From a virus, in the IMG/VR virus record IMGVR_UViG_3300028840_001400, positions 1 through 49,997 of that record: 49,997 nucleotides of DNA. One strand, 5' to 3'. The position numbers and the translations under genes were made by a program. The notes beneath the pieces are model-generated. The model was not told where the DNA came from. It saw only the letters and a list, made by a program, of their open reading frames with translations, and did no database searches. Position 1 is the stretch's first letter; the number at the start of each line of letters is the position of its first letter. Below are positions 1 through 49,997 of this stretch, piece after piece.

Positions 1-144
1 CAGATGCAGGTGCGGGTTTCTCTTGCGAGTGCCGCCCCCGAGATAGACCTACTCGTAGCGGGGCGCTACTTGTATAACGACAACCCTACTAGCGGGGATA
101 TATATAACTTCTGCTCGGCAAATACGGTAAACGCTATTAATATC
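1..144. repeat. Terminal direct repeat, left copy (contig overlap)
   Basis: These 144 bases are identical to the last 144 bases of the window. The copy begins in the middle of a codon series of a tail gene whose start lies at the other end, so it looks like the overlap of a circular assembly rather than a biological end. Confidence 0.97.
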
Positions 145-258
145 CAGGACTTGGTGTTGATGCCTGGTGATACGGTCGTAATAAGGCAGCCCCAGGGCGG
201 CCAGACTATGAGCGGCGCCTACGCTTTTAGCGTCGTCGAGGTAACTGAATCCGCATAA
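1..258 (+). CDS. Small tail/virion protein, C-terminal part (gene crosses the contig junction)
   Basis: This is the 3' part of a gene that starts at 49743. The frame is continuous across the 144-base overlap, and the joined product is about 122 residues. The part here (about 85 residues) is beta-rich with alternating hydrophobic positions and ends in VVEVTESA. It has no signal peptide, membrane segment or motif that I recognise. It lies directly after the tail-fiber-like gene (48360-49733) and 11 bases before another small gene, so a minor tail-tip or fiber-associated role is likely. That role is inferred from position only. The internal ATG at 4 is not the real start. Confidence 0.8.
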   Translation, partial: QMQVRVSLASAAPEIDLLVAGRYLYNDNPTSGDIYNFCSANTVNAINIQDLVLMPGDTVVIRQPQGGQTMSGAYAFSVVEVTESA

Positions 259-269
259 AGGAGGGAAGT

Positions 270-461
270 ATGGCCAACGTGTTGGTAAAGATAGTCTATG
301 GCGGGGGCGGTACCGAGAAGGTAGAGTTTAAGAACACGACCCCGGCGGCGGTCAAGACGGATATCGAGGCGGCCAAGGCGGCCGGCACGCTCCTCCAGGT
401 CGGCAACGATAGGCTAATCAACGTCGACCTGGTCGGAAGCTGGAGGCTAATCCAGAGGTAA
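270..461 (+). CDS. Hypothetical small protein
   Basis: A 63-residue protein preceded by a good ribosome site (AAGGAGGG, 4 bases before the ATG). It begins with a predicted beta strand (ANVLVKIVYGGGG), followed by a helix and a strand, which suggests a compact alpha/beta domain. It is encoded between the tail-tip gene and the lysis genes on the same strand. I do not recognise the family. It could be a small virion component or a regulator of late functions. Confidence 0.75.
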   Translation: MANVLVKIVYGGGGTEKVEFKNTTPAAVKTDIEAAKAAGTLLQVGNDRLINVDLVGSWRLIQR

Positions 462-485
462 TCGAATACCGGAGAGGAGGACTAG

Positions 486-893
486 ATGAAGGGAATCGAC
501 GCCAACACTACGCTACTCGGGGCTATTACCGTCGGGCTCTACGTCTTTATCGGGAAAGTCCTCTGGGAGACTTTCGCCCGAGTCTGGAGGGAGAAAAGAG
601 CTAACGGAGATCCTCCCGCGAGATCTACGCCTCAAGCCGCGCCGCTCCCCGAGGGATTAGAGGGCGTCCCGGGGAAAGTAGATGCTCTCGGCTCTAAGGT
701 CGAAAGCGTCAAGCGCGATACGTCAACGCTCAAGGACCGGGACCGGGAGCGCGGCGATACTCTCGGTAAGATCTGCGACTCGAACGCTCGGCAGGAGGCG
801 CAGATGATGACTCAGACCGGGCACCTCGAGACTATGGTAGATCTACAAAAGCAGCTAGTCAAGGAGACGAAGCGGCAAAACGAGGGCGGCTAG
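486..893 (+). CDS. Membrane-anchored coiled-coil protein, holin-region candidate
   Basis: This 135-residue protein has one hydrophobic segment near residues 9-28 (LLGAITVGLYVFIGKVLW). A proline-rich linker and a charged, heptad-like region (about residues 65-130) follow. The gene overlaps the start of the peptidoglycan hydrolase gene by 3 bases (TAGTG), so the two are probably co-translated. A single N-terminal membrane anchor next to endolysin genes fits a holin, a holin partner or a spanin-like protein. No diagnostic motif separates these options, and the long hydrophilic tail is unusual for a classical holin. Confidence 0.7.
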   Translation: MKGIDANTTLLGAITVGLYVFIGKVLWETFARVWREKRANGDPPARSTPQAAPLPEGLEGVPGKVDALGSKVESVKRDTSTLKDRDRERGDTLGKICDSNARQEAQMMTQTGHLETMVDLQKQLVKETKRQNEGG

Positions 894-1432
894 TGGACGG
901 GGCCCGGGTAAAGCGCGAGCAGTTTATAGCAGCGGTCCTTACCGAGCTCAAGGATTGGGATCCCCGGATCGTCGTCGCGCACGCGGCCCACGAGAGCGGC
1001 CGCTTCCGTAGAGTAATCGGCTGGAATAACTTCTGGGGGATCAAGACTCCGAAGCGGACGGAATGGACCGGCAAAGTAAAGGAAGCGCCGACGTGGGAGA
1101 TCTTCTTCGAGTCGGATATCGAGGGTATTAATCGCTGCATTAACGAGTCGGCAGGGAAGATAATCGAAAGCCGTCGCGGCAAGACGAAGAGCGGGAAGCG
1201 CGTCCTTAAGATCCACGTCTGGGCCGAATTCTGCGATTGGTATAGGGAGAGGGAGGCCGTCAAGTTCTATCGCGACTTTATAAAACGTCTATACCCGATA
1301 GCTTACGTTAACCGCCGACACTACCGACGCTTCTTCCCCGGCCTAGTATCCGGCCGGAGGAAATACGCTACCGATCCCGAGTACGCCGCGAAAGGAATCG
1401 CGATGTACCGAAGCCTAGAAGGAGTCGTATGA
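893..1432 (+). CDS. Endolysin, glucosaminidase/FlgJ-like peptidoglycan hydrolase
   Basis: This 179-residue protein starts with GTG. It would cleave glycan strands of host peptidoglycan at lysis. The glucosaminidase-type signature is visible: a helix with the likely catalytic acid in AAHESGRF (Glu34), then WNNFWGIK, and a late YATDPEYA segment typical of FlgJ and bacterial autolysin glucosaminidases. There is no signal peptide, so export would need a holin or another route. The gene sits between a membrane protein and a membrane-anchored lytic transglycosylase, forming a lysis cassette at the end of the late operon. A virion-associated hydrolase is less likely but possible. Confidence 0.8.
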   Translation: MDGARVKREQFIAAVLTELKDWDPRIVVAHAAHESGRFRRVIGWNNFWGIKTPKRTEWTGKVKEAPTWEIFFESDIEGINRCINESAGKIIESRRGKTKSGKRVLKIHVWAEFCDWYREREAVKFYRDFIKRLYPIAYVNRRHYRRFFPGLVSGRRKYATDPEYAAKGIAMYRSLEGVV

Positions 1433-2136
1433 GTAAGCGCTCTCGAGATCAATTCTACAAGGCGGAGCTCGCGGCGACTGTCGTCGTATCTCTAGCCGTC
1501 GTCGTCTTGATACTCTCGGCTCGGCTTTCTTATAAGGAGATCGAAGACTATCGCTATCGGAAGGAGGTCAAATACCAGAGCGGACTCGCGGAAGTCCTAG
1601 AGGATCGCTGGGCCGGTAACGGTTACGATCCTAGCTTCGCCGAGCTCGCTACTTGGATCGTCTGGATCGCCGTCAACGATAACGAGGGACGCGGCGAGAC
1701 TTTCTGGACCGGCTTTATCGAGGCCGAGAGTACCGGTAACCCGACGGCGAAGGGCGACGGAGGAGAAAGCCGGGGAACCGGATCGATCAAGCGAGAGACT
1801 CTAGCGGATCACTGCTACCGGACGAAGCGGAAGGTCCCGAAACGAGCGGAGGTCTCGCTCTATAATCCGCTCTTCAATATCAAGATAATGATTACCGAGA
1901 TCGAGTTCCTCGCTCGGCAGTATAGCTCGACGGTAGACGATGAACCTTACGGGCCGATTGAGGATTCCGAAGACTTCCCGTTAGCGTGGGCGTGCCTCGC
2001 CTATAACAGCGGACCCGGGAAGGCCGCAGAGATGAGACGCCGAGGAGTCAAACCGCGCTTTACGTTCTATAAGAAGGTCCGCCAAAGAACGGCGGAGATT
2101 GAGTCGGATCTCGATAACCTTAATACAGGAGGGTAG
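1429..2136 (+). CDS. Membrane-anchored lytic transglycosylase (SLT-like)
   Basis: This 235-residue protein has an N-terminal membrane segment at about residues 13-31. A soluble domain resembling soluble lytic transglycosylases follows. The likely catalytic glutamate is Glu100 in the motif ESTGNP, then a Gly/Ser-rich turn (GDGGESRGTGSI) and a C-terminal AYNSGPGKA motif typical of this fold. It would cleave the MurNAc-GlcNAc bond. It overlaps the upstream endolysin gene by 4 bases (ATGA). The membrane anchor suggests action from the outer face of the cytoplasmic membrane. Two glycan-cleaving enzymes in tandem may serve lysis together. Confidence 0.78.
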   Translation: MSKRSRDQFYKAELAATVVVSLAVVVLILSARLSYKEIEDYRYRKEVKYQSGLAEVLEDRWAGNGYDPSFAELATWIVWIAVNDNEGRGETFWTGFIEAESTGNPTAKGDGGESRGTGSIKRETLADHCYRTKRKVPKRAEVSLYNPLFNIKIMITEIEFLARQYSSTVDDEPYGPIEDSEDFPLAWACLAYNSGPGKAAEMRRRGVKPRFTFYKKVRQRTAEIESDLDNLNTGG

Positions 2137-2137
2137 T

Positions 2138-2572
2138 ATGAGGAAGCTGATTATTGGCTTGCTAGCGGTCTCGCTCTTGGCCGTACCGCTCTTCGCTTAT
2201 ACTCAAGCTGAGTGGCAAGCGATCCTTGACAAGGAAGCGCAAGAGAAAGCGGACTTCGAGGAATATAAGAAGCTCCGCGACGCGGCGAAGAAGGCCTTCG
2301 CCGAGAAGGACTATCTCGAGTCGGCGAAGCTCCACGAGAAGGCGGCCGCTACGGATCACGCCGACCGGCAAATCGAAGTAAGGGCGTGGCGACTCAACGG
2401 CGCGGCCTACGCTCTGATAATGGCCGACGAAGAGCTTGGCTACGCGCTTAAGCTACTATATGAGGCGAGGAAGATAGCGGCCTCTATTTCGAAGGAGCAC
2501 CCCGGGACGGTAGACGATCTAATCGAGGTCGTCGAAAAGAATATAACCTATTGCGAAGGGCGAGTCGATTAA
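2138..2572 (+). CDS. Exported helical (TPR-like) protein
   Basis: I chose the ATG at 2138, which follows AGGAGGG directly; an in-frame start at 2099 lies inside the previous gene. The 144-residue product begins with a textbook signal peptide (KLIIGLLAVSLLAVPLFA), with probable cleavage before Tyr-Thr-Gln. The mature part is charged and helical, with TPR-like Ala/Leu spacing (residues 50-120). There is no lipobox, so it is periplasmic rather than a lipoprotein. The location in the lysis region suggests an envelope role at lysis or in exclusion. The function is not recognised. Confidence 0.78.
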   Translation: MRKLIIGLLAVSLLAVPLFAYTQAEWQAILDKEAQEKADFEEYKKLRDAAKKAFAEKDYLESAKLHEKAAATDHADRQIEVRAWRLNGAAYALIMADEELGYALKLLYEARKIAASISKEHPGTVDDLIEVVEKNITYCEGRVD

Positions 2573-2599
2573 CTCGCCTACCTGAAAGGAGTCGATACT

Positions 2600-3286
2600 A
2601 TGAAGAAAGGCTGGATCGAGATGGCTCTGAAGTTCGCGTCGCGGCGCCTTATTGCCTCGGGCTTTACGGCCTACGAGGTATGTATGGACCCGGCGCTCGA
2701 CCTCTGGCAACGCTGCCTAATGACGGCCCTCGGGCTCGCGTTCCTCTGGTCGCAGACGTACCTCGACAAGAAGCGGCTCGAGCTCGGCTTACCGGCCGAG
2801 GGAGACAAGCCTCTTCTTCCTCCCGGCGCCGAAGCGCCGAAGCCTGCCGGCGGCGAAAGCGGCCACGGGCGGATCGGGACGCTCCTCGTAGTTCTCTTCG
2901 TCGTCGCGGCGATCGCTATCGTCTTCGCGCCGAAGGCCGAGGCGGGGATCCTCGAGTATATCGATCCCGAGATCGGGAGCGGCTGGGAGTTCCTCTATAT
3001 CAAGGGGCCCGTCGTTACGGGGACCGCGCGGATCCTCGCGGGGAAGGGTAAGCTCGACTGGCTCTCCCTCCGAGGCGGCGGATTACTCGGCGACGACGCC
3101 GAGCCCGGATTGATCGGCGGACCGAATATCGATCTGACGAAGGCGACGCGGGGGAAGTTCGACTTCCTCCTCGGCTACGTCAAGGCGGACGTCGGTCTCT
3201 TCGGCGGGATAATCTACGATCCCGGCGAGGAAGAGAAGAAGGTCGAGGGACTATTCGGCGTAGGGGTTACGCTAGTCTCTAGATAG
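2600..3286 (+). CDS. Two-segment membrane/exported protein, unknown
   Basis: This 228-residue protein has a preceding AAGGAG site. There is a weak hydrophobic stretch at residues 39-50 and a strong one at 92-110. The second ends in APKAEAG, which looks like a signal-peptidase site, as if an exported domain were fused behind a short cytoplasmic part. The C-terminal half (116-228) is Gly-rich with alternating hydrophobic residues and ends in GVTLVSR, resembling a beta-structured envelope protein. It is the last gene of the late operon before the terminator at 3401. No family is recognised. Confidence 0.72.
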   Translation: MKKGWIEMALKFASRRLIASGFTAYEVCMDPALDLWQRCLMTALGLAFLWSQTYLDKKRLELGLPAEGDKPLLPPGAEAPKPAGGESGHGRIGTLLVVLFVVAAIAIVFAPKAEAGILEYIDPEIGSGWEFLYIKGPVVTGTARILAGKGKLDWLSLRGGGLLGDDAEPGLIGGPNIDLTKATRGKFDFLLGYVKADVGLFGGIIYDPGEEEKKVEGLFGVGVTLVSR

Positions 3287-3400
3287 TCCCGAGAGGCGAT
3301 CTGGCGGGGCAGAAACAGGGCTATCTCCTCCGATGAGGGGTAAGATACCCGCCGAAACGATCGTCGCTTAGAGAGCCAATACGGGCCGTATAGAGAAAAA

Positions 3401-3431
3401 GCCCCTCCGATCCGCGATCGGGGGGGCCTTT
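3401..3431. terminator. Bidirectional rho-independent terminator
   Basis: A 12-base-pair stem (3401-3412 with 3416-3427, one G-U pair) has a 3-base loop. It is flanked by AAAAA upstream and by CTTTCTC downstream. It separates the end of the plus-strand late genes from the convergent minus-strand early genes. The A-run makes a U-tract on the opposite strand. Confidence 0.8.
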
Positions 3432-3447
3432 CTCGCTCTAGGAGCTC

Positions 3448-3642
3448 CTATCGAGCTCGAGCATCCTCGCGATCCTTCTCCGCCTTGAGAATCGCCCGGA
3501 TCTCATCAGAGAGGAGGAAGCCGGGGGGCCGATCCTTTAGGCGGCCGAGGAGCCACTCCTTGTAGCTCCGGGGGATCCGAATCCCGAGGTGGACGTTAGG
3601 ATCCTCCGCCTCTTCTTTCTTCTTCTTGGCCTTCGCGCTCAT
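3448..3642 (-). CDS. Small basic protein, possible ribbon-helix-helix regulator
   Basis: This 64-residue protein has a lysine-rich N-terminus. A strand (VHLGIRIP) and two helices follow, the second beginning at LSDEIRAIL, a layout like ribbon-helix-helix DNA-binding proteins. It is the last gene of the minus-strand early operon and overlaps the upstream gene by 4 bases (ATGA). A transcriptional regulator is plausible, but no key residues prove the fold. Confidence 0.7.
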   Translation of the reverse strand: MSAKAKKKKEEAEDPNVHLGIRIPRSYKEWLLGRLKDRPPGFLLSDEIRAILKAEKDREDARAR

Positions 3643-3830
3643 ATCTTTCTCCTCCCGAGAGTCATATCGGCGACGCCGTTATCGATCGTCTTCTTCCCGC
3701 CGTTCCGAGTCTGGCAGGCCGAGAGGATCTTCCTCTCTACAAATTCGTCTAGCCGTCGGATATACTCCTTACTAACTCGCCGGTCGAACTCCTTCGCCTT
3801 GTCCTTTAGGGCCTTGACGTTGATATACAT
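3639..3830 (-). CDS. Possible histone-fold (DUF1931-like) DNA-binding protein
   Basis: This 63-residue protein shows the series RRVSKEYIRRLDEFVERKI, then a helix with ACQTRNGG, then KKTIDNGVAD. This matches in order the pattern I know from short bacterial histone-fold proteins: R(V/I)S near the start of the long helix, LD..V, then A..R...NGRKT(V/I) and D. If correct, it would bind or bend DNA as a dimer. It overlaps its neighbours on both sides and shares an early operon with a SpoVG homologue. The C-terminus (MTLGRRKI) differs from the usual P-E-D-L ending, so the assignment is tentative. Confidence 0.6.
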   Translation of the reverse strand: MYINVKALKDKAKEFDRRVSKEYIRRLDEFVERKILSACQTRNGGKKTIDNGVADMTLGRRKI

Positions 3831-4126
3831 TACCCCTCTCCTTCCTCGGGGCCGAGAGCGCCCCCGCTCTTCTCGAACTTCTCGAGGACCGCCGCCGAGA
3901 TCTCCGCGCGGAAGTCCCGATCGAGACAGAAGACGATATCGGTATACGGACGCTCCGAGCCTTCCTTATTCTTCCGAGAGGGGAAGCCTACCCAGAGCCC
4001 TTCGTCGCCCTCGAGGATCTTAAGATCCCGGACTACGAGCTTCCCGTCGAAGGTTACGCTAGCCGTCCCGACGATCTTCCCGCGCTTCTCCCGCGCGGCC
4101 CAGGTCCTTACGTCGGTAATCTCCAT
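3830..4126 (-). CDS. spoVG: SpoVG family protein
   Basis: This 98-residue protein is close to the usual SpoVG length. The family pattern is visible along the whole chain: MEITDVR at the N-terminus, ASVTFDGKLVVRDLKIL, then GLWVGFPSRKN, then YTDIVFCLDRDFRAEISAAVLE. SpoVG proteins bind nucleic acids and act as post-transcriptional or transcriptional regulators in Firmicutes and other bacteria. Here it lies in the middle of the minus-strand early operon and overlaps the histone-like gene by 1 base. A second, more divergent SpoVG-like gene lies at 28775. The family call is firm; the role in the virus is unknown. Confidence 0.88.
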   Translation of the reverse strand: MEITDVRTWAAREKRGKIVGTASVTFDGKLVVRDLKILEGDEGLWVGFPSRKNKEGSERPYTDIVFCLDRDFRAEISAAVLEKFEKSGGALGPEEGEG

Positions 4127-4142
4127 AGATCTACTCCTATCC

Positions 4143-4322
4143 TTATACGGTCCGGCTATTATGAGCGAGCCCTTCCTTGTGACGCTCGCTCTTGACGCGG
4201 AGCCCGCACTTCGGGCATCTCTTGTATTTACTCGCCTTCTCGTTGGCCGCGAGGACCGCCTTCTGTCCGGCCGATAATCCCTTCGGCTCCTTCTTCCTTT
4301 TGACTCGAAGTCCTTCGCTCAT
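4143..4322 (-). CDS. Small zinc-ribbon protein
   Basis: A 59-residue gene that starts in a 4-base ATGA overlap with the gene at 4319-4582. It is basic at the N-terminus. It then has CPKCG, followed by a conserved-looking His in ERHKEGLAH, so it may be half of a zinc ribbon or a C2H-type knuckle. Its position in the early operon suggests a nucleic-acid-binding or regulatory protein. Confidence 0.65.
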   Translation of the reverse strand: MSEGLRVKRKKEPKGLSAGQKAVLAANEKASKYKRCPKCGLRVKSERHKEGLAHNSRTV

Positions 4323-4582
4323 TTCTTCTCCTCTCCTTTAGAGGGAGGCCCGGGGGAGCGGTCCCTAATTATCTTGAGTACCTTCGGCGGCTCCTTCTTC
4401 CGAGATCCCCCGATCTCGTAGACGATTAGAACGTCCTCTCCGGCCTCTTCGTCGAACTCGGCGCTTACTCGGATCCCCTTACCCCAGCCCCGGACCTCGG
4501 CGCAGATCCCCGAGCTCTTCGTTCCGAGTACCGTCCTCGGATTCTTCGCTCGCCCTTCTAGCTTCCCGATAAATTGAGCCAC
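4319..4582 (-). CDS. Hypothetical early protein
   Basis: This 87-residue protein has a beta-rich core (residues 14-60, with RVSAEFDEEAGEDVLIVYEI) and a basic, proline-rich C-terminal tail. It overlaps the following zinc-ribbon gene by 4 bases and is preceded by GAGGAGG. I do not recognise the family. The core resembles a small SH3- or OB-like barrel, but that is an impression only. Confidence 0.68.
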   Translation of the reverse strand: MAQFIGKLEGRAKNPRTVLGTKSSGICAEVRGWGKGIRVSAEFDEEAGEDVLIVYEIGGSRKKEPPKVLKIIRDRSPGPPSKGEEKK

Positions 4583-4643
4583 GTCTCCTCCTCTTGTTAG
4601 CTCGCCTACCTCGTCAGGCCCCCGGAGGCGACCCGGGGACGAC

Positions 4644-4661
4644 GGGCCCCCGAAGGGGCCC
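4644..4661 (-). promoter_or_regulatory. UUCG-tetraloop hairpin between early genes
   Basis: In the minus-strand transcript a perfect 7-base-pair GC stem closes a TTCG loop. It has no U-tract, so it is unlikely to be a full terminator. It sits in the 87-base gap between two early genes. An RNA-processing, stabilising or attenuating element is likely. Confidence 0.55.
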
Positions 4662-4669
4662 AGTTTCGG

Positions 4670-5356
4670 TTAGCCCTTGATCCGCTCGATCTCTTCCGTC
4701 GCCTCTTCGATCATCTCGGTAACGTCCGTCGAGACGTTCGAGAGCTCCTTCTGGAGGACCTTCCAGATCGCCTTCTCGAGTCTCTCGGCGCTCTTCTTGA
4801 GATCCTCGCACTCGTACTTGGTAGCGTACTTCTCGACCTCGAGGAAATCGAAGCGGCAAAGCTCGAGGTCCTTTACGATCCCCCGGAGCCGGAGCTTCGC
4901 GTCGGCGAGCCGCCCCCGCGCAACGACGACCGCCTCGAGGTGATCGGCCTTCTCCCGGTCCGTCGGCTCGCTCGCGGCCTCCGCGAGTTCGTTCTCGCAA
5001 GTCTCGCAAACGCCGCCGCCGAAGCTCTCGTTCCAGCCGGTCTCTTGAGGGCGCCCGTCGATAAACCTCGCGCCCTTCTTCTGGGCGTGGGCGATCGCTT
5101 CGTCGAGGCTATTAGCTCCGGCAACCCAGGAGCCGTTGATCTGGCAAACCCGGCCGCACCGCTCGCAGATCGAAACCGACGCGAGCCCGACCTTCTTCGT
5201 CCCCTTGTCCTTCCCGTCCTCGGTCCAGTAGATCAGTTCGTCGTTCTTGAACTCCGGCCTCTTGATTCCGCTCTTCTTCATCGTCTCCTCCTTTTGGGTT
5301 AGCTCCTTGAGATTCTCGATCCTCTTCCTCTCCTTCAGCAGCATCTCTTGAGTCAT
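4670..5356 (-). CDS. First leftward early gene, zinc-binding and coiled-coil protein
   Basis: The ATG at 5356 follows AGGAGAGG and gives 228 residues. A second in-frame ATG at 5281 also follows a strong site (AGGAGG) and would give 203 residues, so both may be used. CERCGRVC and CETCENE form a likely zinc site across about residues 60-120. The C-terminal 100 residues are charged helices, probably coiled coil. It is the first gene after the consensus promoter at 5395-5423, so it should be expressed immediately after infection. The function is unknown; a host-takeover or transcription role is a guess from position. Confidence 0.75.
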   Translation of the reverse strand: MTQEMLLKERKRIENLKELTQKEETMKKSGIKRPEFKNDELIYWTEDGKDKGTKKVGLASVSICERCGRVCQINGSWVAGANSLDEAIAHAQKKGARFIDGRPQETGWNESFGGGVCETCENELAEAASEPTDREKADHLEAVVVARGRLADAKLRLRGIVKDLELCRFDFLEVEKYATKYECEDLKKSAERLEKAIWKVLQKELSNVSTDVTEMIEEATEEIERIKG

Positions 5357-5394
5357 CTCGCCTCTCCTTGTTATTTCCCTCTCGAATTGTCTAA

Positions 5395-5423
5395 AGTATA
5401 CCAGACGCCCGAACACCTGTCAA
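5395..5423 (-). promoter_or_regulatory. Consensus sigma-70 promoter for the leftward early operon
   Basis: On the minus strand, TTGACA (5423-5418) and TATACT (5400-5395) are separated by exactly 17 bases. Transcription should start near 5388, about 30 bases before the ATG at 5356. This is the best promoter in the window. Confidence 0.88.
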
Positions 5424-5746
5424 GCGTTTTTTTACATTGTTTTACGTCGTCAAACGGGGAGAGGCCAAAATCGCCGGAATCGGCCAATAATGCCGGATTC
5501 GGGCCTTTGTCCTATAATAAAAATCGTACCCTCCCGGGCCGATATAGCTAGACTCGCCCCTGCCGGCCGCGATATAGTAGGCGCTACCTAAGAGAAAGAG
5601 AGAACGAGATGAAGGGTCGCCGAGCATTCGATAACTTCGCACTTGGGACGGGAGGGCCCGAACTGGTAGGCCGCGCCTTGGTAGCGGCCGAGTCTCGGCG
5701 ACGCCAGCAAGGGCCCCCCGTTTTTTATTTAAGGAGGAGGTAAACA
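5424..5746 (+). promoter_or_regulatory. Divergent control region with -10 element and repeated operator-like sites
   Basis: This 320-base gap separates the leftward and rightward early operons. A perfect TATAAT lies at 5513-5518, but no good -35 is found at 16-18 bases. Two near-identical GC-rich elements (5473-5485 and 5492-5505, GCCGGA[A/T]TCGG) lie 19 bases apart just upstream, placed as activator or repressor sites. A run of T (5721-5726) follows a GC stretch and could be an attenuator. A rightward early promoter is expected here but is less clear than the leftward one. Confidence 0.55.
5609..5743 (+). CDS. Possible leader peptide in the rightward early leader
   Basis: A 44-codon frame that starts after a purine-rich stretch and ends 3 bases before the next gene's ATG. 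It is arginine-rich, and its last codons overlap the ribosome site of the next gene (AGGAGGAGG). This could make it a translated leader that controls access to that site. Coding evidence is weak, and it may be only leader RNA. Confidence 0.3.
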   Translation: MKGRRAFDNFALGTGGPELVGRALVAAESRRRQQGPPVFYLRRR

Positions 5747-6055
5747 ATGGAAGAGCGCCCGGACGAAAGGACTTTCAAGGAGATCTGCCGCGAGCTTCTC
5801 GAGCAGGGGACAACGACCGAGGTACTCGCGCGGCACTACAAGCTCTGCGCGGAGTACCGATACTATATAACGAAGATCCGCGAGGACCTCAAGAAGGAAG
5901 GGGATACTCACTTTATCCCGGCGATCCGGCTCGCGCCGAAGATCCTCCCGAGCGGTCAGAAGGTCTATAACAACTACTATTATAAGATCGTCCCGAAGGG
6001 TACGCCGACGACGGCGCCGGTCCCGACTACGGGCGCTAACGCGGGAGGTGACTGA
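5747..6055 (+). CDS. First rightward early gene, hypothetical
   Basis: This 102-residue protein has a very strong ribosome site (AAGGAGGAGG). The N-terminal 60 residues are helical with a helix-turn-helix-like spacing (EICRELLEQGTTTEVLARHY, then a second helix). The tail is Thr/Pro/Gly-rich. It overlaps the annealing-protein gene by 1 base. It may be a regulator or a partner of the recombination proteins. No family is recognised. Confidence 0.72.
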   Translation: MEERPDERTFKEICRELLEQGTTTEVLARHYKLCAEYRYYITKIREDLKKEGDTHFIPAIRLAPKILPSGQKVYNNYYYKIVPKGTPTTAPVPTTGANAGGD

Positions 6056-6948
6056 TGGCCGAGAACGGCGCGACGAAGGATAAGGAGATAGCGGATCATT
6101 CTATGGGCGCCGCGCTCTCCGCTAGTAAGACGGCGGACGCGGAGGATACGGCTCTCCTCTCCGAGCAACAGGTCGGCGAGATTAACAAGCTCAAGCCAGC
6201 GAACCTCCCGAAGCTCGATCTCTCGAAGGATTTCTATCAAGTCTTCGGAATGGGCAAGACGAAGTTTATGCCCTCGCCCGAGTGCTGGGCTAAGATCCGA
6301 CTTATCTTCAAGATCTCTATTACCGAGGGCCATAAGGAGGTCCTCGACTACGACGGAAATTCCTATTACTCCTACCAAGCCCGGGGCTATCGGCTAGTCG
6401 GCGGCGAGAAGGTCTTCGGCGTCGGGACCAAGACGATCAACTTCGCCGCGAAGGAGGCGGAGAAGAAGATCGCGGCCGAGGAGAAGCTCGAGAAGAAATA
6501 CTTCAAGAGCCAAGCGGAGGCCGATCGCTGGCGGCAGAAGGAAATTATCCGGATCCGGAACTTCGGAATGGAGATGTGCGAGACCGGCGCGATCAACCGG
6601 CTAACGCGCGGCCTTACCGGCTTCGCGTCAGGGATCGCCGACGACGCCGAGAAGAAGCTCCTAGTATCCGAGGCTACCGACGTCGCCGCGATCGTCGGGG
6701 GTAGCGAGTCTATACCGACGGACAAGTCCCGCGCTATGAGTACGCTCTTTATGAAAGTCGGGGAGCTCGGGCTCAATTCCGAGGACGTCTCGGCCGCGAT
6801 CAAGAAGAAGCGCGGCGTCGATAAGCTAACGACTCTAACGACGAAGGTTATCCAGACCGAAGCGAGGGGAGATCTCAAGAAGCTAGTCGCCGAGTTCTTA
6901 GCCGCGAAGGGAGGAAAGAATGGCGCCGCGCCCAAAGCAAAAGGATAG
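6055..6948 (+). CDS. Putative single-strand DNA annealing protein
   Basis: This 297-residue protein would anneal complementary single strands during phage recombination and replication. The core (residues 60-190) has YYSYQARGYRLVGGE. It then has a helix with CETGAINRLTRGLTGF, which resembles the A-x-T-R-A-x-x-R-A-I-x-x-L-x-G segment common to Sak/Erf/RecT-type annealing proteins and related essential recombination functions. The flanking regions are charged and probably disordered. The next gene is a RecB-like nuclease, the usual partner of a phage annealing protein, which strengthens the call. No single motif is decisive. Confidence 0.6.
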   Translation: MAENGATKDKEIADHSMGAALSASKTADAEDTALLSEQQVGEINKLKPANLPKLDLSKDFYQVFGMGKTKFMPSPECWAKIRLIFKISITEGHKEVLDYDGNSYYSYQARGYRLVGGEKVFGVGTKTINFAAKEAEKKIAAEEKLEKKYFKSQAEADRWRQKEIIRIRNFGMEMCETGAINRLTRGLTGFASGIADDAEKKLLVSEATDVAAIVGGSESIPTDKSRAMSTLFMKVGELGLNSEDVSAAIKKKRGVDKLTTLTTKVIQTEARGDLKKLVAEFLAAKGGKNGAAPKAKG

Positions 6949-8167
6949 ATCGAAGGAACCGCTCTCTTTCTCGAGGGCGAATACTTACGTCCGGTGTCCG
7001 AGGCAGTACCGACTCCAATACGAGGACGGCCTCGAGAACGAGTCGGGCTACTTCGGCAAGCAAGGGAAGGCCCTCCACGCGGCGGCGCGAGTTCTTACTC
7101 TTGCGATCAAGGACGGTACTAAAGAGTTCGCGCCCGAGGATATCCAGGCCGCCTTCGACGTAGCCGTTAAGAAGCACTTCGATCCGGGCGAGCTCGACGT
7201 TGACGACTATACCTCTTGCGTAAAGTGGCTCGAGAAATACTGCCGCCAGACTTTCTCGCGGGCCGAGAATATCTTCCGGTGCGAGCAAGAGTTCAATATT
7301 GATCTAGGCGACGGGCTTAAGCTCCGAGGCTTTATCGATCGGATAGATCTTATCGGAGAAGACGCCGCCGAGATCTTCGATTATAAGAGCTCGTTCTTTA
7401 TCCTCAAGAAGGAAGCGCTCCGGAAGGACTACCAGCTTAACTCCTATCTGATCGCTCTCGCGAAGCTCCTCCCTCATATCCGGACTGTTACCCTTACCCA
7501 GTATATGTTCCGGCAGGGCTTCCCGAACTCCGTTACCGTTGACGCGGCCGATACCGCGATCGCGAAGGGCTGGCTAGTCGGAGTCCTCGACGGGATCAAG
7601 GAGCGGAAGTTCCCGGCTCGCCTAAACGATTACTGCTGCTACTGTATCGGGCGCGGCAAGTGTCCCGCTTATAAGAAAATGCTCAAGGTCGAGCTCGATC
7701 CTCCGACGGATCCCGATAGCGTCCACGCCGAGCTAGAGAAGCTATCGGCGGCCGGGACGTTGATCGACAAGCGGCAGAAACTATTCAAGGCGTGGCTCGA
7801 AGCTCGCTGCGAGAAGAAGGGTAACCGAGTTCCGATCGAAGGGGGTAAGAGGTTCTATACCCTTAAGCCGGTTACCCGGCGCCCGGTAAACGTCAAGAAG
7901 GCGGCGGCGGTCTTCGCGGCCAATAATCTAGACCTCCTCGCGACTGCCGAGCTCTCTCTTTCTAAGAAGGCCTTCTTCGCCGCGCGGAACCTCGGCTTCG
8001 AGGGGAAGACCGAGCCGGAGATCCAAGTCTTCAAGGAACAGCTTGAGGATGTCTTCGAGGAGAATACTCGGAGCGAGCTTTCGATCGAAGACGCCGAGCC
8101 GAAAGAGAAGAAGCCGAAGACTAAGAAGTCTAAGGGGGCCAAGAAGGGAGCCGGTAATGCCGGATAG
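6920..8167 (+). CDS. RecB/Cas4-like PD-(D/E)XK exonuclease with Fe-S cysteines
   Basis: This 415-residue protein is a single-domain nuclease (residues 15-250) with a charged C-terminal extension. The visible motifs are SFSRANTYVRCPRQY with Cys26, GKALH (His53), GFIDRID followed by EIFDYKSS (Asp154, Lys156), and QLNSYLIAL (Gln172). The Cys cluster CCYCIGRGKC (239-248) together with Cys26 is the pattern of the 4Fe-4S cluster in Cas4 and AddB-type nucleases. It overlaps the annealing-protein gene by 29 bases. The two should form a two-component recombination system that resects and anneals DNA ends. Confidence 0.85.
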   Translation: MAPRPKQKDRSKEPLSFSRANTYVRCPRQYRLQYEDGLENESGYFGKQGKALHAAARVLTLAIKDGTKEFAPEDIQAAFDVAVKKHFDPGELDVDDYTSCVKWLEKYCRQTFSRAENIFRCEQEFNIDLGDGLKLRGFIDRIDLIGEDAAEIFDYKSSFFILKKEALRKDYQLNSYLIALAKLLPHIRTVTLTQYMFRQGFPNSVTVDAADTAIAKGWLVGVLDGIKERKFPARLNDYCCYCIGRGKCPAYKKMLKVELDPPTDPDSVHAELEKLSAAGTLIDKRQKLFKAWLEARCEKKGNRVPIEGGKRFYTLKPVTRRPVNVKKAAAVFAANNLDLLATAELSLSKKAFFAARNLGFEGKTEPEIQVFKEQLEDVFEENTRSELSIEDAEPKEKKPKTKKSKGAKKGAGNAG

Positions 8168-8951
8168 AATAATCCGGAAAGAGTACGGTGAGGACCCGCG
8201 CGAAGCCGCGCTATCTCCCGAGGCTTACCTCGCCTTCCCGTTCCTCTACCGCGCGGCGGACGCCTTTGGGTGCGTCAAGTATAACCTCCAGTATATCCGG
8301 GACCGGGCCTTCGCGGGACGCGTGGCGCCGACGACTAAGGATCTCGATCGCTGGGTTAAGGAGTATATCGATAACGATCTCGTAATCGTTTACTCTACCG
8401 ATCTCGGGGAGTTCCTCTGGATCAAGACGTGGTTCCGCGATAACTACTACCCGAACCGTTGTAAGCCGAGCGCTCCCCGGCCTCCCGTCCTTGAAGGGTT
8501 GATCTCCGAAGATAAATGGATCGAGGGGGATCCGGAGTCGTTCAAGAAACTTTTCAAGGACCCCCGAGGACTCCCCGGGACTCCCTCGGAGTCCGTGTCT
8601 AGAGGGAGAGATAGAGGTAGAGATAGAGATAGAGGGAGAGGTAGCGACGCGCCCCCCGATACCGGTAAGTTCGGGACCGATTTCTTTAACCTCTTCCTTT
8701 ACTGCTTCAAGAATAAACAACCGAACGGAGATCAACTACATAGAGCGGGAGAGCTATATAAGGAGTTCGGCTGGCCGAAGCTAAAGGAGTCTATGCTAGC
8801 TATGAGATCCGGCGGCTACGGCTGGGGGATCGACGGCGCGAACGTCGCGAAGTATTGTCGGGGAGACTGGGATCGGCCGCGCGGAGGATCGCCGAGCGGC
8901 AAGGGCGGCCGCCGAGATAAGGTATATAAAGGAAAGGGAGGCAAGAAATGA
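8157..8951 (+). CDS. Replication initiator-like protein with winged-helix N-terminus
   Basis: I chose the ATG at 8157 (11-base overlap with the nuclease gene) because an upstream in-frame start would lie inside that gene. The 264-residue product has an N-terminal helical/winged-helix domain (FPFLYRAADAFGCVKYNL...LWIKTWFRDN). An Arg/Asp/Gly repeat linker (residues 149-162) and a C-terminal domain (172-240) follow. Layout and position before an AAA+ loader match phage initiators of the lambda O or DnaD-like type. The linker is encoded by a purine-rich tandem repeat next to iteron-like sequences (8533-8644), a candidate origin. Confidence 0.65.
   Translation: MPDRIIRKEYGEDPREAALSPEAYLAFPFLYRAADAFGCVKYNLQYIRDRAFAGRVAPTTKDLDRWVKEYIDNDLVIVYSTDLGEFLWIKTWFRDNYYPNRCKPSAPRPPVLEGLISEDKWIEGDPESFKKLFKDPRGLPGTPSESVSRGRDRGRDRDRGRGSDAPPDTGKFGTDFFNLFLYCFKNKQPNGDQLHRAGELYKEFGWPKLKESMLAMRSGGYGWGIDGANVAKYCRGDWDRPRGGSPSGKGGRRDKVYKGKGGKK
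8533..8644. other. Candidate replication origin inside the initiator gene
   Basis: Four copies of GGACTCC or its inverse GGAGTC(C) lie at 8534, 8568, 8578 and 8588. The last two form a perfect 7-base-pair hairpin with a 3-base loop. A purine-only tandem tract (8601-8644, units of GAGATA and GAGGTA) follows directly. Iterons beside an asymmetric purine tract within the initiator gene mirror lambdoid origins. Confidence 0.45.
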
Positions 8952-9232
8952 AGGACAAGCGGAGAGGATACGAGGGAGTAACGCCCGAGGTATTCGAGGA
9001 GCTTAAGGCGAAGCTCTCCGAAGAGGGCGGCTTAGTAACCGGCGGACAGAAGGGAAGCGTTACGATAGCGGTCCGGGGACTCGACTTCTCGCTCGGCTAC
9101 GAGTGGGACGGCGAGGATCAGATCGCTATCGTCTGTAATAAGAAGCCCTTCGTTGTTAGCTACGGGAGGCTCTGGAGGGAGCTCGACGGTATGCTGGCGC
9201 CTCTAGGGATAGGACCGTCGGGGAAAGGTTAA
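8948..9232 (+). CDS. Hypothetical replication-region protein
   Basis: This 94-residue protein overlaps the initiator gene by 4 bases (ATGA). A short helix (TPEVFEELKAKLSEE) is followed by several strands (GSVTIAVRGLDFSLGYEW, QIAIVCNKKPFVVSY) and a final helix. It is an alpha/beta protein encoded between the initiator and the loader, so it is probably replication-associated. No family is recognised. Confidence 0.72.
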   Translation: MKDKRRGYEGVTPEVFEELKAKLSEEGGLVTGGQKGSVTIAVRGLDFSLGYEWDGEDQIAIVCNKKPFVVSYGRLWRELDGMLAPLGIGPSGKG

Positions 9233-9234
9233 TC

Positions 9235-10050
9235 TTGCTCTTCTTCAAGAATAGGAAAGTAGATCTATCGAAGTTTACGATCGATCCGGTAATCGAGTGG
9301 GGAGACGAACGCTTCCTAGTCTTCTACGGAGAGCCGGGGACCGGCAAGACAACGGCGGCGCTTTCCTATCTCAATAACTGGGAGGGCTGGGAGTTCTGCT
9401 CGGTCGTCGAGCTCTTTACCGAGATCCGGAAGTATACGTCGAGCGAGACGATCCAGCAGGTACTAGACGAAGTAGCGAGAGCGCCGAGAATGATCCTCGA
9501 CGACGTAGGCTACGAGCCGGAGGCGAAATATAATCTCTTCGGAACGGAATACTATCCGCCCGAGGAGGTAAAGAATATCCTCTTTCTCCGCGAGGCCGCA
9601 GGCTTGAGGACGATCGTCTCGACTAATCAAGATCCGGATATGTTAGCCGATACATACGGCCCGAGAATCTTTTCGAGGCTAGTAAGGTCCGGCGTCTTCT
9701 ACGTCTTCGAGGGTGACTGGAGTAGCGGGATCAGGCCGACGGTCGAGAAGGATCCCGTCGGGCGATCTATAACGAGCTCGAGGATCCCGCTAGTAGCCGA
9801 GCGAGCTCGCGAACTAAGGCCTCGGACCGAGGCCGAGAGGAAGGCGGAAGAGGTGGAAGCCCGTAGAGCGATAGACGATCTACCGGAGGAGCTTAGGGAG
9901 CGCTTAAAGGAGACGATAGCAAGGTGGAAAAAGGAACCGAAGCGACGCGGACCGCGTACCGGGAAAGCCATAGACTCTGCCTCCGGCCGTTCCTCGAGAA
10001 CGGCGTCTGGCGCTTCTGCTTCTCGAAAACGCGGAGCGTCCACGAAATAG
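9235..10050 (+). CDS. AAA+ ATPase, DnaC-like helicase loader
   Basis: This 271-residue protein starts at a TTG after GGGGAAAGG. Walker A is GEPGTGKTT (residues 32-40) and Walker B is MILDDVG (86-92). A sensor-1-like STNQDP (about 125) and an arginine-rich helix (SRLVRSG) follow. This is the layout of DnaC/DnaI/IstB-type loaders. The C-terminal 100 residues are basic and low in complexity. The encoded pair initiator plus loader suggests that the host replicative helicase is recruited to the phage origin, because I see no phage helicase or polymerase gene. Confidence 0.78.
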   Translation: MLFFKNRKVDLSKFTIDPVIEWGDERFLVFYGEPGTGKTTAALSYLNNWEGWEFCSVVELFTEIRKYTSSETIQQVLDEVARAPRMILDDVGYEPEAKYNLFGTEYYPPEEVKNILFLREAAGLRTIVSTNQDPDMLADTYGPRIFSRLVRSGVFYVFEGDWSSGIRPTVEKDPVGRSITSSRIPLVAERARELRPRTEAERKAEEVEARRAIDDLPEELRERLKETIARWKKEPKRRGPRTGKAIDSASGRSSRTASGASASRKRGASTK

Positions 10051-10391
10051 TCGGGCGCAAGGGCGAGTATAAATTCGCGAAGGAGAATCTCTTAATGCTT
10101 TGTAGCGCGAGGGAGCGGAACTGTCACCTAGGATGGGCCCACCGCCGGGATAACCCCGAAGAGAGCTTCGGGCGTATCCGAATCCGGGAGTTCGCCGTCA
10201 AGTTCCTAATCGGCGAGGCAAAGCTCAAAGACGCCGACTACTTGATGAGAGATACCGGCCGCGACTGGTGGGACGAAAGTCTCGGCGCCGAGGCGACGGT
10301 AAAGTCGGAGGTTACCCGGCTCGCCGAGGAGATGAGTCTAGGCGGCCTCGAGTACTGGGTTAGATCTTGGAATACGATAAGGGAGGTCTAA
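9924..10391 (+). CDS. Possible HNH-type endonuclease
   Basis: This 155-residue protein starts with GTG inside the loader gene (127-base overlap in another frame). The segment SVHEIVGRKGEYKFAKENLL, then LCSARERNCHLGWAH, resembles an HNH core: H-E-I, then an asparagine-leucine step, then C-H with a following H. The usual first CxxC pair is not clear; only Cys19 and Cys32 flank the region. It could cut DNA in recombination or in competition with other elements. The overlap is unusually long, but the domain signature starts within it, so the start seems right. Confidence 0.5.
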   Translation: MEKGTEATRTAYRESHRLCLRPFLENGVWRFCFSKTRSVHEIVGRKGEYKFAKENLLMLCSARERNCHLGWAHRRDNPEESFGRIRIREFAVKFLIGEAKLKDADYLMRDTGRDWWDESLGAEATVKSEVTRLAEEMSLGGLEYWVRSWNTIREV

Positions 10392-10616
10392 ATGGCTGAT
10401 ATCACGCCGCAGGAAGCCGTGAAGGAAGCGAGGAAGATAGCGAAAGATAGGTCGGCTCTAGTTTACATATCGTACAGAGCAACCAAGCGGGACGGCCACG
10501 AAGCATTTATCAAGGTTGTACCCAAGTGGTTGCCATTCCCGGAAACGTTAGAAGTACAAGGCCGCACCCTCCGCTCCTGCCTCGCCAAACTCAAGAAAGA
10601 GGTAGCCAATGGCTGA
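10392..10616 (+). CDS. Hypothetical protein in a compositionally distinct block
   Basis: This 74-residue protein starts 1 base after the previous stop. A helix, then strands (ALVYISYRA and EAFIKVVPKWLPFP), then a helix suggest a small alpha/beta fold. Its codons (GTG, CTG, CCA, ACA) differ from the rest of the genome, which avoids TG and CA. No family is recognised. Confidence 0.68.
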   Translation: MADITPQEAVKEARKIAKDRSALVYISYRATKRDGHEAFIKVVPKWLPFPETLEVQGRTLRSCLAKLKKEVANG

Positions 10617-11016
10617 CAAGCTACAAGAAGCGTGGCTACCACTATGCCGAGAAGGGGCAAAAGCAAGAAGCAAAGAAAAGAAGAAATTTATGAAAGATAA
10701 GTTGGGTTGGTTGTTGCCTTTCGCCGATGATAAAAACAGAGTTGCAGGAGGCAGAATGAAGCTACAAGAAGCGGTAGAGGCGATATGTGAGGCGACATAC
10801 ATTAAAGACCCCTCTGTGCTTCCGGCAATCCTCACCACCTACGCCCAATCCTACCACGCAGAGAAGGTGAGGGGTGCGGGAGAGGAGTTGGAATTATTGC
10901 CCTGCTACTCGGTGAAAATAAGAGAGGACAGCAAGGCGAGAACAGATATGGTTAGTTTGAACGCCGCAAGACTTATCATCAAAGCCCTAACCCAACAAGG
11001 GGGGAGAGATGAGTAA
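10609..11016 (+). CDS. Hypothetical protein in a compositionally distinct block
   Basis: This 135-residue, mostly helical protein overlaps the previous gene by 8 bases. It begins with a lysine-rich stretch (KARSKEKKKFMKDKLGW). A possible domain at 45-130 follows, with DPSVLPAILTTYAQSYH. Base composition and codon use match 10392-11396 and not the surrounding phage genes, which suggests recent acquisition from another virus or the host. The function is unknown. Confidence 0.65.
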   Translation: MADKLQEAWLPLCREGAKARSKEKKKFMKDKLGWLLPFADDKNRVAGGRMKLQEAVEAICEATYIKDPSVLPAILTTYAQSYHAEKVRGAGEELELLPCYSVKIREDSKARTDMVSLNAARLIIKALTQQGGRDE

Positions 11017-11383
11017 GACCGAGACGAAGGTTGAGGAGTTGGAGTTGGACGTGTTGGAGGGCCCGCACAATTCCTACGCTATTTGTATCGGCTACGGAGG
11101 AGCGGGCCATCGTGTGGCTGGCCCGAGGATGCACGGACAGGGCAAGGTAGTTCGTAGATTAAAGGTAAAGAGAACGGACTTGGAGGAAGCGTTGAGGATG
11201 GCAGATAGCATAGCCGCTCAAAGGGAGGAGCGGACGAGCTTTGATTTGAAGGAGTGCAAGTTTTGCTTGGAGGAAAAGAGCGCCACGAGAAAGTGCGGCA
11301 ACTGCGGGTGTGATATCTGCGAGGATTGCTGGGACGAGCACGAACACCAGACTTGCGCTTATCCCGGCTCGTTAAAGGGCTAG
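11009..11383 (+). CDS. Zinc-finger protein (B-box/AN1-like cysteine cluster)
   Basis: This 124-residue protein overlaps the previous gene by 8 bases. The N-terminal 75 residues form an alpha/beta part. The C-terminus has CKFCLEEKSATRKCGNCGCD followed by CEDCWDEHEHQTC. These two interleaved CxxC pairs plus His resemble B-box or AN1 zinc fingers. It probably mediates protein or nucleic-acid contacts. It is the last gene of the compositional island and stands directly before the DNA-modification operon. Confidence 0.68.
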   Translation: MSKTETKVEELELDVLEGPHNSYAICIGYGGAGHRVAGPRMHGQGKVVRRLKVKRTDLEEALRMADSIAAQREERTSFDLKECKFCLEEKSATRKCGNCGCDICEDCWDEHEHQTCAYPGSLKG

Positions 11384-11396
11384 GAGGGGGTGAGTA

Positions 11397-12086
11397 ATGA
11401 AGAAAGCCAATCGCCGAGGAGGGAGCTTTTCGTTTGAGAAGGTAAAGGACTTCGAGGGGCATATCGGGTTATCGATTCCGAATTACGATATCCTCTTTAA
11501 GACGATCCTCGGGATCGCCGATTACTTTCTCGAGAAAGAAGCGATCGTCTACGATATCGGGTGCTCTACGGGGAAGCTCCTCCGGGCGCTTAAGCACAAG
11601 GGCCGGAAGGAGGGATTCGATAACTCGAGTAATCTGCTTCCGATCAAGGTCGAAGAGGGAAGCTCGGCGATCGCCCCGGACGGGATCCAGTACCATAACG
11701 TAGATCTTAACGACTACGAGCCGTCCTTCGCGAACGCCTGCCTTGTCCTCTCGCTCTTTACTCTCCAATTCTTAAGCCGAGACGCGAGAGATACGATCGT
11801 CGAGAACGTCTCGCGCGGCCTCCGACGCGGCGGCGCTTTTATTATCGCCGAGAAGGTATTCGCTCCGACGTCGAAGGCGCAGGAGATCTTTACCTTTACC
11901 CATTACGACTACAAGCGCGAGGGCTTCTCGGCCGAGGAGATCCTCCGGAAGGAGATATCGCTCCGGCGTATGCTCCACCCCCTAACCTCCGAGGGATTGG
12001 TCGATCTCCTCAATGGATACGATCTTAAACCGATCCCGTTCTGGAAATTCCTTAACTTCGAGGCGTGGCTGTGCATAAAGGATTGA
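11397..12086 (+). CDS. cmoA: CmoA-like carboxy-S-adenosylmethionine (Cx-SAM) synthase
   Basis: CmoA converts SAM and prephenate to Cx-SAM. This 229-residue protein follows E. coli CmoA nearly end to end: IPNYDILF (Tyr30 like CmoA Tyr39), VYDIGCSTG (51-59, SAM motif I), FDNSSN (74-79, like IDNSPA), VLSLFTLQFL (117-126), GGAFIIAEKVF, THYDYKREGFSAEEI, and a C-terminal LNFEAWLCIK. The first ~20 residues of CmoA are missing. CmoA Arg199, which I recall as a carboxylate contact, aligns with Glu186, with Arg190/191 nearby, so the carboxylate pocket may be rearranged. No CmoB is encoded. The next genes are an amide-forming ligase and a cytosine methyltransferase with an altered cofactor pocket. An ordinary SAM methyltransferase is the alternative. 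Confidence 0.82.
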   Translation: MKKANRRGGSFSFEKVKDFEGHIGLSIPNYDILFKTILGIADYFLEKEAIVYDIGCSTGKLLRALKHKGRKEGFDNSSNLLPIKVEEGSSAIAPDGIQYHNVDLNDYEPSFANACLVLSLFTLQFLSRDARDTIVENVSRGLRRGGAFIIAEKVFAPTSKAQEIFTFTHYDYKREGFSAEEILRKEISLRRMLHPLTSEGLVDLLNGYDLKPIPFWKFLNFEAWLCIKD

Positions 12087-12883
12087 AAGAGATCTTCCTC
12101 GAGGAGGTCGTCAAGATCTCCGACGGCGCCGGACCGGTAGCGATCGCGTTATCGTCCGGGATAGATAGTACCGCCGTCGGGCTCGCACTATCTTCGCTCG
12201 GGAAGGCCGTTCACGCCTATACCTTCTACGTCGAAGGAGTAAAGAGTCAAGATCTAGTCTACGCGCGGAAGACCGCCGAGACCTTCGCGTGGGAGTTTAC
12301 GCCCTGCGAGATCCCGAGAGAGGTAGATAAGAGTCTCGTTCTAAGGCTTATCCGAGATCTCGGGCTCTCGAAGAAAACGGATATCGAATGTAGCTATCCC
12401 TTCTTCTTCTTGATCCCGCGAGTAGAGGAGCGCGTTCTTATAACCGGCTCGTGCGCGGACGGCCACTTTTGTATCTCGAAGAAGGGTATGATCCATTACC
12501 GAGGATCCGTAGAGAAGACGGACGAATATCGCCGGAGCCTATTCGGCAATAACAATTACGCTCAGACGAAGACGCTCGCCGAGCTCGGGGCGCTCCGGGG
12601 GATCTCTATCGATACGCCCTATAATAAGCCGACGATAATCGAATACTTCCTCGGCAAGAGCTGGGCCGAGGTAAACAAGCCGAAGCAGAAGCAGCCGATA
12701 CTCGATCTATTCCCCGAGTCGTTCGCGGCGATAAAGACGTTTCCTCATACTAATCTTCAATGCGGCGATAGCCAGATCCGCGAGCTCTTCGAGCCGCTCC
12801 TCCGAGACGAAGAGCTTAACCGCTACGGCCGAAAGCGCGTCCTTGATCTCTACCGAGATCTCTCGAGGGAGGTTCTTATATGA
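12065..12883 (+). CDS. Asparagine-synthetase-like ATP pyrophosphatase (amide ligase), no glutaminase domain
   Basis: This 272-residue protein starts with GTG and overlaps cmoA by 22 bases. The PP-loop is ALSSGIDST (residues 28-36). A second conserved block, VLITGSCADGHF (124-135), corresponds to the G-x-G-A-D-E-x-F region of AsnB, and residues 190-230 resemble the AsnB C-terminal substrate region. AsnB proteins adenylate a carboxylate and replace AMP with an amine. The N-terminal Cys2 glutaminase domain is absent, so ammonia or another amine would be used directly. Sandwiched between a Cx-SAM synthase and a DNA methyltransferase, its likely carboxylate substrate is carboxymethylcytosine in DNA or the free nucleotide. 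That substrate is inferred. Confidence 0.78.
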   Translation: MAVHKGLKEIFLEEVVKISDGAGPVAIALSSGIDSTAVGLALSSLGKAVHAYTFYVEGVKSQDLVYARKTAETFAWEFTPCEIPREVDKSLVLRLIRDLGLSKKTDIECSYPFFFLIPRVEERVLITGSCADGHFCISKKGMIHYRGSVEKTDEYRRSLFGNNNYAQTKTLAELGALRGISIDTPYNKPTIIEYFLGKSWAEVNKPKQKQPILDLFPESFAAIKTFPHTNLQCGDSQIRELFEPLLRDEELNRYGRKRVLDLYRDLSREVLI

Positions 12884-14274
12884 GCGCCTATAAGCCGCCG
12901 AGCCTAGACGAAGTAAGGAGGGCGTCCGAGTGGGGCCTCTTTAACGTCGTCTCTCTCTTCGCCGGGTGCGGCGGGAGCTCGACCGGTTACCGGCTCGCCG
13001 GGGGGAAGGTCCTCGGCGTCAACGAGTTTATCGAAGCGGCCCGGGAGACTTACGCAGCGAACTACCCGGACGTTACGATAATGCCCGAGGATATCCGGGA
13101 GCTTAAGGGCGAAGAGATCCTCCGGCGCGTCGGCGTCAAGGCCGGAGAGCTCGACGTCCTCGACGGATCACCGCCCTGCGCGAGCTTCTCTATGGCCGGG
13201 AAGCGCGAGGAGCACTGGGGGAAGAAAAAGCAATACTCCGAGACTAAGCAACGAACCGACGATCTCTTCTTCGAGTTCGCGCGGATAATCAAGGAGACGC
13301 AGCCCCGAGTCTTCGTAGGCGAAAACGTCAAAGGCCTAACCCTCGGGAAGGCGGGAGATCTCCTCGGCTCGAAGCAGTCCGGGCTCTTCGGCGAGCACGA
13401 GGATACGATCCTCTTTCACCTCGAGAAGCTAGGCTATCGCGTAGACTATAAGGTCCTTAACGCGGCCGACTACGGCGTCCCGCAGACGCGCGAGCGCCTC
13501 TTCCTTGTCGGAGTCCGGGGAGATCTCGGAGTAGATCCGAGCTTCCCGTCGCCGACTTATAAGGGGAAGTGGGTAACCCTCCGCGCGGCGCTTGAGACGC
13601 TCGAGCAACACGCCGCCGAGATAGACGACGCGGCGATCCCCGAGAAGTACGAGGTCTATAAGTACCTCAAGATGATGAAGCCCGGGGAGAGCGCCTCGAA
13701 GTATCACCCGAAGGGATCCTATTTCTCGCTAGTCCGCCTCGAGTGGGACAAGCCGGCAGGGACAGTCCAGCAGTCTCACGGCGCGAAGTCGATCGCCTCC
13801 GGCTCTATTCACCCCGAGGAGAACCGGAAGCTCTCGATCCCCGAGCTTAGACGGATCTCTTCCTTCCCGGACGACTTCGTCCTAACCGGGACCTTCGAGC
13901 AACGCTGGGAGCGGATCGGCCGCGCGGTCCCGCCGCTACTAATGAAGGCGATCGCTCGTAACGTCTGGAGTAATATCCTCGAGCCGCTTAAGGAAGGTAC
14001 GGAGGCGAGCGGGGACGCGGAGCCGGGAGACGCGCTCGCAGACGCGGCTACCGATCCTCCCGCCGAGGCGACTCACGACTTAACCCCGGAAGAGGAAGAG
14101 ATCTCGCGGGGCGCTTCCGTCGGGAACGAAGCCTTCGAGAGAGCGATACGGCCGAGAGGCGACGGCGCTAGAGACGCCTACGATAACGCCCTCGGCGAAC
14201 AGCTAGATGAGATCTTCGGAGAAGAAGATCCGGACGCCCCGGACGGCCCCGGCGATCAAGAGTCAATGTTCTAA
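12880..14274 (+). CDS. C5-cytosine DNA methyltransferase with Arg in motif X; predicted carboxymethyltransferase
   Basis: This 464-residue enzyme overlaps the ligase gene by 4 bases (ATGA). All catalytic motifs are present: I (LFAGCGGSS, 26-34), IV with the nucleophile Cys100 (GSPPCASFS), VI (GENVKG, Glu148), VIII (QTRERL, 202-207), IX (RISSFPDDF) and X (IGRAVPPLL, 346-354). In normal enzymes motif X is G-N-A/S-V; here Asn is Arg348. In M.MpeI the same Asn changed to Lys lets the enzyme use Cx-SAM and make 5-carboxymethylcytosine. With a CmoA homologue in the same operon I predict a natural DNA carboxymethyltransferase. The C-terminal 95 residues are an acidic extension of unknown role. Plain methylation remains possible. 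Confidence 0.9.
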   Translation: MSAYKPPSLDEVRRASEWGLFNVVSLFAGCGGSSTGYRLAGGKVLGVNEFIEAARETYAANYPDVTIMPEDIRELKGEEILRRVGVKAGELDVLDGSPPCASFSMAGKREEHWGKKKQYSETKQRTDDLFFEFARIIKETQPRVFVGENVKGLTLGKAGDLLGSKQSGLFGEHEDTILFHLEKLGYRVDYKVLNAADYGVPQTRERLFLVGVRGDLGVDPSFPSPTYKGKWVTLRAALETLEQHAAEIDDAAIPEKYEVYKYLKMMKPGESASKYHPKGSYFSLVRLEWDKPAGTVQQSHGAKSIASGSIHPEENRKLSIPELRRISSFPDDFVLTGTFEQRWERIGRAVPPLLMKAIARNVWSNILEPLKEGTEASGDAEPGDALADAATDPPAEATHDLTPEEEEISRGASVGNEAFERAIRPRGDGARDAYDNALGEQLDEIFGEEDPDAPDGPGDQESMF

Positions 14275-14283
14275 GGAGGATAG

Positions 14284-15192
14284 ATGAATGGCCTGGATTT
14301 ATTTAGCGGAATCGGAGGAATCGCAGAAGCCTTATCGCCATGGGTCGAAACGGTCGCCTATTGTGAAAACGACTCCTACGCTACCGCCGTCTTACTTTCG
14401 AGAATGTCGCGAGGTGAAATACATACCGCCCCGATATGGGACGACGTTACGACGCTCCGGGGGAAAGACCTCCCGGAAATCGATATTATTAGCGGAGGAT
14501 TCCCCTGCCAGGACATCAGCATCGCAGGGCGCGGAGAAGGCTTGGAAGGAAAGCGAAGCGGCCTATTCGGAGAAATCATTCGCCTTGCTGGCGAGATACG
14601 ACCACAATTCCTGTTCCTGGAGAATGTGCCAGCTATCACTTTTCGAGGACTGTCCGCAGTTGCCGGAGAGATTTCCCGGCTACGGTATGATTGTAGATGG
14701 GGGCTGTTATCCGCTTACGATGTGGGTGCGCCGCACAAAAGAGAACGGTGGTGGTTGCTGGGTCGGGACACCAAGAGCAACCGAAGCAGTAAGGTCAGAG
14801 AGGTTCCGGAAGGGAAGGTTGCCAACCCCGGAAGAAGTGGTGGCGATGTACCCCACACCAACCAAAGAGGACTACCGCCGAAGAGGCCCGAACAGCAAGC
14901 AACAAGGTCTGCCGGAAGTGATACACAAGGAGCAGATGTGGCCGACCCCGACGAGCCGAGACCACAAGGACGGAAGCGCAAAGGCGTGTCGGAATGTGCC
15001 GGACAACGGATTGTTGGGGAGGGTAATCCACGAGCCGGGGAAAGATACCCTTGGGCAACTGAACCCGGTGTGGGTCGAGTGGTTAATGGGCTACCCTTTA
15101 GAAGCAACCGCCTTATGTGCCTGGGCAACAGCGTGGTACCGCAGTGTGCGCGGGAAGCGTTCGAGAGATTAGTAGGATTAAAGGAGATATAA
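14284..15192 (+). CDS. C5-cytosine DNA methyltransferase (canonical motif X)
   Basis: This 302-residue Dcm-type enzyme has motif I LDLFSGIGG, motif IV GGFPCQDIS with Cys75, motif VI LENVPAIT, motif VIII KRERWWLLG, and motif X CLGNSVVPQ with the usual Asn282. It should therefore use ordinary SAM and make 5-methylcytosine. Residues 160-262, between motifs VIII and IX, are low in complexity and poorly structured. The ribosome site AAGGAGGA serves two ATGs, 14284 and 14288, in different frames. From about 14580 the DNA loses the genome's TG/CA avoidance. It follows the predicted carboxymethyltransferase by 9 bases and may protect against host restriction. Confidence 0.88.
   Translation: MNGLDLFSGIGGIAEALSPWVETVAYCENDSYATAVLLSRMSRGEIHTAPIWDDVTTLRGKDLPEIDIISGGFPCQDISIAGRGEGLEGKRSGLFGEIIRLAGEIRPQFLFLENVPAITFRGLSAVAGEISRLRYDCRWGLLSAYDVGAPHKRERWWLLGRDTKSNRSSKVREVPEGKVANPGRSGGDVPHTNQRGLPPKRPEQQATRSAGSDTQGADVADPDEPRPQGRKRKGVSECAGQRIVGEGNPRAGERYPWATEPGVGRVVNGLPFRSNRLMCLGNSVVPQCAREAFERLVGLKEI
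14288..15172 (+). CDS. Overlapping +1-frame ORF within the methyltransferase gene
   Basis: A 294-residue frame is fully embedded in the cytosine methyltransferase gene. Its ATG is 4 bases after the methyltransferase ATG and better spaced (7 bases) from the shared ribosome site. Its sequence has a recognisable series: SPARTSASQGAEKAWKE, CSWRMCQLSLFE, LPERFPGYGMIVDGGCYPL, MYPTPT and MWPTPT repeats, and LNPVWVEWLMGYP. I remember this series (SSWRT, WPTPT, WVEWLMG) from phage proteins annotated as hypothetical or as methyltransferase pieces. Either this is true dual coding or the family is a frame artefact of methyltransferase DNA. No function can be assigned. Confidence 0.45.
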   Translation: MAWIYLAESEESQKPYRHGSKRSPIVKTTPTLPPSYFRECREVKYIPPRYGTTLRRSGGKTSRKSILLAEDSPARTSASQGAEKAWKESEAAYSEKSFALLARYDHNSCSWRMCQLSLFEDCPQLPERFPGYGMIVDGGCYPLTMWVRRTKENGGGCWVGTPRATEAVRSERFRKGRLPTPEEVVAMYPTPTKEDYRRRGPNSKQQGLPEVIHKEQMWPTPTSRDHKDGSAKACRNVPDNGLLGRVIHEPGKDTLGQLNPVWVEWLMGYPLEATALCAWATAWYRSVRGKRSRD

Positions 15193-15193
15193 A

Positions 15194-15613
15194 ATGAGCA
15201 ATACCGCGACCGTGAACTATAACGAGGCGATCCCGAAGGGACGCCCGAGGACGACGGTTATCAAGGGGAGGCTCGTAACCTTTACCCCGAGCCGGACGCG
15301 CGAAGCGACGAACGCGGCGAAGCTATTTATCAAGAAGGCCTGGGGCCGAAGGAAGCCTTCGGAGAAGCGCTTCTTCGTCGAGATGAGATTCGCCTGCCGG
15401 AGCAAGCGGACGGACGGAGACAACCTCGAGAAGCTACTACTCGACGCGGCCGAGGGAATTATCTTCGAGAACGATTGCCAAGTCGAGACCGTCGTTCGGA
15501 GGAAGACGCAGGATACCAAGAACCCGGAGACGATAGCGACGTTCGTAGAGCTCGAGGATAGCGAGGACGTCCGGATCTCTTGGGAGGTATACGACGATAC
15601 TCCGCGCGGATAG
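15194..15613 (+). CDS. rusA: RusA-like Holliday junction resolvase
   Basis: This 139-residue protein starts 2 bases after the methyltransferase stop and returns to the genome's normal codon style. It has the RusA pattern: PKGRPR near the N-terminus (14-19), then TDGDNLEKLLLDAAEG with Asp74 and Asp76, then FENDCQV with Asp94, the three acidic residues of the active site. RusA cuts four-way junctions as a dimer. Here it would resolve branched replication or recombination intermediates made by the annealing-nuclease pair and clear DNA for packaging. Length is normal for the family (about 120 residues plus a tail). Confidence 0.88.
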   Translation: MSNTATVNYNEAIPKGRPRTTVIKGRLVTFTPSRTREATNAAKLFIKKAWGRRKPSEKRFFVEMRFACRSKRTDGDNLEKLLLDAAEGIIFENDCQVETVVRRKTQDTKNPETIATFVELEDSEDVRISWEVYDDTPRG

Positions 15614-15638
15614 TGCCCCCACGCGCGGAAGGGAGCGC

Positions 15639-15661
15639 GGGGCCGGGGAGATCCCGGCCCC
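15639..15661 (+). promoter_or_regulatory. Strong GC hairpin in an intergenic gap
   Basis: A perfect 9-base-pair stem (15639-15647 with 15653-15661) and a GAGAT loop lie in the 84-base gap after rusA. No T-run follows. An RNA processing or stabilising element is more likely than a terminator. Confidence 0.5.
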
Positions 15662-15697
15662 CCTCCCGAGAACCGGGGGACGAAAAGGAGAAGCGAG

Positions 15698-16177
15698 ATG
15701 AGCGAAGGCGAAAAGACGGGAAAGACGATCGTAGAGATCAACGGAGTAAAGGTAGAGCTCGACTACCGATCGGCCCAACTAACGGAGGTCTCGAGCTACA
15801 AGGTAGGGGACGTCGTTAAGCTCCTCAAGAAGGAGTACGGCGATAGCTTCAAGGTCTATACCGGAGTTATCGTCGGCTTCGAGCCCTTCCAGAACCTCCC
15901 GACGATTGTCGTCGGGTTCTTAAAGAGCGAGTTCGGCAAGTCGGAGATCGGCTTCGAGTATATCAACGCCCAGACGAAGAACGACGTCGAGCTCTGCGCG
16001 GCCTCGAACGATAAGGCCCTTCTCCTCGACCGCGACGCGATTATCGCGAGTATGGAGCGCGATATTACCAAGAAGAAGGAGGAGATCGCGGAGCTCGAGT
16101 GGCGGAAGGAGTATTTCGTCGCTAACTTCCGCGCGGCCTTCGAGGATCAGAAGGTCGAGAAGGAGGATACGGCCTAA
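15698..16177 (+). CDS. Hypothetical protein with C-terminal coiled coil
   Basis: This 159-residue protein has a beta-rich N-terminal half (ITTVEINGVKV-like start, residues 1-80). Residues 112-159 form a charged helix (ERDITKKKEEIAELEWRKE) that is probably coiled coil. The gene has a good AAGGAG site and overlaps the next gene by 1 base. It is the first of a run of about 35 small accessory genes. No family is recognised. Confidence 0.72.
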   Translation: MSEGEKTGKTIVEINGVKVELDYRSAQLTEVSSYKVGDVVKLLKKEYGDSFKVYTGVIVGFEPFQNLPTIVVGFLKSEFGKSEIGFEYINAQTKNDVELCAASNDKALLLDRDAIIASMERDITKKKEEIAELEWRKEYFVANFRAAFEDQKVEKEDTA

Positions 16178-16431
16178 TGATTACCGGCGAAGCGATCGTC
16201 CTAGACGCCGAGCGGGTAATCGAGATCTTCGACCGCCTCGATCTCCGAGTCTACGATCTACTAACCGAGCGAACTCTCGAGGATTACGGCGAGGGCCAGG
16301 AGCGAGAGATCGTCGAGCAGACGATGACAAATCGCGAGATCGTAGAGGGGCTCGATAGGATCGGGGCTCTTCAAGGATCGCTAATAATCCGAGCGCTCGA
16401 GATCCTCGAGGCCGAAGGAGGACTCGACTAA
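16177..16431 (+). CDS. Hypothetical acidic helical protein
   Basis: This 84-residue, strongly acidic protein consists almost entirely of helices (ERVIEIFDRLDLRVYDLL, then EREIVEQTMTNREIVEGL). It overlaps its neighbours by 1 base on each side, so it is tightly coupled. It could be an inhibitor or adaptor by virtue of its charge. No function is assigned. Confidence 0.7.
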   Translation: MITGEAIVLDAERVIEIFDRLDLRVYDLLTERTLEDYGEGQEREIVEQTMTNREIVEGLDRIGALQGSLIIRALEILEAEGGLD

Positions 16432-16613
16432 TGAGATACGTCTGTACCCGGGACTACTACCTCGACCTCTTGATCTTCCCGGCGAACTGCGGCGGCTCGT
16501 TAGTCCCGCCCTGCGTTACGGTCCTTAAGAACGCTCAAGCGGCGGCGAAGAGAAAGCCGACTAAGAAGGAGGAAGTTAAAGAGAAGGAAGAGAGGAGGAG
16601 GCGCCCGTGGTAA
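16431..16613 (+). CDS. Hypothetical small protein
   Basis: This 60-residue protein has an N-terminal hydrophobic part (YYLDLLIFPANCGGSLVPPC, two Cys) and a C-terminal lysine/glutamate-rich tail. The end overlaps the GTG start of the next gene. It is not recognised. Real-gene status rests on codon style and tight packing. Confidence 0.62.
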   Translation: MRYVCTRDYYLDLLIFPANCGGSLVPPCVTVLKNAQAAAKRKPTKKEEVKEKEERRRRPW

Positions 16614-16825
16614 GAGAGGTAGCGATCAACTGTAACGAGTGCGACGCGAAGAAGATGAAGGTAGTCGCTATTTGGCGGCTCTGCGTTCCCTTCGGATCGC
16701 GGAGCTGGCTCTTCGCACTCGGGATCTTGACCTGCTACGACTGCGGGATCTACCGAGTTCTAAACGCGGATGATCTTAAAAAGGAGGAGCTCAATGGCCG
16801 AGGTAACGGCGGAAGTAAAGGTTAA
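16607..16825 (+). CDS. Zinc-ribbon protein
   Basis: This 72-residue protein starts with GTG after AGGAGGAGG. CNECDAKKM near the N-terminus and CYDCGIY at about 47-53 give two CxxC knuckles of a zinc ribbon, separated by a hydrophobic loop. Such ribbons usually bind nucleic acid or act in protein assembly. It overlaps the next small gene by 32 bases. Confidence 0.68.
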   Translation: MVREVAINCNECDAKKMKVVAIWRLCVPFGSRSWLFALGILTCYDCGIYRVLNADDLKKEELNGRGNGGSKG

Positions 16826-16943
16826 GGGAGAGACGGGGACCGTAACGATTACGGTCCAAGGCGAGATAAAGGACGTCGGCGGGATTCTCTACGACGCTAA
16901 CAAGCTCGCCGAGGCGATCGCTAACGAGCAGGAGAAAAAGTAG
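16794..16943 (+). CDS. Hypothetical 49-residue protein
   Basis: This short gene has an ideal ribosome site (AAGGAGGAG) and genome-typical codons. It is predicted as two strands (AEVKVKG and TVTITVQGEI) and one helix (ANKLAEAIANEQ). It overlaps the previous gene by 32 bases in another frame. No family is recognised. Confidence 0.6.
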   Translation: MAEVTAEVKVKGETGTVTITVQGEIKDVGGILYDANKLAEAIANEQEKK

Positions 16944-17148
16944 ATCCTCGCGGAGGGGATCCCGTATAGGGCCGGAAATAGCTACGGCTACTGCGGGAGG
17001 GCCGACGATAAGGGATCCGATAGCGGGCCCGGGGAGTCGGCGGGGGATCTGCTAGGGGTAAGCGCCGGAAGTAGAAAGGCTAATCGCTATCAATTCTACG
17101 GAAGGCGCTCGCCCCGAATATTAACCGGGGGCCGAGAGGAGAAGAGAG
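16944..17148. other. Intergenic region without a clear gene
   Basis: About 205 bases are GC-rich, with several short inverted repeats around GGGATCC and GGGCCC, and stop codons in all plus-strand frames. It ends in a normal ribosome site for the next gene. I see no promoter or U-tract. Confidence 0.5.
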
Positions 17149-17397
17149 ATGATAACGAAGATGAAGGCGGAGATTAAGAGGATCGACGACGACGAATACC
17201 TCGCGACGGTAACGGCCGGGAACGCCGAGGGCGAGAACCACGGCAACCTCGGCCGCGTCTGTAAGACGATCGGCGAGGCGGTAACCTACGTCAAGAAGGA
17301 GATCGATACCGCTATGGACAAGCTCGCCGAGAAGAGCGGGAAGCTCCCCTTCGACGGCAAGAAGGGGAAGGGCGAGAAGGAGGAGGGGAAGAAGTGA
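17149..17397 (+). CDS. Hypothetical small alpha/beta protein
   Basis: This 82-residue protein has the fold pattern strand (KAEIKRIDDDEYLATVTA), helix (TIGEAVTYVKKEIDTAMDKL), and a Lys-rich tail. It resembles the HicB or DUF1902-like single-domain layout, but key residues are absent. It overlaps the next gene by 4 bases. Confidence 0.68.
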   Translation: MITKMKAEIKRIDDDEYLATVTAGNAEGENHGNLGRVCKTIGEAVTYVKKEIDTAMDKLAEKSGKLPFDGKKGKGEKEEGKK

Positions 17398-17618
17398 GCT
17401 GGCGCGGGAAGCTAATAACCGGCTTCGAGAATTGGGAACGCGACGCTCGGCTCGCCCGAGACAAGGCGATTAACGCCGAGAAGGATCCGGACAAGAAGAG
17501 AATAATCCGGCAGATCTGGAATATCAAGATCGCGACGATCGCCGAGGGGACGAACGCGATCCGCGAGTTCGACGAAAAGGACGACAAGGGCGGGAAGCTA
17601 GTCGTAGTAAAGCATTGA
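17394..17618 (+). CDS. Hypothetical helical protein
   Basis: This 74-residue protein starts with GTG in a GTGA overlap with the previous stop. It is helical and basic in the first half. The last residues overlap the TTG start of the next gene. No family is recognised. Confidence 0.66.
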   Translation: MSWRGKLITGFENWERDARLARDKAINAEKDPDKKRIIRQIWNIKIATIAEGTNAIREFDEKDDKGGKLVVVKH

Positions 17619-17818
17619 CCGGAACCGAGCAACAGCAAGCGCCGAGCGCGAGTAGAGACTCCTTGACGGGAGCCAAGATCGAGGGCGGCCGTTACAAGGC
17701 CTATATCATCTACTTCGATACTCGCGTCGGCGCTTACCGGGAGGGCTTCTTCGCTAGCTACGCTAACCTCTCTCTCTGGCTCGCGCGGATCCGAGAAGGG
17801 GAAAGGAAGCCTAGATGA
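17615..17818 (+). CDS. Hypothetical small protein
   Basis: This 67-residue protein starts with TTG in a TTGA overlap. A disordered N-terminus (about 20 residues) precedes a compact strand-helix part (YKAYIIYFDTRVGAYREGFF, then a helix). It overlaps the radical-SAM-like gene by 4 bases. Function is unknown. Confidence 0.62.
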   Translation: MTGTEQQQAPSASRDSLTGAKIEGGRYKAYIIYFDTRVGAYREGFFASYANLSLWLARIREGERKPR

Positions 17819-18516
17819 ATCCTACTTCAATAGAGTATTGCCACAAGAGCTGGAATCCGATCTCCGGATGTAAGATCGGGTGCGACTTCTGTTACGCGCG
17901 GCGTATCTCCCGGCGCTGGGGCCGGAGCTTCGAGCCGTCGTTCTGGCCGGATCGATTGAGGAGAGTTACGACTCTTAGGAAGCCGTCTATCGTCTTCGCT
18001 TGCGATATGGGCGATATCAATAGCCCGGGCGTAGAAGATAGCTGGCGCGAGAAAGTCTACAAGGCGGCGGCCGAGGCGAAGAAGCACCAGTTCCTCTTCC
18101 TTACCAAGAACCCCTACGAGTGGCTCAAGTCCTTTTACTTCCCGCCGGAGGAGGCAGAGAATATATGGCTCGGGACGTCGATTACTAAGGCCGGGGAGAT
18201 GTCCCGGCTAGTCGCGCTCGACGATCTCGACTGGCCGAGGAAATATATCCAGTTCGAGCCGCTCCTCGGAGAGATCGCTCTATCGGATCTCGGACAATAC
18301 TTCGCGAAGGATCGGCCGCGCGGCGGCTTTAAGTGGATTATCGTCGGCGGCGCGACGAAGTACCAAGTAAAGACGCGGCCCGAGTGGGTAGCGAAGATAG
18401 TCAATAGCGCCCTTGTTTTCGGAGTACCGCTCTTCGTTAAGAACAACGCTGGGTGGCCTGCGAAGATCCGGCAATTCCCCGAGGGGCTCGATGAACTAGC
18501 GGGAGATCTCAAATGA
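17815..18516 (+). CDS. DUF5131 (phage gp37/gp68) family, radical-SAM-like iron-sulfur protein
   Basis: This 233-residue protein has the family opening SWNPISGC, followed by the three-cysteine motif CKIGCDFCYA (Cys19, Cys23, Cys26; CxxxCxxC), which normally binds a 4Fe-4S cluster. Other family features are ACDMGDINSPG near 62-72, FLFLTKNPYEW (about 92-102), GTSI and a C-terminal FVKN(N)AGW. Many phages and mobile elements carry this family; its reaction is not known to me. It may do radical chemistry on nucleic acid. No partner gene is obvious beside it. It overlaps both neighbours by 4 bases. Confidence 0.85.
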   Translation: MNPTSIEYCHKSWNPISGCKIGCDFCYARRISRRWGRSFEPSFWPDRLRRVTTLRKPSIVFACDMGDINSPGVEDSWREKVYKAAAEAKKHQFLFLTKNPYEWLKSFYFPPEEAENIWLGTSITKAGEMSRLVALDDLDWPRKYIQFEPLLGEIALSDLGQYFAKDRPRGGFKWIIVGGATKYQVKTRPEWVAKIVNSALVFGVPLFVKNNAGWPAKIRQFPEGLDELAGDLK

Positions 18517-18713
18517 GAAAAGCAGAGAAAGCGGTAACGAAGATCTTAGCGACGCTCAATATCAAGGGAGGACCGAGAATGGTCTGGATCCCGAGGAAGC
18601 TACTCCGCGAGCTTCTTATCGTCGCCTACAAGAGCGGACTAGCGGACGGCCTAGAGGGCGATACTATTCCGAGGAAGAGGCGGGGCCAGAAAGGGAAGAG
18701 ATGCCGGACGTAA
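18513..18713 (+). CDS. Hypothetical small basic protein
   Basis: This 66-residue protein has a helical first half (KAVTKILATLNI), a middle with RKLLRELLIVAYKSGLADGL, and an Arg/Lys-rich tail (RKRRGQKGKRCR). The basic tail suggests nucleic-acid binding. It overlaps both neighbours. Confidence 0.64.
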   Translation: MRKAEKAVTKILATLNIKGGPRMVWIPRKLLRELLIVAYKSGLADGLEGDTIPRKRRGQKGKRCRT

Positions 18714-19060
18714 TAGTTACTACCCCGAAGGGGGAGAGCGAAAATTCGAGGATAGAAGGCGCCGTCGGCGGCCCGTGGTTTAGGACATTCCGGAGGAAGC
18801 CGGACGCTAAGCCGGGAGATCTTATCTGGTTTGTAGAGCGCGGGAAGATAACCGGCCGAGGAGAGATAGTCAAGATAACGACTATCGACGAGCCGATCCG
18901 GTGCGCTACGACGGGACGACTCTGGGGCGGCGATTACGTTCTCGAATACGATAGCTGGAAGTGGCTCGCGCGGCCTATCAAGATGAAGGGCTTCCGAGGC
19001 TTCCGCTACGTCGATCGGATCAAAGGCCTAAAGGCAAAGCTCGCGAGAGCGCTTAAATAA
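18701..19060 (+). CDS. ASCH/EVE-like (PUA-fold) protein
   Basis: This 119-residue protein shows the central PUA/ASCH-type element KPGDLIWFVERGKITGRGEI, where a strand-turn-strand built around G-D-x-I-W-F/Y is typical. Further strands (YVLEYDSWKWLARPI) follow. EVE and ASCH domains bind RNA or modified bases in DNA. In a virus with predicted cytosine modification, a reader of modified bases is an attractive idea but remains inference. It overlaps the upstream gene by 13 bases. Confidence 0.55.
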   Translation: MPDVIVTTPKGESENSRIEGAVGGPWFRTFRRKPDAKPGDLIWFVERGKITGRGEIVKITTIDEPIRCATTGRLWGGDYVLEYDSWKWLARPIKMKGFRGFRYVDRIKGLKAKLARALK

Positions 19061-19071
19061 GGGAGGAAGTA

Positions 19072-19353
19072 ATGGGCGAGACAATTATATGGCTAGAGAA
19101 AGATGGGAAGGTAAGAATGAGCCAGGAGGAATTCGATAAGCTCGTAAGAATGGCTAACGAGTCTGAGCTCCATAGACGAAACCAAGAGAGAGTCTGTGAT
19201 TATTACGCTCTATTGGAGCTAGCAGTAGGGATAGATATCAAACTAGCGCAGGCCTTAGCGAGGAAAATCAAGGCTAAATTTAGAGAGCGGCCTCGATATA
19301 TTATCGGTATAGACCCCGCCAAAGACGCCGCTCATCGAGGGAGAAAGAAATGA
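19072..19353 (+). CDS. Hypothetical protein
   Basis: This 93-residue protein begins with TIIWLEKDGKVRMSQEEFDK and is then helical, including a DIKLAQALARKIKAKF segment. It overlaps the RNase H-like gene by 4 bases. Base composition is slightly more AT-rich than its neighbours. No family is recognised. Confidence 0.68.
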   Translation: MGETIIWLEKDGKVRMSQEEFDKLVRMANESELHRRNQERVCDYYALLELAVGIDIKLAQALARKIKAKFRERPRYIIGIDPAKDAAHRGRKK

Positions 19354-19742
19354 CCGAGATCTATGTAGACGGAAGCGCCGACAATACGAAGAAGGTCCGA
19401 GAGTCGTATACGTCGGTCTGGGTTCCGGGGCGCCCGGGAATAATCAAGGTCTGCCCCGCGACGACGAATAACGAGGCCGAGTATCTCGCGGTAATCGAGG
19501 GGATCCGGACCGCCGAGCTCCTCAAGATAACGGGCCCGGTTACGATCGTCTCCGATAGCCAGCTAGTAGTTAATCAGATCCTCGGCGCGTGGAAGTGTAA
19601 GGAGCCCCGCCTTCAAGAGCTAAAGCTAAGGGCGCTTAAGGAGATTACGGCGAGCTCCGCCGCGAGCCTTACTTTCCGCTGGTGCCGGCGGGACGTCAAC
19701 CAAGCCGGGATCGAACTCGAGAAATTTACAAGGAGGCTCTAA
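19350..19742 (+). CDS. RNase HI-like protein, fourth catalytic Asp replaced
   Basis: This 130-residue protein has the RNase HI layout: YVDGSAD with Asp7, TNNEAEY with Glu42, VSDSQLVVNQ with Asp69, and a final RDVNQAGIELEKF. In active enzymes the last motif is N-x-x-A-D; here it is N-Q-A-G, so the fourth metal-binding Asp is lost, although Glu122 or Glu124 is near. It could remove RNA from RNA-DNA hybrids in replication or may have become a binding protein. It overlaps its neighbours by 4 and 1 bases. Confidence 0.8.
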   Translation: MTEIYVDGSADNTKKVRESYTSVWVPGRPGIIKVCPATTNNEAEYLAVIEGIRTAELLKITGPVTIVSDSQLVVNQILGAWKCKEPRLQELKLRALKEITASSAASLTFRWCRRDVNQAGIELEKFTRRL

Positions 19743-19915
19743 TGGCCGAGAGATCCCTAGAGGAGATCAAGAAGGAACTCCGGGAAGTCCGGACCGAGAT
19801 CTCGGGGGGCGCTACCCCCGAGCGCCAGAAGGAGCTCGTAGATAAGCTACGAGATCTCCGAGTCGAGCAAGTAAGGGCCGAGGCGAAGCCCGAGAAAGGA
19901 GAAGAGAATGGATAA
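19742..19915 (+). CDS. Short coiled-coil protein
   Basis: This 57-residue, charged helical protein (EEIKKELREVRTEISGG, then helix) starts in a TAATG overlap with the RNase H-like gene. It is probably a coiled-coil dimer. Function unknown. Confidence 0.64.
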   Translation: MAERSLEEIKKELREVRTEISGGATPERQKELVDKLRDLRVEQVRAEAKPEKGEENG

Positions 19916-20129
19916 CGAGACGCTAGTCTTAAAGATCCCGGCGGCGGCGAACGAGCTCGGGGAGGCGGCGAAGAAGATCGAAGAGGCGGCGGCGGATATT
20001 AACTCCGCGCTCCTCAAGCTCAAGGCGTCGCAGGAGGCGAACGCCCGAGCTAGCTCCGAGCTCCGGGAGGCCGTCGAAGAACTCAAGCGCCGCGCGAATA
20101 TACGCGACGGGGAAGGAGGCAAGAAGTAA
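19908..20129 (+). CDS. Short coiled-coil protein
   Basis: This 73-residue protein is a nearly continuous amphipathic helix rich in Ala/Glu/Leu, with heptads visible from ANELGEAAKKIEEAAADINS to the end. It overlaps both neighbours and follows another coiled-coil gene, so the two may form a complex. Function unknown. Confidence 0.66.
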   Translation: MDNETLVLKIPAAANELGEAAKKIEEAAADINSALLKLKASQEANARASSELREAVEELKRRANIRDGEGGKK

Positions 20130-21139
20130 TGTCCGAGCAAAAGGAGAAGCTCAAGATCTACGCGATCAAGACTAAGGCCGGTCTATACCTAACCGATCGG
20201 CTTAAGAGCGATAGCTGGTCCTCTTCGACTCCGCTAGCCGTTCTATTCTTCGATAACAAGAGGCCGAGGCCTACGTTTCACAAGGACTGGATCTTCGTCT
20301 CGAGCGAGCCGAAGAAGATCGAGAAGACGCTCCCGGAGAAGATCGTCAATATTCGCTGGGAGAGGAAGGATATCGAGGGAGCCGAAAAGCTCCCGAAGGT
20401 AATCCGCGAGGAGGAGTTCGAGAAAGATGTAGACGGCTACGCCTGCGGCCACCTTTATAAGCTAACCCAGACCGACTTCTACGAAAAGAAGTATGATAAG
20501 GAACTTCCGGGCCGCGAGAAGATCCCCTTCGAGCTCGAGATAATCCTCGAGATAGCTCGCGTCAAGGAATACAAGGGCTGGAGCTACCCGATCCTTAAGG
20601 ATAATTGGGCCCGGGTCCCCGACGCTACGATAACCGAGAAGGATCCTCGCTTCGGTCTAATCCGCGAGATGTCTATCCCTTCTATCCTCTTACCCGAGGG
20701 GCCGTGCGCTCTATCCGCCGAAGAGACCTTCGCTATTATTCGCGCTTACGTCAAGGAGCATATCGATCCTCGATACGCCGAGATCTCTTCGGACTATCGC
20801 TTTAGCTTTACGGTCTATAAGAGGATCCGCGTCGCCCAGCCGATTCCCTATACCGCCGAGGAGGGGCGCGGCCGACGCAAGCGTAAAGTAACCCGCTATA
20901 ACGATTATCGGAAGTCGGAGGTCCTAGATATCTCGACTGACGGGAAGTATGGCGAGATTCCGATTCCTTTCCGGGGCGACGACCGAGACGACCTCAAGCG
21001 GAATATCGATAAGTTCCTCAAGGATCTTATCAAGAAGATCAACGAGCCGATAGTCGAGTGCGCTAAGTGTATAGGCGCCGGAGTCGTCGTCGAGAAGATA
21101 AAGATCGGCGCCGGGGCCGAGGAAGGAGGAGCGAAATGA
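20129..21139 (+). CDS. Large hypothetical accessory protein with C-terminal CxxC
   Basis: This 336-residue protein is the largest of the 16-26 kb accessory run. The N-terminal half is beta-rich (LKIYAIKTKAGLYLTDRL...AVLFFDNKRP). Residues 220-260 have a basic patch (GRGRRKRKVTRYNDYRKSE). The C-terminus has VECAKCIGAGVVVEKI, possibly half of a zinc knuckle of the CxxCxGxG type. It overlaps both neighbours. I do not recognise the family and see no catalytic motif. Confidence 0.74.
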   Translation: MSEQKEKLKIYAIKTKAGLYLTDRLKSDSWSSSTPLAVLFFDNKRPRPTFHKDWIFVSSEPKKIEKTLPEKIVNIRWERKDIEGAEKLPKVIREEEFEKDVDGYACGHLYKLTQTDFYEKKYDKELPGREKIPFELEIILEIARVKEYKGWSYPILKDNWARVPDATITEKDPRFGLIREMSIPSILLPEGPCALSAEETFAIIRAYVKEHIDPRYAEISSDYRFSFTVYKRIRVAQPIPYTAEEGRGRRKRKVTRYNDYRKSEVLDISTDGKYGEIPIPFRGDDRDDLKRNIDKFLKDLIKKINEPIVECAKCIGAGVVVEKIKIGAGAEEGGAK

Positions 21140-21630
21140 AGGTACGCTTCGGACCGGCAAGGGGAATAGAGGATCACAAGCCGACGCTCGGAATAGGCCT
21201 AGTCCTCGAGGCCGAGAACGCCGATGACGATCGAGTCGTTAAGTATATCGCCGAGCTCGGGACTCCGGTAGAGATCTCGAATATCTTTACAATGACGATA
21301 GATCCGAGGACCGGAGAGCGAGCCGACTACTCCGAGCGTATAACGCACGAAAGTATCCGGCGCGTCGCGCGGTCTAGGCCGGTTACTCGAGAGCTCGCGA
21401 ATATTATCCTACGAATACCGAAGGATCCGGACGTTGTCTCCGGGGAGGTAGCTCGCGCGGCGGCTACGAGGATCCGCGAGAGCCTTCGGGGACTCGGTAA
21501 CTGCCTCGACTCGGCCGCCCGGAAGAAGAGCGTCAAGTCGCTACGGGTAATTCTCCGAGCGATCGACGGCTTCCGGAGGGATATCCTTCGGGATAATAAC
21601 GTCCGAGCTCTAAGAGGGGAGGAGGAGTAA
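21136..21630 (+). CDS. Hypothetical protein
   Basis: The ATG at 21136 follows AAGGAGGAG and overlaps the previous stop by 4 bases, giving 164 residues. The first 60 residues are mixed alpha/beta (TLGIGLVLEAENADDDRVVKY). The last 90 are helical and basic, with many Arg. It is probably intracellular and nucleic-acid-associated. No family is recognised. Confidence 0.7.
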   Translation: MKVRFGPARGIEDHKPTLGIGLVLEAENADDDRVVKYIAELGTPVEISNIFTMTIDPRTGERADYSERITHESIRRVARSRPVTRELANIILRIPKDPDVVSGEVARAAATRIRESLRGLGNCLDSAARKKSVKSLRVILRAIDGFRRDILRDNNVRALRGEEE

Positions 21631-21917
21631 TGTGCGATTATCCCGAGGGGAAGTTCGCGGATCGCGACTGCGAAGACTGCGAGGGCAAGGGACGAATCTA
21701 TAACAACGCCGACGAAACCTGCGGCCAGTGGGTCGAGTGCGAGTGCGTATCCAAGAAGGCTATGGTTAACGTTAGCGCCTTGATACAGCGGCTAATCAAG
21801 CAGATGAACGACGATCCCGAGACTAAGGTATCCCAGTCGTTACCGTGGAAATATATCTACGCGACAATTATGAGCTCAGAGAAATCCTATCCGAGCAAAT
21901 CTAAGGACGAGCTCTAA
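21630..21917 (+). CDS. DnaJ-type zinc-finger-like protein
   Basis: This 95-residue protein has CEDCEGKGR, a CxxCxGxG motif as in DnaJ zinc fingers, followed by TCGQWVECECVS. It can thus bind one zinc ion. The remaining 55 residues are helical. It overlaps both neighbours by 1 base. Such short CxxCxGxG proteins are common in phages and usually of unknown function. Confidence 0.68.
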   Translation: MCDYPEGKFADRDCEDCEGKGRIYNNADETCGQWVECECVSKKAMVNVSALIQRLIKQMNDDPETKVSQSLPWKYIYATIMSSEKSYPSKSKDEL

Positions 21918-22105
21918 TGAAGCGATCGAAGATACCGTATATCGGGCCGAAGCTCGGCGACGCTCTTAGGGCGACGGCCCTCGCGCTCTGGACGGTAGTA
22001 TTAACGGCGATCCTATTCCTACTCTGGCTAGTCCTCTACCCGTTCGGATTGTCGAGGCTTATCGCGAAGTTACAATATCGGATTTACAAAAAGGAGAAGA
22101 GATGA
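21917..22105 (+). CDS. Single-pass membrane protein
   Basis: This 62-residue protein has a hydrophobic segment at about residues 20-42 (LALWTVVLTAILFLLWLVLY) and a basic C-terminus (KLQYRIYKKEKR). An accessory inner-membrane protein, possibly for superinfection exclusion or host-membrane effects, is inferred from topology only. It overlaps the next gene by 4 bases. Confidence 0.7.
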   Translation: MKRSKIPYIGPKLGDALRATALALWTVVLTAILFLLWLVLYPFGLSRLIAKLQYRIYKKEKR

Positions 22106-22908
22106 TCGATAACGTAGAATTTAGGCACAAGGTCCACAAGCCCCCGAAGTTCTCTCTCAAGGACTCGGCGAGCGCTAAGCATACGCTTAAGCGCCCGGGC
22201 GAGAAGATAACGATCGACGGGATCCGGAAGGGCCTCGCCTTGATTAGCTGGACGCTATCCCACCGAGGCTGCGATCATTACGCGGTCGTCAACCAGAAGG
22301 GGGAGATGACGAACTTCTGGATCCGGAGATACTCGGACGACGATGTCCACGTCGAGTTTATCCGGAACGAGAAGGTCTTCGGCGAGACCGAGACCGGCTT
22401 CCTTAGTCTCCACCTTAAGGAGTGCGAGGTCGAGATCAACGGCGGAGACTGCCTCTTCGTTAGCGCTCCGAGCTCCAAGCCGGGAGGAATTAGCGCGACT
22501 TTCTTCCTCTCGAATCGCGATAAGAAGTACCGGCCTTCCGAGGCTTATATCGCGAGCCTCCCGAGAGCCTATCAAGAGGTAATGGTCTGTGACCGCTGTA
22601 AGGCGGTCCTCAATAAGACGTATAGGCTCCCGGGGATCTACTTCCTTATCGATACGCTCCGGGGCCTCGCGGCGCCCCTCAATTCCCCGAGATGCCCGAA
22701 GTGTAAATACTCCTCCTGCTCCGATATTAACTTCGCCTTCGATACTTTTATCCGGAGGATCAAGACGAAGGCCCGGGTAACGGAGCGGGGGCTTCGGCGC
22801 GTATACGCGAAGGAGCTCGCGCGGTACGAGGAGCTCAAGAGCGCCGAGCGCGAGGAGGACCGGAAGCGCCAGCGCGAGAAGGAGCTAGCAACGGCGGGGG
22901 CTAAGTAA
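22102..22908 (+). CDS. Hypothetical protein with zinc ribbon and basic tail
   Basis: This 268-residue protein has a beta-rich N-terminal domain (40-150). A zinc ribbon formed by CDRCKAVL (about 163) and CPKCKYSSC (about 198) and a long charged helix at the C-terminus follow. The ribbon suggests binding of nucleic acid. The gene overlaps neighbours by 4 and 1 bases. No enzyme motif is visible. Confidence 0.72.
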   Translation: MIDNVEFRHKVHKPPKFSLKDSASAKHTLKRPGEKITIDGIRKGLALISWTLSHRGCDHYAVVNQKGEMTNFWIRRYSDDDVHVEFIRNEKVFGETETGFLSLHLKECEVEINGGDCLFVSAPSSKPGGISATFFLSNRDKKYRPSEAYIASLPRAYQEVMVCDRCKAVLNKTYRLPGIYFLIDTLRGLAAPLNSPRCPKCKYSSCSDINFAFDTFIRRIKTKARVTERGLRRVYAKELARYEELKSAEREEDRKRQREKELATAGAK

Positions 22909-23171
22909 TGGGCAAGATCTCAATCGAAAAGGAGAAGCCGACGCCGAGTAAGGGTCCCTTCCCGAGGGGAGCGAGAGTAGTTCTAGCCGAGACGGACGCT
23001 ATGGATAGGGAAGCCGGATTTAGGGCCGGAATGGCCGGGGTAGTTATAGAGTCGGGGGAAACGCCGACGGTAAGAATGGATAGGGCGGTAAAAGGCGAGA
23101 GGGTACGGACGTTTATCGAATACCAGCTGGTCCTCGAGCGATACTACAAGCCGAGGAGAAAGGAGAAGTAG
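22908..23171 (+). CDS. SH3-barrel (KOW-like) small protein
   Basis: This 87-residue protein has the pattern FPRGARVVLAET, then AGMAGVVIESGETPTVRMD, resembling small SH3-like barrels that start with a G-x-x-V element and contain a G-x-x-G-x-V turn. These often bind nucleic acid or RNA polymerase. The basic tail (KPRRKEK) fits nucleic-acid contact. The fold call is tentative. Confidence 0.66.
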   Translation: MGKISIEKEKPTPSKGPFPRGARVVLAETDAMDREAGFRAGMAGVVIESGETPTVRMDRAVKGERVRTFIEYQLVLERYYKPRRKEK

Positions 23172-23173
23172 CT

Positions 23174-23389
23174 ATGGCCGATATAATAATCGATCTTAAA
23201 GTCTTCGATACCTCGAAGGGCCTATCCGCCGAGAAGCACGCGCTCAAGTTCTTAATTACGAAGGGAGAAGAGCGTACTCGTAATATTCGGGGGATCCTCG
23301 CGGAGATCGAGACGTCTATCCGCGCGGGGCTAATCTATCTTGGCGAAGAGGTCCCCGAGGAGCGGGTACTAACCGGGGAAGAGGTATGA
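23174..23389 (+). CDS. Hypothetical small protein
   Basis: This 71-residue protein has strand (DIIIDLKVFDTS), helix, then an acidic end. It starts 2 bases after the previous stop and overlaps the next gene by 4 bases. Not recognised. Confidence 0.65.
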   Translation: MADIIIDLKVFDTSKGLSAEKHALKFLITKGEERTRNIRGILAEIETSIRAGLIYLGEEVPEERVLTGEEV

Positions 23390-23562
23390 AGGTCTATCTC
23401 GTAAAGGTAACCGGTAAGCCGATCGAGATCTTCTCGACTCGAGAGAAGGCCGACGAATACGCGGCGGTCGCTCCCCCCGCCGAGATCAAGATCTACGAGT
23501 TCGAGGTAGATGCCCCGAGCGCGGAGAACGGGAAGCTCGTATATCACGCCTTTATAGATTAG
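23386..23562 (+). CDS. Hypothetical 58-residue protein
   Basis: It starts in an ATGA overlap. The pattern is strand (KVYLVKVTG), helix (TREKADEYAAVA), strand (EIKIYEFEVDAP), a compact alpha/beta layout. Codon use matches the genome. Not recognised. Confidence 0.62.
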   Translation: MKVYLVKVTGKPIEIFSTREKADEYAAVAPPAEIKIYEFEVDAPSAENGKLVYHAFID

Positions 23563-23570
23563 GAGGAGAG

Positions 23571-23699
23571 ATGCCTAGTAGTAATTGCCCGGATTGCCAA
23601 GACCGAAGGGGGACGGAGGTATGCGATACTTGCGGCGAGCTGTTCTGCGTCGATTGTATCGAGAATCACGAAGAGCACTGCGAGCGGAAGCACGATTAA
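23571..23699 (+). CDS. Cysteine-rich zinc-finger microprotein
   Basis: This 42-residue protein has CPDC, CDTCGELFC, CIENHEEHC and a final H-D. Eight Cys/His ligands in B-box/RING-like spacing would hold two zinc ions. The C-terminal part resembles the end of the 11009-11383 protein. It follows GGAGGAGAG. Confidence 0.65.
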   Translation: MPSSNCPDCQDRRGTEVCDTCGELFCVDCIENHEEHCERKHD

Positions 23700-23714
23700 G
23701 CCCGGGAGATCTAT

Positions 23715-23852
23715 ATGAGCGTAGCCGTCGAGGAGAAGCCGAAGAGGAAGCGGGGCCGTCCGCCGAAGCCGAGGGTTGATCCCCCGCCGAGGAAGCCGGA
23801 TCCCGAGAAGATCAAGAGGGCGCTCGCCGAGATAAAGGCGAAGCCCTATTAA
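23715..23852 (+). CDS. AT-hook microprotein
   Basis: This 45-residue protein contains KRKRGRPPKPR (residues 10-20), a classic AT-hook with the GRP core that binds the minor groove of AT-rich DNA. The rest is Pro/Lys-rich and probably disordered. The ribosome site is weak (GGGAG, about 8 bases). Confidence 0.65.
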   Translation: MSVAVEEKPKRKRGRPPKPRVDPPPRKPDPEKIKRALAEIKAKPY

Positions 23853-23865
23853 CCGAGGAGGAGAA

Positions 23866-24033
23866 ATGGGCTGGCTAAAGGATGCGATCAAGAAGGGGAA
23901 GAAGCTATACGCGCGAACGAAGGAGCGGATCCCGAGATTGACGAAGAAGGTCCTCGGGAAGATGTCGACTAAGCAACTTAAGGCGGTCCGGGCCAAGATC
24001 GACGCCGAGCTCGAGCGGAGGGAGGCGAAGTAA
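23866..24033 (+). CDS. Small basic helical protein
   Basis: This 55-residue protein has one third Lys/Arg and helical periodicity (GWLKDAIKKGKKLYARTKE). It follows GAGGAGGAG and overlaps the next gene by 1 base. Its charge suggests nucleic-acid or membrane binding. Confidence 0.62.
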   Translation: MGWLKDAIKKGKKLYARTKERIPRLTKKVLGKMSTKQLKAVRAKIDAELERREAK

Positions 24034-24230
24034 TGGGAGTCTACTCTATTAGACAACTTCAAGGCGTATGCGATATCTGCGAGGAGACCTTCTGGCCTAA
24101 CGCCGTAGACGGCGCGGACGGCTGGACGCTTAAGAGCTTCAAGCGAGAGATGAGGCGTAACGGCTGGAAGGTTAGCGGGAGGAGAGCTACCTGCCCGAAG
24201 TGCCACGCCGAGAAGAAGGGAGGGGAGTAA
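24033..24230 (+). CDS. Zinc-finger protein
   Basis: This 65-residue protein has CDICEETF near residue 12 and CPKCHAE near 55, a zinc-ribbon pair around a helix (TLKSFKREMRRNGW). Small proteins of this layout (for example gas vesicle or ribosomal-like ribbons) are frequent in phages. It overlaps its neighbours by 1 base each. Confidence 0.66.
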   Translation: MGVYSIRQLQGVCDICEETFWPNAVDGADGWTLKSFKREMRRNGWKVSGRRATCPKCHAEKKGGE

Positions 24231-24448
24231 TGGCCGAGAGCAAGGAGACAACGAAGGCGATCGAAGAGAAGGCCCGAGAGATCGGGAAGAAGATCCACTC
24301 GGCGCTCCCCGAGGGCTGGGGCTTCGTCCTCTTAGTAGTCGAGTTCGATCCCGGGAAGCAGGCCAGCTATATAAGCGACTGTAGCCGAGCCTGTACGATT
24401 CACGCGCTCCGAGAGGTAGCCGATCGGCTCGAGAAGGAGGGAGGGTAA
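24230..24448 (+). CDS. Hypothetical protein
   Basis: The ATG at 24230 overlaps the previous stop (TAATG). The 72-residue product has helix (TTKAIEEKAREIGKKIHSAL), strand (GFVLLVVEFD), strand (ASYISDCS) and helix (HALREVADRLEKE). This alpha-beta-beta-alpha order with an F-x-x-D turn is common in phage proteins of unknown function. Confidence 0.68.
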   Translation: MAESKETTKAIEEKAREIGKKIHSALPEGWGFVLLVVEFDPGKQASYISDCSRACTIHALREVADRLEKEGG

Positions 24449-24624
24449 TGCCCTATTGCTCTAGCTGCGGCTCGCCGATCCCCGAGGGACAAGGCTCTAG
24501 CTGTTCTATGTGCTACGGCGATATCGGCTACGGCCGGGACGGTTACTATCAACGGGAGCTCGAGCGGGAAGAGCAACGGCAAGCCGAGCAACGAGAAGCC
24601 GAGAGGCAAGAGGAGGAGAGATGA
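24448..24624 (+). CDS. Zinc-ribbon protein with charged helix
   Basis: This 58-residue protein has CSSCGSPIPEGQGSSCSMC, a complete four-Cys ribbon within 20 residues, followed by a Glu/Arg/Gln helix. It overlaps the next gene by 4 bases. Probably binds nucleic acid or a partner protein. Confidence 0.64.
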   Translation: MPYCSSCGSPIPEGQGSSCSMCYGDIGYGRDGYYQRELEREEQRQAEQREAERQEEER

Positions 24625-24842
24625 AGATCGACGCGCAGGTAGTTTACGAGAAGGAGGATAAGCCGGGAGTAGATTACGGCGAGTGCTTCTCGAAGCGAGT
24701 AGGAGTCCGGCTCAACGACCGAGTAATCTGGCTCGGGGCTTACCTCGTTCCGGGATCTCAAGGCGAGGCGGACAAGAACTATCAGGAGGCCGAGGAGCTC
24801 GCGAAGTACCTCGTAGATCTAATCGCGAAGGATCAATTATAG
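24621..24842 (+). CDS. Hypothetical small protein
   Basis: The ATG at 24621 follows GAGGAGGAG. The 73-residue product has strands (DAQVVYEKED, VGVRLNDRVIWLGAYLV) followed by a helix (YQEAEELAKYLVDLI). Not recognised. Confidence 0.65.
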   Translation: MKIDAQVVYEKEDKPGVDYGECFSKRVGVRLNDRVIWLGAYLVPGSQGEADKNYQEAEELAKYLVDLIAKDQL

Positions 24843-24863
24843 AGGCCGAGAAAGGAGAACGTA

Positions 24864-25049
24864 ATGGGAGAGGTAACGAAGGTCTGGGCGGTAGAGTTCT
24901 TCGAGGCTAGCGAGACGTACTACGTCCTAGCGAAGAACTTCAAGCAGGCGCTAGCAAAGGCCGAGACCGTCAAGAAGGAGGAGGGGCCTAACTACGAGAG
25001 GCGCTTAACGCTTAAGGGCGTCAAGTACGACTGTACGGTTAGCGCGTAG
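24864..25049 (+). CDS. Hypothetical small alpha/beta protein
   Basis: This 61-residue protein begins KVWAVEFFEASETYYVLAKN, then a helix (FKQALAKAETVKKEE) and two strands. It resembles short phage proteins that begin with a V-x-x-x-F strand and an S/D-E-T-Y-Y turn. Function unknown. Confidence 0.66.
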   Translation: MGEVTKVWAVEFFEASETYYVLAKNFKQALAKAETVKKEEGPNYERRLTLKGVKYDCTVSA

Positions 25050-25079
25050 TCCCGAGGAGATCGGAGAAAAGGAGAGACA

Positions 25080-25454
25080 ATGGAAGAGAACGCTCTAAGG
25101 AAGAAGATCGAGGCGGTAGCGTCTAACAACGTGCAGGAGCGGATTAGGGCCTTTAAGAAGCGAGTAGTAGCCGCGCTCCGCGAGCTACACCCGGGGATTG
25201 AGCGCCGAGGCTGGTCACCCGAGGATATCGCTAGCCATAGGAAATGGCCCGAGGATCACCGGGAGATTCTAGCCTTGCTAGCGTCCGACGACAATACCGC
25301 TGGCTGGCCGAAGGCGCTATGGGACGAGGAGGAGAAGGCGGTCGGCAAGCAGATGATGGGCGAGCTCGATATACTCCACCGGCTCCTATTGACGGAGAAG
25401 GAGAAGGTAACTAACAAGCCAGCCGCCGAGAAGAAAGACGGGAAGAAGAAGTAA
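25080..25454 (+). CDS. Hypothetical helical protein
   Basis: This 124-residue, all-helical, basic and acidic mixed protein has an AAGGAGAG site. There is a loop HPGIERRGWSPEDIASHRKW in the middle. The Lys-rich tail (KPAAEKKDGKKK) suggests nucleic-acid contact. No family is recognised. Confidence 0.68.
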   Translation: MEENALRKKIEAVASNNVQERIRAFKKRVVAALRELHPGIERRGWSPEDIASHRKWPEDHREILALLASDDNTAGWPKALWDEEEKAVGKQMMGELDILHRLLLTEKEKVTNKPAAEKKDGKKK

Positions 25455-25496
25455 AGACGCGGCGTAGGAGCGGGGGCCGAGAAGGGAGGCGAGGTA

Positions 25497-25706
25497 ATGA
25501 ACTACTTACTTATCGGCGCGGGGATTCTCCTAGTCCTCGCGGGGATTGTAGGGGAGAACCGGAAGACCGAAACCGAGTCGAGCGCTATTTGCCTTTCCGG
25601 CTGGCAAGAGGAAGGCCGGACCGGGTTCTGTATATTCCCGAGAGGACATACGGGGCCTTGTCGAGATCGGAACGGCAAAGAGTGGGATATACCGAGGAAG
25701 GAATAA
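25497..25706 (+). CDS. Membrane-anchored small cysteine protein
   Basis: This 69-residue protein has an N-terminal hydrophobic segment (residues 3-19). A small domain with CLSGW, FCIFPRGHTGPC and a final W-D-I-P follows. The C-x(n)-C...H-T-G-P-C order is a compact metal-binding motif seen in many short phage and actinobacterial proteins. It would sit at the membrane. Function unknown. Confidence 0.64.
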   Translation: MNYLLIGAGILLVLAGIVGENRKTETESSAICLSGWQEEGRTGFCIFPRGHTGPCRDRNGKEWDIPRKE

Positions 25707-25749
25707 GAGCGCAGGCGGTAGAAATCAAGAAAAGAGAGGAGGTGATAAT

Positions 25750-25905
25750 ATGCCGAGCGCAAAGGAGTATCTCGAAGCCGAGATTAAGCGATGGGAAGAT
25801 ATCGTCGCGGGACACGAGCGTACCGTCGAGGAGGATAAGAAGAGCCTCGATAACGCCAAGGCCGAGCTCGAGAAAGCGAAGGAAGCTCTCAAGTCATTGG
25901 GCTAA
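25750..25905 (+). CDS. Short coiled-coil protein
   Basis: This 51-residue protein follows a strong site (AGGAGGTGAT). It is one continuous charged helix with heptads, from SAKEYLEAEIKRWEDIVAG to the end. It is the last gene before the terminator near 25930. Confidence 0.64.
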   Translation: MPSAKEYLEAEIKRWEDIVAGHERTVEEDKKSLDNAKAELEKAKEALKSLG

Positions 25906-25929
25906 TAGCCGAGAGATAGAAAGCGAGAA

Positions 25930-25962
25930 GGTCCGGGAGTGGGAGAGCCCGGGCCTTTTTGT
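25930..25962 (+). terminator. Rho-independent terminator of the rightward accessory operon
   Basis: An 8-base-pair stem (25930-25937 with 25948-25955, one G-U pair) is followed at once by TTTTTGTT. It lies 25 bases after the last accessory gene and before the promoter at 26004. Confidence 0.82.
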
Positions 25963-26003
25963 TACCGACGTATCGCCGAGAGCGAATTAACGACATTTTC
26001 TAT

Positions 26004-26033
26004 TTGACAGGGAGGGTAGCTATAACGTAGGGT
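26004..26033 (+). promoter_or_regulatory. Probable promoter for the packaging/late operon
   Basis: A perfect TTGACA at 26004-26009 is followed, after 18 bases, by TAGGGT (26028-26033), a weak -10 that keeps the first, second and last consensus bases. The region is locally AT-rich and sits between a terminator and the next ATG at 26055. The weak -10 suggests dependence on a phage activator. Confidence 0.6.
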
Positions 26034-26054
26034 ATCGTATAAGCGGAGGACGTA

Positions 26055-26966
26055 ATGGCCGGAAACGCCGAGCAAGTAGAGAGCAACACCAACGAGCCAC
26101 GACCGGGTAACGGAAGCCCGGGAGAAAGTCACTCCGCCGAGAGTAGCAAGGACCAGAGGAGCCTCTTAGAGAAACGGATCTCGGGACCTAACCGGGAGAA
26201 GCGGATCGAAGCGGCTCTTCTTTTTATTTCAGGCTTTCAGACGTCTCCGACGCGACTCGCCGAGAAATTCGGGGTCAGCAAGAACACAGTACTACGCTGG
26301 AAGAAGAGGGACGGCTGGACCGACCTCGCAACTCAAACGGACGCGATTACGAGGGCAAGCCTGCCGGATAGCGTGGCCGCATACAGAGTAAGAATGATCC
26401 GGAGCCTCGAGGAAGATCTCGAATTGATCGATCGGAAGAAGGAGGGAGTCAAGCCTAATAGCCTCGAGGGGCTCCTTAAGGCGAAAGCGGCGCTTCAGGG
26501 GAGGCTCCACGAGCTCCTGGGGATCGCGACGGAGAAGGACCGGCCGATTACGATCGTCTTCGGGGGGTACGGGGAGCCGCCGGCAGCGCGGGGCCCGGTC
26601 CGGGTTCCGGGGAAGGAGATCCCGGTCGAGACGGAGGAAACCCCGGGGATCGGGACACTTGGAAATCCCGAGAATACGGAGGATCCGGAGGGGGGCAAGG
26701 AGGCGCCGGAGGGCGGAAAAGGCGATTCAATAGAGATCTCTCGAGGGAATGTTGAAAATAGCGCTACGGCTCCGAGCAAAGGCGCGTCAAGCGCAGGGGG
26801 TTCGGGAGGAGCCGATCAAGATCCGGGAGAGCGGCCGGACACGCAGAGCCCCCTAGAGAGCGACGGCGAGGAGGCAACGGGCCGAGTCGCGTTACGGGGT
26901 AGGAAGTTACGGGGCGGGAAGACCGAGACGAAGGAAGGGCTATCGCTTGAGGAGGCGCTATCGTGA
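26055..26966 (+). CDS. Terminase small subunit-like HTH protein
   Basis: This 303-residue protein has a disordered N-terminus (1-45). A helix-turn-helix follows with TRLAEKFGVSKNTVLRWKKRDGW (about 75-98), characteristic of phage terminase small subunits (the T-V-x-x-W-K-x-R-D-G-W ending). A helical oligomerisation region (110-165) and a long disordered Gly/Pro/Glu tail follow. It would recognise the packaging site. It opens the late operon but stands 2.7 kb before the large subunit; another HTH protein (29055) is directly adjacent to TerL. A transcription factor is the alternative. Confidence 0.62.
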   Translation: MAGNAEQVESNTNEPRPGNGSPGESHSAESSKDQRSLLEKRISGPNREKRIEAALLFISGFQTSPTRLAEKFGVSKNTVLRWKKRDGWTDLATQTDAITRASLPDSVAAYRVRMIRSLEEDLELIDRKKEGVKPNSLEGLLKAKAALQGRLHELLGIATEKDRPITIVFGGYGEPPAARGPVRVPGKEIPVETEETPGIGTLGNPENTEDPEGGKEAPEGGKGDSIEISRGNVENSATAPSKGASSAGGSGGADQDPGERPDTQSPLESDGEEATGRVALRGRKLRGGKTETKEGLSLEEALS

Positions 26967-27196
26967 AGAGGTCCGAGGACGTAGTCAAGGCGAGGACGGA
27001 GAGGGCGCGGGACCGCGTCGAGAAGATCGCCGGACTCTTCCGGAGCGCGTCGAGCTACCTAGTCGGGGCCTTCGCTCCCGTCCTACGGAATCCCGGGGAC
27101 GCCCGAGTAGAGGTCGAGCTTATCCCGAGTAGGACGACGAAAGAGATCGTGAAGCTAGCCGCTGATCCGGGGAGGTTCCGGGAGCGGCTTAACTAA
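26963..27196 (+). CDS. Hypothetical small protein
   Basis: This 77-residue, basic protein overlaps the previous gene by 4 bases. The N-terminal 45 residues are helical (ARTERARDRVEKIAGLFRSA). The rest holds one strand (ARVEVELIPS) and a helix. Not recognised. Confidence 0.66.
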   Translation: MKRSEDVVKARTERARDRVEKIAGLFRSASSYLVGAFAPVLRNPGDARVEVELIPSRTTKEIVKLAADPGRFRERLN

Positions 27197-27198
27197 CT

Positions 27199-27252
27199 CC
27201 CGCGAGCGGCGGTTCAGCGCCGACGCCTAGACGCGGGACGGTCGGGGTTTTT
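27199..27252 (+). terminator. Possible attenuator or terminator
   Basis: CCCGCG (27199-27204) pairs with CGCGGG (27232-27237), enclosing a smaller GGCG/CGCC hairpin. A TTTTT run (27248-27252) follows after 10 bases. The gap to the U-tract weakens the call. It fills most of the 92-base gap. Confidence 0.4.
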
Positions 27253-27288
27253 GTTTCTCCTTCCCCGGCCGATACTCGAGAGGCCGAG

Positions 27289-27714
27289 ATGAACGAAGTA
27301 GACCCGGGACACTACGCCTTCCTTAGATTGATTCGGACTCTTACCGAGGAGTGGCTCGTAACGGAAGGCGGCTCCGAGATAGACGCCGAGAAGTCTGCTT
27401 ACGATTGCGCCGAGGCCCTAGGGTGGAGGAACCCAGACGGAACACCGAAGAGCGCGGTAGACTACGAGGCCGAGAAGGCGATCGACGTTACGCCGACTTA
27501 CGTCCGAGTCCGAGTCCGGAGAGTCGGGGACTTTACCCCGGGGAGCTTCCGGACGATCGATCTATCGAAGGCCCGAGGGATCCGAGCTGTTATCGGTAGA
27601 CTCAAGGGAAAGACTACGACCGCGAGGCAATCGATACTCTTCCGCCGGGACAAGGGCTGGACGCCGAGCAAAGCAGAGAAGTGGGTACGGGACAACGGGA
27701 TGAAGCCCGTCTAA
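27289..27714 (+). CDS. Phage head-region protein of unknown function
   Basis: This 141-residue protein has the C-terminal block TPGSFRTIDLSKARGIRAVI, then LKGKTTTARQSILFRRDKGWTPSKAEKWVRDNG. I recall this pattern (F-R...G-I-x-x-V-I-G-x-L-K-G...Q-S-x-x-F...W-x-x-x-x-A-x-x-W) from small domains in phage head-gene clusters, sometimes fused to prohead proteases. A role in head assembly is possible. It lies just before the G-rich region 27715-28046. Confidence 0.62.
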   Translation: MNEVDPGHYAFLRLIRTLTEEWLVTEGGSEIDAEKSAYDCAEALGWRNPDGTPKSAVDYEAEKAIDVTPTYVRVRVRRVGDFTPGSFRTIDLSKARGIRAVIGRLKGKTTTARQSILFRRDKGWTPSKAEKWVRDNGMKPV

Positions 27715-28046
27715 CTATTGCCGGGAGCCGGGGGGTTATCCTTCGGGACCGGGGGAGGACGCGCCGACGCCAAAAGGCGTAAAAAAAGCGACGACGGGGC
27801 CCCCTCTATGGTCCCCCAAATAGTGTGGCCGGGAAAAGGGTAACCGGAGAAACGGCGAGAGCCGAGAAAGCCCCGACGGGGCGAGGGGTAGTAGGGGGAG
27901 AGACGGGGGGCGGAGACGGAACGGGGGGACGCCGAAGGAACGAGGAGAGGGCCGGGGGAGCGACGGACGGGGGAAAGGGAGGGGCGAAAACGAAATTTTC
28001 ATCGAACGTCCTAAGCGGGGTAGGGGGGCGGCGGCGCGGAGGAGAG
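27715..28046 (+). other. G-rich, purine-biased non-coding region, candidate packaging site
   Basis: About 330 bases with many G4-G6 tracts on the plus strand, including four consecutive tracts at 27878-27910 able to form a G-quadruplex. A GTG-started frame (27825) runs through it, but its Gly/Arg-rich translation looks like composition, not protein. Location between the small terminase-like gene and TerL is where cos or pac sites often lie. Confidence 0.4.
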
Positions 28047-28196
28047 ATGAGCGGACTAGGGATCGAGCGGGGGGATATAGTCGGCGCGGTAGTTATCGGG
28101 GCCTTCTTCGGAGGAGCGGCCTGCGCCGGGTGGAATATCGTTAAGGTCGTCGGGGGCTGGCTTATCGGAGCGATCGCGACGCTCGTAATCGGATAA
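28047..28196 (+). CDS. Small membrane protein
   Basis: The ATG at 28047 follows CGGAGGAGAG and gives 49 residues. The product has two hydrophobic stretches separated by a short turn (GAVVIGAFFGGAACAGW and VVGGWLIGAIATLVIG), forming a hairpin-like membrane protein. A longer GTG start at 27825 is rejected because the extension is low-complexity Gly/Arg. Confidence 0.62.
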   Translation: MSGLGIERGDIVGAVVIGAFFGGAACAGWNIVKVVGGWLIGAIATLVIG

Positions 28197-28205
28197 GGAG
28201 GCGAG

Positions 28206-28376
28206 ATGAAGAATAACGAAGTAGCGAGTCAAGCGGCGGTCGGGCGGGAGATCCGGCGCCGGGCGAAGAGGGGCGATACAAAGAAGCGGACCGGCGGGGA
28301 CTACGTGATAGCGATATTGTTACTAGGGGCGGTCGCCTTCTTGCTCGCCGGGTGCGTCCCGTGGGTAATTCACTAG
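28206..28376 (+). CDS. Small membrane protein with basic N-terminus
   Basis: This 56-residue protein has a basic, charged first half (GREIRRRAKRGDTKKRTGG) and a hydrophobic segment (YVIAILLLGAVAFLLAGC, about 35-52). The L-A-G-C sequence resembles a lipobox, but it lies too far from the N-terminus to be a classic lipoprotein signal. It precedes the tRNA by 8 bases. Confidence 0.62.
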   Translation: MKNNEVASQAAVGREIRRRAKRGDTKKRTGGDYVIAILLLGAVAFLLAGCVPWVIH

Positions 28377-28384
28377 TAGATATT

Positions 28385-28460
28385 GCCCCGGTAGCTCAGA
28401 TGGCAGAGCGGCTGATTTGTAATCAGCGGGTCGCGGGTTCGATGCCTGCTCGGGGCTCCA
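28385..28460 (+). tRNA. tRNA-Thr (anticodon TGT)
   Basis: A full cloverleaf: acceptor GCCCCGG with TCGGGGC (one G-U), D arm GCTC/GAGC, anticodon stem GCTGA/TCAGC around TTTGTAA with anticodon TGT, and T arm with TTCGATG. CCA is encoded (28458-28460). It reads ACA, which is rare here because CA is avoided. With a cmo5U34 modification, as in E. coli tRNA-Thr(UGU), it would also read ACG, the main Thr codon of this virus. It lies within the late operon between two small membrane-protein genes. Confidence 0.95.
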
Positions 28461-28476
28461 AGATAGGAGAAGCTAA

Positions 28477-28605
28477 ATGACGCTCGACCGGAGGATAGAA
28501 ATACTAGCACGGTTAATCTCGTTCGGGATCTTCTTACTTATTGCCGCGCTCGCGGCGCTAGTTGCCTGGGGCGGGATCAAGCTCTTTCAATTAATCGCGA
28601 GGTAG
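28477..28605 (+). CDS. Small single-pass membrane protein
   Basis: This 42-residue protein has a hydrophobic segment at residues 13-34 (ISFGIFLLIAALAALVAWGG). A weak AGGAG site lies 7 bases upstream. It is the third short membrane protein in this interval. Its function is unknown. Confidence 0.6.
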   Translation: MTLDRRIEILARLISFGIFLLIAALAALVAWGGIKLFQLIAR

Positions 28606-28607
28606 CG

Positions 28608-28778
28608 ATGAGCGACGAACGGGGAGAGAAAGTCGATCGGCCGACGCTCAAGGTAGGAGCGGAGGTCGGGAAGGACCGGGCGGAGAAGATCAAGAAGGAG
28701 GAAGCCGCTACGGGGACCGAAGCGAGGAAGGATACGGGGCGCGTAACGACGGACGTCGAGAAGGGAGCGGGGGAATGA
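28608..28778 (+). CDS. Small charged protein
   Basis: This 56-residue, Lys/Glu/Gly-rich protein is probably disordered or helical. It begins 3 bases after the previous stop and overlaps the SpoVG-like gene by 4 bases (ATGA). Not recognised. Confidence 0.58.
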   Translation: MSDERGEKVDRPTLKVGAEVGKDRAEKIKKEEAATGTEARKDTGRVTTDVEKGAGE

Positions 28779-29071
28779 AGGTAACGAAGGTCCTCCTAGT
28801 CAAGGACGATCCGGCGAAGGGACAAAGGCTCGCGACGGCTACGGTCGCCTTTGATAGCGTCGTCGTTGTCTCCGGCTTCTCGATCTTCCCGGACCGGAAC
28901 CGCCCGGGCAAGCTCCGGGTACTCTTCCCCGCGCGGCGGGTAGCCGGGGATACGATCGAGACCTTCTCTATATTGGATCCGGAGCTCAAGGGGACGGTCG
29001 TTAAGGAGATCGAGAAGGCCTGCGGCGACGAAGGGATCAAGGTGGAGGCAAGCGGTGGGAACTCGAGATAA
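28775..29071 (+). CDS. Divergent SpoVG-like protein
   Basis: This 98-residue protein has the same length and order of elements as the SpoVG protein at 3830: VTKVLLVKDD, then LATATVAFDSVVVVSGFSIF, then LRVLFPARRV, then ETFSILDPELKGTVVKEIEKA. Identity is low but the strand and helix register agrees throughout. It would bind nucleic acid. It overlaps the next gene, an HTH protein before the terminase, by 17 bases, so a regulatory role in late expression or packaging is possible. Confidence 0.6.
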   Translation: MKVTKVLLVKDDPAKGQRLATATVAFDSVVVVSGFSIFPDRNRPGKLRVLFPARRVAGDTIETFSILDPELKGTVVKEIEKACGDEGIKVEASGGNSR

Positions 29072-29711
29072 AAAGAGATACCCTTACTTAACTAGCGAGT
29101 ACGATAACGCCGAGATCGCGAACGCGGTTAAGAAGGCCGGGACGATCAAAGGCGCGGCCGAGAAGCTCGGCGTCAACGATAGATGTCTATACGCAGCGAT
29201 AAGACGCCGGGGTATCGAAGTCAATACAAAGACCGGGAGGAGATCGATCCACGACTGGGAAGCGATAGAGAAGGCGTGGCGCAACCGGCCCGAGGGAACC
29301 TTCGCCGCTCGCTTCGCGCGAGAGTTCGGTATGAACTCCGCGACTTTCTACGCCGGAGCTCAACGGCGCGGCTTTTACAACGCGCCGCCTATCCCGGCCC
29401 CCGCTTCCGAGACTCCCCGGCCGAAGCTCGTACCGTCAAGGATAAAGCCCGAGCCGAAGGCCGGGAAGGGCGGTCCGGCTATTTGTAGCGTCTGCGCTCG
29501 CTTGATAGCCGACGTCTTCAAGGAGGAGCGGACTCGAGTAGACGCGATCGCCGGAATGTCCCCTATCGATCGGGCGAAGGCGCTCGCCGCTCTCGCTCGG
29601 ATCAAGAACGAGAGAACTCTCGGCTCACTAATCCGCGAAGAGATGAGAAAGAACGCTACCGCGCTAACGGCGGCGGGAGCTAGCCGATCTACCAAGACAG
29701 GAGCCGCGTAA
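29055..29711 (+). CDS. Double HTH protein, alternative terminase small subunit
   Basis: This 218-residue protein starts with GTG. Two similar helix-turn-helix units are visible: TIKGAAEKLGVNDRCLYAAI (about 30-50) and FAREFGMNSATFYAGAQRRG (about 84-104). A Pro-rich linker and a C-terminal helical part with CSVC (about 144) follow. It overlaps TerL by 1 base (TAATG), the position typical for a terminase small subunit. It may recognise the packaging site, with the 26055 protein being either a second small subunit or a regulator. Confidence 0.58.
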   Translation: MGTRDKKRYPYLTSEYDNAEIANAVKKAGTIKGAAEKLGVNDRCLYAAIRRRGIEVNTKTGRRSIHDWEAIEKAWRNRPEGTFAARFAREFGMNSATFYAGAQRRGFYNAPPIPAPASETPRPKLVPSRIKPEPKAGKGGPAICSVCARLIADVFKEERTRVDAIAGMSPIDRAKALAALARIKNERTLGSLIREEMRKNATALTAAGASRSTKTGAA

Positions 29712-30994
29712 TGTCGACCGCCTTACAGGTAGCCTATAAGCCGCTAGAGTGGACTCGAGCCTCCGGTTACGATACGAAGAGCGGCTCGTTCCTTTACGAT
29801 CGCCCGGGCTTTCACTTCTCCCCGGCGCGGTTTAAGATCGTCGTCGGCGGTCGGCGCGTAGGCAAGTCGGAAGCGGCGGCGCCAGAGGGCCTCAAGGTAG
29901 CGATCGATCGCCCCGGCGCCCTAGTCTGGTGGATCTCCCCGACGTACAAGATCGGCCGGACCGGTTGGCGCAAGCTAAAGGCGATCGTCCCGCCCGAGCT
30001 TATCAAGGACCAGTCGAAGGTCGATATGTATATGCTCCTCAAGAACGGGAGCGAGATCGAGACGCGCTCGGCCGAGCTCGAGGATAATCTCCGAAGCGAA
30101 GGTCTCGACTACGCGATCTGCGACGAAATGGCTATGTGGAAGAAGTCGGTCTTCGAGTCCGCTATTTGGCCGGCACTCGTAGATAAGAAGGGCGGTATGA
30201 CGGGGATAACTACTCCGAAGGGTAGGAACTTCCTCTTTCACCTATTCCTTCGCGGCGCGGATCCCGCTTACCCGCTTTGGGACTCGTGGACCTTCCCGAC
30301 TCACGCTAATACGACTCTCGACGTCGAGGATATAGAGGAGATGACCCGGGGAATGAACGAGCTCGTATACCGGCAGGAGATCCTCGCGGAGTTTATCGCC
30401 GACGCCGGGGGCGTCTTCCGGAACGTCCGCGATAACGTCCGGGAAGATCTCCCGCTTAGAGGTCCCGAGCCGGGGCGCGTCTACTTTATCGGCGTAGACT
30501 GGGGCAAGCGCCGCGACTTCTCGGTCTTCGTCGTCCTCGACGTTACCGAGACGCCGAGGAAGGTCGTCGCCTATAAGCGCTTCTCGAAGATCGACTACGG
30601 CTTCCAGTTGGCGCAGCTTAAGAACCTCGCGCGGATCTGGAACCCGCTCAAGATCAAGGCCGAGCAGACGGGGATCGGCGATCCGTTGATTGACAACCTC
30701 CGCCGCGATATCCCCGGCCGCTGGGTAGAGGGAATCGTAATCGCCGGGGGGCGCGACGGCGGGACGAAGAATAAGATAATCGAGAAGCTCTCGATGTCGG
30801 TCGAGAACGGCGAGATCGTATACCCCGACTGGCCGGAGCTTCTCTCGGAGCTCGAGATCTTCGAGTACCAGCGGACGGCGAGCGGTAACGTCCGGTATAC
30901 GGCTCCGGCCGGTTACCACGACGACTGCGTTATGGCTACCGCGATCGCGGACTCCGAGGATAAGTACGTCGAGCCGAGGATCTCTTTCGTATAG
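29711..30994 (+). CDS. terL: Terminase large subunit
   Basis: This 427-residue packaging motor has an N-terminal ATPase with Walker A GGRRVGKS (46-53) and Walker B YAICDE (134-139). A coupling-like SAWS/TTP segment (ITTPKGRN, about 166-173) follows. The C-terminal RNase H-fold nuclease has FIGVDWGKRRD (Asp263) and the late YHDDCVMATA (Asp403, Asp404). Length and motifs are complete. It sits directly between the double-HTH gene and the portal gene. From the sequence alone I cannot tell cos from headful packaging. Confidence 0.93.
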   Translation: MSTALQVAYKPLEWTRASGYDTKSGSFLYDRPGFHFSPARFKIVVGGRRVGKSEAAAPEGLKVAIDRPGALVWWISPTYKIGRTGWRKLKAIVPPELIKDQSKVDMYMLLKNGSEIETRSAELEDNLRSEGLDYAICDEMAMWKKSVFESAIWPALVDKKGGMTGITTPKGRNFLFHLFLRGADPAYPLWDSWTFPTHANTTLDVEDIEEMTRGMNELVYRQEILAEFIADAGGVFRNVRDNVREDLPLRGPEPGRVYFIGVDWGKRRDFSVFVVLDVTETPRKVVAYKRFSKIDYGFQLAQLKNLARIWNPLKIKAEQTGIGDPLIDNLRRDIPGRWVEGIVIAGGRDGGTKNKIIEKLSMSVENGEIVYPDWPELLSELEIFEYQRTASGNVRYTAPAGYHDDCVMATAIADSEDKYVEPRISFV

Positions 30995-31002
30995 GAGCGA
31001 CA

Positions 31003-33216
31003 ATGAAGATAGGCGATAGGATTAGGCGAGCGTTTTTCAAGCAACCCGAGGCGGCCGCGAGGATCGTCGAGCAACGTAACGAGGCGCGGGAACGAGCTCA
31101 AGCCGCGCGAGATCGCCAGCCGAAGGGCGAGGTATCGACGAAGACTTTCCCGCTCGGGCGCGGCCTTATCCCCCCGGCCGATCTCTGGGGCGCTTATCTT
31201 CGCGTCTCCTGGGTTCGCGCTTGCGTAAACGCGATCGTAAGGACCGCGACTTCCCGGGGCTGGGGCTTTAGGGGCAACCCGGCCTCTTGCTTGAGAGCTC
31301 GGGACCTTATCTCGAGGCCTAACCCGCAAGACTCCGGCCTCGATCTTATGATAAACGTCTTCGAGGATATGGAGATCTTCGGGCGCGGCTTCTGGGAGCT
31401 AGTCCGCGAGGATCCGGAAGATCCTAACTCTCCGGTCGTCGCGATCTATACCCTCGATCCGGTCCGGACGAAACCCGATCAAGATAAAAAGGGGAAGATT
31501 ACCGGCTATACGCAGAAGACCTCGAGCGGGGAGACGATCAAGTTCGAGCCGTGGGAGGTCGTCTACTTCCCGCTCTCGACTAAGGGGAGCGAGGCTCAAG
31601 GGATCGCGCCGTTACAGTCTCTCCTTATTCCGATCTCGACGGATATTCACGCGCAGAACTATAACCTCTCCTTCTTCAAGAACGACGCGCTTCCCTCTGG
31701 CGTAATCTCAATGGAAGGCGCCCCCTCCGACGTTATCAAGAGAAACCGGGCTTATCTCGAGAGCGAGCACCAGGGGACCGGGAACGCTCACAAGCATTTA
31801 CTCCTCGAAGGGAATGTCAAATTCCAAGACTGGCAGAAGAGCCCGAAGGAAGCCGACTTCCTCGAGCTCCGACGCTTTACCCGCGACGAAATTATCTCTG
31901 TCTTCGGCGTCCCCCCGGCCAAGATCGGTATTATCGAGACGGGGAATATCGGAGGGGGATCCGGCGTAGAGCAGGATAAGACCTTTAAGAAGGATACGGT
32001 CGAGCCGCTCCAGAGCCAAGTCGAGGAGCGCGTTAATCGATTCTTTATCCAGATAGCTCTCGGCCTCTTCGATTGTGAATTTTTCTTCCTACCGATCGAC
32101 CTCGAGACCGAGAAGGAGAAGGCCGAGGTAGAGAAGACGAAGGCCGAGACGAAGAAGCTCGAGGCCGAGACGGTCCAGATCTACCTCGACAAGGAGGTTA
32201 TTACGAAGGACGAAGCGCGGAAGCTCGTAGTTATCCCCGGCGAAGGGAATACGGAGGAGTCGAAGCAGCTCTTCGTTATCGAGAGCCGAGGCAAGGATAC
32301 CGAGACGGGATACGCGCGAGCGAAGGAGAGCTTCGAGAGCCCGAAGCGGAAGGGGATCTCTTCCGAGAAGGCCCCGGACCTCCGGGCGCTTGTTACGATC
32401 AAGGGATCGCCGAAGCCTTTCCGCTCCGAGAACTGGGTAGAGAATAGCCCCCGCTTCCGGAAGATGAGGAAGCGTATAGAAGACGAGCTCGACCGCTGGC
32501 GCAAGAGCGCCGTCTCTACCGTCCGGAGCGTCGGCGTTCCGAAGAGTCTTACGGATATATCGAAGACTTTAACGGACGACGTCCTCGCTTCCGTTGACGC
32601 GAACGCGCTTACCGAGATAATCGCCGAGGAAATGGCACTAGGCTTTGTCGCGGGGGCGGAGGCCGGACTCGACGAATCGGATCTGCCGGCGGATTCTTTC
32701 GATCCCTCTACGATAGAGCTCGCGGCGGTAGCGGCGATCGCTACATCGCTCGCGGATACGGCGGCGAGTAGTATCTCCGAGAAGATCCGCTTCGAGATCG
32801 CGGCCGGGATACAAGCCGGGGAAGGCGTCGGCGAAATAGCGGCCCGGGTAAACGGGATCTGGAATAGCGCGGTCTCTCACACCTATACCGCCTTCGGGAA
32901 AGAGGTAACGCGGACCTATTCCGCGAAGGCGTGGTCGCAGCTAGTCGCGCGGACCGAGACCTTAAGAATGATGAACCAAGGCCGCTGGGAAGCGCTCAAG
33001 GCGAATGATGTTAAGTTCGTCAATATACAGCTTACGCTCGGAGCCGAGGCCGAGTGTATCGCGCTATCGGAGGGCGGCCCTTACGAGCTCTCCGTCGCGG
33101 AGGGCCTCTTACCGGTCCACCCGAATTGTCGCTGTACGTTAGTCGCCGCTCGCCCGGACGTTACGCCGGGGGAGAAGGATCCTCAAGCGGTCCTTGAAGA
33201 GTTCCGAGCTCAATAG
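31003..33216 (+). CDS. Portal protein fused to a MuF/SPP1-gp7-like head morphogenesis domain
   Basis: This 737-residue protein has an N-terminal two-thirds (about 40-400) that is an HK97/SPP1-type portal: VNAIVRTATSRGWGF, LISRPNPQ, EIFGRGFWELVRE, IGIIETGNIGGGSG. A Lys/Glu helix (about 365-400) follows. The C-terminal part (about 490-720) carries a MuF-type domain, ending in the signature VHPNCRCTL (705-713). These are usually two genes (portal and minor head protein). A single open frame without frameshift links them, so each virion would carry 12 copies of the MuF domain at the portal vertex. Confidence 0.9.
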   Translation: MKIGDRIRRAFFKQPEAAARIVEQRNEARERAQAARDRQPKGEVSTKTFPLGRGLIPPADLWGAYLRVSWVRACVNAIVRTATSRGWGFRGNPASCLRARDLISRPNPQDSGLDLMINVFEDMEIFGRGFWELVREDPEDPNSPVVAIYTLDPVRTKPDQDKKGKITGYTQKTSSGETIKFEPWEVVYFPLSTKGSEAQGIAPLQSLLIPISTDIHAQNYNLSFFKNDALPSGVISMEGAPSDVIKRNRAYLESEHQGTGNAHKHLLLEGNVKFQDWQKSPKEADFLELRRFTRDEIISVFGVPPAKIGIIETGNIGGGSGVEQDKTFKKDTVEPLQSQVEERVNRFFIQIALGLFDCEFFFLPIDLETEKEKAEVEKTKAETKKLEAETVQIYLDKEVITKDEARKLVVIPGEGNTEESKQLFVIESRGKDTETGYARAKESFESPKRKGISSEKAPDLRALVTIKGSPKPFRSENWVENSPRFRKMRKRIEDELDRWRKSAVSTVRSVGVPKSLTDISKTLTDDVLASVDANALTEIIAEEMALGFVAGAEAGLDESDLPADSFDPSTIELAAVAAIATSLADTAASSISEKIRFEIAAGIQAGEGVGEIAARVNGIWNSAVSHTYTAFGKEVTRTYSAKAWSQLVARTETLRMMNQGRWEALKANDVKFVNIQLTLGAEAECIALSEGGPYELSVAEGLLPVHPNCRCTLVAARPDVTPGEKDPQAVLEEFRAQ

Positions 33217-33225
33217 GAGGGATAT

Positions 33226-33888
33226 ATGAAAGGGATCGTCGTCGCTAACCCCCACGGGGACCTAGTAATAGAGGGAACGAAGACTCTTATAGTCAAGGAC
33301 TCGACTCTCGCGAAAGATCTCGGAGCGGAGGTCGTCCTTATTCAGGGGGGAGCCGCGCTAGGTATTATCAAACTCAAGACGCGCGAGCCTCTATATAGAG
33401 ACGACTTCGAGAAGCGCGAGAAGGAGCACCGGATCTCGAGCAACGAACGGCGCCGTTGGTGGCCGAACGTCGATAAGCTCTGGGGATATAGCTTCGAGAT
33501 CGTCGAGGCGTTCGAGACGCCGAAGATGATATTCCGCGAGAAGTCCGAGCGGACGCGAGTCGCGGAGGTCGTCTACAAGGACGACGACTACTACGCGGCG
33601 ATCAAGAGTATGTTTAGCGTCGAGCCGAGCGACTATAAGCCGGAGCAGCTCGGCCTCGTACACCGGCTCTTACATTCCTTCTACTCTAAGCGGCGCGACG
33701 GCGATCGCGTCGTCGTAGAGAAGCGCGATAGGTCGATAAGCGATATCGTAGAGCGCCACTCGGTAATCGTCGGCGAGTTAAAGGCGCGAGGGTTCAATCA
33801 CGACGGACCGGACGACGATCTTAATTCTATGTCGCGGCCCTTCGAGGCGGTAGCGACGGCCGTAACGAAAACGGAGGCGAGCAAATGA
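33226..33888 (+). CDS. ASCH-like domain protein in the head operon
   Basis: This 220-residue protein begins with a PUA/ASCH-like pattern: GIVVANPHGDLVIEGTKTLI, then VVLIQGGAALGIIKL, then a WGYSFEIVEAFETP strand. Phage ASCH proteins of this type occur among head genes. The C-terminal 90 residues are helical (LVHRLLHSFYSKRRD...). It overlaps the protease gene by 4 bases (ATGA). Binding of nucleic acid or a modified base is the known role of the fold; the substrate here is unknown. Confidence 0.6.
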   Translation: MKGIVVANPHGDLVIEGTKTLIVKDSTLAKDLGAEVVLIQGGAALGIIKLKTREPLYRDDFEKREKEHRISSNERRRWWPNVDKLWGYSFEIVEAFETPKMIFREKSERTRVAEVVYKDDDYYAAIKSMFSVEPSDYKPEQLGLVHRLLHSFYSKRRDGDRVVVEKRDRSISDIVERHSVIVGELKARGFNHDGPDDDLNSMSRPFEAVATAVTKTEASK

Positions 33889-35027
33889 CAGAAGAGCAAC
33901 AGGTAGCGGAAATTCTCGAGAAGGTTATACCGTTCGATACTCAATTCGAGATTATCAAGCAGGAAGTAGAACAGGATGACTTCTTCGTCGAAGGCTTCGC
34001 CGCGACGTCGGATCTCGACTCGCAGGGCGATATTATAACGCACCAGGCCCTTAAGAAAGCCGCGAAGGCTCTCTTAAAGGTCTACACTACCGCCCTCTTC
34101 AACCACGATATGGACCGGCCGATCGGTAAGATCGTCGAGGCCGAGGCGGTCGAGGGTAAGGGCCTTCGGGTTAAGATCCAGCTCTCGAAGTCCGAGACGG
34201 ATATCCGCCGGAAGGTCGAGGAAGGGATAATTTCTAAGTTCTCGATAAGGGGCCGCGCTCTTCGGATCGAGCGGAAGTTCGATGAGTCGAAGAACGTAAT
34301 GCTCTTTATAATCCACGAGATCGAGATCGTCGAGGTCTCCCTCGTTTCGCTCCCGGCTAACGCCGCCGCGCGGGTAACCGGGTTCGAGAGAGTCGCGACT
34401 TCTGAGAAGACGTTAGTCGGAGCGGTAATCAAGAGCTACAAAGATTCGGAAACGGGAGGAGGTGAGACGACTATGGATCCGAAAGACAAGAAGAAAGACG
34501 GGGAGGAGGGCGCGACGCCTGCCGAAGGCGCGGCGGCTCCCGCCGAAGGCGCCGAAGGCGCCGGGGCCCCTGCGGCTCCCGCCGAGGGCGCAGAGCCCGA
34601 AAAGCCCGCCGAGGGCGGCGAGGGCGCCGAGCCAGCGAAGCCCGAAGGGGAGGAGACTCCCGCCGAGGCTCCCGCCGAGGAGTCGCCCGAGGAGAAGAGC
34701 CTGAAGGACCTCGCGGCGAAGTTACTCCTCGCGACGGGGGACGACGCCGAGAAGATCAAGGCCCAGATGGCCGCCCTGATCTCCGGGAAGCCCGAGGAGA
34801 AGAAGCCGGAGGCGACGGTTACTCTCTCCGAGGCGCAGATCGCGGCTTTGGTCCAGCGCCAGGTCTCTTCTCAGCTAGCCGTCCGCAAGGGTGCGGGAAC
34901 GCCGGCAGAGACCGAGACCGAGACGCCGACTTCGCAGGGCGAAGTCAAGAAGTTCGAGGAATACCCGCTGGGTAACCAGCTAGTCGTACTCGGGGCCCGG
35001 ATAATGGGCCGCGAGCGCGACCTCTAG
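33885..35027 (+). CDS. HK97-type (S78) prohead protease fused to a scaffold domain
   Basis: This 380-residue protein has an N-terminal protease (about 30-170) with FAATSDLDSQGDIITHQAL, LFNHDMDRPIGK (His74), ISKFSIRG (Ser120) and IVEVSLVSLPAN (Glu150), the herpes/HK97 protease set. A low-complexity Ala/Glu/Pro/Gly stretch (about 205-265) leads into a helical C-terminal part (LRD-like delta domain). An internal start at 34473 should make the scaffold alone. The capsid gene follows 43 bases later. The protease would cut the scaffold and itself during capsid maturation. Confidence 0.9.
   Translation: MTEEQQVAEILEKVIPFDTQFEIIKQEVEQDDFFVEGFAATSDLDSQGDIITHQALKKAAKALLKVYTTALFNHDMDRPIGKIVEAEAVEGKGLRVKIQLSKSETDIRRKVEEGIISKFSIRGRALRIERKFDESKNVMLFIIHEIEIVEVSLVSLPANAAARVTGFERVATSEKTLVGAVIKSYKDSETGGGETTMDPKDKKKDGEEGATPAEGAAAPAEGAEGAGAPAAPAEGAEPEKPAEGGEGAEPAKPEGEETPAEAPAEESPEEKSLKDLAAKLLLATGDDAEKIKAQMAALISGKPEEKKPEATVTLSEAQIAALVQRQVSSQLAVRKGAGTPAETETETPTSQGEVKKFEEYPLGNQLVVLGARIMGRERDL
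34473..35027 (+). CDS. Internal-start scaffold protein (nested in the protease gene)
   Basis: An in-frame ATG follows the sequence GGGAGGAGGTG at 9 bases distance, the strongest ribosome site inside any gene of this window. The product is 184 residues: a Lys/Asp-rich start (DPKDKKKDGEEG), the Ala/Glu/Pro linker and the helical C-terminus. This mirrors lambda C/Nu3, where the scaffold is translated from inside the protease gene. Translation from here is an inference. Confidence 0.65.
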   Translation: MDPKDKKKDGEEGATPAEGAAAPAEGAEGAGAPAAPAEGAEPEKPAEGGEGAEPAKPEGEETPAEAPAEESPEEKSLKDLAAKLLLATGDDAEKIKAQMAALISGKPEEKKPEATVTLSEAQIAALVQRQVSSQLAVRKGAGTPAETETETPTSQGEVKKFEEYPLGNQLVVLGARIMGRERDL

Positions 35028-35070
35028 TAACGACCAAATACGATTACGAAAGGAAGGAGGATAAAGCAAT

Positions 35071-36000
35071 ATGAAGCTCGATCGCAAGCTGTGGAATAGC
35101 AGGCTCTCGAATAAGGAGATCTCTAAGGCGCTCGATATCGCCGGTGGCGATGCGATGCTCCAGGAGATGATCGATAAGGTTATCGCCGACTTGATCGAAG
35201 TCCGTAATCCGCTCCGCCAGAACTTGATGAGGAAAGCCTCTTCGGGTTCGGCTTACCGGGTAGTTCGCCGAACGGATCGCGGTACTGCGACCTGGGTAGA
35301 CGATAACGACTCCGGAACCGAGAGCGAAGGGACCTATACCAAGACTGACTTCCCGTACAAGACCCCCCTCTTCGAGGGTAAGGTTACGCGGAAGCTCCAG
35401 GCCGAGGGCGCGACTTTCGGGGATCTCCTAATGGAGGAGATTACAAGCGGGATGCAGGTGATCCGCGATACCGAAGAGGACGCTCTCGTAAACGGGAGTA
35501 TCTCCGTAGACGCGAAGCAGTTCGACGGCCTTAAGGTCCTCCTTGACGCGCAGGCGGCCCAGACAGTAGACCTGTCCGGTAACCCTCTGACGCTCGAGGC
35601 TATGGACGAGGCGATCGATAAGGTCGAAGGGAACGTCGATTTGATCTTAACCTCGAAGCGTACCGCGCGGGAGCTTAACGCTCTCCTGCAGTCAAACCAG
35701 CGCTTCGTTGATAAGGTCGAGGTCGAAGGCGGCTTCCGCCTCCGCTCCTACGACGACGCCCCGATCTATCGCTCGAACTTCGTCGCTATCAACGAGGGAA
35801 CCGGGACGAACGAGTCTCGGATCTATTTCCTCGATTCGACGGAGGTCTTCGTCGGAGAGCTTACGCCTCTGACATTTATGGCCCTCGCGAAGGACTCCTC
35901 GCAATACGACAAGTTCCATATCTTCGAGGATATCGTTCTGGTCTTCAAGAACCCGAAGAAGGCCGCCCAGATTACGGGTATTACTCCGCCTACTCCGTAG
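35071..36000 (+). CDS. Major capsid protein (HK97 fold)
   Basis: This 309-residue protein has an AAGGAAGGAGG site. It has HK97-fold features: an N-terminal helix, then VRNPLRQNLMRKASSGS, a GTATWVDDNDSG E-loop-like region, FEGKVTRKLQAEGATFGDLL (spine helix, with the conserved small residues), LTSKRTARELNALLQSN in the A-domain, and IYRSNFVAIN plus a final strand. It lacks the long cleaved delta domain, consistent with scaffold supplied by the upstream gene. A GC hairpin lies right after the stop. Confidence 0.92.
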   Translation: MKLDRKLWNSRLSNKEISKALDIAGGDAMLQEMIDKVIADLIEVRNPLRQNLMRKASSGSAYRVVRRTDRGTATWVDDNDSGTESEGTYTKTDFPYKTPLFEGKVTRKLQAEGATFGDLLMEEITSGMQVIRDTEEDALVNGSISVDAKQFDGLKVLLDAQAAQTVDLSGNPLTLEAMDEAIDKVEGNVDLILTSKRTARELNALLQSNQRFVDKVEVEGGFRLRSYDDAPIYRSNFVAINEGTGTNESRIYFLDSTEVFVGELTPLTFMALAKDSSQYDKFHIFEDIVLVFKNPKKAAQITGITPPTP

Positions 36001-36024
36001 TGCGGATATTCGGGAAGGCCCGAA

Positions 36025-36042
36025 GGGGGGCGCAAGCCCCCC
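36025..36042 (+). promoter_or_regulatory. GCAA-tetraloop hairpin after the capsid gene
   Basis: A 7-base-pair stem (36025-36031 with 36036-36042) is capped by a GNRA tetraloop. No U-tract follows. It probably stabilises the capsid mRNA 3' end or slows transcription into the next genes. Confidence 0.6.
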
Positions 36043-36075
36043 GGAGGGATAACAAGATAACGGGAGGGTAGCGAG

Positions 36076-37140
36076 ATGAGGAAGCTGATCGTTAGCTTAA
36101 TCGCCTTGTTGATAGTCCTACCGTTCTCCGCTTTGGCCGAGGTCGTTACCTTCGACGTAAGCAAGGATCCGACGGCTTCGGATTCGGCCTGGGTTGGCGG
36201 AGATACTATCGAGGTGCGCGTCCCTTCTCGGACGAGCTCCGCGATAACGGTAGAGTTTACTAATTCGAATCTTCCGGCCGGAGCTATGCCTCTTCCCCCG
36301 ACGATAGAAGATTCGTCTTATACGATTCACCTATACCTCGCCGAAGCGGGAACGAATACTCTCGCGGCCAATCACGGCACCGGCGGAGACTTCGCCTGTA
36401 ATACTACGGCTGGCGTTGTCTCGACCGACGGAGTAGGCGGCCTCGGTTACGATCTTACGGCCGTCTCGAATACGTTCCTTACCCACGCCGACGACGCTAA
36501 CTTTGACGTCGGGACGGGGACGTTTGCTCTCGGGTGCTGGTTTAAGCACGATACGATCTCTACGGCCGCCGACTACCTCTTCAATAAGCGGGACGGTAGC
36601 GGGAATACCCAGACCGGGTATGCGGCCTATATGGATAGCGACGGGACGCTCGGCTTCCGGATAAGCGACGACGGCGGCGTCTCGGCCGACGTAGCGGCGA
36701 GTACCGGGACGTATGACGATAACGCCTGGCACCACGCTTGGTTCGTCCGCGAATCTAGCAACGTCAAGATATACGTCGACGGATCGCTTGACGGATCGAC
36801 CGCTATATCGAACGCTACCGGGACCTTGAGTACCTCGGCCGCTATCAATATCGGAGCGATAAAGGCCGCGACGAACGCTTGGGCCGGACAGCTCGATAGC
36901 GTCGAGATGATAAAGGCCGACTATCCTACGGCTCCGGACATAGAGACGCACTGGTTAAGGGCGAAGGAAGCTCTTAACCCGGCGAAGATCCGGAGTACCG
37001 ATTCGGCGGTAACGATAAGTTCCGCTTCGGCAGCTACGCCGGAGCTATTTCTTATCGATATGTACGGCGATTTCCGAGGATATCTCCGCTTGAAGTCGAG
37101 CGCGAGCCAGACTTCCGATATCGAGTGCGAGATAAAGTAA
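36076..37140 (+). CDS. Exported LamG/concanavalin-like protein
   Basis: This 354-residue protein begins with a clear signal peptide (MRKLIVSLIALLIVLPFSALA, cleavage near residue 21). A beta domain (25-95) precedes a LamG-like jelly roll (about 100-290) with FALGCWFKHDT, DGTLGFRISDDGG, NAWHHAWFVRESSNVKIYVDG and INIGAIKAATNAWAGQLDSV, the typical strand pairs of sugar-binding laminin-G folds. A Sec signal on a gene between the capsid and connector genes is odd. It may be displayed on the infected cell, or the N-terminal helix may serve virion anchoring. Confidence 0.78.
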   Translation: MRKLIVSLIALLIVLPFSALAEVVTFDVSKDPTASDSAWVGGDTIEVRVPSRTSSAITVEFTNSNLPAGAMPLPPTIEDSSYTIHLYLAEAGTNTLAANHGTGGDFACNTTAGVVSTDGVGGLGYDLTAVSNTFLTHADDANFDVGTGTFALGCWFKHDTISTAADYLFNKRDGSGNTQTGYAAYMDSDGTLGFRISDDGGVSADVAASTGTYDDNAWHHAWFVRESSNVKIYVDGSLDGSTAISNATGTLSTSAAINIGAIKAATNAWAGQLDSVEMIKADYPTAPDIETHWLRAKEALNPAKIRSTDSAVTISSASAATPELFLIDMYGDFRGYLRLKSSASQTSDIECEIK

Positions 37141-37154
37141 GCAAACCGGGAGGG

Positions 37155-37173
37155 GGGGCGGACGTTCCGCCCC
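37155..37173 (+). promoter_or_regulatory. GC hairpin between exported-protein genes
   Basis: An 8-base-pair stem (37155-37162 with 37166-37173) with a CGT loop lies 15 bases after the LamG gene. No U-tract follows. It resembles the hairpin after the capsid gene and may process or stabilise mRNA. Confidence 0.5.
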
Positions 37174-37208
37174 TCCGATCCGGGTATCAATCGGAGGAGG
37201 GTAGCGGA

Positions 37209-38102
37209 ATGAAGAAGCTAATCGTAGGCGTAGCCCTCGCCGCCCTGATGTTGACGGTGGGCTATGCCGCTAGCGACTATATCCCGAGGAAGAATAACTC
37301 CTCGGCTACGTGGGGTACGAACGCCTCGGGCGAGGCGCGGGTTCTCCGCTTGACGGATCTTAACGAGCTCCTAGTAAGCGGGACTTTGAGCTTGAGCGGT
37401 CCGGTAACCGTCCTAATCGACGGCCAGCCGGTAACCGTTACGGGCGCCGAGCTTATCGCGATACAAGCCGCGCTTGAAGGGACAGGCGCGAGCTCGCAAG
37501 AGGTTCAGGGAACGGAGACGGACGGCGCCGCTCGAGTCGGAAAAATGATACCGGTCTCCGGCGAAACTTCCGGCGGTAATTCGGCAATTTTATTTATCGG
37601 AGACAACGGCGAGCTAGTCGTAGGAGATCTATCGACTCGTAATGTTGGATCTCTCGGGTACGCTTCTCTTATCGCAGCGCAAGAAGAAGGAACGACGGTC
37701 GTAAGTCCGATAAATCAGACGATTGATAATAGGCTTATAACGGTTACCGATCCGCGCTCCGGCCGCTGGCTAGTAAGCTCGGGTACTATAAACTCGGGCG
37801 GCGAGACTCAAGTTATCGCCGGGGAGGTCGGGAATACGATCCGCGTTATCGGATATACGATAACCGTAGACGCGGCCTCTGGCGAAGCTCACGGTTCGCT
37901 TCACTGGACAGCTACGGAAAGCGACGGGGAGACCGGGAATATCGTCGATCAATTCGACTCTTCGCCCGAGGGCGGAATCAAGGAACCGAATAACGAGCTA
38001 AGCCGACTCCGCGCGAGCACAACGAATGAGCAGCTTAATATCAACGTCGCGCTAACTGGTGGAGCTATCGTTAATTACTCTATCCGATACGTTAGGGAGT
38101 AA
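37209..38102 (+). CDS. Exported beta-rich protein
   Basis: The ATG at 37209 follows GGAGGAGGG and starts a signal peptide (KKLIVGVALAALMLTVGYAA). An upstream in-frame start at 37125 is inside the previous gene. The 297-residue product is rich in Gly, Thr and Ser with beta periodicity (TVLIDGQPVTVTGAELIAIQ; IRVIGYTITVDAASGEAHG). The last third looks like a virion or surface beta-sandwich. It is the second of four exported or anchored proteins in a row. No family is recognised with certainty. Confidence 0.75.
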   Translation: MKKLIVGVALAALMLTVGYAASDYIPRKNNSSATWGTNASGEARVLRLTDLNELLVSGTLSLSGPVTVLIDGQPVTVTGAELIAIQAALEGTGASSQEVQGTETDGAARVGKMIPVSGETSGGNSAILFIGDNGELVVGDLSTRNVGSLGYASLIAAQEEGTTVVSPINQTIDNRLITVTDPRSGRWLVSSGTINSGGETQVIAGEVGNTIRVIGYTITVDAASGEAHGSLHWTATESDGETGNIVDQFDSSPEGGIKEPNNELSRLRASTTNEQLNINVALTGGAIVNYSIRYVRE

Positions 38103-38104
38103 AG

Positions 38105-38773
38105 ATGACGAAGGTAGACGCGGCAGTAGCCGGAGCGTTCTCGATAGCGGCCGTACTAGTTATAATGCTAGGCAATCCGCCGAGCGGCGTAGAGACTACC
38201 GCTACCGTTGTCGGCTTCGAGGACGCTGAGGTATCAGTCGAGGTTAATCCGGCTGGAGATAATCGGCTATTGATCGCGGTTATCGTTCGCTCGGATCCTA
38301 TCGCCGAAATCTCCTCGGTAGATTTAGCCGGGAATAGCCTCTCGCCGATTGCGAAGGTATCTCTCGGAGGCGATGAAATCGTCGAGATTCTCGGAATACT
38401 CGCGCCGGAAGCGACGGCCGCGACGCTTACCGCTACTATGTCTACAGCCGTCGATGGCGAGCTCGCTCCGATCTATCTTACTAAAGTATCCCAAGCCGGA
38501 CTCCCGACTGCTATCTGGAGCGCCGTCGGTCAGGACGTACCTTCTATTTCGGTTCCCGAGATTTCGGGCGACGCTACCCTCTGCCTCGTAATAGCCAAAC
38601 CGGCGACTAGCTCGATCGGGACTCCGAGCGGCTTTACGAAGATCAAAGAAGAGATCGGATATACGGATACTCGGATCGGAGTTTTCCTCGACGACGACAA
38701 CTATTCGGGCTCCGTCGATATCCCGGTTGACGGCCATTCGATCGTCGTAATGATAGGACTAGATAATGTATAA
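38105..38773 (+). CDS. Membrane-anchored beta-rich protein
   Basis: This 222-residue protein has a hydrophobic N-terminal segment (residues 6-22, AAVAGAFSIAAVLVIMLG) without a clear cleavage site. A beta-sandwich-like body (LLIAVIVRSDPIAEISSVDL, GDATLCLVIAKP, HSIVVMIGLDNV) follows. The same body pattern, with a strand ending in I-x-x-V and a closing V-V-x-I-x, appears in the next protein, so the two may be paralogous domains. It overlaps the next gene by 8 bases. Confidence 0.7.
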   Translation: MTKVDAAVAGAFSIAAVLVIMLGNPPSGVETTATVVGFEDAEVSVEVNPAGDNRLLIAVIVRSDPIAEISSVDLAGNSLSPIAKVSLGGDEIVEILGILAPEATAATLTATMSTAVDGELAPIYLTKVSQAGLPTAIWSAVGQDVPSISVPEISGDATLCLVIAKPATSSIGTPSGFTKIKEEIGYTDTRIGVFLDDDNYSGSVDIPVDGHSIVVMIGLDNV

Positions 38774-40220
38774 GCCAATGCGAATACTATTCGTTAGCGC
38801 GGCGCTTTTCGCGGCTACGGTTCCGGCGAAAGCAGCGATCGGTTACGATAATGCCTCTTCGACGGCGGCCGAGGCGACTAATATTAACTGGTCTCATACG
38901 ACAGGAAGCGGCGATGACCGCGCCCTCTATGTTCAAGTCGGGATACAGAATCCTGTCGACGTCTCTCCGGTTACGGCGGTTACTTATAACGACGTCGCTA
39001 TGACTTTTATCCGTCGCGATCGGGTTACCTTTCAGATCTTCGTCGAGACGTGGGGACTTGTTAATCCGGCGAGCGGATCGAATACCGTCTCGGTCAAAAT
39101 GTCCGAGTCCGAGAAGATCGCAGCCGGAGCGATCTCCTTTACGGGCGTCCACCAGACGGACGCGTGGCCGACGGACGCCGGAAGGATAAACTCGAGCGGA
39201 GAAGCTGGCCCGGTAACAGTATCTATAACGACTCAGTATGACGACTCTTGGCTAGTTAGTCTCTGTCAACGGAATACGGCGAACGGACCGGCGACGGTAA
39301 CGAGCGGCGATACTCAGCGCTGGTCGAATAATACTACCGGGAACCCGGACGCGAGTAATAGCTACGGGCAAGGCGCGACGCGCTCGGTCGGTACTGCCGG
39401 AAGCTATGACGTAGTATGGGATTGGGCTGGAAGCTATAAGAACGGCCAGCAGGTAGTAGAGATCCGAGAAGCTCCTGCGGCCGCAACCGCTACGGTTACT
39501 CCTACCGTAACTGAGACCGATACTCCTACGGCGACTCCTACGTGGACGCTAACCGATACTCAAACCGCTACTCGGACGTGGACCAAAACAGCAACTCGTA
39601 CGAATACCGAGTTAATGGAGACGTGGACTCATACTCCGACGGCAACCGAGACGTGGACGAAGACTTCTACGAAGACCTATACCAAGACTAATACTAGAAC
39701 CTCGACGACGACGATAACGCTTACAGCTACTCGGACGGCTACGAAGACAGATACGCGGACTTCTACGAAGACCGTTACGAAGACGGCTACCCCTACGGCT
39801 ACTCCGACGGCAACGAAGACTAATACGAGGACGGAAACGAAGACGGCGACTCGGACCGCTACTCGAACTATTACTCTTATAGCTACATCAACCTCGACGC
39901 CGACGGCTACTCCAACGTGGACGCGGACGGCGACGGAGACGATAACGAAGACGGCAACGCGGACGAATACTCGAACTGCGACGGAGACGATAACCGTTAC
40001 TGCGACGCCGAGCTCTACGCCTACGGCTACGCCTACTATTACCAAGACGGCTACCGAGACCGCGACGCCGACGATAACTACGACATATACCCCGACGTCT
40101 ACTCCGACGATTACGCCGACGATAACCGCTACGGTTACTCCTTCCTCGACGCCGACGAATACTCCGAGGGCGGGGCGTATGGGACCGGATACTAATTATC
40201 TCTGGCGAGGCTATCAATAA
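38766..40220 (+). CDS. Exported Thr-rich repeat (mucin-like stalk) protein
   Basis: This 484-residue protein has a signal peptide (residues 5-23; alternative start at 38778). A beta-sandwich domain (25-232) ends in VVEIREAP. About 230 residues of alternating Thr follow (TxTx, with Pro, Ala, Lys, Arg, Trp between), and then a short non-repeated end. Such Thr/Pro stalks are typical of bacterial surface proteins and are often O-glycosylated. The DNA is also repetitive, so the number of repeats may vary. In a virus it could display the N-terminal domain away from the cell or capsid surface. Confidence 0.82.
   Translation: MYKPMRILFVSAALFAATVPAKAAIGYDNASSTAAEATNINWSHTTGSGDDRALYVQVGIQNPVDVSPVTAVTYNDVAMTFIRRDRVTFQIFVETWGLVNPASGSNTVSVKMSESEKIAAGAISFTGVHQTDAWPTDAGRINSSGEAGPVTVSITTQYDDSWLVSLCQRNTANGPATVTSGDTQRWSNNTTGNPDASNSYGQGATRSVGTAGSYDVVWDWAGSYKNGQQVVEIREAPAAATATVTPTVTETDTPTATPTWTLTDTQTATRTWTKTATRTNTELMETWTHTPTATETWTKTSTKTYTKTNTRTSTTTITLTATRTATKTDTRTSTKTVTKTATPTATPTATKTNTRTETKTATRTATRTITLIATSTSTPTATPTWTRTATETITKTATRTNTRTATETITVTATPSSTPTATPTITKTATETATPTITTTYTPTSTPTITPTITATVTPSSTPTNTPRAGRMGPDTNYLWRGYQ
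39471..40165 (+). repeat. Degenerate ACN-N3 coding repeat (Thr every second codon)
   Basis: A threonine codon (mostly ACG, ACT or ACC) occurs every 6 bases over about 690 bases. Regular 18-24 base super-repeats suggest expansion by slippage or recombination. The opposite strand is therefore open with Val at alternate codons, which is a shadow. Confidence 0.85.
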
Positions 40221-40234
40221 CGAGAGGAGGCGAG

Positions 40235-40570
40235 ATGTCCGAAGGGAAAAAGAGTTACAGGCTCGAGGCCCCTAAGAACGTAAGGGGGACGAACTGGATC
40301 CTCCGCTTCTACGGCGAGATCGTCCCGGTCCGGAATAGGATCGCCGAGCCGAAGCAGGAGCGGAACTATAAGGATCTTCTCCGGCGCGGCTGGAAACCCG
40401 TAGGCGGCAAGAAGGAAGAGAAGAAGGCGGATCCTCCGAAAGCCGAGGAGCCGAAGACGGAAGAGCCTAAGAGCGAGGAGCCGAAGGCCGAGGCTCCGAA
40501 GCCCGAGGCCGAGAAGCCGTCGGAGGACAAGAAGGCCAAGAAGGGGAAGAAGGATAAGAAGAAAGGGTAA
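40235..40570 (+). CDS. Small protein with Lys/Pro/Glu repeat tail
   Basis: This 111-residue protein has an N-terminal 55-residue folded part with NWILRFYGEIVPVRNRI. A tail of PKAEEPKTEEPKSEEPKAE-type repeats and a Lys-rich end follow. The N-terminal part may be a small virion decoration or connector-associated domain. The tail is disordered and highly charged. It precedes the head-tail connector genes by 4 bases. Confidence 0.7.
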   Translation: MSEGKKSYRLEAPKNVRGTNWILRFYGEIVPVRNRIAEPKQERNYKDLLRRGWKPVGGKKEEKKADPPKAEEPKTEEPKSEEPKAEAPKPEAEKPSEDKKAKKGKKDKKKG

Positions 40571-40573
40571 GTC

Positions 40574-41212
40574 GTGGGCAATTACGCGACGCTCGCAGAA
40601 GTAAAAGCGTTCTACGGGATAACGGACGCCTCTCAGGACGCGGCGATTAACGCGGCGCTCCCGAGAGTTACCGCGCTCTTCAACGCGGCGTGGGACCGGG
40701 ATCTCCGGGAGACGGAATGGACCGAGCAACAGGACGGCCTCGGCTCGCCGTTCCTCTTCCTCGATCAGAAGCCGATCGTCTCGATAACGAGTATCGAAGA
40801 AGACGGCGACGCGGTTACCGCGAGCTCCTACGTTATCTATCGTAAAGAGGGCTACGTCAAGCTAACGAGCTCGATCGAAGAGGCGCGGGGCTTTACCGCC
40901 GTCTTCCCGAGAGGAGATCTCAATCTCGAGATCGTCTATAAGGCTGGCTATCTCCTCGAAGGATCGCCGACGGGGAATCAGATCTTACTCCCGGAGGATA
41001 TCAAGCAGGCCGCGATACAGATGGTCGGCTGGATTATCAAGAACCCGGATATAACGAACTATATCTCCGAGCGGATCGGGAATTATACCTATCGGAAGGG
41101 AACGAGCGACGGCGCGAAGAAGACGGCGCAGAGCTATATCCCCGCCGAGATATGGGCGATAATCTTTCGGTACGAGCGCCTCGACTTCGAGACTACGCGG
41201 AGAAATATATGA
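40574..41212 (+). CDS. Head-tail connector (adaptor, gp6/gp15-like)
   Basis: This 212-residue protein starts with GTG. The opening YATLAEVKAFYGITDASQDA, a four-helix bundle with AINAALPRVTALFNAAW, followed by beta elements (YVIYRKEGYVKLTS), is typical of the HK97 gp6/SPP1 gp15 adaptor family that binds below the portal. The length is slightly above the usual 110-200 residues because of a C-terminal extension. It overlaps the next gene by 4 bases. Confidence 0.8.
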   Translation: MGNYATLAEVKAFYGITDASQDAAINAALPRVTALFNAAWDRDLRETEWTEQQDGLGSPFLFLDQKPIVSITSIEEDGDAVTASSYVIYRKEGYVKLTSSIEEARGFTAVFPRGDLNLEIVYKAGYLLEGSPTGNQILLPEDIKQAAIQMVGWIIKNPDITNYISERIGNYTYRKGTSDGAKKTAQSYIPAEIWAIIFRYERLDFETTRRNI

Positions 41213-41514
41213 GCGTTACGAGCTTAATGAATCAATCGCTAACGATAACGCCTCGAGGCGGGATCGACGGCTTCGGCGAGAACGAAGACGGGACGCCCTT
41301 TATCGTCAAGGCCCGGGTAGAGCCCGAGGTCGAGAACGTAATCGACTCGGTCGGCCAGACTCGGATTACTAACTTCCGGATCTTTATCGAGCCGACGGTA
41401 ACGATTACTCCGCAGGACAAGGTAACGTGGGACGGGACGACTTATCTAGTCCTCAAGGTCGAGTCTATGTATAAGGGCTCCGGCGAGCTCTCGCACAAAG
41501 AGGTAATGGTCTAA
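41209..41514 (+). CDS. Head closure (stopper) protein
   Basis: I chose the ATG at 41209 (ATGA overlap). An upstream in-frame ATG at 41152 is inside the previous gene. The 101-residue product starts SLMNQSLTITPRGG and ends in WDGTTYLVLKVESMYKGSGELSHKEVMV, the pattern of SPP1 gp16/HK97 gp7-like stoppers that seal the connector after packaging. Position and size agree. Confidence 0.72.
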   Translation: MSVTSLMNQSLTITPRGGIDGFGENEDGTPFIVKARVEPEVENVIDSVGQTRITNFRIFIEPTVTITPQDKVTWDGTTYLVLKVESMYKGSGELSHKEVMV

Positions 41515-41903
41515 TGGCCCGTCCGCTCTTCAAGGTAAATATGGTAGTAGATGGAATCGAGGATCTCCTCGCTGAGTTCGATAAACTAGCGCGGTCAATT
41601 CAGCGCGAGGCGCTCGAGGCTATGGACGAATGGACCCGGCTAACCTTCAACCTCTCGCAGGAGCGGGTTCCTGTAAAGAGCGGCGCGCTCCGAGCTTCGG
41701 GCGAACAGATCAAGGCTCGATTTATTCGAGGCCGTAGGGGTATAGAGAGCGCGATCGTCTATAAGCAGAAGTACGCGCTCGAGCAACACGAGGTTCCCTA
41801 TACTCACCAGCACGGCCAATGGAAATATCTATCGAGCGCTATCGAAGAGCGGAGGGGGGATCTTACTACCGATCTCGCGAACGCGATAGGAGTAGTAATC
41901 TAA
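41514..41903 (+). CDS. Tail completion protein (HK97 gp10-like)
   Basis: This 129-residue protein has the family pattern VPVKSGALRASGEQ, then YALEQHEV, then HGQWKYLSSAI, as in HK97 gp10-like proteins that help to join tail and head. It overlaps both neighbours by 1 base. Order (adaptor, stopper, gp10, terminator) is standard for siphoviruses. Confidence 0.82.
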   Translation: MARPLFKVNMVVDGIEDLLAEFDKLARSIQREALEAMDEWTRLTFNLSQERVPVKSGALRASGEQIKARFIRGRRGIESAIVYKQKYALEQHEVPYTHQHGQWKYLSSAIEERRGDLTTDLANAIGVVI

Positions 41904-42310
41904 TGGCCGATACCTTTATGGAAGAACTCGGTAAGTATCTCGACGCGCAGGGCGTCGGGACTTACTCTCTAGATAGCGATACCGGCTGGGGGATCTACGT
42001 TATCAATCAGCCGAGCGGGATCGAGAAGATCGTTCTTATTACGCCGACGCCGGGTACGTCGGATCCGGATATCCCGACGACGTCGCGGAACTTTCAGATC
42101 TTAACTATCGCGCGAAAAACGAAGCTCGCGCTCGATAAAGCGAAAGAGATCTACGATCTCCTCGCTCGCCAGACGGACGTCGATCTAGCGACGATAAAGG
42201 TCTTTAGCTTTACGGCGGTTAGCGATCCCTTCTATCTAGGGAGGGACGACGACAAGAGGGCGAGGATCGCCTCGAACTATACCGCCTTCGCTAGAGGGAG
42301 CCACGTATAA
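41903..42310 (+). CDS. Tail terminator (minor capsid PF12691-like)
   Basis: This 135-residue protein has a start at the TAATG overlap. It has the N-terminal helix FMEELGKYLDAQGVG, a strand with W-G-I-Y-V, ILTIARKTKLALDKAKEIYDLL in the middle, and FSFTAVSDPFYLGRDDDKR near the end. This matches the layout of minor capsid/tail terminator proteins that cap the tail tube. Its place before the tail tube gene supports this. Confidence 0.75.
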   Translation: MADTFMEELGKYLDAQGVGTYSLDSDTGWGIYVINQPSGIEKIVLITPTPGTSDPDIPTTSRNFQILTIARKTKLALDKAKEIYDLLARQTDVDLATIKVFSFTAVSDPFYLGRDDDKRARIASNYTAFARGSHV

Positions 42311-42324
42311 TCGAGGAGGAAGGT

Positions 42325-42528
42325 ATGGCAAAGAAGAAGGCGGCGAAGAAGACGGCCGAGAAGGCCAAGCCTAGCAAGGCTCGGAAGGAGCTTATTCCGA
42401 TCGTTGCTCTCGGGGGCCTTAACGCTCCGATAATCGGTAGCGCGACGGAAGCCGAGGTAACCGAGGAAGAGTTCGCTCGGCTACGGCAGATCAAAGTCAA
42501 CGGCAAACATTATGTAGAGAGGAGGTAA
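42325..42528 (+). CDS. Small Lys-rich protein
   Basis: This 67-residue protein starts with a Lys/Ala stretch (AKKKAAKKTAEKAKPSKARK). A short folded part ending in FARLRQIKVNGKHYVERR follows. The ending resembles small phage head-tail proteins of unknown function. It may bind DNA or the tail tube. Confidence 0.66.
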   Translation: MAKKKAAKKTAEKAKPSKARKELIPIVALGGLNAPIIGSATEAEVTEEEFARLRQIKVNGKHYVERR

Positions 42529-42534
42529 GGATCA

Positions 42535-43398
42535 ATGGGCGTAACGCAAAACGGGACTCTAAACGAACTACTGGCGGGACCGGCGCAGATTACCTATAAG
42601 GGTGTCTCGCTCGGCTTTACGCAGGACGGCGCGACTCCGTCGATCGAAAGCGCAGACGAGGACGTCCGCGTAGACGAAATGGGGAATACCCCCGTCGACG
42701 CCCTGCACACGGCGGACAACGTAACCGTTACGGTCCGTCTCTCCCAGTGGTCTATCTCTCTCCTTAAGACGCTGCTTCCGGCCGGGACTTATATTCAGGA
42801 CGGCGCGAAGGAGAAGATAGCAATCGGCAAGGCGACAGGCTTCCGCTTGAGCTCGGTCGCCGGTCTCTTGACTCTCCACCCGATCCGGAACGACGCTTCG
42901 GACGTAAGCCAGGACTTTACCGTCTACAAGGCCTACGTTTCCGAGCCGATCGAGTGGACCGAGACCTTCGATAATATCAATAGCTACGAGGTTACCTTCC
43001 GGGGCCTCGCGGATATGGGCCGGGCCGACGGAGACCGCGTAGCCGCTATCGGCGATATTACTGCCGGCGCGGATACGACTCCGCCGAGCGTCGCTTCGGT
43101 AAGCCCTCTCGACGGCGCTACCGGCGTAACGGTTAGCGATAACGTCGAGATAACTCTCGTTGATGACGATCTCGACGAGAACACGATGAACGCGACGACC
43201 GTAATGCTTATCGACGACTCGAACGATACGCAGGTCGTAGCCGCGCTCTCTTGGGATAGCGGGACGAAGAAGATAACCCTTAACCCGAATAGCGACTTGA
43301 CGGCTTCGACGAAGTACCGTCTCGTAGTCAACGGGTTAAAGGACGTCAACGGCAACCAGATGACGACCGCCTTCTCGTCTGACTTTACGACCGCTTAA
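42535..43398 (+). CDS. Major tail tube protein with C-terminal Ig-like (Big_5) domain
   Basis: This 287-residue protein has a tail-tube-like N-terminal domain (1-180): VDEMGNTPVDALHTADNVTV, WSISLLKTLLPAG, SEPIEWTETFDNINSYEVTFRG. After a linker, residues about 188-287 form an Ig-like domain of the Big_5/SbsA type (TTPPSVASVSPLDGATGV...LNPNSDLTASTKYRLVVNGLKDVNG). Surface Ig domains on tail tubes are thought to help weak binding to cell-surface sugars. Position before the frameshifted chaperone is standard. Confidence 0.85.
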   Translation: MGVTQNGTLNELLAGPAQITYKGVSLGFTQDGATPSIESADEDVRVDEMGNTPVDALHTADNVTVTVRLSQWSISLLKTLLPAGTYIQDGAKEKIAIGKATGFRLSSVAGLLTLHPIRNDASDVSQDFTVYKAYVSEPIEWTETFDNINSYEVTFRGLADMGRADGDRVAAIGDITAGADTTPPSVASVSPLDGATGVTVSDNVEITLVDDDLDENTMNATTVMLIDDSNDTQVVAALSWDSGTKKITLNPNSDLTASTKYRLVVNGLKDVNGNQMTTAFSSDFTTA

Positions 43399-43435
43399 TC
43401 GATACGATCTATAAAACTGATAGGAGATCGGGAAT

Positions 43436-43885
43436 ATGGCTGAGAGATCAAAAGACGAATCGAATCTATCGTTACCGTCTAGCGTCAAGTTTATCGTCGC
43501 TGGGCGAAACGCGATCGCGAAGCGCGTCCCTCTCGGGAAGAGGCTCGAGTTACTTAAGTTCTACTCGAAGATGTTCGCGCAAGTAGCGAGCGGGGTTAAG
43601 GTTCTAGACGGAAAGGACCAGCCGCTTATCCCGTGGGGGGATCTCTTCGCCAGACTTCCCGGTCTCCTTGAGGTTTTGGGGAAGGAGTATTTCGATATTA
43701 TCCGCTGCTGTACGGATATCGATCCGCAGTGGGCCGAGGATAATCTCGAGCTCGAGGACCTCTGGCTAATAATCCAGAAGGTCGCGGAGGCTAACAAGAT
43801 AGAGGAAGCCTTCAACGCCGCGAAGGAAGAGGTAGACCCGAAAAAAAAAGAGGCGCCCGGGACCCCCTCTGGCTCCAAAGGCTAA
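43436..43885 (+). CDS. Tail assembly chaperone (short form, G-like)
   Basis: This 149-residue protein is encoded between the tail tube and the tape measure gene, the position of lambda G. It is alpha-helical (LELLKFYSKMFAQVASGVKVL; DLWLIIQKVAEANKIEEAFNAA). The end carries an A9 run (43841-43849) that allows a -1 shift into a long second frame. Confidence 0.82.
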   Translation: MAERSKDESNLSLPSSVKFIVAGRNAIAKRVPLGKRLELLKFYSKMFAQVASGVKVLDGKDQPLIPWGDLFARLPGLLEVLGKEYFDIIRCCTDIDPQWAEDNLELEDLWLIIQKVAEANKIEEAFNAAKEEVDPKKKEAPGTPSGSKG

Positions 43886-44157
43886 TCGGATTTCTAGCCT
43901 ATCGCTGCGGCTGGAACAAGCAGGACGTTCTCGATCTATTCGTCGAGGAGATCGAGCCGATCACCAACGAGATCAAGCTCCAGATAGAACTCGACGAGCT
44001 CGCTATCGAGAGGGCCGTTTACGAACTCGGGAATCTATTCTTCGATCAGAAGGCTAGTGGTAGAAGGAAGATGCAGAAGGCTCTTAAGAAGAAGATCGCA
44101 GATATCAATCGTAAGATGAGGACCTCCCGGAGGACGTCGTGGCTGATAGGGACGTAG
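43436..44157 (+). CDS. Tail assembly chaperone, -1 frameshift product (GT-like)
   Basis: At the run of nine A (43841-43849), re-reading one base leads into a frame open until TAG at 44155-44157. It adds about 102 residues: GARDPLWLQRLIGFLAYR, then CGWNKQDVLDLFVEEIEP, then a Lys/Arg-rich helix. The total is about 240 residues. The second frame has no ATG near its beginning, so it can only be expressed by the shift, as in lambda G/GT. It overlaps the tape measure start by 19 bases. Confidence 0.82.
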
Positions 44158-46409
44158 GATCTATAATCGCGCGTATTCGAGCGGACGCCTCGCAGATGAT
44201 GGCGACATTCGCTAGCGCGAAGGCCCAGACGCGGGGGTTCGGGAACGCGATCGGTACTATCGGCGCCGGGTTTACTAAAGCGGCCGCCCTTACTACTGGC
44301 TTCGGCGTCGCGGTAGGCGGGATCGTAAAGGTTACCGGCGACTTCCAGCAGACTATGGCGAACGTCGGCGCCGTTACCGGGGCCGTCGGGCAGGATATGG
44401 ACGAGCTCTCGACGATCGCCGTCGAAATGGGTAAGTCTACTATCTTCTCCGCGTCCGAAGCGGGACAGGCGATGTTTAACCTCGGCTCGGCCGGGATCAA
44501 AGCGGCCGACGACTTCCGGAATATCCTCAAGCCCTCCTTGGATCTCGCGGCCGCCGCTCAAGCGGATATCGGCTTCGTTACCGAGACTGTTATCGGTAAT
44601 ATCCGAGCCTTCGGTCTCGAGACAACCGACGCGGGTAGAGTAGCGAATATCTTCTCGGCCGCGAACGAGAATAGCGCTCTTACCGCCGAGCGCCTCGCGA
44701 ACGCCTTGAGGCCCGTCGCTCCCCTTGCCGGATCTATCGGCGTAGAGCTCGAGGATACCTCCGCCGCACTAGGCGTCCTAGTAAACCGGAACTTCCAAGC
44801 CGAGGAAGCGGGTACGGCTCTTCGGAATATCTTCCTTCGTTTAGCGAAGCCCGTCGGCGACGCGAAAGTAATCCTCGACGAAGCAGGCTTTTCCGCCGAG
44901 CGACTAGGCGAGCTTACGAAGGATCCGGTAGAGCTTGTCCGTCAGCTCGGCGAAGCTAACTTTACTACCGCCGAGGCCGTAACGATATTCGGCGCTCGAG
45001 CCGTCGGCGCTTTCCGCGCTCTCGAGGGCGGCGTAGATGATATGGAAGATCTCCGGGACGCTATTACCGGAACGGATAGCGCCTCGAGGATCGCGACGCG
45101 GCAGCTCGATACCTTTAATTCTCAAGTCAAGCTAATGAAGTCCGCGCTCGAGGCTCTCGTTATAACGATCGGGACTAGACTCCTCCCGGTATTCCGCCGC
45201 TGGGTAGAACGCGCGACGGAGATGATCGGAACGGCGATCGACTTCGTCGAAGCGAACGGCGAGCTCGTAAAGGAGCTAATCCTCGGCGCCGGGAAGTTCC
45301 TCGTTATTACGACGGCGGCGCTCGGCTTCTTAAACGTCCTCGCTAAGATCCTTGTCGTCGGACCGAAGATCGTCGCAGCGGTTAAGGTAATTACGCTCGG
45401 TATGCCCTGGGCGGCCCTAGCGGCCGCGATCGGCTTCGTTATCGTAAAGATAATCGATATGAGGATTAAGGTACTCGAGGCCAAGAGCGCTATGGCCGGA
45501 CTTCTCGCGACGAATAAGAAGCTAGCCGAGAACTTCGGGAAGACCGCCGACGCTCTAAAGAAGGTAAACGGAGATTTCGATAAGGCGAACGAGATTATCG
45601 CCGAGCGGGGGATCAAGCTCCCGTTTGTTATCCAGAGCGAGGAAGATCTCGCTAGAGCGATTAAGATCGTCGAGGGGGCGCAGCGCTCGAGGATAGAGGC
45701 GGACGAAGCCTTGACTACGCAGGAGGTCCAGAGTAGCCAAGAGCGAGCGGAGGCCGCGAGGATAGAGGAGCAGGAGAAGCTAAACGCCGAGCTCGAGCGA
45801 CTCGGTCTATCTACCGAAGCGAATATAGAGCATACGCAGACGCTTACCGATCTGGACGATTTGAGGAAGGCTAACGCGATCGACGCCTTTCTCGGGATGA
45901 GCGACGCGGGCACGGAGCTATTTAGCGCTCTTATCAAGGGAGAGCAGAGCGCCGAGGCGTCCTTCAATGCGTTTATTAAGAGTATTCGCGATACCTTTAT
46001 CCGCTCTATCTCCGCGATGATAGCGAAGGCCGTAGTATTCTTCGCGGTTATTAAGCCCCTCGGCGGCCTCTTCGGTCTCGGCGGCCTATCCTTCCGAGGC
46101 TTTATGGGCTTTAGCGAGGGGGGTATTATCCCGGCGCAGGGTGGCCTAATCCCGAGAGGCGAAGATACGCTAGTCGCGGCTCAAGCTGGCGAGGCAATTC
46201 TTACGCGCGACGCCGTTCGTAATCTAGGCGGCCCCTCCGGGATTCAACAGATCAACGAGACCGACGGCCGAGCGGGAGCAGGCGGCGAGGGCGGCGATAC
46301 CTTTATCTTCGACGTCCGCTCGCTTACCGGCCGCCCGACTCAGGACGACGTAGACTTTATCAAAGAGGCTGTTCAGGACGCGAAGCGACAGTCGCCGGGA
46401 GGGATCTAA
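44139..46409 (+). CDS. Tape measure protein
   Basis: This 756-residue protein starts with GTG. The N-terminal half has the TP901-type core: FQQTMANVGAVTGAVGQDMDELSTIAVEMGKSTIFSASEAG, AGTALRNIFLRLA, and so on. Hydrophobic segments near 375-430 (FLVITTAALGFLNVLAKILV) may insert into the host membrane at DNA delivery. A coiled coil follows (500-560), then a Gly-rich C-terminus with GFSEGGIIPAQGG and EAILTRDAVRNLGG. From residue count the tail would be about 110 nm long, a rough estimate at 0.15 nm per residue. Confidence 0.92.
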   Translation: MADRDVGSIIARIRADASQMMATFASAKAQTRGFGNAIGTIGAGFTKAAALTTGFGVAVGGIVKVTGDFQQTMANVGAVTGAVGQDMDELSTIAVEMGKSTIFSASEAGQAMFNLGSAGIKAADDFRNILKPSLDLAAAAQADIGFVTETVIGNIRAFGLETTDAGRVANIFSAANENSALTAERLANALRPVAPLAGSIGVELEDTSAALGVLVNRNFQAEEAGTALRNIFLRLAKPVGDAKVILDEAGFSAERLGELTKDPVELVRQLGEANFTTAEAVTIFGARAVGAFRALEGGVDDMEDLRDAITGTDSASRIATRQLDTFNSQVKLMKSALEALVITIGTRLLPVFRRWVERATEMIGTAIDFVEANGELVKELILGAGKFLVITTAALGFLNVLAKILVVGPKIVAAVKVITLGMPWAALAAAIGFVIVKIIDMRIKVLEAKSAMAGLLATNKKLAENFGKTADALKKVNGDFDKANEIIAERGIKLPFVIQSEEDLARAIKIVEGAQRSRIEADEALTTQEVQSSQERAEAARIEEQEKLNAELERLGLSTEANIEHTQTLTDLDDLRKANAIDAFLGMSDAGTELFSALIKGEQSAEASFNAFIKSIRDTFIRSISAMIAKAVVFFAVIKPLGGLFGLGGLSFRGFMGFSEGGIIPAQGGLIPRGEDTLVAAQAGEAILTRDAVRNLGGPSGIQQINETDGRAGAGGEGGDTFIFDVRSLTGRPTQDDVDFIKEAVQDAKRQSPGGI

Positions 46410-46849
46410 TGGAGAGCCAGCTCGCCCTAGTAAAGGGAAAGGCTTTCAACCCGCGATTAGTCGGAGGCGGCGACTCGATCGAGTTTACCTATGACTTTAC
46501 AAGCGCCCGAGGAGCCGATCGCCCTATTGAAAATATCCGGGAGTTCCAGACTATCGGCGGTTCTAGGAAGAAGCAGGCCGAGACCGACAAATATCGGATT
46601 ACGCTATCGTGGTATGAACCGAACGACAACGTACCGGAGCGGATCTACGCGGCGAGAGATTATAATAGCGATCGCGCTCAGACGTTTACCTATATTCATA
46701 GCGATAAGATAATCGGCCGAGCGCTCGCCGGTAGCGGCGAGGGGAGTAGCCTTACGGTCTATATCGCTAACTTCCGGGCTAGGCGAGCCGGGAGAAACGA
46801 GTTCGGGCAGGACTCCTACTTCTGCGAGCTTACGATACAGGAGATCTAA
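46409..46849 (+). CDS. Tail protein after the tape measure (distal tail candidate)
   Basis: This 146-residue protein overlaps the tape measure gene by 1 base. It is beta-rich: FTYDFTSARGADRPIENIRE, DKYRITLSWYEPND, SSLTVYIANFRARR and a final YFCELTIQEI. Size and place fit a small distal-tail or tail-tip adaptor. The family is not recognised with certainty. Confidence 0.72.
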   Translation: MESQLALVKGKAFNPRLVGGGDSIEFTYDFTSARGADRPIENIREFQTIGGSRKKQAETDKYRITLSWYEPNDNVPERIYAARDYNSDRAQTFTYIHSDKIIGRALAGSGEGSSLTVYIANFRARRAGRNEFGQDSYFCELTIQEI

Positions 46850-46850
46850 A

Positions 46851-48347
46851 GTGAAGAGCGCTGGCGCGGTAGAGGAAAAATACTTCCAGCTCCTCCGGGG
46901 CGGGCCGCTCGAGCCGGTCGCGCGCGTTAAGTACGTTGATGACGCTAGCGTAGATCAGACGATCGGCGAGGAAGTCCAGAGCCTCTCGATTAGGATAGAC
47001 CGCGACGACGAACGCGAGACCGACTTCCTACTTATCCCGCCAGCTTCTACGCTAAGGCTCGAGTTCGCTAACGTCAATAAGCAATTCGTAAACGGCTTCG
47101 GCGGCGCTTACGACGGCGTAATTACGCGCGGCCGACGATTCAAGCCCGAGCTAGGACACAAGATAGAAGGCGTCGATTACTTCTTCGAGCAGGGACTATA
47201 TATCTCGGACGATCCGAGCTTTAACGTATCGCCGAGCGCCAACGTAACGGTAAGCGCCCGGGACTTCTTCGGAATCCTAGTAGATAGTACCGTCTCGATC
47301 GATAGTATCTCGAGTATCAAGGCCGAGGATTATATTATCGAGATCCTCCAGCGCGTCGGCCTAAAGGCTAGCGACTACAATATCCCGCTTACAGCGACGA
47401 CGCTACTCAATACGCCGGTCGTCGAGAATGAGAACGCGGCCGAGTTACTCTCGGAGGTAATGGAATACCTCCAACTCGAAGACAACTATCGGCTTAATAT
47501 CAAGGCGCAGAAGATAACTCTCGAAATACCGAGTACCGACGTCTTGGCGGCCGACTACGTCTTCCATTGGGTAATGCATATTACCGAGCCTTACTCGCGG
47601 AAAGACGATACGCTTAAGTTACTACGGCGCCTTACGGTTACCAAGGCGAAGCCGACAGTTCAGGCCGGGAAAGTTCAGGGGACGCAGAGCGGCAAGACCG
47701 AGGCGGACCTTCCCTTCGTACATAACTTTACGAACGGTCCGGCGATCCGCGTCTCTTGGAGGCAGGGCGATAGCGATACTCTAGAGATCGTCGAGACCGC
47801 GAGAACGACGAGCTCGATTACGCTAGATCGCCGCAACCCGACGGATACCGGGAGCTGGAGTCTCGAAGTTTGGGGCGATAAGGTAACCTCGGGGACCGTC
47901 GGCGAAACGGCTAGCGGCGAGAATATCCGGCTTAATCGCGGCAAGACCCGGGAGATCGTTAATCGCTTCGTGCAGAACTCAACCGAGGCGCGCGATCTAG
48001 CCGACGCGCTAGCGGTAACCCTATTCTCCGAGCGCGTACGCGCTACTTTCAAGGCCGCGCACGGATGGCTCTTAGGAGAGATTAACGATCTCGTTCGGCT
48101 CGTAGAGAAATACTCGAACGACAAGCGCTTATATCATCAGGTCCAGCTTACTCACGACTATACGACCGCGCCGACTAAGCTCGATACTAAAATCGTCGCC
48201 GAGTTCGCTGGCCTAACCGAGGCAATCCAGAAATACGATCTCGGTTTCAAATATGATATAGGCCGGATCTACGACGAGCGCTACGACGTCGGCGAGCAGA
48301 GTCAAGAGGATACATCATTTAGGGGAGCCGTTATTAGTACGCCGTAA
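46851..48347 (+). CDS. Tail hub/baseplate-like protein
   Basis: This 498-residue protein starts with GTG 2 bases after the previous stop. The N-terminal third carries VQSLSIRIDRDDERETDFLL and NVTVSARDFFGILVDS. The middle has AEDYIIEILQRVGLKASDYNIP and ENENAAELLSEVMEYLQLEDN, which recall the hub (gp27-like) beta-barrels with an inserted helical segment. The C-terminus has AHGWLLGEINDLVRLVEKYS. It is likely to form the central tail tip channel and to bind the fiber. The fold is inferred from pattern and position. Confidence 0.7.
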   Translation: MKSAGAVEEKYFQLLRGGPLEPVARVKYVDDASVDQTIGEEVQSLSIRIDRDDERETDFLLIPPASTLRLEFANVNKQFVNGFGGAYDGVITRGRRFKPELGHKIEGVDYFFEQGLYISDDPSFNVSPSANVTVSARDFFGILVDSTVSIDSISSIKAEDYIIEILQRVGLKASDYNIPLTATTLLNTPVVENENAAELLSEVMEYLQLEDNYRLNIKAQKITLEIPSTDVLAADYVFHWVMHITEPYSRKDDTLKLLRRLTVTKAKPTVQAGKVQGTQSGKTEADLPFVHNFTNGPAIRVSWRQGDSDTLEIVETARTTSSITLDRRNPTDTGSWSLEVWGDKVTSGTVGETASGENIRLNRGKTREIVNRFVQNSTEARDLADALAVTLFSERVRATFKAAHGWLLGEINDLVRLVEKYSNDKRLYHQVQLTHDYTTAPTKLDTKIVAEFAGLTEAIQKYDLGFKYDIGRIYDERYDVGEQSQEDTSFRGAVISTP

Positions 48348-48359
48348 AGGAGGAAAGCT

Positions 48360-49733
48360 ATGTCGCAACGATTCGAGGGAGCGCAACAGCTCAACGAGAT
48401 AATATTTCAGGACTTTATCGATAGCTTCCCGCACCGGGATAACTACGATCTAATCGGTCAGGTAGTCGCGTCTCACGCGACGGATATCGAGGCGCTCCAG
48501 AACGCGGGGACGCCTCCGGGGAGTTCGAGCGCCGAGGTTATTGCCGCGAGGCATCAGGCGGCGGATCTTAGCGATAGGCTTCAGGATAGTCAGACCGAAA
48601 AGGACTGGGGCGTCTCGGCTGGCGTTCTAAACGAAATGGAAGTCCAAGCTCAAGGTACGCCCGACGATACCGTTAAGGTCGAGACCGGTCAGGGAATGGC
48701 GCTCGGCCGAATCTTTAGGAAGGCGGTAACGCAGACGGTAGATCCGGCCGACTTCTCCGGCGGCGAGACGAATCCGAGGATCGACGTTATATACGTCGGC
48801 TCGACAGGCACCGTAGGAGCGACGACCGGCCTCCCCGCCGCTACCCCGCTACCCGAGAAGATACCGAACGGAACGATCGAGCTCGCGCGGTTATACCTAG
48901 TCCCGAGCGGGGGAGCTCCTAACGTCCCGCTTCCGATCAAGGACTTCAACGACGGGACCAATAGCTTTATTATACTCAAGCTCGATCGCTTCCTCCAGCG
49001 GATTCGCGGCGAGCATACGCGAATGATCCGCGTCAATCAGATACGTAACGGCTCCTTCGGGACGCTAGATAGCGCCGGGGCGATCTGGAACTGGTCCGGG
49101 ACGAACGCGACTATCGCGCAGGACGCCGACGCGCTCTTCCCGAATAAGTCGATGAAGATAACTAACGACGGGGCGAATAGCGTACATTACGCTAGTCAGC
49201 AGCTTACGACAATAGACTACCTCAAGGGGAACTGGATTACCGTCTCCCTGTGGATCAAACTTAGCTCTCCGACGTCGGGCGATATCTCCTGCGCGGTAAA
49301 GATAAAGCAGACGGGCGACGTGCCCGAGGGCGATATTACCGTTACCGCGCGAATCAATAGCGAGATGTGGCAGCGCGTAGTCGTCCAGGCCTTTATCGAT
49401 AACGATACGACGCAGGTAGACGTCGAGGTATATCCCGACGGTACGGCGGTTCAGGTTTCGACGACGGCCGTCCTAATTGACGGAGTTATGGCGACGCGCG
49501 GCCTAGAGGTAGTCGGCTTCCAGTTCCCCGAGCCAGTAGTCTACGAGCCGGACGGCTCGGTAAGGATTACGGACCTTACCCTCTACAACGATCTCCTAGT
49601 AAACGGAGACCTAGACGTAGACGGAGACCTAGACGTGGACGGTATCGCCCGGATAGGCGGAACGCTTACCCTAGACAAGGGCTTCAACGGGGTAGGCGCG
49701 AGCTTCAAGAACCTGTTATTCTTCAGATCATAG
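48360..49733 (+). CDS. Tail fiber or receptor-binding protein
   Basis: This 457-residue protein has an N-terminal adaptor with FQDFIDSFPHRDNYDL and a region that resembles the phage DUF of tail attachment (VKVETGQGMALGRIFRKAVT, then NPRIDVIYVGSTGTV). The middle (240-390) looks like a carbohydrate-binding jelly roll (NQIRNGSFGTLDSAGAIWNW ... YLKGNWITVSLWIKLSSPTSG). The C-terminus has a short beta-helix-like repeat encoded by an 18-base tandem repeat (49603-49638, DLDVDG). It would recognise the host surface sugar. Confidence 0.8.
   Translation: MSQRFEGAQQLNEIIFQDFIDSFPHRDNYDLIGQVVASHATDIEALQNAGTPPGSSSAEVIAARHQAADLSDRLQDSQTEKDWGVSAGVLNEMEVQAQGTPDDTVKVETGQGMALGRIFRKAVTQTVDPADFSGGETNPRIDVIYVGSTGTVGATTGLPAATPLPEKIPNGTIELARLYLVPSGGAPNVPLPIKDFNDGTNSFIILKLDRFLQRIRGEHTRMIRVNQIRNGSFGTLDSAGAIWNWSGTNATIAQDADALFPNKSMKITNDGANSVHYASQQLTTIDYLKGNWITVSLWIKLSSPTSGDISCAVKIKQTGDVPEGDITVTARINSEMWQRVVVQAFIDNDTTQVDVEVYPDGTAVQVSTTAVLIDGVMATRGLEVVGFQFPEPVVYEPDGSVRITDLTLYNDLLVNGDLDVDGDLDVDGIARIGGTLTLDKGFNGVGASFKNLLFFRS
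49603..49638 (+). repeat. 18-base tandem repeat in the fiber gene
   Basis: Two copies of an 18-base unit differ at one base and encode G-D-L-D-V-D twice. It lies in the C-terminal trimer-like part of the fiber. Copy number changes would lengthen the fiber without a frameshift. Confidence 0.85.
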
Positions 49734-49742
49734 GAGGAGGCC

Positions 49743-49997
49743 ATGGCTTGGGATACATTCGCGCCGGTAGGGGTAGACGGGAGCTTTAGCTCCCTAGACG
49801 ACGATCAAGTAACCGTCTATACGGCACCGGCTAGTACGCGGGCTATTATCAAGCAGATGCAGGTGCGGGTTTCTCTTGCGAGTGCCGCCCCCGAGATAGA
49901 CCTACTCGTAGCGGGGCGCTACTTGTATAACGACAACCCTACTAGCGGGGATATATATAACTTCTGCTCGGCAAATACGGTAAACGCTATTAATATC
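49743..49997 (+). CDS. Small tail/virion protein, N-terminal part (gene continues at base 1)
   Basis: The ATG at 49743 follows AGGAGGAGG. The frame runs off the window end and continues in frame in the repeat copy at 1-258, giving about 122 residues. The N-terminus (AWDTFAPVGVDGSFSSLDDD, then VTVYTAPASTRAIIKQMQV) resembles small phage tail proteins in which an exposed strand follows T-x-Y-T-A-P. Such proteins often follow the fiber gene. Function is inferred from position. Confidence 0.82.
   Translation, partial: MAWDTFAPVGVDGSFSSLDDDQVTVYTAPASTRAIIKQMQVRVSLASAAPEIDLLVAGRYLYNDNPTSGDIYNFCSANTVNAINI
49854..49997. repeat. Terminal direct repeat, right copy (contig overlap)
   Basis: Exact repeat of 1-144. 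Joining the two copies restores one continuous gene and gives a circular map of 49,853 bases. Confidence 0.97.

Follow-up and report, generated by a model that had tools for sequence, protein, structure and literature searches.

The 49,997-base virus record IMGVR_UViG_3300028840_001400 of IMG/VR, the whole of which forms the stretch under study (hereafter the window), in all probability carries a CmoA-CmoY-CmoX-type operon for the hypermodification of cytosine in phage DNA, a reading to which we assign a probability of roughly 88%. Three overlapping open reading frames on the same strand (11397-14274) encode, in this order, a CmoA-like protein, an AsnB-like ligase and a C5-cytosine methyltransferase. 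Profile matches to terminase, portal, major head and tail genes identify the record as that of a tailed phage.

Such a pathway was described by Yang et al. (Nat Commun, 7 December 2025) in the cyanobacterial Synechococcus phage S-B43 (PMC12783734). There, SpCmoA was experimentally found to produce carboxy-S-adenosylmethionine (Cx-SAM) from SAM and prephenate, SpCmoX to transfer the carboxymethyl group to C5 of cytosine in GC motifs, giving 5-carboxymethylcytosine with Cx-SAM as the only accepted cofactor, and SpCmoY, an AsnB homologue, to join glycine to 5-carboxymethylcytosine (PMC12783734). The resulting 5-glycylcarboxymethyl-dC (5gcxmC) was detected in S-B43 phage DNA, and carboxymethylated DNA showed resistance to HhaI (PMC12783734). 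Our literature search on natural 5-carboxymethylcytosine found no further paper. The first-pass annotation of the window had inferred that a complete natural version of the pathway exists here; given the S-B43 work, an earlier natural example is already on record.

By homology to the S-B43 orthologues, all three reactions can be proposed for the window virus. The CmoA homologue would carboxylate SAM with prephenate to give Cx-SAM. The CmoX homologue would flip a cytosine in the phage DNA, with Cys100 attacking C6 and Arg348 holding Cx-SAM, whose carboxymethyl group would move to C5 to form 5-carboxymethylcytosine. The CmoY homologue would then join an amine to the new carboxylate by ATP-dependent amide formation, and the modified base, as suggested by the orthologues, may shield the phage DNA from restriction enzymes. 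This scheme of a Cx-SAM synthase, a carboxymethyltransferase and a carboxylate conjugation, already outlined in the first-pass annotation, matches the S-B43 steps, and the window genes are alike in sequence, order and catalytic residues.

Organization of the operon

The gene for the CmoA homologue, the predicted Cx-SAM synthase, occupies positions 11397-12086 of the plus strand (229 aa, ATG start) and was assigned from TIGR00740, phrog_4752 and homology to SpCmoA. It is followed on the same strand by the CmoY homologue, an AsnB-type ATP-dependent amide ligase without a glutaminase domain (12065-12883; 272 aa, GTG start; PF00733, SpCmoY homology and fold), and by the CmoX homologue, the predicted DNA cytosine C5-carboxymethyltransferase (12880-14274; 464 aa, ATG start; PF00145 and structure 8YF3). 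The profiles thus bear out the gene order, coordinates and families given previously. Of the two overlaps reported at that stage, the 4-base one between the ligase and CmoX genes is firm (ATGA at 12880-12883), whereas the 22-base one between the CmoA and ligase genes holds only if the GTG at 12065 is the start; with an in-frame TTG at 12083 as the alternative start, the overlap would measure 4 bases, as it does between the S-B43 genes. Decay or silence of the operon in the window virus appears extremely unlikely, as no supporting point was found and the three frames are intact, the catalytic residues kept and the genes tightly overlapping.

A second, ordinary C5-cytosine methyltransferase gene (14284-15192, plus strand; PF00145, 7e-36; phrog_363, 4e-57) with the motif X sequence GNSV begins 9 bases 3' of CmoX, and a RusA resolvase gene comes next. 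This methyltransferase probably belongs to one transcription unit with CmoX, which does not imply a role in the pathway.

The CmoX homologue retains the Cx-SAM contacts of SpCmoX

The third protein matched the DNA_methylase profile PF00145 with an E-value of 7e-58, and a sequence search of all solved structures returned 8YF3, the structure of SpCmoX, as the top hit (3e-79; 43% identity over 390 columns). In this 1.9 Å structure, the motif X arginine Arg350 touches the carboxylate of Cx-SAM (PMC12783734). The window protein carries the motif IV sequence Ser-Pro-Pro-Cys (codons 97-100, 13168-13179) with the catalytic cysteine C100, and the motif X sequence Gly-Arg-Ala-Val-Pro-Pro (codons 347-352, 13918-13935), in which Arg348 stands where Asn is usual. 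In the alignment, F25, E47, F48 and D69 of SpCmoX correspond to F27, E49, F50 and D71, S95-P96-P97-C98 to S97-P98-P99-C100, and R350 to R348, so that all nine cofactor and catalytic residues named in the SpCmoX crystal structure are kept. The basic motif X residue noted earlier is Arg348.

Residues 1-369 form the catalytic part of the protein. The remaining 95 residues (370-464; 13987-14271) make up an acidic C-terminal tail with 28 Asp/Glu and 6 Lys/Arg, which is missing from SpCmoX.

The CmoA homologue and its linkage to arginine-type methyltransferases

The CmoA homologue shares 35% identity with SpCmoA and matched phrog_4752 with an E-value of 4e-46; its top solved structure by sequence search was E. 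coli CmoA (4GEK, 4e-17). Against NCBIfam TIGR00740 it reached 78 bits (E=9e-22), below the curated cut-off of 193 bits. This score bears little on CmoA identity, because the biochemically proven SpCmoA likewise stays under the cut-off with 116 bits; the TIGR00740 cut-off appears not to fit phage CmoA.

The role of bacterial CmoA is in the cmo5U modification of tRNA, and C5 methyltransferases normally use SAM. The three genes might accordingly do separate work, the methyltransferase making 5-methylcytosine from ordinary SAM, CmoA serving the tRNA wobble base and the ligase being unrelated. Viral loci were fetched with profiles in two sets of 80, one using only CmoY and the other only CmoA (when the window CmoY and CmoA served as single query sequences, scans of viral contigs gave no matches). 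CmoA was present in 66/80 of the CmoY-fetched loci and a C5 methyltransferase in 74/80; among the CmoA-fetched loci, 71/80 had a C5 methyltransferase. All readable methyltransferases carried arginine in motif X (69/69 in CmoY loci and 68/68 in CmoA loci), and none had lysine, although many loci are near-copies and the total of 137/137 does not stand for 137 independent cases. As a control, 80 loci were fetched by the ordinary second methyltransferase. Their 83 readable enzymes had Asn in 81 cases and Arg in none, a result partly biased toward Asn since GN at motif X was prescribed by one of the two patterns used for the search, and neither CmoA nor CmoY was found in any of the 80 control loci. 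The contrast is complete, and the motif X Arg of CmoA- or CmoY-linked enzymes is not due to chance. A search for such a link between CmoA and methyltransferases that are basic at motif X had been proposed in the first-pass annotation.

This linkage led us to reject a tRNA role for the window CmoA. The SAM-dependent reading of the methyltransferase is further opposed by the recurrence of the operon across viral loci and by the behaviour of SpCmoX, which takes only Cx-SAM and whose R350N variant accepts neither Cx-SAM nor SAM (PMC12783734). Overall, we consider separate functions for the three genes very unlikely and favour their joint action in cytosine hypermodification. Given its near-perfect link with CmoA and CmoY, the motif X arginine can be used as a reliable marker when such systems are annotated.

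Several loci depart from the common arrangement. CmoA-linked methyltransferases whose motif IV reads GFPC or GTPC and whose motif X reads GRTITI, GRAVTV or GRAMSV (IMG/VR loci L092-L167, and L013, L014, L044, L072 and L076) fall in the tree into lineages apart from the SPPC-type CmoX, one of them combining GFPC with GRTITI; in L128 a ParB-domain protein is encoded by the adjacent gene that follows. The published survey of viral data listed 5,615 candidate CmoX (defined by SPPC plus Arg350), 4,257 CmoA and 2,251 ligases (PMC12783734), and its CmoX count is likely too low, because the GFPC/GTPC enzymes also carry the motif X Arg. Outside the profile scans, the Staphylococcus phages vB-SscS-F1 (L003:5302-7820) and SPbeta-like (L007:5010-6709) have CmoA beside a C5 methyltransferase with GGVIN in motif X, that is, with Gly rather than Asn or Arg, and vB-SscS-F1 also has CmoY. 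For the CmoY homologues of L036, L042, L046, L052 and L056, CmoA and a methyltransferase were not found in the fetched DNA; the genes neighbouring CmoY in L036 encode a DNA polymerase of family B and a recombinase resembling UvsX. In Erwinia phage pEa_SNUABM_3, one CDS of 709 codons (L257:992-3121), some 16 kb away from CmoA and CmoY, encodes the whole CmoX-like protein. Compared with the window CmoX, this protein contains a large in-frame insertion, which could be an intein or a recognition domain of increased size.

The ligase and the identity of the amine

The ligase matched the Asn_synthase profile PF00733 (2e-10) with its synthetase domain only, and the domain profile search found no N-terminal glutaminase domain of glutamine-dependent asparagine synthetase in its 272 residues. 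Its top match in annotated phages was SpCmoY (36.8% identity over 95%). Sequence search returned no solved structure; by fold, the AlphaFold model (pLDDT 95, from a 46-sequence alignment) came nearest to beta-lactam synthetase 1mc1 and asparagine synthetase. The PPi-loop SxGxDS is present as SSGIDS.

Glycine is most likely the amine joined by the window CmoY, judging from its relationship to SpCmoY. Among the 41 positions at which 90% of its relatives agree, the window ligase keeps 37, and all 37 are identical in the glycine enzyme SpCmoY. We speak of glycine as likely rather than established because a tree built from 87 ligases pairs the window protein with that of locus L008 and places it, with other loci, outside the S-B43 clade. 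It also differs from the residues typical of the family at S31, L91, F115 and Y155, and ligase clusters with other active-site residues were noted in the published survey (PMC12783734). These features leave some room for the same pathway with a different amine (another amino acid, a polyamine, or ammonia, which would give 5-carbamoylmethylcytosine), an alternative that we regard as possible but doubtful; if true, the DNA of the window virus would carry a base so far undescribed. Of the end products considered in the first-pass annotation, an amine conjugate agrees with membership in the CmoY family, while the plain amide 5-carbamoylmethylcytosine appears less likely, because the ligase belongs to a family free of the glutaminase domain whose tested member uses glycine.

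Related loci bear on the same question. Among the methyltransferases placed in the tree, the one closest to that of the window (56% identity) is found in locus L088, whose CmoA is also the best match from the viral scan. Between these two genes, L088 contains a different AsnB-type ligase, and L090 and L091 have no ligase between CmoA and CmoX. The ligase is evidently a module that can be exchanged, and glycine is therefore the leading, not the proven, substrate.

Other features of the window

An open reading frame of 294 codons (14288-15172; phrog_1008, 1e-24) lies in the +1 frame of the ordinary methyltransferase gene 14284-15192 and overlaps it over nearly the full length. In 85 related viral methyltransferases, 161 stops were observed in the +1 frame against about 500 expected when codons were shuffled among synonymous sites, while 181 further genes from these loci had 2,138 observed against 2,085 expected. 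A profile of the +1 proteins matched 145 open reading frames, all overlapping a methyltransferase frame in the same relative frame, with a conserved LNPxWVEWLMGWPxGWT segment. This looks like widespread conserved dual coding in the ordinary methyltransferase family; the literature search on +1-frame dual coding in a methyltransferase gene found no paper.

Further along the window, positions 20129-21139 strongly match the anti-Gabija defence inhibitor Gad1 (PF25705, 1e-62), and the phage therefore has at least one further counter-defence gene.

Comparison with known systems

The window and S-B43 share gene content, the order CmoA-CmoY-CmoX, overlapping genes (by 4 bases in S-B43, with similarly tight spacing in the window), the motif IV SPPC, the motif X Arg and a glutaminase-free AsnB-type ligase. 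The window phage is nevertheless a tailed phage of another sort, in which the operon is followed immediately downstream by a second, ordinary C5 methyltransferase gene; its proteins are only 35-43% identical to those of S-B43, its CmoX bears the 95-residue acidic tail, and its CmoY falls outside the S-B43 clade. The recently discovered hypermodification through a carboxylate handle would thereby be confirmed in a phage unlike the original cyanophage, and the divergent CmoX/CmoY pair could differ in DNA motif or amine.

A second comparison is offered by the gene cluster of Streptomyces phage TurkishDelight, which comprises ParB, a methyltransferase, a glutamine-amidotransferase AsnB and CmoA. 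Like the window, it combines CmoA, a CmoX-like methyltransferase (the two methyltransferases are 44% identical) and an amide ligase, but its ligase is annotated with the glutamine amidotransferase domain that the window ligase lacks, and ligases of that type are expected to use ammonia (PMC12783734).

Finally, the engineered M.MpeI N374K resembles the window CmoX in having a basic residue in place of the motif X Asn, a change that allows the use of Cx-SAM in M.MpeI. Unlike the window enzyme, it is a product of engineering with Lys rather than Arg, acts on the CG motif and has no dedicated CmoA or ligase.
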